DNA of 41,102 bases from Saprospiraceae bacterium (GCA_020631545.1 JAHDHB010000006.1:1-41102), one strand, 5' to 3'; positions 1 through 41,102 are shown, counted from the first letter of the stretch. Numbers and translations are program-made. Notes: generated by a model not told the origin, from the letters alone.

Positions 1-602
1 CTCCCATACCATTTATTTCTAAGCAAAAGTTCGCCATAATTCTCTAAACGAGTAATAGCATCGTATTTTTCATGCTCCAGTAAGGCTGTTTTCAAAAATT
101 GTTCATAAGTAGAAGGAGAAAGTTGGTCATCTTTTGGAAAGTCATAATAAATATTTCGATACAGCTTCGATTTTGTCAAATGCCATTCAGCGCTGCGATC
201 AGGCTTGAAGTCTGCCATTATCTTATTTACCGCTTTGATATAACGATCACGCTTATTCAATTTCAATGGAAACTCAAGAAGAATGATATTCTTTAGGTGT
301 TCCTTTTGAGTAAGAATATCAGCAGTTGCAAATTTTTTTAATTTTTTAGACAACTCATAAGATCGGTTTCTTAATTTTCTACCATCAAAATTATCCTTCC
401 CAAATACCTTTTTATAGATAATTGATTTATCTAACAAATCGTCTTGGTTTCGATGACGACGGAGGTAATTGTAAAGAGCAAAAATTTCATCTTCCTCTTT
501 AAATCCGTTGGTTTTTAGATATAGTGCAAATTTATTTAGAGCCTCTTTTTGACCTAAGCTATAAATGTAACGTACTTGTTTAATCACTTCGCTATTCTTC
601 AT
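1..602 (-). CDS. hypothetical protein, partial (C-terminus beyond the window edge)
   Basis: Open minus-strand frame from ATG at 602 (MKNSEVIKQVRYIYSLGQKEALNKFALYLKTNGFKEEDEIFALYNYLRRHRNQ...) reading to ...AITRLENYGELLLRNKWYG at position 1 with no stop. Absent from the ORF track because it is unterminated. Confidence 0.8.
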   Translation of the reverse strand, partial: MKNSEVIKQVRYIYSLGQKEALNKFALYLKTNGFKEEDEIFALYNYLRRHRNQDDLLDKSIIYKKVFGKDNFDGRKLRNRSYELSKKLKKFATADILTQKEHLKNIILLEFPLKLNKRDRYIKAVNKIMADFKPDRSAEWHLTKSKLYRNIYYDFPKDDQLSPSTYEQFLKTALLEHEKYDAITRLENYGELLLRNKWYG

Positions 603-925
603 GATCAATAATTGGGTTTAGAATTTAAAAAAGCTAACTTCTCCTTGTTTGGAAACAAAGAAATAGCAGCCCAAATCGCAGCCGGGAAGCGAATGGAAAG
701 GAAGCGTGGTGGGTGTCCATAATAAATATGGTGCTGTAAGATAGGAAAAAAAGGAAGCTATTTTAAATTTTAATAAGAAATTACATAGATATTCAGGTTG
801 TTAGCGCTGTGATTAACTATTGACTTCTCTATTTAATTGATTTTTGGGTGGTCATTATGCTAAAAATCCCCTCTTCAGCGTTAACTAAAGAGAGGATTTA
901 ATTAGGAGCGAATTATATTGAAATG

Positions 926-2200
926 CTAATCAATTTTATCGAACCTTGTATAAGGTCGTAAGGCTTCAGGAATAATGATTCCATCTGCTGTTTGATTATT
1001 TTCAAGGAGTGCGGCCACAATACGAGCAAGTGCAAGTGCACTTCCATTGAGCGAATGCGCTAGATGACTCTTTTTATTCTCGTCTTTAAAACGACATTTT
1101 AACCGATTCGTTTGGAAAGTCTCGAAATTAGAAACTGAACTGACCTCCAACCAACGATTCTGAGCGGCAGAGTATACTTCAAAATCAAAAGTCAGTGCTG
1201 AAGTAAATCCTAGATCACCTCCACAAAGACGGAGAATACGATAAGGAAGTTCTAATTTTTTTAATAAACCTTCCACATGTCGCAACATATATTGAAGTGT
1301 ATCGTATGAACGATCAGGGTGTTCAATCATAACAATTTCCACCTTTTCAAATTGATGTACACGGTTCAAACCACGTACATGAGAACCGTAAGAACCCGCT
1401 TCACGCCTGAAACAAGGTGTATACGCTGTCAATTTTATTGGAAAATCGGATTCGCTTACGATAGTGTCCCTATACATATTAGTTACAGGAACTTCGGCAG
1501 TAGGAATAAGATAAAGATCGTCCTCTGTCACATAGTACATTTGTCCCTCTTTATCAGGCAATTGACCAGTACAAAATGCTGTATCTTTGTTGACCAAATG
1601 AGGAGGAAGAACTTCTAAGAAACCGGCATCGCTAGCTTCTGCGAGGAAAAAATTGACCAGAGCGCGTTTGAGCTGAGCTCCTTTACCTTTAAATAGAGGA
1701 AAACCAGCCCCAGCAATTTTGGCCCCTGTTTCCATATCTATGATATCGTATTTCTTAGCAAGTTCCCAATGGGGGACAGCGCCTTCATGCAAAGAAGGAA
1801 GATCACTTTCCCAAGCTTTGAATACTTCATTGTCCTCATCAGTGTGTCCAGCAGGAACAGATTCGTGAGGCATATTTGGAAGAGCAACAAGAATATCGTA
1901 AAGTTCTTCTTTGGTTTTATCCAATTTTGATTCATTCTCCTTGATCGTGTTCTTATTGGAAGCTATTTGGTTTCGAAGTTCTTCCAATTCATTTTTCTTA
2001 CCTTGCTGGCTGAGAGAACGGAAAGAGCCCGAAGCTTTTTTATTCTCGGCTTTGCGGTTGTCAGAATCATACTGTAAATGTTTTCTAAGGTCATCCAATT
2101 CGAGAATTTTTTCGACCTTATCGGCAACATCAAGTCCACGCACTTTCATTCTCTGAATGAGGGTTTCTTTGTTTTGCCGGATGAAGTTAACTTGCAACAT
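926..2200 (-). CDS. serS: serine--tRNA ligase
   Basis: N-terminal coiled-coil arm plus class II aaRS motifs (TAEVPVTNMYRD, CFRREAGSYG, NGSALALARIVAALLENNQ). Confidence 0.97.
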   Translation of the reverse strand: MLQVNFIRQNKETLIQRMKVRGLDVADKVEKILELDDLRKHLQYDSDNRKAENKKASGSFRSLSQQGKKNELEELRNQIASNKNTIKENESKLDKTKEELYDILVALPNMPHESVPAGHTDEDNEVFKAWESDLPSLHEGAVPHWELAKKYDIIDMETGAKIAGAGFPLFKGKGAQLKRALVNFFLAEASDAGFLEVLPPHLVNKDTAFCTGQLPDKEGQMYYVTEDDLYLIPTAEVPVTNMYRDTIVSESDFPIKLTAYTPCFRREAGSYGSHVRGLNRVHQFEKVEIVMIEHPDRSYDTLQYMLRHVEGLLKKLELPYRILRLCGGDLGFTSALTFDFEVYSAAQNRWLEVSSVSNFETFQTNRLKCRFKDENKKSHLAHSLNGSALALARIVAALLENNQTADGIIIPEALRPYTRFDKID

Positions 2201-2258
2201 GTGGTTGGTTAGTTTAAGTTAAAAGTTGTAACTTTGGCTAGATTTTTGTAAATTTTTA

Positions 2259-2266
2259 CAAAGATA
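2259..2266 (-). promoter_or_regulatory. candidate Bacteroidota -7 element (TATCTTTG) upstream of serS
   Basis: CAAAGATA on the + strand is TATCTTTG on the - strand, about 60 bp upstream of the serS ATG; matches TAnnTTTG. Confidence 0.4.
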
Positions 2267-2645
2267 CTATTTGAATTGAAAAAATAAATGTAATTTTACG
2301 CCGCCAAGAAAGTAAAACTATATTTTTCTCCGTATTCTTTAGGACAACTCCTTTCTGCTTGTAATTCTTATTGTATATGACAACATAACACCTAGAATAG
2401 TTCCGATTAGGAGTTATTATTTAGTGTTTAATTTTAGAAGGGTCATTCCAATTTGAAATATCTTATTGAGTCGATTGTTCGGCCTTTTAGAAACTTAGCT
2501 AATTTACTTTATTGCCCGTAAGCTTTACACACCTACCAAACATTCATTAACTCTTTGAGTTCGCCACGAAAAAGCTTGATTTTTCGCATTTATTTTAAAG
2601 GCCAACCAATTTACCATTATCAACCATTAAAATTTCACGTCATCC

Positions 2646-4298
2646 ATGTATGATATTCTTCAATTAAACGAGATGCTAGTTCCTGAGTTAAAGGAAATTG
2701 CTGAACGACTAGAGATTAAATCCTATAAAAAACTAAACAAACAGGATATTATTTATAAAATTCTTGATCATCAAGCTATTATAGGAGATTCTTTGAAATC
2801 CCCTGCTAAAGCTAAGAAATCTGAGGAAAAACCTAAACGGGAAAGAAAGCCGAAGACAGAAAGCAAAAAAGTTGCCCCTAAAGCAAGGAAAAGAACGGCT
2901 AAAAAAGAAGAGGTTGCCCCAATGAAAGAGGAGGTAAAAGAGGTGAAGGAACCTTCTGCAATGCAAGAAGAGCCTAAAAAACCTCGAAGAAGAAAAAGAA
3001 TTATTAAGGAGGTCGTTAGAGAGTCCGTGGAACGTTCTAAAGCGAAAACCGAAGAAGTCGTTCAGGAAGAAGTTGTTAAAGAAGTTGAAAAAACTCAAGC
3101 TCCTGAACCAGTACAGGAAAAGTTCGAAAAACCAGAGCGCCCAGAAAAACCGTCTAAATCAAAAACATCTTTTGTCATTGAGTTTGACGGTATCGTAGAA
3201 GGTGATGGGGTTTTAGAAATGATGCCTGATGGATATGGGTTTTTACGTTCTGCAGATTATAACTACTTGACTTCTCCCGATGATATATATGTTTCCCCTT
3301 CTCAAATTAAATTATTTGGGTTGAAAACAGGAGATACGGTACAAGGTGCTATTCGACCTCCAAAAGAAGGTGAAAAATATTTTGCCTTGTTAAAAGTTTC
3401 CTACATCAATGGGCGTGAGCCACATGAAGCAAGAGATCGAGTTCCTTTTGATTATCTAACACCGCTTTTCCCTACACAACGGCTTAAACTTTCTCACGAT
3501 AGTAATTTACTTTCTACTCGGATCGTCGATTTGTTCACACCTATAGGTAAAGGACAAAGAGGGCTTATCGTAGCACAACCTAAAACAGGTAAAACCTTCT
3601 TACTCAAAGATGTAGCCAATGCTATTGCAAGAAATCATCCTGAAGTTTATTTGATTATTCTTTTGATTGATGAGCGTCCTGAGGAGGTTACAGATATGCA
3701 ACGTAGTGTGAAGGCGGAAGTAGTTGCTTCTACTTTTGATGAACCTGCTGACCGACATGTTAGGGTTTCTACTATCGTAATGGAAAAAGCTAAGCGCTTG
3801 GTAGAATGTGGACATGATGTCGTTATTCTTTTAGATTCTATCACGCGTCTTGCCCGTGCCCACAATACCGTGGCTCCTGCTAGCGGAAAGGTGCTTTCTG
3901 GTGGTGTTGAAGCTACAGCTCTTCACAAGCCTAAGCAGTTTTTTGGTGCTGCTCGTAACATTGAAGATGGTGGATCACTTACCATATTGGCTACAGCCCT
4001 TATCGATACTGGTTCTAGGATGGATAGCGTTATCTTTGAAGAATTCAAAGGAACGGGTAATATGGAACTTCAATTGGATAGAGGTTTATCCAACAAACGT
4101 ATTTACCCAGCTATTGACATCGTTAAATCTAGTACTCGTCGTGACGACTTGTTGCTGGACAAAGATACTATTCAAAGAATGTGGATTCTTAGAAATCACT
4201 TAGCTGATATGAATCCGGAGGAAGCCATGTTATTCTTGTTGAATAATATGAAAGGAACTGCCAACAATGATGAATTTTTGATAGCGATGAATGGATAA
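2646..4298 (+). CDS. rho: transcription termination factor Rho with a charged low-complexity N-terminal insertion
   Basis: RNA-binding domain ([15 protein letters not shown]...), Walker A ([10 protein letters not shown]), [18 protein letters not shown]-rich stretch of about 115 aa after the N-terminal domain. Confidence 0.97.
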
Positions 4299-4447
4299 GG
4301 TTTGCTTGTATTTTGATTTACCTGCTAATTCTCTAAAAGATAACCGACTATAGGCTTATTTCTTAGAGAAAGCTAGCATTTTCAAATTCTTAGTAAACCA
4401 AATATGAATTCTCTTCTTAAAAATTGAGAGAATTGACAATAAAATAT

Positions 4448-4455
4448 TACCTTTG
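4448..4455 (+). promoter_or_regulatory. candidate promoter -7 element (TACCTTTG) upstream of rpmH
   Basis: TAnnTTTG match with an upstream TTG about 21 nt away; about 80 nt before the rpmH ATG. Confidence 0.45.
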
Positions 4456-4532
4456 TCGAACTTTTCCGAAGTAATTAGGATTTTTCCTTCATACTTCATA
4501 GCCACTTTATAGAAGTTTAAACTTTAGCAGTA

Positions 4533-4688
4533 ATGAAACGTACATTTCAACCATCAAGAAGAAAGCGAGCGAACAAGCACGGATTCCGTTCAAGAATGGC
4601 CTCTAAAAATGGTCGCAAGGTTCTAGCCCGTCGACGTGCCAAGGGTAGAGCAAAACTTACTGTATCTGACGAGCGCAGATTGAAGTAG
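4533..4688 (+). CDS. rpmH: 50S ribosomal protein L34
   Basis: 51 codons: [51 protein letters not shown]. Below the track's length cut-off. Confidence 0.97.
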
Positions 4689-4716
4689 TACTTTTCTACT
4701 TCGATAAGAAATAAAT

Positions 4717-4752
4717 AACCAAGGGTTTTAATTTTTAAGCCCTTGGTTTTTT
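4717..4752 (+). terminator. Rho-independent terminator or attenuator between rpmH and rnpA
   Basis: CCAAGGG...CCCTTGG stem with AT-rich loop followed by a T-tract (aaccaagggttttaatttttaagcccttggtttttt). Confidence 0.75.
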
Positions 4753-4798
4753 GTGCTTGTAGTTGAACATAAGTTCATACCTAAAAAGTAACAAGCGT

Positions 4799-5182
4799 AT
4801 GAAGCCTTCCCTAACCTTTAAAAAAGGAGAACGCCTAAAACGAAGAAAAATCATTGGGCGGATGTTTAACCGTGAAGGTTCTTCCTTTTCTGTTTTTCCG
4901 CTACGGATTATTTGGCTCAAAACGGAGTTAGATGTCCCCTACCCTGCTCAATTTACGCTCAGTGTTTCTAAGCGTAATTTTTCCAAAGCTGTACAACGAA
5001 ATCGTATTCGACGACTCATGCGAGAGGTGTATCGACTAAACAAACATGCCATTTATTCTAGTATTCAGGAGAAAGACCAATATGCTATCATGCTATTGTA
5101 TGTAGGTAAACATACACCGACCTTTCAGGAGCTTGATCGAAAGTTTAAAATACTGACCAAAAAATTTAGTAAAAAAATATAA
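4799..5182 (+). CDS. rnpA: ribonuclease P protein component
   Basis: ATG at 4799; contains SVSKRNFSKAVQRNRIRRLMREVYR (RNase P protein signature); follows rpmH. Confidence 0.93.
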   Translation: MKPSLTFKKGERLKRRKIIGRMFNREGSSFSVFPLRIIWLKTELDVPYPAQFTLSVSKRNFSKAVQRNRIRRLMREVYRLNKHAIYSSIQEKDQYAIMLLYVGKHTPTFQELDRKFKILTKKFSKKI

Positions 5183-5788
5183 AACCGTAAGATTTTGTAA
5201 AATCAACCTTTCTTCGATTAGTAGTTTCCTTAATATTAATGGAGTTGTATTAAAAAAACGAAACAAGTAGCAGCAGCCAACGTTATATACTGAAATGCCA
5301 AGCTAAATTGGCTTAAAAAATGCCTCTTTAAACCTCTTCTAGAACTTTGTTTTTCTACTTAGATTTATTATTTTAATAAAACTAGATTAAAGTGCTCTAC
5401 ACTCTGAACTTAATCAATACATGTTTTTTGACATGTGTTTTTTAAACGTTAAAATAAATTAATCATTTTCATTCTTTAAGGAAAGGCGTTATTATTGTTT
5501 GTAAATACTCAGCTCTTGGAAAACGATATTTTGACGCTACCTACTTGGATACTTCAGTTCGCAAGTATTAACCTGAATAATTCATAAACTTATTCTACTG
5601 TAATAGTCTATGAGTTCTTCAATTTTGAACTTAGATTTAGAAAATCCTTCTGCTTTATCGCCGTTTTACCAGCTATTTCTATCCTACTACACTTTTTATA
5701 GTTAAGTGAAACTGCATATCATTTTAATAGTTTAACTTTTGAGACTTATATCCCATAGTTAAATAGTAATAAATAACCAAATACTTAT

Positions 5789-7447
5789 ATGAAACGACTT
5801 ACATCTTTTTCTCGCCGAACTAAAATCATTGCGATTTTTGTTGTTCTTGTTGGAGGACTCCTGTCTATTTCTACCCAAACCAGCAAGTATTTTGAGATTT
5901 CTAAAAACATAGAAATTTTCACAAATCTTTATAAAGAAATCAACACCTATTATGTAGATGACATTGATCCAGCTAAATTGATGAGAACGGGGGTAGATGC
6001 TATGTTGGAATCCTTGGATCCTTACACCAACTATATTTCTGAATCTGAAATGGCAGGTTTTCGCCTTCAAATAACAGGTAAATATGGTGGAATAGGCGCG
6101 AGTATTAGAAAACAAGGTGATTATGTGGTCATTACTGATCCTTATGAAAATTTCCCTGCACATAAAGCTGGGTTGAAAGCAGGAGATAAAATTACTGCGG
6201 TTAACGGCAAATCGGCGAAAGGAAAAGATTCCAAAGATATTAGTGAAGTGTTGAGAGGTGCTCCAGGTGATGAAGTAACCATTACTGTTCGACGAAGAGG
6301 AGAATCTAAAGATAGAGATTTTAAATTGCTAAGAGAGGAGGTTCGTATTCCTAATGTACCCTATTCAGGTATGATTGATGATAAAACGGGCTATATTTCG
6401 TTAACGACATTCTCCGAAAAAGCTGGCGAAAATGTGGGTAAAGCTCTAGAAGAACTTAAAAAAGAGCATAATGTTGAAAACGTCATTTTGGATCTCAGAG
6501 GTAATGGTGGTGGACTATTGCGTGAAGCCATCAACGTATCCAACATTTTTATTCCTAAAAATGAGGAAATCGTAACTACTCGTGCAAAAATCAAAGATTG
6601 GGATAAGAGCTTTAAAACCTTGAATAAGGCAATCGATGAAGAGATTCCTTTGGTTGTATTAATTGATCAAAGTTCTGCTTCTGCTTCCGAAATCGTTTCT
6701 GGAGTTATTCAGGATTTAGATAGAGGTGTTTTGATAGGTCAAAAATCTTTTGGAAAAGGATTGGTTCAAAATACGCGAGACGTAGGGTTCAATTCTAAAG
6801 TTAAATTGACTACAGCAAAGTATTACATTCCTAGTCAACGTTGTATCCAATCTGTACATTATAAAGATGGGAAGGCAGAAGCCAATGCTGATTCTCTAAA
6901 AGCGGAATTTAAAACCAGGAATGGGAGAAAAGTATTTGACGGCGGAGGGATTACGCCTGACCTAAAAGTTGGAACAGAAAATTATGGACAAATAACAGGT
7001 TCTTTAATCCGTGGAAATTTATTGTTTGATTTTGCCACAGAATATGCCATGAAGCACCCAACACTCGCTGAACCTAAATTATTCAAGCTGTCTGAAGCAG
7101 ACTTTAAAGAGTTTGAGCAATTTTTGGTTGGAAAGGATTATTCTTACGAAACTGCTAGTGAGAAATCCTTGAAAGAATTAGAAGAGTTGTCCAAAAAAGA
7201 AAAATACTACGAGGCTTTAAAGACAAACATTGAAGGAGCCAAAGCTCAAATCGCTTCTGACAAAAAGAAGGATTTGATTAAATTTAAAGATGAAATCATC
7301 GATATTTTGGAAAGAGAGATCGTAAGTCGTTATTATTTCCAAAGAGGAAGAATAGAAATTGGTCTGAAGAATGACGAGGAAATTAAAGAAGCTTTAGCCT
7401 TATTTGCGAATCCTACACGATATAAGTCTTTACTTAGAAGCAACTAG
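5789..7447 (+). CDS. S41 family C-terminal processing peptidase with PDZ domain
   Basis: N-terminal TM/signal; PDZ (GGIGASIRKQGDYVVITDPYENFPAHKAGLKAGDKITAVNG); catalytic region DQSSASASEIVSGVIQD...GQKSFGKGLVQ. Confidence 0.93.
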   Translation: MKRLTSFSRRTKIIAIFVVLVGGLLSISTQTSKYFEISKNIEIFTNLYKEINTYYVDDIDPAKLMRTGVDAMLESLDPYTNYISESEMAGFRLQITGKYGGIGASIRKQGDYVVITDPYENFPAHKAGLKAGDKITAVNGKSAKGKDSKDISEVLRGAPGDEVTITVRRRGESKDRDFKLLREEVRIPNVPYSGMIDDKTGYISLTTFSEKAGENVGKALEELKKEHNVENVILDLRGNGGGLLREAINVSNIFIPKNEEIVTTRAKIKDWDKSFKTLNKAIDEEIPLVVLIDQSSASASEIVSGVIQDLDRGVLIGQKSFGKGLVQNTRDVGFNSKVKLTTAKYYIPSQRCIQSVHYKDGKAEANADSLKAEFKTRNGRKVFDGGGITPDLKVGTENYGQITGSLIRGNLLFDFATEYAMKHPTLAEPKLFKLSEADFKEFEQFLVGKDYSYETASEKSLKELEELSKKEKYYEALKTNIEGAKAQIASDKKKDLIKFKDEIIDILEREIVSRYYFQRGRIEIGLKNDEEIKEALALFANPTRYKSLLRSN

Positions 7448-7476
7448 TAAAAGGAAGCTTAATTTAGTTTATTTGC

Positions 7477-7544
7477 AACGGTGAGTTTGATATTTTAGTT
7501 ATTTCGTTAAAATCGATGTAACTAAAATACCAAACTCACCGTTT
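7477..7544 (+). terminator. intrinsic terminator-like hairpin after the S41 peptidase
   Basis: aacggtgagttt...aaactcaccgtt inverted repeat with an inner attttagtta/taactaaaat pairing. Confidence 0.6.
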
Positions 7545-8057
7545 CTATATTATAGAAGGTCATTTTAATGGAACTACAGTTTAGCCTTATTCCGCTTTTT
7601 TGGATACTGTTGAGATTTACGAAGACTAAAAGAACAATTTTTTTGAATACTATTTAGTTAATACCTTACGTTATATAGAGTGTATGATGAATCTTATTCT
7701 TAGTAGAAATTACGCCAAATTTATATCCGTGATTATAATAAGATTCAGTTTCTTTTTGGAAGCAATCTACGGCAGGATATAAAAAAATTTTCCAAAAATA
7801 ATTTGAGGTATAAACAATTGATTGTATACTATTTAAGGTTTTATTTTTCACCATATTGAAAAAAATTATCAAATCGAAAATAGTTTTACTAGTGTTTTAC
7901 GGCTATTTTATATTTTAATTTCGTAGTTTTGTCTCGCTTTATGAGTAAGATACACGTACTCAAATAATTTTTCAATAAACATGGCGAAAAATCACCATAT
8001 AATTTTGTAAGAGGCACAAAAATTTGTAATTTGTACTCGAACAATTATTTAAAATTT

Positions 8058-8744
8058 ATGGCTCTTATACTTAATATAGAAACAAGCACTAAAGTTTGTT
8101 CTGTTTCATTGGGATTGGATGGCGAGTGTGTCGGCTTAGTAGAAAGTGAAATTCCGCAGGCACACGCTAGTCAATTAACGCGTCTGATAGAGCAGCTGAT
8201 GGCAGATTCGAATAAAGAGTTGAAAGAATTGGACGCTGTTGCTGTAAGTGGAGGTCCTGGGTCTTATACAGGACTCAGAATTGGCGTTTCTACTGCTAAA
8301 GGCATATGCTACGCCTTAAATAAGCCACTCATTGCTGTTGATACCTTGAAAGCGTTGGCTTGGGCAGGGATGGATAAAATAGGGGAAGAGGGATTCTACG
8401 TACCGATGATTGATGCGAGAAGGATGGAAGTTTATACCGCTACTTATGCCTTTCAAGAAAAAAATCCCCTTGAAAAAACGCAAGCTCGAATCATAGACGA
8501 AAGCAGTCGTGATTTATATATGTCTCTAGGGAAAAATTTTTATTTGATGGGAAATGGAGCAGAAAAATGTATGGATTTGTTAACATATCCTAATTTTCAG
8601 CTACTTAGCTTAGGGTGCTCTGCCAAGCATATGGTGCCTTTGTCACAAAAGCAATTTATTATTGGGGAATTTAGTGACTTGGCATATTATAGCCCGTCTT
8701 ATCTTAAGAGCCCTAAAATCACTATATCAAAAAAAAAGTTATAA
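8058..8744 (+). CDS. tsaB: tRNA threonylcarbamoyladenosine biosynthesis protein TsaB
   Basis: ALILNIETSTKVCSVSLG... and VSGGPGSYTGLRIGVSTAKGICYAL. ATG at 8058 preferred over the TTG at 8031. Confidence 0.93.
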   Translation: MALILNIETSTKVCSVSLGLDGECVGLVESEIPQAHASQLTRLIEQLMADSNKELKELDAVAVSGGPGSYTGLRIGVSTAKGICYALNKPLIAVDTLKALAWAGMDKIGEEGFYVPMIDARRMEVYTATYAFQEKNPLEKTQARIIDESSRDLYMSLGKNFYLMGNGAEKCMDLLTYPNFQLLSLGCSAKHMVPLSQKQFIIGEFSDLAYYSPSYLKSPKITISKKKL

Positions 8745-8794
8745 ACCACTGTAACCTTTTTTTTATATCTGCGTATTACATAGTAGTAATCTGA

Positions 8795-8802
8795 TATATT
8801 TG
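8795..8802 (+). promoter_or_regulatory. candidate -7 element (TATATTTG) upstream of the first ArsR-type gene
   Basis: TAnnTTTG match 70-120 bp before the candidate start codons. Confidence 0.35.
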
Positions 8803-8872
8803 CAACCAAATGCCATTTATTTATTTCTACCACTTTATTCGTATGTTTATATTGGCATAGTTTTTGGTAGAT

Positions 8873-9262
8873 ATGAATTCGGTAATTTTATTATATGAAA
8901 ACGAACTACAAAATACTTTCAAAATGAGGAAACAAAAAAACGAATCCGTCGTATTAAGCAAGGGTAAGAAAGACATTCACCTTGATTACACGGAATTGCG
9001 TAAAGCAGTTTTGGTTTTACGAGCTGTTAACCACAAATTGCGTCAAGATGTCATTGATCTCTTAGAAGAGAACGACAGAATGACTGTCACAGACATCTAC
9101 ATCAAACTGCGACTAGAGCAGTCTGTAGCTTCTCAACACTTGGCTATTCTTAGAAGAGCTGGAGTAGTTACTACTGACCGTCAAGGCAAGTTTATCTATT
9201 ATTCTTTAGACAAGGATCGTCTTAAGCAGATTTCCCGATTAGTTGAAGAACTGGCTAAATAA
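8873..9262 (+). CDS. ArsR-family winged-helix transcriptional regulator (copy 1)
   Basis: HTH region DIYIKLRLEQSVASQHLAILRRAGVVTTDRQGKFIYYSL. Start uncertain (8873 or 8924). Confidence 0.85.
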   Translation: MNSVILLYENELQNTFKMRKQKNESVVLSKGKKDIHLDYTELRKAVLVLRAVNHKLRQDVIDLLEENDRMTVTDIYIKLRLEQSVASQHLAILRRAGVVTTDRQGKFIYYSLDKDRLKQISRLVEELAK

Positions 9263-9320
9263 TTTATTACAAAATAGATTATAGCCTTTATTGGGAAATT
9301 CTTATTGATGTAAGAACAAA

Positions 9321-9367
9321 ATAAGTGTGCTATGTGTCGCCCATTTTCATGTAGCACATTTATTTTT
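9321..9367 (+). terminator. intrinsic terminator after ArsR copy 1
   Basis: TGTGCTA...TAGCACA stem followed by a T-rich tract (tttattttttgc). Confidence 0.6.
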
Positions 9368-9500
9368 TGCTTCTAATATTTAAAATATTATTATAAATTG
9401 GAAAACATTTAAAATTTCCATTATATTTTAGTATAGAAGTGATTTTACTTGGGCTTGCCCAAGGTTCTTTTATTTTTATATAATTTTAAAAAGGCTTATT

Positions 9501-9812
9501 ATGAGAAAGGCAAAGGTTAAAATTAAGGATGATACGCTGCAGGTTTCTTCGGAAATTCTAAGAGCTTTAGCTCATCCTCTTCGTATGAAAATTTTGGAAT
9601 TCATTGATCGGCACAAAACGATCAATGTAAACAAGATTTACAATACGTTGAAATTAGAGCAATCTATTACTTCGCAACACCTCCGCATTTTGCGTTTAGC
9701 GGGTATCGTTGATACGAAGCGTGATGGTAAATTCATCCACTACACCATTAATTACCCAAAGGTGGCCCATGTTACGAAGGCAATTGACACCTTTTTAGAA
9801 GAGGACAAGTAA
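9501..9812 (+). CDS. ArsR-family winged-helix transcriptional regulator (copy 2)
   Basis: LRALAHPLRMKILEFIDRHKTINVNKIYNTLKLEQSITSQHLRILRLAGIVDTKRDGKFIHYTI; clear paralogue of copy 1. Confidence 0.88.
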   Translation: MRKAKVKIKDDTLQVSSEILRALAHPLRMKILEFIDRHKTINVNKIYNTLKLEQSITSQHLRILRLAGIVDTKRDGKFIHYTINYPKVAHVTKAIDTFLEEDK

Positions 9813-9854
9813 GTACTACTAGTACTCTACTAGTCATTAACTTATTCTTTTATT

Positions 9855-9880
9855 AAAAGCTCTACTCTTGTGGGGCTTTT
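9855..9880 (+). terminator. possible intrinsic terminator after ArsR copy 2
   Basis: aaaagc...gctttt short inverted repeat followed by T-rich sequence. Confidence 0.4.
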
Positions 9881-9933
9881 ATGTTTTTGGGTATCTTGTT
9901 TGGTAATTACTTAGAAATCTCCCATAAATTGTA

Positions 9934-9941
9934 TATCTTTG
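9934..9941 (+). promoter_or_regulatory. candidate -7 element (TATCTTTG)
   Basis: TAnnTTTG match 30 bp upstream of the ATG at 9971. Confidence 0.45.
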
Positions 9942-9970
9942 GCTATATAACTTAAATCTTCGGAGACGTT

Positions 9971-11494
9971 ATGAAAAATTCCTTTACCAATGCAAGGCTT
10001 TTATGGGTAGCCTTTTTAGTGTTTACCGTTATGACGGTGTTGCGACAGCAGGCTACCTCTACCCAAGAACTATCTTCTTTGAAGATACAAAAGCTTGAAA
10101 TTAATAGGATTAATTGGGATAAATTAGAAATCATTCCCGATTATACCCTTGACGTAGTTTCTGCTGATTTTGGCGTTACCTCCAAAATCATTGAAGAAAT
10201 AACGGTTTTTGATACTAACGGGAAAGCTATCTATGAAACAGCCAATGACCATTCTATCTCTCTTCCCGATGCGGAATTAGGTAGTAATGAATCTATAACT
10301 ATTCAGTATTGCCTCATCAAGGCTAAAGAGAAAGTTTGTGAAGAAACCAAAATTAAGGCTTCTCCTAAAAGACTTTCTATTGATCCTGAGATCACCTATC
10401 CTTTCAATAACAGAATTTTCTTGGGTAATTTTAATCTCAATGGAAAAATTTCTCGTCAAGTCTTTGGACAAGATGAGCAGTTTGAATTGGTTGAAACGAC
10501 TATGGGTGGAATCGAAGCTTCCTTGAAGTTGCGGCCAAAAGGCAGTGATGTCTCGGTTACTGTTCCTGTAAAAGGTAATTCAGGAAAATTTGATCTTTCT
10601 CAAGTAGAATTTTACCAAGAGTTCAAACAGCAAATCCAGCAATTGATTTATGATGAGAAAATAACATTCGATTATGAAGTTATTGCCACACTTGGTCAAG
10701 CTTATGCTTCCTATCCTGAAGGACTAGTTGCTGATGTCGAAACAGTAGAATTAGAAGAAGAAACGATAGAAGAGGAAGTTGTAGTAGAACCTGTAGCTGA
10801 AGAAGAAGTGGAAGAAGTCGTAGAAGTGGAAGAAGCAGTTATAGAAGAACCAGCAGAGGTTGTTCCTGAAGTCATTGAAGAAGAAACGCCAGAAGCCGCA
10901 GAGATAGAAGAAGAACTACCGGTAGATTTACATGTTCCTTTTGAAGCCAAATTCGATCTTTTTGAGAAACTTCCAGCGCCATCAATAGACCCTTATGAAG
11001 TAGCCGTCGTTGAGGAAAAAGAAGAGGAAAAGAAGGAAGAAGTTAAGGAGAAGAAGAAAAAAGAAATAGCAAAAGTGGTAAAACCAAAGGAAAAGCCAAT
11101 TGCTATTGCTCCGAAGCCTAAAAAGAAAACCGCTAAGCCGAAAAAAGCAGCTCCAAAGGAATGCTTTAACTATGACGCCTTGGTTAATCAATTTGCTAAG
11201 CGTGTTCAATTTCCTGTTATTCGTATGGTACATGAAGATCCAATCATTTCTACCAATAGTAACATCTCCTCCTACCGTTATAATAAGGATACAGGGAAAT
11301 TTACCATTAATATGACCGTAAAATGGGTAGATCGCTGGTTAGAAGAAACCTATTCAGTTGATGGCGTATTATCTGTAAACAAAGATGGGCGAGAAGCTAG
11401 GTTCAAAATGACGAGTAAAAACCAGAACGTCGTTGATTTGGAGGAATTTACAGCTCAAAAATCCAAAGGAGCAATCTACATGAAATCATTGTAA
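9971..11494 (+). CDS. hypothetical membrane-anchored or secreted protein with Glu/Val-rich then Lys-rich low-complexity segments
   Basis: Hydrophobic N-terminus; block of about 90 aa dominated by E/V/A, then about 50 aa of KEEKKEEVKEKKKKEIAKVVKPKEK; folded C-terminus from about ECFNYDALVNQFAK. Confidence 0.8.
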   Translation: MKNSFTNARLLWVAFLVFTVMTVLRQQATSTQELSSLKIQKLEINRINWDKLEIIPDYTLDVVSADFGVTSKIIEEITVFDTNGKAIYETANDHSISLPDAELGSNESITIQYCLIKAKEKVCEETKIKASPKRLSIDPEITYPFNNRIFLGNFNLNGKISRQVFGQDEQFELVETTMGGIEASLKLRPKGSDVSVTVPVKGNSGKFDLSQVEFYQEFKQQIQQLIYDEKITFDYEVIATLGQAYASYPEGLVADVETVELEEETIEEEVVVEPVAEEEVEEVVEVEEAVIEEPAEVVPEVIEEETPEAAEIEEELPVDLHVPFEAKFDLFEKLPAPSIDPYEVAVVEEKEEEKKEEVKEKKKKEIAKVVKPKEKPIAIAPKPKKKTAKPKKAAPKECFNYDALVNQFAKRVQFPVIRMVHEDPIISTNSNISSYRYNKDTGKFTINMTVKWVDRWLEETYSVDGVLSVNKDGREARFKMTSKNQNVVDLEEFTAQKSKGAIYMKSL

Positions 11495-11536
11495 AGTAAT
11501 TAGATCTACTTTGAAGTAGTAGAGCGAAAGCTATAT

Positions 11537-11580
11537 AAAAAAGAGCTAGAAAGACTATTTAATCTTTCTAGCTCTTTTTT
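11537..11580. terminator. strong, probably bidirectional intrinsic terminator
   Basis: Perfect 18-bp stem AAAAAAGAGCTAGAAAGA/TCTTTCTAGCTCTTTTTT between convergent genes; A/T tracts suit both strands. Confidence 0.88.
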
Positions 11581-11667
11581 TATGGGGTGAATATGTTGCC
11601 CAGCATTGCATGAATTATTATTTGCTTAGCATCATACGGCTTAAATCTTACATCGTATTTTAAAAAT

Positions 11668-12396
11668 TTATTCCTTAGAAATAAAAGTTGTAAAAACGGT
11701 ATTTAATTTTTTTACCGCTAGGGATATTGGGAGATCAACAAAAGCATAGCGCATTTTATTCTTTTTGGAAAGTCCTTCTTGACGGCTTCGAAAAACTACG
11801 TGAGAAGGGAATGGAGGAGAGAGCGTGCCCATGTGCTTATCTTTTGTAATAAAAGAAGTGTAAGCCGTACGCTTATCACCGTCTACCATGTATTGCCCGA
11901 TATAGGTCATCAAAGAGTACTTACCTTCTAAAGAGATGGAAGGATCCACTTCAAGAGCAGAATTCAAAAAATAGCCTTGTTGTATATTTTGACTGTATTG
12001 CTCCGTTTCTGTATCGTACATAAAATAGACCTTACAGAAATCGAAATATTCAGGATCAGAAAAATACTTTACAATTTCTTGATTTAAGGAATCTCTTTCA
12101 AAGAGTGTTTGTTTTAGTTGAGCTTGGTAAGTTGCCTGCTTGGAAACACTTGCCTCCTTTGCCAGCTTTTCTAAAGCCGAAATTTTCAAATGTTGCGTTT
12201 TTAAACGGACAATTAGTATACCCTCCTTTAATTGTCCAATTCTTTTTTGAGCAAGTTGTAGTCGAGTCTCTTTAGCCCTAGTCTTCTTCGACTTAGGTGT
12301 TACTTTTTCCTCAGGTAAATCTAAAGTATCTTCAACCTGTGCAGCTAGAAAAAAAGGAATAACCAGAAAACATAATATAATTGAATACCTTGACAT
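11668..12396 (-). CDS. hypothetical secreted protein
   Basis: 242 aa, signal peptide (MSRYSIILCFLVIPFFLAAQ), coiled-coil-prone region, no recognised family. Confidence 0.75.
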   Translation of the reverse strand: MSRYSIILCFLVIPFFLAAQVEDTLDLPEEKVTPKSKKTRAKETRLQLAQKRIGQLKEGILIVRLKTQHLKISALEKLAKEASVSKQATYQAQLKQTLFERDSLNQEIVKYFSDPEYFDFCKVYFMYDTETEQYSQNIQQGYFLNSALEVDPSISLEGKYSLMTYIGQYMVDGDKRTAYTSFITKDKHMGTLSPPFPSHVVFRSRQEGLSKKNKMRYAFVDLPISLAVKKLNTVFTTFISKE

Positions 12397-12458
12397 AAAT
12401 TACCGTTAATAATTGGTTAAAAGAAAGCAAAAGCCCTTATTTTGCCACATTAATGTGT

Positions 12459-12466
12459 TATTTTTG
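12459..12466 (+). promoter_or_regulatory. candidate -7 element (TATTTTTG) upstream of moxR
   Basis: TAnnTTTG match about 175 bp before the MoxR ATG. Confidence 0.3.
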
Positions 12467-12639
12467 CAGCGTTTTTGCCAGAAAACCACACGTTTTGTAA
12501 CGAATATTCGAATGAAAATTCAACTCTATATAGCTTCGCTGGTGGCGTAGCCTACTAGGAAAAGAATATTCATGGTAGCAAAAATACACCTTTATAATTG
12601 TTAGGCTATAAAATTGTGCCATTTTTAAATACAGACTCC

Positions 12640-13638
12640 ATGCATACGTCAGTTGATATACAAGCATTAAACGAAAAAATCTATATTGAAAGTGCCTTTG
12701 TCGAGACACTTTATACTGAAACAAGCAAAGTCATTGTTGGCCAAAAGCACATGATCGAAAGGCTGATGTTAGGACTTTTGGCTCAAGGGCACGTACTCTT
12801 AGAGGGGTTACCTGGTTTAGCAAAAACATTAGCCATAAAAACCTTGTCTACTGCGGTAGATGGTCAGTTTAGTCGTATTCAGTTTACACCAGATCTATTG
12901 CCGGCGGATATTCTAGGAACCATGATTTACAACCCGGCTAAAAATGAATTTACCGTCCGTAAAGGACCCATTTTTGCCAATTTTATCCTAGCAGATGAGA
13001 TCAACCGGGCTCCGGCCAAAGTACAAAGTGCTTTGCTAGAGGCAATGCAAGAGCGCCAAGTAACGATTGGCAAAACAACCTATAAACTGGAAGAACCCTT
13101 TCTGGTATTAGCTACGCAAAACCCGATTGAGCAAGAAGGAACTTATCCACTTCCTGAAGCACAGGTGGATCGTTTTATGTTGAAAGTGAAAATCACTTAT
13201 CCTTCAAAAGAAGAAGAGCGTGAAATCATGCGCCAAAACATCCTTGGTAATTCCTTCAGCAAAGTGGAGAAAGTAGTAAAACCTGCCGAAATTATGAGAG
13301 CTCGAAAGACGGTGAGGGAAGTTTATATGGATGAAAAAATTGAACGCTACATCATTGACATCGTTTTTGCAACAAGGAACCCTTCGGATTATGGTTTAGA
13401 AGAGTTATCTACACTTATAAGTTATGGCGCATCTCCTAGGGCTAGTATTAACTTGGCCAGAGTCTCTAAAGCTTATGCTTTCTTAAAGAGAAGAGGCTAT
13501 GTCATTCCTGAAGATGTTCGTTCTATATGCCATGATGTGTTGCGCCACCGTATTGGTATAACTTACGAGGCAGAAGCAGAGAATATCACTCAAGAAGATA
13601 TTATCAATAAAATCTTAGACGCCGTCGTTGTGCCTTAA
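12640..13638 (+). CDS. MoxR-family AAA+ ATPase
   Basis: GHVLLEGLPGLAKTLAIKTL (Walker A), FILADEINRAPAKVQSALLEAMQERQVTIG (Walker B), LATQNPIEQEGTYPLPEAQVDRF. Confidence 0.95.
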   Translation: MHTSVDIQALNEKIYIESAFVETLYTETSKVIVGQKHMIERLMLGLLAQGHVLLEGLPGLAKTLAIKTLSTAVDGQFSRIQFTPDLLPADILGTMIYNPAKNEFTVRKGPIFANFILADEINRAPAKVQSALLEAMQERQVTIGKTTYKLEEPFLVLATQNPIEQEGTYPLPEAQVDRFMLKVKITYPSKEEEREIMRQNILGNSFSKVEKVVKPAEIMRARKTVREVYMDEKIERYIIDIVFATRNPSDYGLEELSTLISYGASPRASINLARVSKAYAFLKRRGYVIPEDVRSICHDVLRHRIGITYEAEAENITQEDIINKILDAVVVP

Positions 13639-14039
13639 AATATACGAACACCAAATAGTTTTTTGTTCGTAAAAAAAGCTAGTTTTTTTCTTCTATTAAC
13701 GAAGAGAAAAAACGATAAATAGCAATTAAAGTATTGCTAGATTGTTTGGGGATTAACAATTTTAAAATCAACTTTGTACAATGAAATTGTAATCGTTATT
13801 TTTAAGGTAATTACTTACCCAAATGGGGAATAAATTTACCTAGTACTAATTATAAAGGAGGCTTATTCTTTAATCTTTAAGCTACATTGGTAAAACAAAG
13901 TCCGAAAATTCTCGTATTATTGGGAGATAAGGAACAGCTCATTAGCATTTTTCGTTTGACTAACGAAAAAAATGTTCCTACTTATTCGCTTGAAAGTGAT
14001 TCTTCAAGCCTACTATAACGTGAATCTAATCTTTCAATA

Positions 14040-15377
14040 ATGGAAACAATGAGGACTTTTGGCCGCATTGTAGTCGGCCTATTGATTTTTGTGCCTAGTC
14101 TAGTGCTAGCACAATTTCAGGAACTGCAAAGTTTATCAATGTCTTTTGATAATCCTAGTGAAGTACAAGTAAAGTACTATCAAGGATTTGTAAATGATGT
14201 GCATGACGTTGTTCTCGCCCTTGGCTTTGATGGTGAGGTGTATAAAGGAATGGTTCGGTATCAACGAAGCGGAGAAATTCTTTATCTTAAAGGAAGAAGA
14301 GAGCATAAACAACTCTATTTGGAAGAGTTGAATGACAAAGGAGAAACTTGTGCCTTGATTTCTGGAAAATTATCTATTGGCCATTTCGAAGCAGACTGGG
14401 AGAATATAGACAAAACGGTTTCTTCGCATTGGAAATTGAAAGAAACGAAGCTAAACACTATTGACAATCAGTATTGTGGGGAAGATAAATGGATTTATTG
14501 CTACAAAGGTAAACTAGGAACGATATCAGCCCAAATTATCCTTCAAAAAACCAATGCCAATTCACTGGTAGGTACAGTTTATACAGAAGGAAAACAAGAT
14601 AATTTGCATCTGATTGGAGAGTACCGAAAAGATAAGAGTATTCATCTCGTCATCAGAGATGATAATCGACAAAATATAGGAACTATTGAGGGGCGCATTG
14701 AAAATGCTGGGACTTTTCAAGGTACATTTCAAGAAGCAGACGGACGTGCCGCTACGATGAAATGGGATTTAGAAAAGACATTTCCTATCTCCTGTATTGA
14801 GTATGCAGATTTTGCCTCCTCTTTTTCGGCAGTTTATCCGGCATTAGATGATAATCGAGCGTTCAATGATTATATTTACAAGGAGGTAAAAAAGTGGATG
14901 ACACAGACGAGGCAAGAAACCTTGAAATCCTTGGTGAAAAGTGGAGAACAGCATCCTAAAGATAGATTTTCTAAACAAGCTCACGCTTGGGTCGAAATCA
15001 CCCATGTTTCTGAAAATATCGTTAGTGGATACTTGGTAGGAAACAATACTTGGGAGGGGAATTATTTTAAAACCTTCAACTTTGATTTGGAACTAAACAC
15101 AAGTTTAGTCAACAATGATTTATTCGAAACAAGCCCTGTTTTTCAAACCTTTGTAAAGGAAACCATTACAGAACGGTTGAAGCAGCTACCATATTATAAA
15201 GAGCCAGAATTTCAAGGATGGTTAGGTCAACAAAAATTTGATCAGGCAGTTATCAAGCAAGGAGGGATAGAATTTTGTTCGGAACATCACGCTAGCTATG
15301 GTGTTCAAAAAGCGACAATTAGCTATCAAGCATTAAAGCCTTACTTAAAAAACGTGCATCGTCTAGTTTTACGATAG
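14040..15377 (+). CDS. hypothetical secreted protein with a possible DUF3298/RsiV-like C-terminal domain
   Basis: Signal peptide (IVVGLLIFVPSLVLA); C-terminus ...GGIEFCSEHHASYGVQKATISYQALKPYLKN resembles DUF3298-type ends. Lies between moxR and DUF58. Confidence 0.7.
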   Translation: METMRTFGRIVVGLLIFVPSLVLAQFQELQSLSMSFDNPSEVQVKYYQGFVNDVHDVVLALGFDGEVYKGMVRYQRSGEILYLKGRREHKQLYLEELNDKGETCALISGKLSIGHFEADWENIDKTVSSHWKLKETKLNTIDNQYCGEDKWIYCYKGKLGTISAQIILQKTNANSLVGTVYTEGKQDNLHLIGEYRKDKSIHLVIRDDNRQNIGTIEGRIENAGTFQGTFQEADGRAATMKWDLEKTFPISCIEYADFASSFSAVYPALDDNRAFNDYIYKEVKKWMTQTRQETLKSLVKSGEQHPKDRFSKQAHAWVEITHVSENIVSGYLVGNNTWEGNYFKTFNFDLELNTSLVNNDLFETSPVFQTFVKETITERLKQLPYYKEPEFQGWLGQQKFDQAVIKQGGIEFCSEHHASYGVQKATISYQALKPYLKNVHRLVLR

Positions 15378-15489
15378 ATCTTTTGTTTTTGCCTAATTTA
15401 TACTTAAGGATAAACGCTTGTCAAATTTTGGCAAACTCATGTAGAACTTAAATAGCAGCAAAGCTGTATTAGGCAATTACCCAATAAGA

Positions 15490-16356
15490 ATGGACACGAA
15501 GGAACTACTTAAAAAAGTACGGAAAATAGAGATTAAGACGAAGGGTCTGAGTAGGCACATCTTCTCAGGAGAATATCATAGTGCCTTCAAGGGTAGAGGT
15601 ATGTCTTTTAGCGAAGTTCGGAATTATCAATATGGTGATGATGTTCGAAATATTGATTGGAATGTAACAGCCAGATACAATGAGCCTTACGTCAAAATAT
15701 TTGAAGAAGAACGTGAACTAACGGTCATGCTCTTGGTTGACATTAGCAAGTCTGCCATTTTTGGTTCTACAGCCCAGATGAAGAGCGAAATATTAACGGA
15801 GATATGTGCGGTATTGGCCTTTTCGGCAACGACGAACAACGATAAAGTCGGGGTTATTTTATTTTCCTCAAAAATTGAATTGTTTATTCCTCCAAAGAAA
15901 GGTAAAAGACATATTCTCAGGATTATACGTGAGTTGATTGAACATGAACAGGACGAAAAAGGTACGGATATTGCAAAAGCTTTGCGTTATTTCAATAATG
16001 TGATGAAGAAGCGTTGCATTGCCTTTGTTCTTTCTGATTTTATGGCAAAGGATTATGAAGACCCCTTGCGCATTGCTTCGAGGAAGCATGACATTACAGC
16101 CATTCACCTTTTTGATAAGGCAGAAAAAAAATTGCCAAACGTTGGTTTACTTAGAGTAGAAGATCCTGAAACTGGTGAAATGCTTTGGATTGATACTTCT
16201 TCTCGGTCAACGAGAGAGAAATACGAAGCATGGTTTGAAGAAAATTTTAATTATTTTAAAAATGTTTTTAATAAAAGTGGAGTGGATACGGTGAGTATAG
16301 AAACCAGTGAATCCTACGTCAAAGCCCTTATTCGGTTTTTCAAAAAACGCCACTAA
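15490..16356 (+). CDS. DUF58 domain-containing protein (Bat operon)
   Basis: HIFSGEYHSAFKGRGMSFSEVRNYQYGDDVRNIDWNVTARYNEPYVKIFEEERELTVMLLVDIS. Confidence 0.95.
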   Translation: MDTKELLKKVRKIEIKTKGLSRHIFSGEYHSAFKGRGMSFSEVRNYQYGDDVRNIDWNVTARYNEPYVKIFEEERELTVMLLVDISKSAIFGSTAQMKSEILTEICAVLAFSATTNNDKVGVILFSSKIELFIPPKKGKRHILRIIRELIEHEQDEKGTDIAKALRYFNNVMKKRCIAFVLSDFMAKDYEDPLRIASRKHDITAIHLFDKAEKKLPNVGLLRVEDPETGEMLWIDTSSRSTREKYEAWFEENFNYFKNVFNKSGVDTVSIETSESYVKALIRFFKKRH

Positions 16357-16409
16357 AACAAGCTAAATTATTGATTTCTAATTAATAATTATTGATATTT
16401 GCCCGCATA

Positions 16410-17375
16410 ATGAAAAATTTCTTTTGGATTATTATTCCTTTCTTTGTCCTAAATTCCATTCAGGCACAGATCAATGTTTCTGCTGTTTTTGACAGTACTC
16501 AAATGATTATTGGTGATCAAACTGATTTACATCTAAATGTTAATCAACCTAGTGCCTCTAAAGTGCTTTACCCTACCCTATCAGCAGAATCGCTTGGAAA
16601 TTTTGAAATTATTGAAGTTGGGCCTATTGATACCTTGAAGCGTGAACCAGAGTTGATTACTCAGCAAAACATCACGGTATCAGCTTATGATTCAGGCTAT
16701 TATCAGATTCCACCTCTTCCTTTTACTATCGTTAGACAAAATGGGCGAAAAGATACTATTTTTTCTGCTCCTGCGGCGATGATCGTTCAAACCATAGAAG
16801 TGGATACCTCAGTTATAGCACCCATAAAACCAATTATAAAACAAGGATATACGAGGGAAGAGATCACCAACTATTTACTTGGTGTTGGGGTTATTATCTT
16901 ACTTGGTCTTTTTATTTATTATTGGATTAAACGATACAATAAAGAAGAAGAGGTGGAGGAAGAAATCGTTATCATTCCAGCACACGAAACGGCGATAAAG
17001 AAACTTGAAGAGTTGAAGAAAGCTAAGCTTTGGCAAAATGATCAACTCAAAGAATATTATTCTCAATTGACTTATATTGTGCGAGAATACCTAGAAGGGA
17101 GATATGAGATAAGAGCTTTGGAATCAACTACATCAGAGATTTTTCAAGAGCTTAAGCGAGAGAATTTTTCTCAAGAGTTGAAAGACCAACTTAGGAAGGT
17201 TCTTCAATCTGCCGATTTGGTGAAATTTGCTAAAGCTGCACCTACGGCGGAGTTGCACGTCAATGCTATGAATGTTGCAGAAGATTTTATCCTAAAAACT
17301 AAGCAGGTAATTCAATGGATAGAAAATCGAGATACGGAGCCATCAAACGGTGAGTCCAAGTCTCCTACTACCTAG
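16410..17375 (+). CDS. Bat-operon membrane protein (BatD/DUF4381-like)
   Basis: Signal peptide, beta-rich periplasmic domain, one TM helix (LLGVGVIILLGLFIYYWI), cytosolic helical tail; sits between DUF58 and batA. Confidence 0.75.
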   Translation: MKNFFWIIIPFFVLNSIQAQINVSAVFDSTQMIIGDQTDLHLNVNQPSASKVLYPTLSAESLGNFEIIEVGPIDTLKREPELITQQNITVSAYDSGYYQIPPLPFTIVRQNGRKDTIFSAPAAMIVQTIEVDTSVIAPIKPIIKQGYTREEITNYLLGVGVIILLGLFIYYWIKRYNKEEEVEEEIVIIPAHETAIKKLEELKKAKLWQNDQLKEYYSQLTYIVREYLEGRYEIRALESTTSEIFQELKRENFSQELKDQLRKVLQSADLVKFAKAAPTAELHVNAMNVAEDFILKTKQVIQWIENRDTEPSNGESKSPTT

Positions 17376-17476
17376 AAATCGCCTGAAATTTTTCTTGAGC
17401 CGCTGATTTTATTCTCGGAACCCGATATTATTTCCAAAACTACCCCATTGAACCCAAGGCAAAAGCCCTTATTGAA

Positions 17477-18484
17477 ATGTTTGAACTGACCAATATAGAA
17501 TTTGCTAACCCAATTTTTACCATCCTACTCGGCCTTCTGCCGATATTAGGGATGTACTACTTTTATCAAGGAAAAAAGAGACATGCCTCCTACAAACTTT
17601 CAAGCCTAAAAGCCTTCGAAGGAAGTAGTTCCTTGCGTGGCAAACTTCGATTAATTTTACCACTATTGCGATTGTTAGCCTTAGGGGCGCTTATCATTGC
17701 TTTAGCTCGACCTAGAGCTACCCTCAAGGAAGAGGAAGTAAAGGCAGAGGCCGTGGATATTATTTTGGTTACTGACTTGTCTAGCAGTATGTTAGCAAGG
17801 GATTTCAAACCAGATCGATTAGAAACGAGCAAAGAAGTTGCTATTGATTTTATAGAAAAACGAGAATATGATCGACTAGGACTTACTGTTTTCGCTGGAG
17901 AAGCTTTTACCCAATGCCCCTTGACGACGGATCATGATGTGGTCAAGGAATTTGTTAGTTCTTTAAAATGTGGATTGCTTGAAGATGGAACGGCGATTGG
18001 TCTAGGCTTAGCTTCTGCCTTGAATCGATTGAAGGAAAGCGAAGCCAAAAGTAAGGTCGTTATTTTATTGACAGATGGAGAAAATAATGCAGGGGAATAT
18101 GTCAAACCCTTAACCGCTGCGGAAATCGCTAAAGAATTGGGTGTCAAAGTGTACACTATTGGTATTGGAACCATTGGTCAAGCCTATGCCCCTATTGGAC
18201 GAAGGAATGACGGGCAATACGTTTTCGGTTATACTCGCGTAAATATTGACGAAGACTTACTCAAGCAAATAGCAGGTCAAACGGGTGGCCGCTACTTCCG
18301 CGCGACAGACAGAAAACAGCTTGAAGAAATATACGAGGAGATTGATCGCCTTGAGAAAACCAAAATTGAAGTAACGACGATAAAGCGCTATACTGAAATG
18401 TTTTATCCTTGGTTAATTCTAGGCTTAATTTTACTAGGAATCGAAGTTTTATTACGATACACCATTCTTAGAACCATTCCATAA
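17477..18484 (+). CDS. batA: BatA-like VWA domain membrane protein
   Basis: MIDAS-type DLSSSM, TDGENNAGE, N- and C-terminal TM helices, operon context. Confidence 0.9.
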   Translation: MFELTNIEFANPIFTILLGLLPILGMYYFYQGKKRHASYKLSSLKAFEGSSSLRGKLRLILPLLRLLALGALIIALARPRATLKEEEVKAEAVDIILVTDLSSSMLARDFKPDRLETSKEVAIDFIEKREYDRLGLTVFAGEAFTQCPLTTDHDVVKEFVSSLKCGLLEDGTAIGLGLASALNRLKESEAKSKVVILLTDGENNAGEYVKPLTAAEIAKELGVKVYTIGIGTIGQAYAPIGRRNDGQYVFGYTRVNIDEDLLKQIAGQTGGRYFRATDRKQLEEIYEEIDRLEKTKIEVTTIKRYTEMFYPWLILGLILLGIEVLLRYTILRTIP

Positions 18485-18592
18485 ATTATTTCTTTAAGAT
18501 TAGACTGCCTGTTTGCTAGAGAAGGTGATCTACAGCAAGGGGCTAAAATCTCTTGATTCTAGAAAACAACGTAGAAAAATTTCCATAGAACC

Positions 18593-19621
18593 ATGTTTCG
18601 TTTTGAACATCCAGAATATTTGTATTTGCTACTAGGCATTCCTGTCTTGCTGATTTTCTTTGCTATAACTAGAGCATTGAAACGAAAGGCAATGGAAAAA
18701 CTAGGCGATCAATATATTATTGATCAATTGATGCCAAGCAAATCTAAGTATAGAGACACGATCAAATTTTTCATCATTACACTTGCTTTTGCTTTGCTTT
18801 GTATCGCTTTTGCCAATCCACAAATGGGTGCCAAAAGAGAAAAGGTGAAACGAAAGAGTGCCGATATATTCATTGCGCTCGATGTCTCCCACAGTATGAT
18901 GGCACAGGATATTCGCCCGAATCGAATGGAAAGGGCCAAGCAGTTTATGCACAAACTCATTGACGGTCTAAAAGGAGAACGAATAGGAACCATTATTTTT
19001 GCAGGAAATGCCTATTTGCAAATGCCGTTGACGACAGACTACTCTGCTGCTCAGCTTTTTATAAAAAGCGCTAGTCCGAAAATGGTTCCCTCCCAAGGAA
19101 CAGCCATTGGGGAAGCGATAGACATGGCCTCCGATGCTTTTGAGCAAGATAATAAATATCACAAGGCCTTAATCATCATCACGGATGGAGAAAATCACGA
19201 TGAAGCAGCCGTTGCTTTAGCGAAGGAGGTAGGAAAAGAAGGTATGCTCGTTTTTACCGTAGGTGTAGGTACGCCTTCCGGTGGTCCTATTCCAACTTCT
19301 TCTTTTGGTAGAAATGAATACAAAAAAGACAAACAAGGAAATCTCGTCATTTCGAAATTGAATGAAATAATGCTGACAGAGCTTTCTTCGGCTGCCAATG
19401 GCGAGTATTACAATATTGCAGAAGGCGACGAAATCATTGAATCGCTCCGAAAGCGCATTGAAAAGTTGGAAAAACAAGAATTCGAACAACGGTCTTTCAC
19501 GGAGTTCGAAAGCTACTTCCAATACTTTTTAGCATTAGCTATTTTATTATTGATTTTCGAATTTATGATGGCTTATAGAAGAAACGAATCTAGAAAAAAA
19601 CGAGATCTTTTCGGCATCTAG
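18593..19621 (+). CDS. batB: BatB-like VWA domain membrane protein
   Basis: DVSHSMMAQDIRPNRMERAKQF, TDGENHDEAA, TM helices; follows batA. Confidence 0.9.
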   Translation: MFRFEHPEYLYLLLGIPVLLIFFAITRALKRKAMEKLGDQYIIDQLMPSKSKYRDTIKFFIITLAFALLCIAFANPQMGAKREKVKRKSADIFIALDVSHSMMAQDIRPNRMERAKQFMHKLIDGLKGERIGTIIFAGNAYLQMPLTTDYSAAQLFIKSASPKMVPSQGTAIGEAIDMASDAFEQDNKYHKALIIITDGENHDEAAVALAKEVGKEGMLVFTVGVGTPSGGPIPTSSFGRNEYKKDKQGNLVISKLNEIMLTELSSAANGEYYNIAEGDEIIESLRKRIEKLEKQEFEQRSFTEFESYFQYFLALAILLLIFEFMMAYRRNESRKKRDLFGI

Positions 19622-19652
19622 TAACGTTGGCTTCAGCCGACAAGTTGCGTTA
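19621..19652 (+). repeat. 32-bp dispersed repeat, copy 1 (REP-like)
   Basis: gtaacgttggcttcagccgacaagttgcgtta, identical to 28398-28429; starts at the last base of the batB stop codon; contains GTTGGCT-TC-AGCCGAC hairpin. Confidence 0.85.
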
Positions 19653-19786
19653 ATAGTTCCTTATCCCTAGGTACTTGCGACTAGCACATCGTGAACAAAT
19701 TATCGATAATTTTAGAGTATCTATAAGTTATTAGCTTTCATCCTTCTTCTAGTAAGCTATTTTTGAGCGAAGCGACGAAAAAAACT

Positions 19787-20020
19787 AGTGTCTGAACGAA
19801 AAAGGCAACTTTTAGAAAAAAAGTAGAGATTTCGCCATCTGGACAATGCGGGAAGGTATAGCGCTTAGCCTTGGCCTGATGGCTTAAAACATCTCCTAAC
19901 TGCCTAATATTATATTCCTTGCTCAAGTCGTCAGGCCAGACCATGCCACAAGGCAACCCCGGCACTGTCCAGACGACAAGGCCAGATCATTGCTTTTATC
20001 ACCTTTTTCGTTCAGGCACT
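19787..20020. mobile_element. MITE-like element with 19-bp terminal inverted repeats
   Basis: Left agtgtctgaacgaaaaagg, right cctttttcgttcaggcact (18/19 complementary); flanked on both sides by AACT (possible TSD); internal inverted segments tggcctga/tcaggcca and ctggaca/tgtccag. Confidence 0.65.
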
Positions 20021-20083
20021 AACTAGCCGCTTGTGGAATACGTATCGTGAGCGCATTCACTATAAGTGAAAACAGGTATTCAG

Positions 20084-20231
20084 AGGGCAACCATGAAGGT
20101 TTGCCCCTACGGATTTCAGGGTAAAGGTAGTCGTCTGCATCTATAAAAATGAAGCGATAAACTCTAGAAGAAAGTCTCCCGAAAACAAAAACCTAAACCC
20201 TGAGTAGGGGCAATCCTTCATGGTTGCCCTA
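20084..20231. repeat. 148-bp element bounded by 27-bp inverted repeats
   Basis: Left agggcaaccatgaaggtttgcccctac versus right gtaggggcaatccttcatggttgccct (26/27 complementary), plus inner tcagggt/accctga. Confidence 0.75.
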
Positions 20232-20309
20232 GGAAGGAAGGTAATTCCTGGCATCTGACTCCTATTTTGTAGCGCAGTGATCAAAATTCTTAGAAGCTGT
20301 CCAAATCAA

Positions 20310-21029
20310 CTAATTCCAATCGAGCCCCAAGGTAACAGAAACGGTATTGTTGGTCAGCTCCAACGTCGGAGGATAATCCGTTAAAGAACCTAGATTAAAA
20401 AGGGGCGTTTGTCCCATGACTTCAAAAGAATTATTTCCATCATCATCCTTAAAAACAATGGAAAAATTAGTGTTTTGCGGTAAAAAGCAAGTACTAGTAC
20501 ATGACCAGTAACTAGGGAGGTCATTTTCAGTAAAATTATAATGAATGTTACCATCGTTGGTGATAAAATTGTTATTACCATCAGTAATGGCAAAACTAAG
20601 ATCTGGGCCATCAGAAGGATCCCAACAGTTGTTACAAGAAGGAGGAAGATTTGGAAGACTGTTTATCGTTATCGTTGCGATTCGTCCAATAACATTATTG
20701 TTATTAGAAAGATTAATGCTTTCTTCTTGGGTAGAAGTGCCATCATAGTTAGTGGCCGTTAAGGTTATGGTATAGCGCCCACCAGTTTCATAGACATGAT
20801 AAGGATTGGGCTCTACAGAAGATTTTCCATCGCCGAAATCCCAATGAAAAGACAAGGCATTTTTGGAATTATTAGAAAAATAGACCGCACAAGGCGCCAA
20901 GCAATTTTGATTAGACATTGTAAAACTTGCTTCTGGCGGGTCTTCGGTACAAGCAATTAAAGTAAGTAAAGTAAAAACGAATAAGGATAAACGCATAAAA
21001 TATTTTATTTTTTGTAGAGTTGAGGTCAA
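20310..21029 (-). CDS. PKD-domain lipoprotein
   Basis: Lipobox LIAC; PKD motif FHWDFGDGKSSVEPNPYHVYETGGRYTITLTATN. Start may be 20996. Confidence 0.85.
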   Translation of the reverse strand: MTSTLQKIKYFMRLSLFVFTLLTLIACTEDPPEASFTMSNQNCLAPCAVYFSNNSKNALSFHWDFGDGKSSVEPNPYHVYETGGRYTITLTATNYDGTSTQEESINLSNNNNVIGRIATITINSLPNLPPSCNNCWDPSDGPDLSFAITDGNNNFITNDGNIHYNFTENDLPSYWSCTSTCFLPQNTNFSIVFKDDDGNNSFEVMGQTPLFNLGSLTDYPPTLELTNNTVSVTLGLDWN

Positions 21030-21109
21030 ATTTAGAAAATAATATTAACTTTATGTTTAGGAAATAGTAAAAAACTACATTAAAAACTGCAATAAATTTT
21101 TCTTTTGTA

Positions 21110-21907
21110 ATGGAATTTATTTTATTAGATGTTGATGTATCTCAAATATTCGACAAGATTGAGTCAAGTCCAATTTATAAATTTTTTCTTTTATTGACAG
21201 TAATTCTTACGATCCTTGGAGCATATGCTAAGGCGAATGGAAACGAAAATCCAAGGACTGTTTGGTATACTTCTTTAGGCTTGTTGTTTTTGATTTGTGC
21301 AGGTACTTTTTTAGTAATTTATTTTGATGTAAATGCAGATAATAAACATGAAAACTCTTTAAAAACTGCTGCTGTAAAAGTTTTAGAATACAAATCAACA
21401 TTAGAACATGATCAAGAATTGGAGAATATCCTATTAAATATGTCTCCACTAGATGAAAATCGATTTGTTCGAGAAGTGAGAAAAAAAGATTCCTTGAAAC
21501 TGGTTGATTTTGTGAATAAAAGGTTGGTAGATAGTGGAAAAAAAATGGATCAAGGTCAAAAACAGACTTTGATTTCTAGTGTTTTGCAAACAAGAAAAAT
21601 GGAGGGATTAAAAGATGAAATGAGTATAGACTTTAAAATGAGAAGAGGTATATCCAAAATTTTGAAAGAATTTTCAAGAAGGAAAGATCTTTCAGGAGCA
21701 GTAAGGCTGTTAGTAAAATGGGGAATAGATCAGAATACGGCATTATATTCTTTTGATGGAAAAAATGGAATAAAACAACGCTTGTCAACTACTATCAAAA
21801 CATATTTGATGGAAAAAATGTACAACATTAATCCTTCATCAAATATTACTATAGCCTTTATTGAATACAACTATCCAAAAATATCAAGTTTGGGATTTCA
21901 AAAATAA
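21110..21907 (+). CDS. hypothetical membrane protein with two N-terminal TM helices
   Basis: KFFLLLTVILTILGAYA and SLGLLFLICAGTFLVIYF; Lys-rich helical C-terminus; 9 bp before the next gene. Confidence 0.8.
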   Translation: MEFILLDVDVSQIFDKIESSPIYKFFLLLTVILTILGAYAKANGNENPRTVWYTSLGLLFLICAGTFLVIYFDVNADNKHENSLKTAAVKVLEYKSTLEHDQELENILLNMSPLDENRFVREVRKKDSLKLVDFVNKRLVDSGKKMDQGQKQTLISSVLQTRKMEGLKDEMSIDFKMRRGISKILKEFSRRKDLSGAVRLLVKWGIDQNTALYSFDGKNGIKQRLSTTIKTYLMEKMYNINPSSNITIAFIEYNYPKISSLGFQK

Positions 21908-21916
21908 TCGTACAAC

Positions 21917-22471
21917 ATGAAGCATAACTTTATTTTCGTTCTTTTTATAACATTAGCATCGTCATTACAGGCTCAAGAACCAATTCCTAATGACGAAAAA
22001 ATAATAGAGATAGCAAGAGGGGAATTGGAAATTTTAGAAAGGTATATTACCATAATTTCAGATGTATCTGAAACGTCTTATACAGTCAAACAAGACATGA
22101 TAGATGGAGCAATGGAACACTTTAGACCTGGCTCCAAAATACAAAAATCGAATTGTAGAACACGTCAAGTAGAAACACTTGAGGCAAGAACCTATTTTGA
22201 GCATTTAGCAGATTTAGGCCATAAATATGATACTATAAGGATAAACTTTTTGCCGAACAGTGTTGGGGAAATTATTAGTACAGGGTATAACAAATACAAA
22301 TTGATAGGTGAAATAAAACAAAAATTCATCGGTTACATGAATGGTGTCGTGAAATATTCAGACACTACATTTAAAGATGTTGAGCTTTTTCTTCAATACA
22401 ATGCTGAATTTGATGAATGGCGGATACTTATTGGAAATATTTCCGTAAAATTTACGAGTAAGTGCAAATAA
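21917..22471 (+). CDS. hypothetical secreted protein, possibly NTF2-like
   Basis: Signal peptide (FIFVLFITLASSLQAQ); helical then beta-rich pattern; 10 bp before the next gene. Confidence 0.75.
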   Translation: MKHNFIFVLFITLASSLQAQEPIPNDEKIIEIARGELEILERYITIISDVSETSYTVKQDMIDGAMEHFRPGSKIQKSNCRTRQVETLEARTYFEHLADLGHKYDTIRINFLPNSVGEIISTGYNKYKLIGEIKQKFIGYMNGVVKYSDTTFKDVELFLQYNAEFDEWRILIGNISVKFTSKCK

Positions 22472-22481
22472 ACAGTGTCCT

Positions 22482-24476
22482 ATGAAAAAAGCATTATTTT
22501 TATTGCTTGCTGCTTTGTTTTTATTTATAGACTGTTCTGCTCAAGAGAATCTAGAAAGAAAGAAGTTGAAAGACTTTTTAGACATCTATAAAAGAAGATT
22601 GAACTATTTTTATATGGTGAATCTTGATGCTGATCAAAAAGACATACGTGATAGATTTGAAGATCTTTTTACGAGCAAAGAATGTAACGTTCTTAATGAC
22701 TTTTCTGATCTTAGTAAGAAGTATATGCCAATTCCTATGTATGTTAGAAATACGAAAATAGAGTTTAAAAACATTGGAGCAGAGCTAATTTTTGATACTG
22801 ATCAATTTTATTACGATAAACAAGACAATAAATATAACGTTGTAATAAAAAAAATGCTTAAGAAAAATGGTGATGGGGAGAATTGGAAAATTTTCTGGCT
22901 AAACTTTGAAATTATTGATAATAATGCTGATTTAAAAATTCGTAAAATTACAAGGGATGTAGAACCCAAAGACGATGACGGAGATCTCGTAGTTAATGAA
23001 CGTGATGGTTGTCCCACAGAAAAAGGTTCAGCCTTAACAAACGATGGTTGTCCTTTCAAAGGAAAAGATGAGGACAATGATAAATTTTACGATGATGAAG
23101 GTGATGATTGTCCTGGTGTTTTTGGCTTAGTAAGGGGATGTCCTGATACGGATAAAGATGGAATCATAGACAAAGAAGATAGTTGTCCTACACAAAAAGG
23201 ATTTCTTAGGTTTAAAGGCTGCCCAGATACAGACGGTGATGGATTTCCTAATCATGAAGATGCTTGTCCAGGAGAATATGGTAAAGTAAAAGGATGTCCA
23301 GATCCCGATAAAGATAACCTAGTCGGTGACGAAGATAGATGTCCTGACGCATTTGGTAAACCAGAAACAAATGGCTGTCCAGATACGGACGGTGATGGAA
23401 TTCCTGATGGTGTAGATGACTGTGAAACAGAGTACGGCCCAGCAAACACAAAAGGATGTCCAGATGCTGACGGAGACGGAGTACCGAATAAGGAAGATCT
23501 TTGCGATGAAGTAAAAGGCCCAGCAGAGACGCAAGGCTGCCCAGATACCGATAAGGACGGCGTGATAGATATACGGGACAAATGTCCGAGCGATTACGGA
23601 GAACCACGATTGGGAGGCTGTCCGGATAGTGATGGTGACGGTGTTATTAATTCAGAAGATGATTGTCCTGGTGAATGGGGAGACAAGGAGAATGGTTGTC
23701 CCAAAAAAGCCAAGGACTATAGAAAAGAAGGAAAAAAAGTTGAAAAACAAAGCCGCCAACGCGTGGAATTTTTAATTTCAGGTAGTGCCGTTTTTACGGA
23801 GTTTCCAGAGGCAGAAACGAATAACTTTGTATTGTGGGAAGGAAGAAACCAAGGATTCAAGGAGAATGGAAGCATGATAAACTATGGATGGAGTGCAGGA
23901 TTGGGACTTCATTTTAATCCTACAAAAGTTTGGGGCTTAGGATTTAGGGGAGGCTACTACCAACATTTCTTTGATCATAAAGCTTGGAATAGAAATTTGG
24001 CCATCTATCATTATGACAACAACATAAATTACAAGGCAATCAGTACGGATCCAGCCACTTATGAAGGAGTTTATGGCTTGTTTTCTACCTTTTTTGGAAA
24101 TTTAGATGGGCCTGCCCGATTCAAATTGGAGCCTTGGATTGGATTTTTGAAAGGCGATTTGAAGGAATCGGAAATTTCTACTCGAATCGACTATGACAAC
24201 CAAAACGGTAAAAATATTGGCTTGAACATTAGTTATCCTTTTGCGTTGTTGTACGGAGGAGAGGCAGCAATGAGTTTTCGCGTCAGCAATAATTTTAGAC
24301 TTGGGTTTGCTTGCTCTTTCTGGTTTTCAACATTAAATGTAGAGGATCAGAGGATAGATTTTGACACACAGGATGATTTTATCCTATACAATGAGCTTCA
24401 ACTAAAAACCATTCAACCCTCCTTAAACCTAATCTTTCCCTTGAATGCTAAATCTCAGAATAAAAAACAAACGTAG
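22482..24476 (+). CDS. thrombospondin type 3 repeat protein with C-terminal barrel-like domain
   Basis: Signal peptide; about nine GCPDTDGDGIPDGVDDC-type Ca2+-binding repeats; C-terminal region of about 240 aa with alternating aromatic pattern, no OmpA peptidoglycan-binding motif seen. Confidence 0.88.
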   Translation: MKKALFLLLAALFLFIDCSAQENLERKKLKDFLDIYKRRLNYFYMVNLDADQKDIRDRFEDLFTSKECNVLNDFSDLSKKYMPIPMYVRNTKIEFKNIGAELIFDTDQFYYDKQDNKYNVVIKKMLKKNGDGENWKIFWLNFEIIDNNADLKIRKITRDVEPKDDDGDLVVNERDGCPTEKGSALTNDGCPFKGKDEDNDKFYDDEGDDCPGVFGLVRGCPDTDKDGIIDKEDSCPTQKGFLRFKGCPDTDGDGFPNHEDACPGEYGKVKGCPDPDKDNLVGDEDRCPDAFGKPETNGCPDTDGDGIPDGVDDCETEYGPANTKGCPDADGDGVPNKEDLCDEVKGPAETQGCPDTDKDGVIDIRDKCPSDYGEPRLGGCPDSDGDGVINSEDDCPGEWGDKENGCPKKAKDYRKEGKKVEKQSRQRVEFLISGSAVFTEFPEAETNNFVLWEGRNQGFKENGSMINYGWSAGLGLHFNPTKVWGLGFRGGYYQHFFDHKAWNRNLAIYHYDNNINYKAISTDPATYEGVYGLFSTFFGNLDGPARFKLEPWIGFLKGDLKESEISTRIDYDNQNGKNIGLNISYPFALLYGGEAAMSFRVSNNFRLGFACSFWFSTLNVEDQRIDFDTQDDFILYNELQLKTIQPSLNLIFPLNAKSQNKKQT

Positions 24477-24512
24477 CTGCTTGGGAAATATGGAGCCTAG
24501 AAAAATCGACCT

Positions 24513-24796
24513 GTACAAGCCTCAAAGGTAGAACGAACAAGCTATTCGAAGGGATTAGGTGTTTTTCTTAAAGGAAGTCATTGGTTGCGGTGCATCTGAG
24601 GGAAGGTTGTGGTGTTGGTGGTCGCGATGTAGACGAGAACATTCGCCTGATACTTTAGGTGTATGAGAAACGCAGTATGTTGCTAGTTCGCAAAATCCAC
24701 GCTCCAAACGTACCACGAGGCTCATCCCTTTTGGTTAAGATTTAAATGACTGGAATCTGATGAAGCTACTAGTATCGCTGCTTTAGAGGCTTGTAC
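24513..24796. repeat. degenerate inverted repeat pair in the spacer before batC
   Basis: gtacaagcctc (24513-24523) and gaggcttgtac (24786-24796), perfect 11-bp arms with partial flanking matches (tcga/tcga, aaag/cttt). Confidence 0.45.
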
Positions 24797-24861
24797 TGAT
24801 CGAGAAAAATCACGATAAAATTTCAGGGATTTTATGGAGGAATACAACGGCTAATCATTTC

Positions 24862-24928
24862 ACCCTTTCAGGGTTTTTGGGTTGCCTAACTGAATTACTA
24901 ACTATAATCCTGTCAACCTTTCAGGGTT
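24862..24928. repeat. two copies of an (A/-)ACCCTTTCAGGGTT-type short palindrome
   Basis: accctttcagggtt at 24862-24875 and aacctttcagggtt at 24915-24928, 53 bp apart. Confidence 0.6.
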
Positions 24929-25163
24929 CACTTCAAATTTGGATAAATAAGCCGAGTAAATCCCGAAGAGATGTAAGGATTATGGAAAAATAGAAGAACA
25001 ACTTCTGGGCAAGCGACTATTGGAGAGAAACGAAGGCGGATAGATCGTTAAAAAAGGGTTAAAGTGAGTATTTGATGTATCAAGTTATACCATTTTATCA
25101 TTAAATTACTAGGGAATTATCGCTTTGAGAATTTCAAGGGCGAAAAATAGATTTTGGAGAAAG

Positions 25164-25952
25164 ATGAAGAGATATTTTTTGACGAGTATTTTGATGATGG
25201 GCTTTGTTTTTAGCCTATTAGCTCAAGGAGAAGCCGCATTAATTCGTAGCGGAAATAAATCGTACACTTCGAAGAATTACACCGTTGCCGAAGATAATTA
25301 TAGGAAGGCTTTGGATGTTAATGCAACGAATTTCAAAGGGGCTTATAATTTAGGAAATAGCGTTTTTGAACAAGAGCGGTATGAAGAAGCCGTGAAGCAT
25401 TTTGAAAACGCGGCGGTCTTGGCTAAAGACAAGGAATCGAAAGCAAAATCTTTTCATAATTTAGGAAATGCTTTTCTAGGATTGCAAAAGTACCAAGAAA
25501 GCGTAAATGCTTACATTGAAGCTTTAAAGAACAATCCTAAAGACATGGAAACCAAGTATAACTTGGCTTACGCTCGTACGAAATTAAAGGAACAACAGCA
25601 GGATCAAGATCAGGAAAAGCAAGATGAGGATCAAGAGAATAAAGAAGATCAGGATCAAGAGAAGGAAGACGAAAATAAGGAGGAGCAAGAACAAAAAGAC
25701 CAAGAGCAAAAAGAACAGGAGGAACAGAAAAAGCAGGAACAACAGCAGCAGAAAGATCAAGAACAACAACAGCAAGAGCAAAAGGAGCAGCAAGAACAGA
25801 ACAAGCAAGACCAGCAAAAGGCGCAACCGCAAAATATGAATCTACAAGAAGCCATGAAGATCTTAGAAGTCATGGACAATGAGGAGCAAAAGGTACAGCA
25901 GAAAATGCGCAAAGGAACAGGAAAACGGAATAAGTCTGATAAGGACTGGTAG
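25164..25952 (+). CDS. batC: BatC-like TPR protein with Gln/Glu-rich C-terminal tail
   Basis: TPR repeats (YNLGNSVFEQERYEEAVKHFENAAVLAKDKESKAKSFHNLGNAFL...) and a tail of about 90 aa rich in D/Q/E/K. ATG at 25164 preferred. Confidence 0.85.
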   Translation: MKRYFLTSILMMGFVFSLLAQGEAALIRSGNKSYTSKNYTVAEDNYRKALDVNATNFKGAYNLGNSVFEQERYEEAVKHFENAAVLAKDKESKAKSFHNLGNAFLGLQKYQESVNAYIEALKNNPKDMETKYNLAYARTKLKEQQQDQDQEKQDEDQENKEDQDQEKEDENKEEQEQKDQEQKEQEEQKKQEQQQQKDQEQQQQEQKEQQEQNKQDQQKAQPQNMNLQEAMKILEVMDNEEQKVQQKMRKGTGKRNKSDKDW

Positions 25953-26141
25953 CGGTAAAGAACGGAGGAGAAAGGAAAATGGAGAATTTTTGTGGGCTTT
26001 GGTGATAATTTTGAAGAATAGAGGCGTATTTTTGCGCTCATGTTTATATGATTAATGCTGCTCTTAAGCGATCAAGGGTTTACGAGAAGTATGACTAGCT
26101 AATGAGGTAAAACTTAAACTTTTAATTAGTAAATATTAACT

Positions 26142-26624
26142 ATGAACAAGCGGATCATCATGTGGGTGTGTTTATTGCTACCGACATGGATTTTGGCTCA
26201 ACAGGAAATCCGTTTTACTGTCCAGATTTCGGGGGGAGATACTATTGGACTCTATGAACATCTTGATATACAGTATAAAATAGAAGGAACAGATTATAAG
26301 GATTTTCAGCTTCCCGAGTTTTCGGGCTTCGACATCGTTTCTGGTCCTTATCAATCTACGTCTATTTCCTATGTAAATGGAGTTATGTCTAGAGAGACAA
26401 CCTATACCTATCGCCTTGTAGCAGAAGAGGAAGGTACTTTTGTTTTTCCTCCTGCAAGCATTTTGGTTGCTGAAGAGTTACTAGAAACTCAAGTTGTAGA
26501 GATTACGGTTGTCGAAAATGGGATTAGCAAACCAAAACAACTGAAAGAAAAGAAGTTTAGAACTCCAATGCCGGCCCCTTTACCAAGAGAACGATTTAAA
26601 GACACAAAAATCTATTCGATTTAA
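26142..26624 (+). CDS. stand-alone BatD N-terminal-like domain protein
   Basis: 160 aa, signal peptide; SISYVNGVMSRETTYTYRLVAEEEGTFVFPPASI parallels MSIINGVVSRSSSYTYTLQPKKVGKFYIRPA of the next gene. Confidence 0.75.
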   Translation: MNKRIIMWVCLLLPTWILAQQEIRFTVQISGGDTIGLYEHLDIQYKIEGTDYKDFQLPEFSGFDIVSGPYQSTSISYVNGVMSRETTYTYRLVAEEEGTFVFPPASILVAEELLETQVVEITVVENGISKPKQLKEKKFRTPMPAPLPRERFKDTKIYSI

Positions 26625-26628
26625 GCTT

Positions 26629-28401
26629 ATGTCCATGAGGAATCCCACTAGGGAAGAAAGAACACCCGTATTGAGAAAATTACTGTTATTGATTGGGCTG
26701 GTTAGTCTTTTGGCTGTTCCTACTTGGGGTCAACGAGCCAAAGTCGACCTCAAAGTGAAGGTAGATGCCAAACAAGTGGTTTTAGGTGATTATTTTACGG
26801 CTACCTTCGTTGTCGAAAATGGGGAAGCTAGCTCCTTTAAACCACCAAATTTTGCCAATTTCCTAGTACTGGATCAAGGTTCTGGTACGAATATGTCTAT
26901 TATAAATGGTGTGGTATCAAGAAGCAGCAGCTATACTTATACCCTTCAACCCAAGAAGGTAGGTAAGTTTTACATTCGTCCCGCTGTGGCCAAAATAGGC
27001 CGAAAAACCTACAAAACTAAGTCTATACAAATAGAGGTTGTAAAAGGAAAACAAGGCAGCCAAAGTGATTTAGCTACTAGATTGGAAGATGGAACGGGTA
27101 TTTTTATCCGAGCAGAATTGGATACTTCAAAAGCTTACTTTGGCCAACAAATCCCCGTTACTTACCGCATTTATTCTAATGTTGGAAACTTTCAGCATGA
27201 TGTAATTGAAGATCCTGAATTTCCTGGCTTTTATGCAGAGCGCATCCGTCGTTTCTACAATGATGTACAAGGAGAAGTTATCAAAGGGGTTTCCTACAAA
27301 ACACAAGTGATCCGACGCTATGTGCTTTTTCCTCAAAAAACAGGCGTCTTAAAAATACCACCACTTACCGCCCGTGTAGCGGTTCCCCTTCGCCAACGCT
27401 GGCAAACTTATCGAACCGTTATTCAAAGTGAACCTCAAACTATTACAGTAAATTCCTTGCCGGAGAATGGAAAACCGGACAATTTTTCTGGTGCCGTTGG
27501 AAATTATGAAATGGTAACTAGGCTTGGAAACTCGACGGTGACCACGGATGATGCGATTACCTTTCAAATGGAAATCCTAGGAGAAGGAGACATCAAGCAA
27601 ATCCAAGCACCGGACTTAGGTTTACCGAAGGATTTGTTTGAGGTTTATGAGCCTACTTCCAACGAGGAATTTTATGAGCAAGATGGTTTACGAGCAGGAA
27701 AAAAGGTATTTGAATACATGATTCTTCCTAAAAAACCAGGTAATTATAAATTTACACCAGCCTTTTCCTATTTCCATGCAGATGAATCTAAGTATGTGAC
27801 ACTGAAGGATCAAGTCTATGATATTGATGTAGGAATGGGAAGTAATCCGAATGCTTCTGGTCGGATAAAAAAGGAAACAGCTACAGCGAAAAAGGAAATA
27901 CGGTTCTTAAAAACAAAAACCTCGCTTTCAAATAGTAGCCATCACTTTGTTGGTTCCGCTTTGTTTTGGGGCTTGTTTGCCATTCCATTTATTTTTCTTT
28001 TAGGAATTGCTAGGGCTAAGCGCAATCAGATCTTGGATAACAACATTGATGAAGTTATCTTCAAGCAGAAAAGAGCGAACAAGGAAGCATTAAAACGACT
28101 TTCTAAAGCTAAAAAATTGCTCGACAATAAGCAAAATAAGGAGTTTTACAAGGAAATCTCTGAAGCGCTTTGGGGTTATATTGGGGACAAATTGGACATG
28201 CCTGTTTCCGAACTTTCTAGGGATAATGTTCAAGAAAAATTGACCACTAAAGGCGTCAATTCTGTACAAATAGAAGAGCTTCTTGGGCTTTTTAATACCT
28301 GTGATATGGCCTTATTTGCTTCAATGGAAAATGAAGAAGAACGTCAAAGTACTTATCAGAAAGCAATGGAGGTGATTTCTGAAATGCAAGAGCAACTGTA
28401 A
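26629..28401 (+). CDS. batD: BatD-like oxygen tolerance protein
   Basis: Signal peptide, repeated beta domains, TM (SALFWGLFAIPFIFLLGIA), C-terminal cytosolic helical domain; 4 bp after the previous gene. Confidence 0.88.
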   Translation: MSMRNPTREERTPVLRKLLLLIGLVSLLAVPTWGQRAKVDLKVKVDAKQVVLGDYFTATFVVENGEASSFKPPNFANFLVLDQGSGTNMSIINGVVSRSSSYTYTLQPKKVGKFYIRPAVAKIGRKTYKTKSIQIEVVKGKQGSQSDLATRLEDGTGIFIRAELDTSKAYFGQQIPVTYRIYSNVGNFQHDVIEDPEFPGFYAERIRRFYNDVQGEVIKGVSYKTQVIRRYVLFPQKTGVLKIPPLTARVAVPLRQRWQTYRTVIQSEPQTITVNSLPENGKPDNFSGAVGNYEMVTRLGNSTVTTDDAITFQMEILGEGDIKQIQAPDLGLPKDLFEVYEPTSNEEFYEQDGLRAGKKVFEYMILPKKPGNYKFTPAFSYFHADESKYVTLKDQVYDIDVGMGSNPNASGRIKKETATAKKEIRFLKTKTSLSNSSHHFVGSALFWGLFAIPFIFLLGIARAKRNQILDNNIDEVIFKQKRANKEALKRLSKAKKLLDNKQNKEFYKEISEALWGYIGDKLDMPVSELSRDNVQEKLTTKGVNSVQIEELLGLFNTCDMALFASMENEEERQSTYQKAMEVISEMQEQL

Positions 28402-28429
28402 CGTTGGCTTCAGCCGACAAGTTGCGTTA
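28398..28429 (+). repeat. 32-bp dispersed repeat, copy 2 (REP-like)
   Basis: Identical to 19621-19652; contains the TAA stop codon of batD. Confidence 0.85.
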
Positions 28430-28471
28430 GTCTGAACCCTATTAGTATGTAAGAAGTCAAGTCTTGCACAG

Positions 28472-28544
28472 GTATAGAGTAAAGAGACTTTTTGTTTTTC
28501 CGAAGGAAAAACTTACGTCATATGTCAGTCTCTCTACGCTATAC
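28472..28544. repeat. palindromic repeat family B, copy 1 (73 bp)
   Basis: gtatagagtaaagagac...gtctctctacgctatac arms (15/17) around a perfect gtttttcc-gaa-ggaaaaac hairpin; followed by tctaccctctac. Confidence 0.75.
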
Positions 28545-28565
28545 TATCTACCCTCTACTATAATA

Positions 28566-28578
28566 GCGGCTCTGCCGC
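28566..28578. repeat. short GC hairpin GCGGC-TCT-GCCGC
   Basis: Perfect 5-bp GC stem in otherwise AT-rich spacer, followed by gttag as in the 32-bp repeat. Confidence 0.5.
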
Positions 28579-28626
28579 GTTAGGATCTAACCGGTCTATA
28601 ATTTTGAGTAGCGAAAACCAAAATAC

Positions 28627-29430
28627 ATGAATCAACGAATGGTGGCATTGAATTTTTTAGCTCAAGTCCAAGGAAAAAAAGCATGGGGTATCATGATGTT
28701 CCTGTTATTCGGATATATTTTGGCAGGAGCCAATGATCTTCAAGTCGAATTTCAAAAAGGAAATCAGTATTACGAAAAAGAGGATTTTGACAAAGCCATC
28801 ACGGCCTATGAAAGTGTTTTGCAAAAAGACGTTACTTCCAAAGAGTTACACTACAACCTTGGCAATGCCTATTTCAAAAAACAAGCACTTGGGAAGGCGA
28901 TTTTGAACTATGAAAAAGCTTTATTACTAGCGCCTCGTGATGCCGATGTCTTGCACAATTTGGAAATTGCAAAAGCAAGAAGATTGGATGAAATTAGTGC
29001 TCTTCCTCCATTTTTCCTTTTTAGTTGGTGGCAAGGATTGAGAGATAGCCTCTCTCCTACTGCTTGGGGAATTCTTTGCTTATTAGCCTTATGGCTCGCG
29101 GCAGGAGGTTTTGCTGGTTGGTTGTTTTTTACCATAAGACGTCAGAAAAAGTGGAGTTTTCTAGGAGGTCTCACTAGCTTTGTGCTGATGCTTTTATTTC
29201 TTTCATTAGCCTTTTCCCGCCTATCCTATGTCAAAGACAGTGGGCAAGCGATACTCATCGAAAAACAAAATAAACTGTATAGTGGTCCAGATACTGATAG
29301 CCCAGCTATTTTGACGATACATGAAGGGACTAAAATGGAAATTTTAGACCAAATTGGAGATTGGCAAAAAATACGTTTGGTGAATGGTGAACAAGGCTGG
29401 CTTCCTGTAGAGGCCTTGGGGAAAATTTAA
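28627..29430 (+). CDS. batE: BatE-like TPR and SH3-like protein
   Basis: TPR (YYEKEDFDKAITAYESVLQKDVTSKELHYNLGNAYFKKQALGKAILNYEKALLLAPRDADVLHNLEIAKAR), two TM helices, C-terminal SH3-like KLYSGPDTDSPAILTIHEGTKMEILDQIGDWQKIRLVNGEQGWLP. Confidence 0.88.
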   Translation: MNQRMVALNFLAQVQGKKAWGIMMFLLFGYILAGANDLQVEFQKGNQYYEKEDFDKAITAYESVLQKDVTSKELHYNLGNAYFKKQALGKAILNYEKALLLAPRDADVLHNLEIAKARRLDEISALPPFFLFSWWQGLRDSLSPTAWGILCLLALWLAAGGFAGWLFFTIRRQKKWSFLGGLTSFVLMLLFLSLAFSRLSYVKDSGQAILIEKQNKLYSGPDTDSPAILTIHEGTKMEILDQIGDWQKIRLVNGEQGWLPVEALGKI

Positions 29431-29480
29431 TTTTCGAGGTAGCGACCTTCCCGTTTTGTGAGCTTGGTTGGTGTTGGTTT

Positions 29481-29540
29481 GCAAAAAATGGAAAGTCTTA
29501 GAAAAGCATACTGCCTCACCTAAAACCGTCCATTTTTTGC
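29481..29540. terminator. bidirectional terminator-like inverted repeat between convergent genes
   Basis: gcaaaaaatgga/tccattttttgc perfect 12-bp arms; outer weaker cccgttttg/caaaacagg pairing. Confidence 0.5.
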
Positions 29541-29611
29541 TTCCTGCTGCATCTTCCCGCAAAACAGGATTATTGCTCATACTTTTCTAGCAAAGCGAAC
29601 AAAATTCATCC

Positions 29612-30574
29612 TTACTTAATTCTACCCAAATGTAGAATACGACCACCTGTTTGGTTAACTGGGCTAACACTCTTTCCAATGACAATTCCATCTTCAGGCG
29701 CAAAATATTCCCTGATCAAGTTTCCAAAAACATCTCGAATGATGGCTATAGAATCGCCTTTTTTCACACGATCTGTGAGATTTACGGGGACAGTTAATAA
29801 ACCGCCGGTGTCCGTATAAATCCAGACGGAGCTTTTACAAATAACAGATTCTTCTTCTGGCTGTTCTATTTCATCCTCCGTCATTTCTAAATAGGAAAGC
29901 GTATTGTGAATACCCGATATGCCACTCCGTATCATTTTCTTTTGGAAGGTGTTAGGGTTACCAACCTCAAGTGTTATTGCAGGTATATCCAACTCATCTG
30001 CTGCACCTCGTAGAGTACCATCAGAAGGAGGATTGTGGACAATAATCTGAGCATTTTGCAATAATGCTAATTTTCTAGTAACGGGATGTTTCATATCTGC
30101 CCGTATATAGTAAGAGTTTATCCTACCAAAGCTAGCAGTATGTAAATCAAGTAAATAATCAAAGTGTTTTACGATGCGATTTACAAAACGGTAGGCATAA
30201 ACCTGACTGACGTTGCCATCTTTTTTTCCCGGCATGATGTGGTTGAGATCTACCCCATCGTTAAAACGTCTCTTTTTGCGTAAAAAAGCGGGAATATTGG
30301 CAATAGGAATGCCTATGATTACCCCTTTTAACTCCTTGACGTCGATTTCGTTGAATAAGCGTTGAATGACGGGTATGCCGTTGAGTTCGTTACCGTGTAC
30401 GGCTGCGGTAAGGCCAAGTATTGGGTAATCTTCCTTGCCCCTAGCGACCATTATGGGAACGCTAACGGGTTTACCTAGGCCGTCAGAAATAATTTTTAAC
30501 CAAAAACATCGAATACTTTGCTTTGGAGTATCCTCTAGGTTAAAGGTTTCTATGGTTGGAATATTTGTTTGCAT
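29612..30574 (-). CDS. AstE/AspA (succinylglutamate desuccinylase/aspartoacylase) family metallohydrolase
   Basis: AAVHGNELNG (HxxE), LLDLHTASFGR (third ligand), ITLEVGNPNTF (catalytic Glu), C-terminal beta-barrel-like domain. ATG at 30574 (MQTNIPTIETF). Confidence 0.88.
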   Translation of the reverse strand: MQTNIPTIETFNLEDTPKQSIRCFWLKIISDGLGKPVSVPIMVARGKEDYPILGLTAAVHGNELNGIPVIQRLFNEIDVKELKGVIIGIPIANIPAFLRKKRRFNDGVDLNHIMPGKKDGNVSQVYAYRFVNRIVKHFDYLLDLHTASFGRINSYYIRADMKHPVTRKLALLQNAQIIVHNPPSDGTLRGAADELDIPAITLEVGNPNTFQKKMIRSGISGIHNTLSYLEMTEDEIEQPEEESVICKSSVWIYTDTGGLLTVPVNLTDRVKKGDSIAIIRDVFGNLIREYFAPEDGIVIGKSVSPVNQTGGRILHLGRIK

Positions 30575-31571
30575 AATTCTGTTGTACTGCGTCAAAAATG
30601 AGGTCAATGGTTTGTTGGAGAACCGGACGTCCTGTTTGTTTTTCTGCTTGAGGAAAACCTCCAATACTTAAGGTATTGATTTCCGATAGAACACGTTTTC
30701 CATCGTCATCTACGAGGGTATCAGCACCGAAAATGAGGATACCTTCCTTCAGTAGTTTTGGGCTAATGGCTTGAATAATATCATTTTCTTCGGGAGTTAT
30801 TTCCGCAAGAATAGATTTTCCTCCTTGGGCTACATTGCACAACCAGGAGTCTGGGGCAGGCAACCGTAAAGAAGCCGCTAGTATCTGGCCATTTACCACA
30901 ATAATACGTTTATCTCCTTGACTAACATTTTTCAAAAACTTCATCGCTAAGAAGCCATCACGTTCTAACTCTTCTTGAATTCCTTGAAGGTAGGATAGAA
31001 TTGGATACTCTTGGTTTCCTACAAATAGTCGACCCTGAGTTATCTTGGCAATTCCTTTTCCTCCGTATTCTCTTAAGGGTTTGATTACTATTGGAAACTG
31101 CTTTGCATATTCAAGTATAGCTTCAATAGAATAACAAAGCTTCATAGGAGGACAATAGTCGGGAAAATTACTTAAAAATGCTTTCGTACTCGTATTTTTA
31201 ATGCCTAGCGGATGATTGATGATAATTTTGTCATTGGCCATATGGGCTAAGTAAGATAGAAACTCATCCGAAACGGGGCGAGGTAGACGTAGTAAAATAA
31301 TGTCATAGTCTGTTAGATCAACAGCCTGAAGATTTTCCAAAAACTGTTTTCCATCTTCTTGAAAAGAAAAAGACTCATCTGCTTGATGAACAAGTAGTTT
31401 TGTTGTGTTTAACGTTTGAAAAAAAGGTGCATTTTCTAAATTCCCACGACTAGCAATATCGATTTTATCGCATTGAGGATGGGAAGCAAGTTTAGCCATA
31501 AGGGCATACAGCGAATTTTCCTTGCTGTGGCGCCGATGGTCGGTTAGGGCTAAAAACGAATACTTTTTCAT
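30540..31571 (-). CDS. ATP-grasp ligase, GshB/RimK-like
   Basis: PIVIKPLREYGGKGIAKI, GDKRIIVVNGQILAASLRLPAPDSWLCNVAQGGKS, ADTLVDDDGKRVLSEINTLSIGGF. 3' end overlaps the AstE-like gene by 35 bp. Confidence 0.88.
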   Translation of the reverse strand: MKKYSFLALTDHRRHSKENSLYALMAKLASHPQCDKIDIASRGNLENAPFFQTLNTTKLLVHQADESFSFQEDGKQFLENLQAVDLTDYDIILLRLPRPVSDEFLSYLAHMANDKIIINHPLGIKNTSTKAFLSNFPDYCPPMKLCYSIEAILEYAKQFPIVIKPLREYGGKGIAKITQGRLFVGNQEYPILSYLQGIQEELERDGFLAMKFLKNVSQGDKRIIVVNGQILAASLRLPAPDSWLCNVAQGGKSILAEITPEENDIIQAISPKLLKEGILIFGADTLVDDDGKRVLSEINTLSIGGFPQAEKQTGRPVLQQTIDLIFDAVQQNYANKYSNHRNL

Positions 31572-31660
31572 ACCTTGGTACATTAAAGGAATGTGGAGTC
31601 CACTTTTAAAGCATTGATTAAAAATGGTTTGAACAATATTTTAAAGAATGGACTCAAAGG

Positions 31661-33103
31661 TTATAAAGAAATTTCATTTAGTAAAGTAGGGTCGTTGTTT
31701 AGCGATTTAAACAAGCGCATTTTGAATTTCCCCTTTGTATTGTAAAGGTTTTTGCACATTTTATCAATGGCAATCATGGAAAGAATCGTTTGAATGTAAG
31801 CTTCAATCAAGTCATCTAAGCCTAAACCGAGCTTATTAAAATCTCTTCTATCCATGAGCATTAGTCTATTGGCATCACTACTCCATTGATTATCATCCAA
31901 TTTTATGGATAAGTTCGTACCCAACATTTTCCAAGAATCACTACCGGAGGTGATTTCATCTGCAAGGGGAGAAGGGGTACGCCTAGAGTAAACACATAAG
32001 GGTTTGATGCCTTCTGGAGTAGAACTTACCATCATTCGTAGATCGGTAACGTAAGTTTCTCCCTTTGTGTTGGGGATGGTTCCAACATGATAAAACTTGC
32101 CTTTTTCACCACTTGAGCTCCAGTTATAGTTACCAATTAAGCTTTGTACGATAAAACGTTGATAGTCTATGTCTTGTTTCATAAAACTTTCCAGCTCCCG
32201 TTCGTTTATAATAGTAAAAACGCCTTGTCCTGCATTGCTGTAAGGAATTTTTATAACGGCTTGTCCGCCCATTTTATTTACCCAAAGCGGAATTTCTTCT
32301 TTACTGATGTCCCAGATAGTTTCTGGCGTAATGATTTGTAAGCCATGTTCCGCAAGTTCTGCATTGTAAAGATCATAAGCCTTTGCTGCAACCATTTTAT
32401 TTCTGCCTCCAGCCAAGCAAGCTACAATGGGATTGAGAATCTTAGTACGAGAGTGAAGAGGAAGACGATTCCAAGGTCGTTGAGTAACATATCGGAAAAC
32501 GGCACGAAGGCGATGCCATTGGCCATCTAGGTAGACATGTAAAAAGCTGTTTTCGAGTTTAATATGATCGTTGTCCTTTTCATTAAAAAATGGAACTAAG
32601 AGCACTTCTTCTTTAAAAACATCGGCAATGATAGCAGCATAACCGGATGTTTCCATATAGTTTTTGTCATATAGGACGGCGAGCCGACCCTCTATCTTAG
32701 CAACGCCCCTTTTGGGTTTCAAATAAGGCTTGAATGTGCGTTCTATTAGTAAACGATAAGAACCATCTTCCTTGTTATCATCCACGAGGGGCATGGATTT
32801 TTGGCCGGAAGGGCATGAGTTATTTTCAATAACAACCATTCGACGATTACCACCAGCAGAAGTAGAATTGATCAAATCTGCTCCACACCAAAGGAAATAT
32901 TTGCATTGATAACTTAGAATTTCTTCTAGTTTTTCTTTGGAAACCTTGGGATGTAAGTGACAATAACGACTGATTATTCGTTTTTTATCGAGATTGAGAA
33001 AAAAATTGACCATCGGGTGGATAGTAGCGTTTAACGCTTTGGGATACCAATGGTTTTCGCCAATGAAAGAGCCGGGTGTTACGACTTCTATTGTTTTTTT
33101 CAT
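31661..33103 (-). CDS. divergent ATP-grasp-like protein
   Basis: About 480 aa; MVVIENNSCPSGQKSMP, GGQAVIKIPYSNAGQGVFTI, TYVTDLRMMVSSTPEGIKPLCVYSRRTPSPL are consistent with an ATP-grasp core. Confidence 0.65.
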   Translation of the reverse strand: MKKTIEVVTPGSFIGENHWYPKALNATIHPMVNFFLNLDKKRIISRYCHLHPKVSKEKLEEILSYQCKYFLWCGADLINSTSAGGNRRMVVIENNSCPSGQKSMPLVDDNKEDGSYRLLIERTFKPYLKPKRGVAKIEGRLAVLYDKNYMETSGYAAIIADVFKEEVLLVPFFNEKDNDHIKLENSFLHVYLDGQWHRLRAVFRYVTQRPWNRLPLHSRTKILNPIVACLAGGRNKMVAAKAYDLYNAELAEHGLQIITPETIWDISKEEIPLWVNKMGGQAVIKIPYSNAGQGVFTIINERELESFMKQDIDYQRFIVQSLIGNYNWSSSGEKGKFYHVGTIPNTKGETYVTDLRMMVSSTPEGIKPLCVYSRRTPSPLADEITSGSDSWKMLGTNLSIKLDDNQWSSDANRLMLMDRRDFNKLGLGLDDLIEAYIQTILSMIAIDKMCKNLYNTKGKFKMRLFKSLNNDPTLLNEISL

Positions 33104-33158
33104 TTTCAATGGTTACGAGGTAAACGTAAAATTTGTTAAAAATAGGATCTAATGAAAA

Positions 33159-33267
33159 ATGGCCAGCTCCAGCAGATGAATTTAACGAAGAATATTCATT
33201 AAAAAAATGGTTGTCAAGCTTTTACTAGCTTTAAAATACAACGCAAAAATCTGCTGGAGCTGACCAT
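33159..33267. repeat. 19-bp inverted repeat in the divergent spacer between the ATP-grasp operon and mutL
   Basis: atggccagctccagcagat (33159-33177) and atctgctggagctgaccat (33249-33267), 18/19 complementary, 71-bp loop. Confidence 0.8.
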
Positions 33268-33424
33268 CTTTGTTCACTCCAAAATGCAAATAAAGATATG
33301 TACAAAAAGAGGACTTTTGCAACTTTTTTATTTTAATAAATCGATTTTTTTTGATTAAAAACTAGGGATTTCCTAAGAAATGGTTAATTCTTTCCATTTT
33401 ATTTAAGCTGCCAAGGCAAATTCC

Positions 33425-33432
33425 TATCTTTG
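33425..33432 (+). promoter_or_regulatory. candidate -7 element (TATCTTTG) upstream of mutL
   Basis: TAnnTTTG match 138 bp before the mutL ATG. Confidence 0.4.
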
Positions 33433-33569
33433 GGTAGATTCTAGGGATAAACTAGATACGTTTTGAACTTATTTAGTGAAGTTCTGGTTTAATAAGAAAT
33501 AACTCGGGGATGAAGTACCTATTGCCGAGTCATCGTTGTCCAATATTTTTCAAAACTAAAGAGTAAGCC

Positions 33570-35444
33570 ATGGCTGACATCATTCAGCTACTACCGGATC
33601 ATATCGCGAATCAAATTGCGGCAGGAGAGGTTATTCAACGACCAGCTTCCGTAGTCAAAGAGTTGATGGAGAATGCGATAGATGCAGGAAGTACAGAGAT
33701 TAAATTGGTGATTAAAGAAGCCGGTAAGGTTTTGGTGCAAGTGATCGACAATGGTCATGGCATGTCAGATACGGATTTGCGGATGAGTTTTGCGCGTCAT
33801 GCGACTTCCAAAATTCGTAAAGCGGAAGATCTTTTTAGCATTAACACGATGGGTTTTCGTGGGGAAGCGCTTGCCTCTATTGCTGCTGTGGCACAAGTAG
33901 AAGTGCGTTCGAAGAGAGCTGAAGATGAACTAGGGACAAAAATCGTAATTGAAGGATCAGAGATAAAAACGCAGGAGCCTTGTCAGTGTGCAAATGGGAC
34001 AACTTTTTCGGTGAAAAATTTATTTTTTAACATTCCTGCTCGACGTAAATTCTTGAAATCGAACTCGGTGGAGATGAACAACATCCTTAGTGAGTTTCAA
34101 CACATCGTTTTAGCACATCCAGAAATTTTCTTTTCCTTACATCATAATAATTCAGAAATGTATCACTTGCCTGCTGCCAAAATAAGGCAGAGGATCGTTG
34201 GTGTATTTGGGAAAAGCTATAATCCACGCTTGGTTCCTGTGAGTGAAGCAACGGATATTATCAAAATTTCGGGGTTTGTAGGAAAACCTGAATTTGCAAA
34301 GAAAAAACGAAAGGGAGAGCAATTCTTCTTTGTCAATAATCGCTTTATTCGTAGTGGATACTTACATCATGCGGTTATGAATGCTTATGATGAGTTGATT
34401 CCTAAGGGAAACCATCCTTTTTATGCTATTTTTCTAGAGATAGATCCTTCGAACATTGATATCAACGTTCATCCTACGAAGCAAGAAATCAAGTTTGATG
34501 ACGAACGGTTGGTTTATGATTATCTGCGTGTGGGGGTAAGGCATGCCTTAGGCCAATATAATATTAGCCCAACGCTTGATTTTGAGCAAGAACAATTTTT
34601 TTCTCAAGCGGCAAGACCTACCAATCGTATTCAACGTGAGGATGTCACGCATGATGTAACGTCAAAATCGAGTGGAGGTTTACCCTCCTTTGCCAAGGAA
34701 AAAACGGCAATGCAGCGCGATAACTTAACTAATTGGCAAAAGTTGTATGAAGGAGTAGATGGAATGGATACTTCAGGGGAAGAGACGGTAGAAAATGAAG
34801 AACCTACCGCTCTAACCATTGGAAGTGAGTGGGAAGACGGTGCGGCGTTGGATGATGCGGAGGGCAGTTTTTCTAAACAACAAAAGAAACCTTACCAAGT
34901 CCATAATACTTATATCGTTAGTCAAATTAAATCTGGTTTTTTATTAATTGATCAACAGTCTGCTCATGAACGTGTTTTATTTGAGCAATACTCGGATGCT
35001 TTTCATCAAGGAAAACGTTCTAAACAGCAATTGTTGTTTCCAAAAACGATAGAAATCCCCTTGATTGATGCAGAGCTTTTGCGCAATATGCTGCCTCAAA
35101 TTAATTATTTAGGTTTCGACATACAAGAGTTTGGGAAAGAGTCTTTTATCATTCATGCAATTCCTGCTGAATTGAAGAGTGGACAAGAAGAAGAAATCAT
35201 TGAGGGCTTGTTGGAACAGTATAAACTGAATGCCGATTTAGACTTTGATATCTTCCAAAATCTGGCTCGTTCGCTGGCCTTTAGCTCTTCTATAAAGCGG
35301 GGGCAATCCTTGACGGAATTGGAAATGCAAAAGTTGATTGATGAATTATTTGCTTGTGAAATGCCGTTCCAATCGCCTACCGGAAGAAATTGCTTCATTA
35401 CGATGGAATTAGAAGATTTGGCGAAGCGGTTTTCAAATCGGTAG
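33570..35444 (+). CDS. mutL: DNA mismatch repair endonuclease MutL
   Basis: IIQLLPDHIANQIAAGEVIQRPASVVKELMENAIDAGST; GFRGEALASIAAVAQV; C-terminal dimerisation domain. Confidence 0.97.
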   Translation: MADIIQLLPDHIANQIAAGEVIQRPASVVKELMENAIDAGSTEIKLVIKEAGKVLVQVIDNGHGMSDTDLRMSFARHATSKIRKAEDLFSINTMGFRGEALASIAAVAQVEVRSKRAEDELGTKIVIEGSEIKTQEPCQCANGTTFSVKNLFFNIPARRKFLKSNSVEMNNILSEFQHIVLAHPEIFFSLHHNNSEMYHLPAAKIRQRIVGVFGKSYNPRLVPVSEATDIIKISGFVGKPEFAKKKRKGEQFFFVNNRFIRSGYLHHAVMNAYDELIPKGNHPFYAIFLEIDPSNIDINVHPTKQEIKFDDERLVYDYLRVGVRHALGQYNISPTLDFEQEQFFSQAARPTNRIQREDVTHDVTSKSSGGLPSFAKEKTAMQRDNLTNWQKLYEGVDGMDTSGEETVENEEPTALTIGSEWEDGAALDDAEGSFSKQQKKPYQVHNTYIVSQIKSGFLLIDQQSAHERVLFEQYSDAFHQGKRSKQQLLFPKTIEIPLIDAELLRNMLPQINYLGFDIQEFGKESFIIHAIPAELKSGQEEEIIEGLLEQYKLNADLDFDIFQNLARSLAFSSSIKRGQSLTELEMQKLIDELFACEMPFQSPTGRNCFITMELEDLAKRFSNR

Positions 35445-35575
35445 TACGAATAGCGAAGGGTTAGCCATGAGAAATTGGTACGCCTAGTCCTTCTTCGTAT
35501 TCCACCCAAACCTTCTCTACCATTCCTTGCGGTTTTTTTCAATTATCCCTTATCTTGTAGGTCTAATTATAATTT

Positions 35576-36571
35576 ATGAAAGCACTAGTGCCCGTGGCGG
35601 GGGTAGGTACAAGGCTGAGACCACATACCTACACACAACCTAAGCCGTTAATTCCTGTGGCAGGGAAACCTATCATTTCTTTTATTATTGATCAACTCGT
35701 AGAGGTCGGAGTCAAGGACTTTGTTTTTGTTATCGGCCATTTGGGGGATAAAATTCGCAACTATGTGAATGAAAAACATCCTGAAATCAATCGGGAGTTT
35801 GTATTCCAAAATGAGCGGCAAGGACTTGGTCATGCTGTTTGGACGGCTAGAAAGAAGATTATTGATAGTGAAGAGGTTTTTATCGTCTTGGGGGATACTA
35901 TTTTTGATGTTGATCTTCAAAAAATGATAGATTCTAAAGTTTCAGTGCTTGGAATTAAGAAAGTCGAAGATCCTAGAAACTTCGGGGTGGCAGAGCTGGG
36001 AGAGGAGAATAAAGTACTACGGGTCATTGAAAAACCCTTGATACCAAAGTCTAATATGGCGCTAGTGGGCTTGTACAAGTGTATACAGGTACAACAGTTG
36101 CTCGAAGCTTTAGAGCATAATATCACCAATGAAATCCGTACTAGAGGCGAATTCCAATTAACGGACGGTATACAACGAATGATTGATCAGGGAGTAGAGT
36201 TTGATGCGTTGTTGATCAATAATTGGTTTGACTGTGGGAAAAAGGAGGTTCTTCTTGAAACGAATGGGTTGCTACTTCAAAAGCCAGAATTTGCTTCGAA
36301 AGATTTACCAAACTACGAAAATAGCATCATCATTCATCCGGTGAGTATCAGCAAAGGATGTCGAATTAGTAATTCAATAATTGGTCCGAATGTTACGATA
36401 GGGGAAAATACAGAAATTAATTATTCGATTGTAAAACATTCAATTATAGGAAATTATGCTTCTATCGAAGAAGTTGTTTTGCATCATTCCGTAGTGGGTA
36501 GTGATGCTTCTATTAAAGGTCTCAGCCAAAGCTTGAATATAGGGGATAATACAGAGATTGACTTCAGCTAA
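35576..36571 (+). CDS. sugar-phosphate nucleotidyltransferase with left-handed beta-helix C-terminus
   Basis: MKALVPVAGVGTRLRPHTYTQPKPLIPVAGKPI; hexapeptide-like C-terminal repeats (CRISNSIIGPNVTIGENTEINYSIV). Confidence 0.9.
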   Translation: MKALVPVAGVGTRLRPHTYTQPKPLIPVAGKPIISFIIDQLVEVGVKDFVFVIGHLGDKIRNYVNEKHPEINREFVFQNERQGLGHAVWTARKKIIDSEEVFIVLGDTIFDVDLQKMIDSKVSVLGIKKVEDPRNFGVAELGEENKVLRVIEKPLIPKSNMALVGLYKCIQVQQLLEALEHNITNEIRTRGEFQLTDGIQRMIDQGVEFDALLINNWFDCGKKEVLLETNGLLLQKPEFASKDLPNYENSIIIHPVSISKGCRISNSIIGPNVTIGENTEINYSIVKHSIIGNYASIEEVVLHHSVVGSDASIKGLSQSLNIGDNTEIDFS

Positions 36572-36606
36572 AAGGAGTTGTTCGCGACAATAACTGGGAG
36601 TAGAAA

Positions 36607-36663
36607 GTATAGAGTAGATAGATATTATTTTTCCGCAGGAAAAATTGTCTCTCTACTCTATAC
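36607..36663. repeat. palindromic repeat family B, copy 2 (57 bp)
   Basis: gtatagagtagata...gtctctctactctatac arms around a perfect atttttcc-gca-ggaaaaat hairpin; same architecture as 28472-28544. Confidence 0.75.
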
Positions 36664-36705
36664 CCTCTACCCTCTACCCTCTACTCTTTACTCTTTACTC
36701 TTTAC
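36652..36705. repeat. degenerate heptanucleotide tandem repeat (CTCTACC/CTCTACT/CTTTACT)
   Basis: tctactctataccctctaccctctaccctctactctttactctttactctttac. Confidence 0.75.
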
Positions 36706-36715
36706 AGGACTACGG

Positions 36716-37447
36716 TTACTGCATCGTATAATTAGGACGCAATTTCGAGTCATTATCTTTGTAGAAATCATTGATAATTTGAGCTACTTCATTGATATCA
36801 TCGGTGACGTGAAGCAAACCCATATCTTCAGGACTAATGGTTTTTAAGTCTTGAGCCATAGATTTCCAAATCCAATCTTTCATTCCTGACCAAAACTCGA
36901 CGCCCATTAGAACGACAGGAACATTGTCGATTTTTTTAGTTTGAATCAATGTCAAGACTTCAAAAAGCTCATCCATTGTACCAAAACCACCGGGCATGAC
37001 GACAAATGCTTGTGCATACTTGACAAACATGACCTTACGAATGAAAAAGTAGTTGTGGTTGAAGTTTTTATCTTGATCGATGTAAGGATTATGACTTTGC
37101 TCAAAAGGTAATTCAATGTTCAATCCTACAGAAATTCCCTTGTTTTCAAAAGCACCTTTATTTCCTGCTTCCATAAGGCCTGGGCCACCACCTGTGATGA
37201 TTCCGTAGCCTTCTTCTGTAAGTTTTTTGGCTACATCAACGGTTAGTTCGTAGTATTTGTCACCAGGTTTCATTCTTGCAGAACCGAAGATAGAAACACA
37301 AGGGTCAATTTTATTTAAGCGTTCAAAGCCTTCTACAAATTCGGCAATCACCTTGAACATTGTCCAAGAGTTTTCTCCTTTTATTTCGCTCCATTTCTTG
37401 TGTCCTTTTGCAGGAACTGTGCTGTCAGACTTGTGTCTTTTTTTCAT
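36716..37447 (-). CDS. LOG family protein (TIGR00730-type Rossmann fold nucleotide phosphoribohydrolase)
   Basis: ITGGGPGLMEAGNKGAFE and PGGFGTMDELFEVLTLIQTKK. Confidence 0.93.
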   Translation of the reverse strand: MKKRHKSDSTVPAKGHKKWSEIKGENSWTMFKVIAEFVEGFERLNKIDPCVSIFGSARMKPGDKYYELTVDVAKKLTEEGYGIITGGGPGLMEAGNKGAFENKGISVGLNIELPFEQSHNPYIDQDKNFNHNYFFIRKVMFVKYAQAFVVMPGGFGTMDELFEVLTLIQTKKIDNVPVVLMGVEFWSGMKDWIWKSMAQDLKTISPEDMGLLHVTDDINEVAQIINDFYKDNDSKLRPNYTMQ

Positions 37448-38071
37448 GCGTGTACGTTTTTTGCTAGCATAGAAGTGTTTTGGGTGTGATTAAGCGTTTG
37501 AGTGTGGGCGTGGTGCCCCTTTTCCAATAAACTTAGAGGTATTGGTCAAATCTTGCCATCACATGAAAAGACTTCTATTTAGGCGGTCTGCCTAATTCAT
37601 TTGCTCTTTAGTAAAAAAATAAATAATAAGGACAAAAGTCACTAGAAGAAAAAGAGAAGGGTGTAAACCTAGCGTTAACAAAAAACGAAATCTTGTTCTG
37701 CCAATTGGGGGGTTTCTTCTATACCTTTGTTCGATGAAAATCGAGTTTGTCCAATAAGTTTGTAAGACTAAGGGGTATGACGGCTATGGGGAAGGAAAGT
37801 AATTTTGGCTTAAATCATGTATCCTTAGCTTACTACTCAAAAAAATAGCCTTCTGTCATGTTTGTTCTAATAAAAACGTGTCAGAAGCGGCTCAACTCAG
37901 CAATACTTGCTTATTTATGTGGGTATATTTTCTTTGTCTGAAGAAGAAAACAGCCTTATTTAAATAGAAAAGGGTTTCTGAATTGAGCTACTAGGCCCTA
38001 TCATTAACGATCAATATAGGAATTTAGTTCCCAAAGATTACCTTTTTTTGAAAAAAGATAAATAGGAACAA

Positions 38072-39340
38072 CTATGTATTTTTAAACTCTTCGAATTTGG
38101 TCTTGATGAAAGCTTGTAAATCGGGTAGATTTTTATACTTTCGCAACAAGTCACTTAAAGACTGATTGCTTGAACTAGAAGGTGTTACATAGCTTTCTAC
38201 ATCTTTTTCAGTGATTTCTTTATCACTAAGGATAATAAGTCGTTCGACAACGTTTCGAAGTTCCCGAATATTTCCTGTCCAGTTTTGGTTTCCTAGAGAT
38301 TTTAATGCTCCCTTGGTGATTTTTTTCTTAGAAACCCCATATTCTCCGCAGATAGCACTAATAAAGTGATCCGTCAGAAGTGGAATATCGCTTCTTCGGT
38401 CATTGAGGGAAGGAACAGGGATGATGATAACGGCAAGGCGGTGATAAAGATCTTCTCTGAATTTTTTATTATCAATTTCATTTCGAAGATTCTTATTCGT
38501 TGCCGCTACGACACGAACATCCACCTTTATTTCCTTGTCGCCCCCTACCCTAGTGATTTTGTTTTCTTGTAATGCACGAAGCACTTTAGCTTGAGCAGAA
38601 AGACTCATGTCTCCGATTTCATCCAAAAACAAAGTACCTCCATTGGCTTGCTCAAACTTACCGATGCGTTGTTTTACAGCTGAAGTAAAAGCCCCTTTTT
38701 CGTGTCCAAAAAGTTCACTTTCAATAAGTTCTGAGGGAATGGCTGCGCAGTTTACTTCGATGATTTGTCCTTTAGCGCGGTTACTTTTTTCATGAATCCA
38801 ACGAGCGACAAGTTCCTTACCCGTCCCATTAGGGCCAGTAATCAAGACTCTAGCTTCAGTAGGAGCAACCCGATCAATGGTTTCCTTTATCTTAGTGATT
38901 TCTGTTGATTTCCCTACAATTTCTTGTGTTTTGGACTTGGCTACGCGGCGTTTTAGCACCTTTGTTTCCGTAATCAAGGTTGATTTGTCCATCGCATTTC
39001 GGATAGTAATCAACATACGGTTCAAATCTGGTGGCTTAGCGATGTAGTCGAAGGCTCCTTTCTTCACTGCTTCGACGGCTGTTTCTATCGTTCCATGCCC
39101 AGAGATCATAACAACCGGGGTATCAGGAGCTAAGATATTGATACGTTCTAGAGCCTCAAGACCGTCCATCTTAGGCATCTTGATGTCCATGATAATGACA
39201 TCATACTTGTTCTTCTGCACTTTTACTAGACACTCTACCCCGTCCGCAGCTTCGTCCACTTTATATTTCTCAAACTCCAAAATATCTTTCAGCGTTCTGC
39301 GGATACTCCGTTCATCATCTACAATAAGTATTTTTGCCAT
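38072..39340 (-). CDS. NtrC-like response regulator (receiver plus AAA+), no C-terminal Fis HTH detected
   Basis: Receiver phosphosite [14 protein letters not shown]; Walker [15 protein letters not shown] loop; Walker [13 protein letters not shown]-terminus stops at ...[18 protein letters not shown]. Confidence 0.92.
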
Positions 39341-39421
39341 GTTTTTTTATTAAAAGTTAATGTTTATAGTTCGTTGGTAACCTCTTGTGTTTCGCTAGCG
39401 CCTTAATGAACAAAACGTTAG

Positions 39422-39814
39422 CTAGTAAACGCCTCGTGATAATAGAACCAAGGTACAAGCTACTTCGGACTGAATCCCCTGTTCTTTGGCTAGTTTTGCC
39501 AAAACAGGGTTTTCTGTACCAGGATTAAAAATAATCCGTTTAGGGTTTAACCCAAGAATATAATCATAATACGCTTCTTGCCTTTTCGGGTTCAAGTAGA
39601 GCGTTATGGTTTCAATATTTTCTAGGGCGGGTTGTCCGAGCACAATGGGTGTACCGTTGATATCTCCTTCTCGAATTCCTACAGGTACAACATCTATACC
39701 ATACTGTTGTAGGCGTTTAGTGGCGATAAAAGCATATCGCGAACTATTCGTAGTAGCTCCAAGGACAAGCGCCCTTCTATCTACCCCAAGCGTGGATTCC
39801 TTCTCCATGTTCAA
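39422..39814 (-). CDS. CoA-binding domain protein (YccU-like)
   Basis: VLGATTNSSRYAFIATKRLQQYGIDVVPVGIREGDINGTPI... GLNPKRIIFNPGTENP. Confidence 0.88.
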   Translation of the reverse strand: MNMEKESTLGVDRRALVLGATTNSSRYAFIATKRLQQYGIDVVPVGIREGDINGTPIVLGQPALENIETITLYLNPKRQEAYYDYILGLNPKRIIFNPGTENPVLAKLAKEQGIQSEVACTLVLLSRGVY

Positions 39815-39829
39815 TTCTCAATAAATGAA

Positions 39830-41074
39830 TCAGACCAACAAACGGATTGGATCTTCCAAAATACCTTTTAAGGTTTGTAAGAATTTGGCGCCAGTAGCTC
39901 CGTCTACTACACGGTGGTCACAAGACATGGTTACTTTCATCATGTTTCCGATAGCCAACTGACCATCTTTGACAATAGCAGATTCCACGATTCCACCAAC
40001 AGCTAAAATGCAAGCATCAGGAGGATTAATGATGGCCGTAAACTCTTCAATACCAAACATTCCTAAGTTAGAAATGGTAAAAGTATTTCCAGACATATCA
40101 TCTACGGTAAGGCGTCTATCCTTTGCTTTGCCGGCATACTCACGTACTTCGCCATTAATTTGAGACAAGGTCTTCATATCAGCATTGCGAACGACAGGAA
40201 CGAGTAAGCCTTCATCTACAGCGACAGCGACACCAATATTAACGGCGGCATTTTGTCGTATCTTATCGCCCAACCAAGAAGAATTGATGGTAGGATGCAT
40301 ACGCAAGGAAGCTGCGGCAGCTTTGATAACCAAGTCGTTGAAAGAAACACGAGTTGGAGAAATTTCATTGATACGTTTTCTAGCATCAATAGCTTTATCC
40401 ATATTGATTTGCACCGTCAAGTAGAAATGAGGCGCAGAATATTTGCTTTCAGCCAATCGGCGAGCAATGGTTTTCCGCATTTGGCTCAAAGGAATATCTA
40501 TATCGGCAGGGCTTGCGGCAGCTACAGGTTGTGCTACAACTGCTGGTGCTGTCGACGTTGCTTTTTCTTGGAGGTAGGCTTCAATATCACGCTTAATGAT
40601 GCGTCCTTGAGTTCCTGATCCCTTGAGGCTTTGTAGGTCAATGCCTTGGTCTTCCGCCATTTTTTTGGCTAGTGGAGAAGCTTTTACCCTAGTATCAGTT
40701 GTACTTGGACTCTCTAGACTAGGCGTGGAGGTCGTTTCTACTAGAGCTTCTTCGGGCACGGCATCCTTAGGAGCGCCAGCTACACTACCATTACTTCTTG
40801 CTTTTTCGGCTTCCAATTCTGCCTTATAGTCTTCTCCTTCTTCCCCGATAACAGCAATGATTCCTTGGACGGGCACGACACTATTTTCTTGTACTTCAAT
40901 GTGTAACAAGAATCCATCAAAATAACTTGTTTGTTCCATTACAGCCTTATCCGTTTCCACTTCAAACAAGGGATCCCCAACTTCCACAGCGTCTCCGACT
41001 TTTTTAAACCAAGTAATGAGGGTTCCCTCTGTCATCGTGTCGCTCAATAATGGCATTCGTAGTATTTCCGCCAT
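39830..41074 (-). CDS. pyruvate dehydrogenase E2 (dihydrolipoamide acetyltransferase)
   Basis: Lipoyl motif EVETDKAVMEQTSYFDG; peripheral-subunit-binding domain; catalytic SCDHRVVDGATGAKFL. Confidence 0.95.
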   Translation of the reverse strand: MAEILRMPLLSDTMTEGTLITWFKKVGDAVEVGDPLFEVETDKAVMEQTSYFDGFLLHIEVQENSVVPVQGIIAVIGEEGEDYKAELEAEKARSNGSVAGAPKDAVPEEALVETTSTPSLESPSTTDTRVKASPLAKKMAEDQGIDLQSLKGSGTQGRIIKRDIEAYLQEKATSTAPAVVAQPVAAASPADIDIPLSQMRKTIARRLAESKYSAPHFYLTVQINMDKAIDARKRINEISPTRVSFNDLVIKAAAASLRMHPTINSSWLGDKIRQNAAVNIGVAVAVDEGLLVPVVRNADMKTLSQINGEVREYAGKAKDRRLTVDDMSGNTFTISNLGMFGIEEFTAIINPPDACILAVGGIVESAIVKDGQLAIGNMMKVTMSCDHRVVDGATGAKFLQTLKGILEDPIRLLV

Positions 41075-41102
41075 GATAATGTTTTGTTTATGTCTATAAA
41101 TA

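Follow-up and report, generated by a model that had tools for sequence, protein, structure and literature searches.

Genes at the locus

The DNA analyzed here, referred to as the window, is a stretch of 41,102 nucleotides from a Saprospiraceae bacterium (GCA_020631545.1 JAHDHB010000006.1:1-41102). Three genes, termed ATPG, GSHB and AstE, lie in succession on its minus strand. The genes and the features within them are as follows.

31661..33103, minus strand: ATPG, predicted 480-amino-acid ATP-grasp ligase with a glutathione-synthetase-like fold, core of the module (open reading frame, AlphaFold, Foldseek)
32801..32827, minus strand: ATPG E93-x-N95-S-C-P-S-G-Q101, candidate metal/ATP site (E93, N95, S96 and P98-M104 invariant in 49 sequences)
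32219..32251, minus strand: ATPG K285-x-P-Y-x-N-A-G-Q-G-V295, candidate phosphate-binding Lys and glycine-rich loop (K285, P287, Y288 and N290-V295 invariant)
30540..31583, minus strand: GSHB, GshB/RimK-like ATP-grasp ligase, accessory gene (Pfam GSH-S_ATP, PF02955, 9.6e-26)
30540..30574, minus strand: overlap of GSHB and AstE, 35 bp (sequence)
29612..30574, minus strand: AstE, AstE/AspA-family zinc amidohydrolase, core partner of ATPG (Pfam AstE_AspA_cat, PF24827, 9.7e-33; fold; conserved residues)
30239..30244, minus strand: AstE N111-H112, canonical Asn-Arg substrate-contact pair changed to Asn-His

All three minus-strand reading frames named in a preliminary description of the window were present, and the Pfam matches bear out its assignment of the second and third to a GshB/RimK-like ligase and an AstE/AspA-like hydrolase. 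For ATPG, we preferred the ATG at 33103 over the TTG at 33109 (open reading frame 31661-33109), which gives a protein of 480 amino acids. A longer reading frame for AstE, of 350 amino acids, opens at a TTG within GSHB; the alignments of relatives begin near the ATG, which sits 35 bp inside GSHB. The 35-bp overlap of the last two genes, also described previously, was found here and is common among relatives (44 of 55 GSHB-AstE pairs), as is overlap of ATPG with GSHB (39 of 50). The genes are co-directional at the relatives' loci, where overlaps are usual, and the overlap in the window likely reflects translational coupling.

Just upstream of ATPG, we observed a 23-nt inverted repeat (91%; 33155-33177 and 33249-33271), and the strand carrying it folds at -58.9 kcal/mol (z -6.3). 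Its 12-nt core had no second copy in the window, its 14-nt core was not found in the other loci compared, and no Rfam family matched an RNA element at this position. The repeat may be either a 5'-leader hairpin or a small repeat element. A search of phage and plasmid collections found no ATPG, nor did the protein have a PHROGs match, which gives no sign of a mobile, phage or plasmid origin; a search for anti-phage defence with PADLOC likewise returned no match.

ATPG resembles ATP-grasp ligases of the glutathione synthetase type

ATPG matched no Pfam family, and against NCBIfam it matched only rimK_fam, weakly (3e-4) and below the cut-off. Searching PDB sequences with ATPG or its profile returned nothing significant. 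We aligned 49 ATPG sequences, in which relatives from two phyla were 54-79% identical, and the AlphaFold model obtained with this alignment reached a pLDDT of 91.2 and a pTM of 0.92. Compared with the PDB using Foldseek, the model gave 52 matches at E<=0.001, and the matches listed were ATP-grasp superfamily proteins. The best were eukaryotic-type glutathione synthetases (human, potato and yeast), 3n6x, which is a putative glutathionylspermidine synthase, and fungal Cp1B, with E values of 4e-9 to 5e-8 and low TM-scores of approximately 0.4, indicating a match at the superfamily level. Cp1B, in turn, has homoglutathione synthetase among the folds nearest to it (PMC12568646). The predicted structure supports an ATP-grasp fold of the glutathione-synthetase type for ATPG, as the preliminary description had guessed for this protein, which it counted as 482 amino acids.

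The best structural matches belong to the circularly permuted glutathione-synthetase type and extend over approximately 450 columns. Proof of a circular permutation of ATPG at the sequence level was sought and set aside: hhalign of the ATPG profile against GSHB gave no significant similarity in any rotation. Judged by conservation, E93-x-N95 and K285...G292-x-G294 resemble the metal and phosphate sites of such ligases.

AstE is nearest in predicted fold to hydrolases of diamino acid and arginine amides

The zinc and catalytic residues of AstE (H60, E63, H145 and E203) were kept in 98-100 of 100 relatives, in agreement with the HxxE, distal His and catalytic Glu recognized previously. The AlphaFold model (pLDDT 90) had DoeB as its closest Foldseek match (TM 0.84); it also matched CphZ, a cyanophycin dipeptide hydrolase, with an E value of 2.9e-20, lower in the list than DoeB-type enzymes. 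AstE scored far below all named NCBIfam equivalog cut-offs, namely those of succinylglutamate desuccinylase, DoeB and aspartoacylase. The modeled fold places AstE nearest to hydrolases whose substrates are amides of a diamino acid (DoeB) or of arginine (CphZ).

ATPG and AstE form the conserved pair

A scan of approximately 85,000 species genomes with ATPG returned 51 loci in Saprospiraceae, Tenacibaculum, Aureivirga, Aquimarina and Bacteriovoracia/Bdellovibrionales. In whole-genome searches, ATPG was found in 119 of 199 sampled genomes of the window's family, in 9 of 396 across its phylum and in 47 of 369 in the phylum of Bacteriovoracia. AstE lay within 7 kb of ATPG at 54 of 63 loci (thinned at 80% identity) and directly after it in Tenacibaculum, Membranihabitans and Bacteriovoracia; some ATPG loci had no AstE nearby. 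The 96 non-redundant loci comprised 28 with ATPG-AstE, 21 with ATPG-GSHB-AstE and nine with ATPG alone, and nearly all the remaining loci had module genes together with polyamine genes.

The ATPG-AstE pair thus occurs in both Bacteroidota and Bdellovibrionota and, judging from gene neighborhoods, is the conserved core. The preliminary description had proposed an orphan module of two ATP-grasp proteins plus a hydrolase. An ATP-grasp-like fold and co-occurrence of the genes in many genomes support such a module; its unit, however, is ATPG with AstE, to which GSHB was added in one lineage. Our literature search found no description of the family or the module; a 2009 survey of amidoligase neighborhoods (Iyer et al.) lay outside that search and may mention the family.

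Many Bacteriovoracia loci (L026-L043) have an NhaR-like LysR regulator immediately upstream of ATPG, and MscS channels recur within several kb of ATPG, at 15 loci overall. These neighbors hint at a link to ionic or osmotic stress.

Relatives frequently link ATPG to polyamine genes

Module genes apart, the families recurring most near ATPG were an arginine-decarboxylase-like enzyme (ADC), agmatinase (SpeB), the deoxyhypusine-synthase-like SpeY and c9, followed by MscS. ADC lay within 10 kb of ATPG at 34 of 99 loci, and ADC, agmatinase, SpeY and c9 were neighbors at 34 (about a third), 30, 28 and 23 of 96 loci, respectively. ADC, SpeB and SpeY belong to an operon leading from arginine to polyamines. 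By random expectation, a given gene would lie within 10 kb in approximately 0.4% of 5-Mb genomes, a figure that is an estimate and is to be read with loci that are not phylogenetically independent. The bacterial deoxyhypusine synthase homologue SpeY makes homospermidine (PMC9992855), and a Thermus enzyme is reported to couple agmatine en route to homospermidine (PMC10981699).

The linkage survives approximately a dozen gene orders, mostly co-directional. ATPG sits inside the polyamine operon in Aquimarina; Aureivirga has two copies, one within the polyamine operon and one alone (L207:7980-9401, L023:8001-9434); two further families also show the linkage (L145, L146); and one genome (G548; L090, L097) carries two whole copies of an ATPG-GSHB-AstE-c9-ADC-SpeB-DHS operon. 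Five polyamine operons from ATPG-negative Saprospiraceae were without GSHB and AstE. Tenacibaculum and Bacteriovoracia showed no polyamine linkage of ATPG. ADC and SpeY of the window's genome lie on a different contig (C186) from the ATPG module, and the link is visible only from relatives, not from the window alone. On these gene neighborhoods, the link to polyamine genes appears frequent in relatives and not obligatory.

Two neighbors were considered as obligate partners of ATPG and rejected. SpeY was missing altogether from eight ATPG-positive genomes of the window's family, and c9 was absent from the window's own genome. The latter, a small acidic-tailed protein (L004:8652-9077 and its relatives, with shorter forms at L206:10783-11064 and L207:10381-10629), belongs to no Pfam or NCBIfam family and tracks the ADC-SpeB-SpeY operon.

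An operon that starts with an arginine-decarboxylase-like enzyme would also suit the storage of arginine. ATPG would then make an arginine isopeptide, such as aspartyl- or citryl-arginine, and AstE would free arginine for the linked decarboxylase pathway in a cyanophycin-like manner. The match of AstE to CphZ and the few loci in which ADC alone lies near ATPG agree with such a store. However, DoeB-type enzymes match AstE better than CphZ does, the linkage of ATPG to SpeB and SpeY is almost as frequent as that to ADC, and a gene resembling cyanophycin synthetase does not recur next to ATPG. We consider arginine storage unlikely.

The recurrence of the small, acidic-tailed c9 near module genes also raises the modification of a protein or peptide, in which the ATP-grasp enzymes would tag a protein, as RimK tags ribosomal protein S6, and AstE would remove the tag. 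RimK-type ATP-grasp enzymes do modify proteins, and a RimK and AstE pair is encoded elsewhere in the window's genome. Nevertheless, c9 is missing from that genome and accompanies the polyamine operon also when ATPG is not next to it, the RimK cut-offs were reached by neither ATPG nor GSHB, and no other candidate acceptor recurs near ATPG. Protein modification is quite improbable on this evidence. The reading we prefer is an amide of an arginine-derived amine that ATPG would form and AstE would cut.

GSHB is an accessory enzyme of one lineage

GSHB was confined to a subset of ATPG loci, in Saprospiraceae-type genomes, where it lies between ATPG and AstE. Genomes without a linked GSHB mostly had no orthologue anywhere and only RimK-like matches of 25-34%; two genomes (G396 and G489) had a GSHB orthologue elsewhere, unlinked to ATPG, and no AstE was seen in those of their contigs that were examined. 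By this distribution, GSHB is a third enzyme, added to the ATPG-AstE core in the lineage of Saprospiraceae-type bacteria.

In NCBIfam, GSHB came closest to glutathione synthase but reached under half of the curated score and stayed below the equivalog cut-offs (PRK05246, 131.5 vs 272; TIGR01380, 123.2 vs 299). The preliminary description had noted that no glutamate-cysteine ligase lies nearby. This holds, and the PF04262 (GshA/GshF type) enzyme is absent genome-wide; two PF04107 (GCS2) proteins are encoded on other contigs. The same description had allowed that GSHB might simply make glutathione with a distant partner, which the two GCS2 proteins would permit. Three observations nonetheless make ordinary glutathione synthesis unlikely: the core pair also occurs without GSHB, the scores of GSHB fall under the cut-offs and PF04262 is absent. 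A wider version, in which GSHB makes glutathione or an analogue from the precursor of a distant GCS2 enzyme and ATPG then conjugates the product, draws on the sequence closeness of GSHB to GshB and on the GCS2 proteins, but it is very unlikely given the same scores, the same missing enzyme and several ATPG-AstE lineages without GSHB, in which the core is independent of it.

Two other contigs of the same genome carry further ligase-like genes. Contig C472 (L154, 1632-4371) carries an orphan GCS2-family ligase of 483 amino acids followed by a 414-amino-acid protein without a Pfam match, possibly another amide-forming pair. Contig C526 (L162, 271-3201) carries three successive ATP-grasp-like genes, two RimK-like and one like D-Ala-D-Ala ligase, of which the first two overlap.

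Residue 112 of AstE changes with the presence of GSHB

In human ASPA, Asn70-Arg71 are substrate contacts, and Arg71 also lines the entry channel (PMC10998430). By motif and spacing, this pair corresponds to Asn111 and residue 112 of AstE. In the window, Asn111 is retained and the canonical Arg112 is replaced by His; the Asn-Arg pair is a specificity feature and is not needed for family membership.

We compared residue 112 between loci with and without GSHB. Every one of the 62 GSHB-carrying loci had His at this position and none of the 36 others did; in these, the pair was Asn-Arg (33), Asn-Gln (2) or Asn-Ala (1). Residue 112 was the sole column of 320 in AstE that fully separated the two groups, and three of the next-best columns fell in the neighboring loop 99-105, where the GSHB group is rich in Lys/Arg. 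On the ATPG tree, GSHB presence and residue 112 each show four changes, and the four independent pairs are all concordant, which is suggestive but does not reach significance (sign test p 0.125). Because H112 tracks GSHB and the two switch together in four independent comparisons, GSHB and AstE probably share their target molecule.

A separate pair on contig C174 of the window's genome (L161, 3248-5839) consists of a paralogous RimK-like ligase and an AstE-like hydrolase; this hydrolase keeps Asn-Arg.

Proposed function of the module

We propose that ATPG is an ATP-grasp ligase that would couple a carboxylate with an amine, most likely one derived from arginine (agmatine, putrescine or homospermidine), at the expense of ATP. 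AstE, as a zinc amidohydrolase, would cleave this amide again, so that the two enzymes would make and unmake a conjugate, like glutathionylspermidine synthetase/amidase or the cyanophycin enzymes. In Saprospiraceae-type bacteria, including the window's genome, GSHB would be a second, later ligase acting on the same molecule. It would probably consume the carboxylate that Arg112 of AstE recognizes in the two-gene form, hence His112 in AstE. We hold this whole scheme, reversible amide formation on an arginine-derived amine plus GSHB as the second ligase, with a little less than even confidence.

More tentatively, Bacteroidota and Bdellovibrionota may share a new class of conjugates of polyamines or agmatine. 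An unrecognized ATP-grasp family would make these conjugates and an AstE-type amidase dedicated to them would cleave them; the arrival of the third ligase would have re-tuned this amidase by an Arg-to-His change.

If true, the proposal would assign a function to a widespread family of proteins that is unnamed in the libraries searched. It predicts a polyamine- or arginine-derived amide, which can be tested, and a single AstE residue, 112, that reports on its chemistry. To our knowledge, polyamine-peptide conjugates are known mainly as glutathionylspermidine and trypanothione; therefore, a second bacterial route to polyamine conjugates would be of interest to work on stress and redox physiology.

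Comparison with known systems

ATP-grasp ligases paired with hydrolases are already known, and the glutathionylspermidine and cyanophycin enzymes are functional analogues of the proposed module. In glutathionylspermidine synthetase/amidase of E. coli and kinetoplastids, an ATP-grasp enzyme amidates with a polyamine and an amidase reverses the reaction, the same make-and-unmake logic as proposed for ATPG and AstE. However, ATPG and AstE are two separate genes and the hydrolase is an AstE-type zinc enzyme instead of a cysteine amidase; neither a GSP_synth Pfam match nor a cysteine amidase domain was found in the module. The cyanophycin system (CphA ligase and CphZ dipeptide hydrolase) similarly has an ATP-dependent arginine amide undone by a hydrolase of the AstE fold, whereas the module is without a CphA-like gene and its ligase is of another type.

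Eukaryotic-type glutathione synthetase and fungal Cp1B of the E-64 pathway have the closest solved folds to ATPG, which differs in being approximately 12% identical, bacterial and placed in another gene context. DoeB/EutE, an N-acetyl-diaminobutyrate deacetylase, shares the zinc site of AstE as well as its closest fold; however, AstE is 22% identical, scores 74 bits against the equivalog cut-off of 402.7 and has His in place of the Arg of Asn-Arg, and no ectoine genes lie near it. Finally, RimK/RimB and RimK-AstE pairs, one of the latter being that on contig C174, also place an ATP-grasp ligase beside a hydrolase, but the AstE copies of RimK-AstE pairs keep Asn-Arg and are only 25-30% identical to the AstE of the module.
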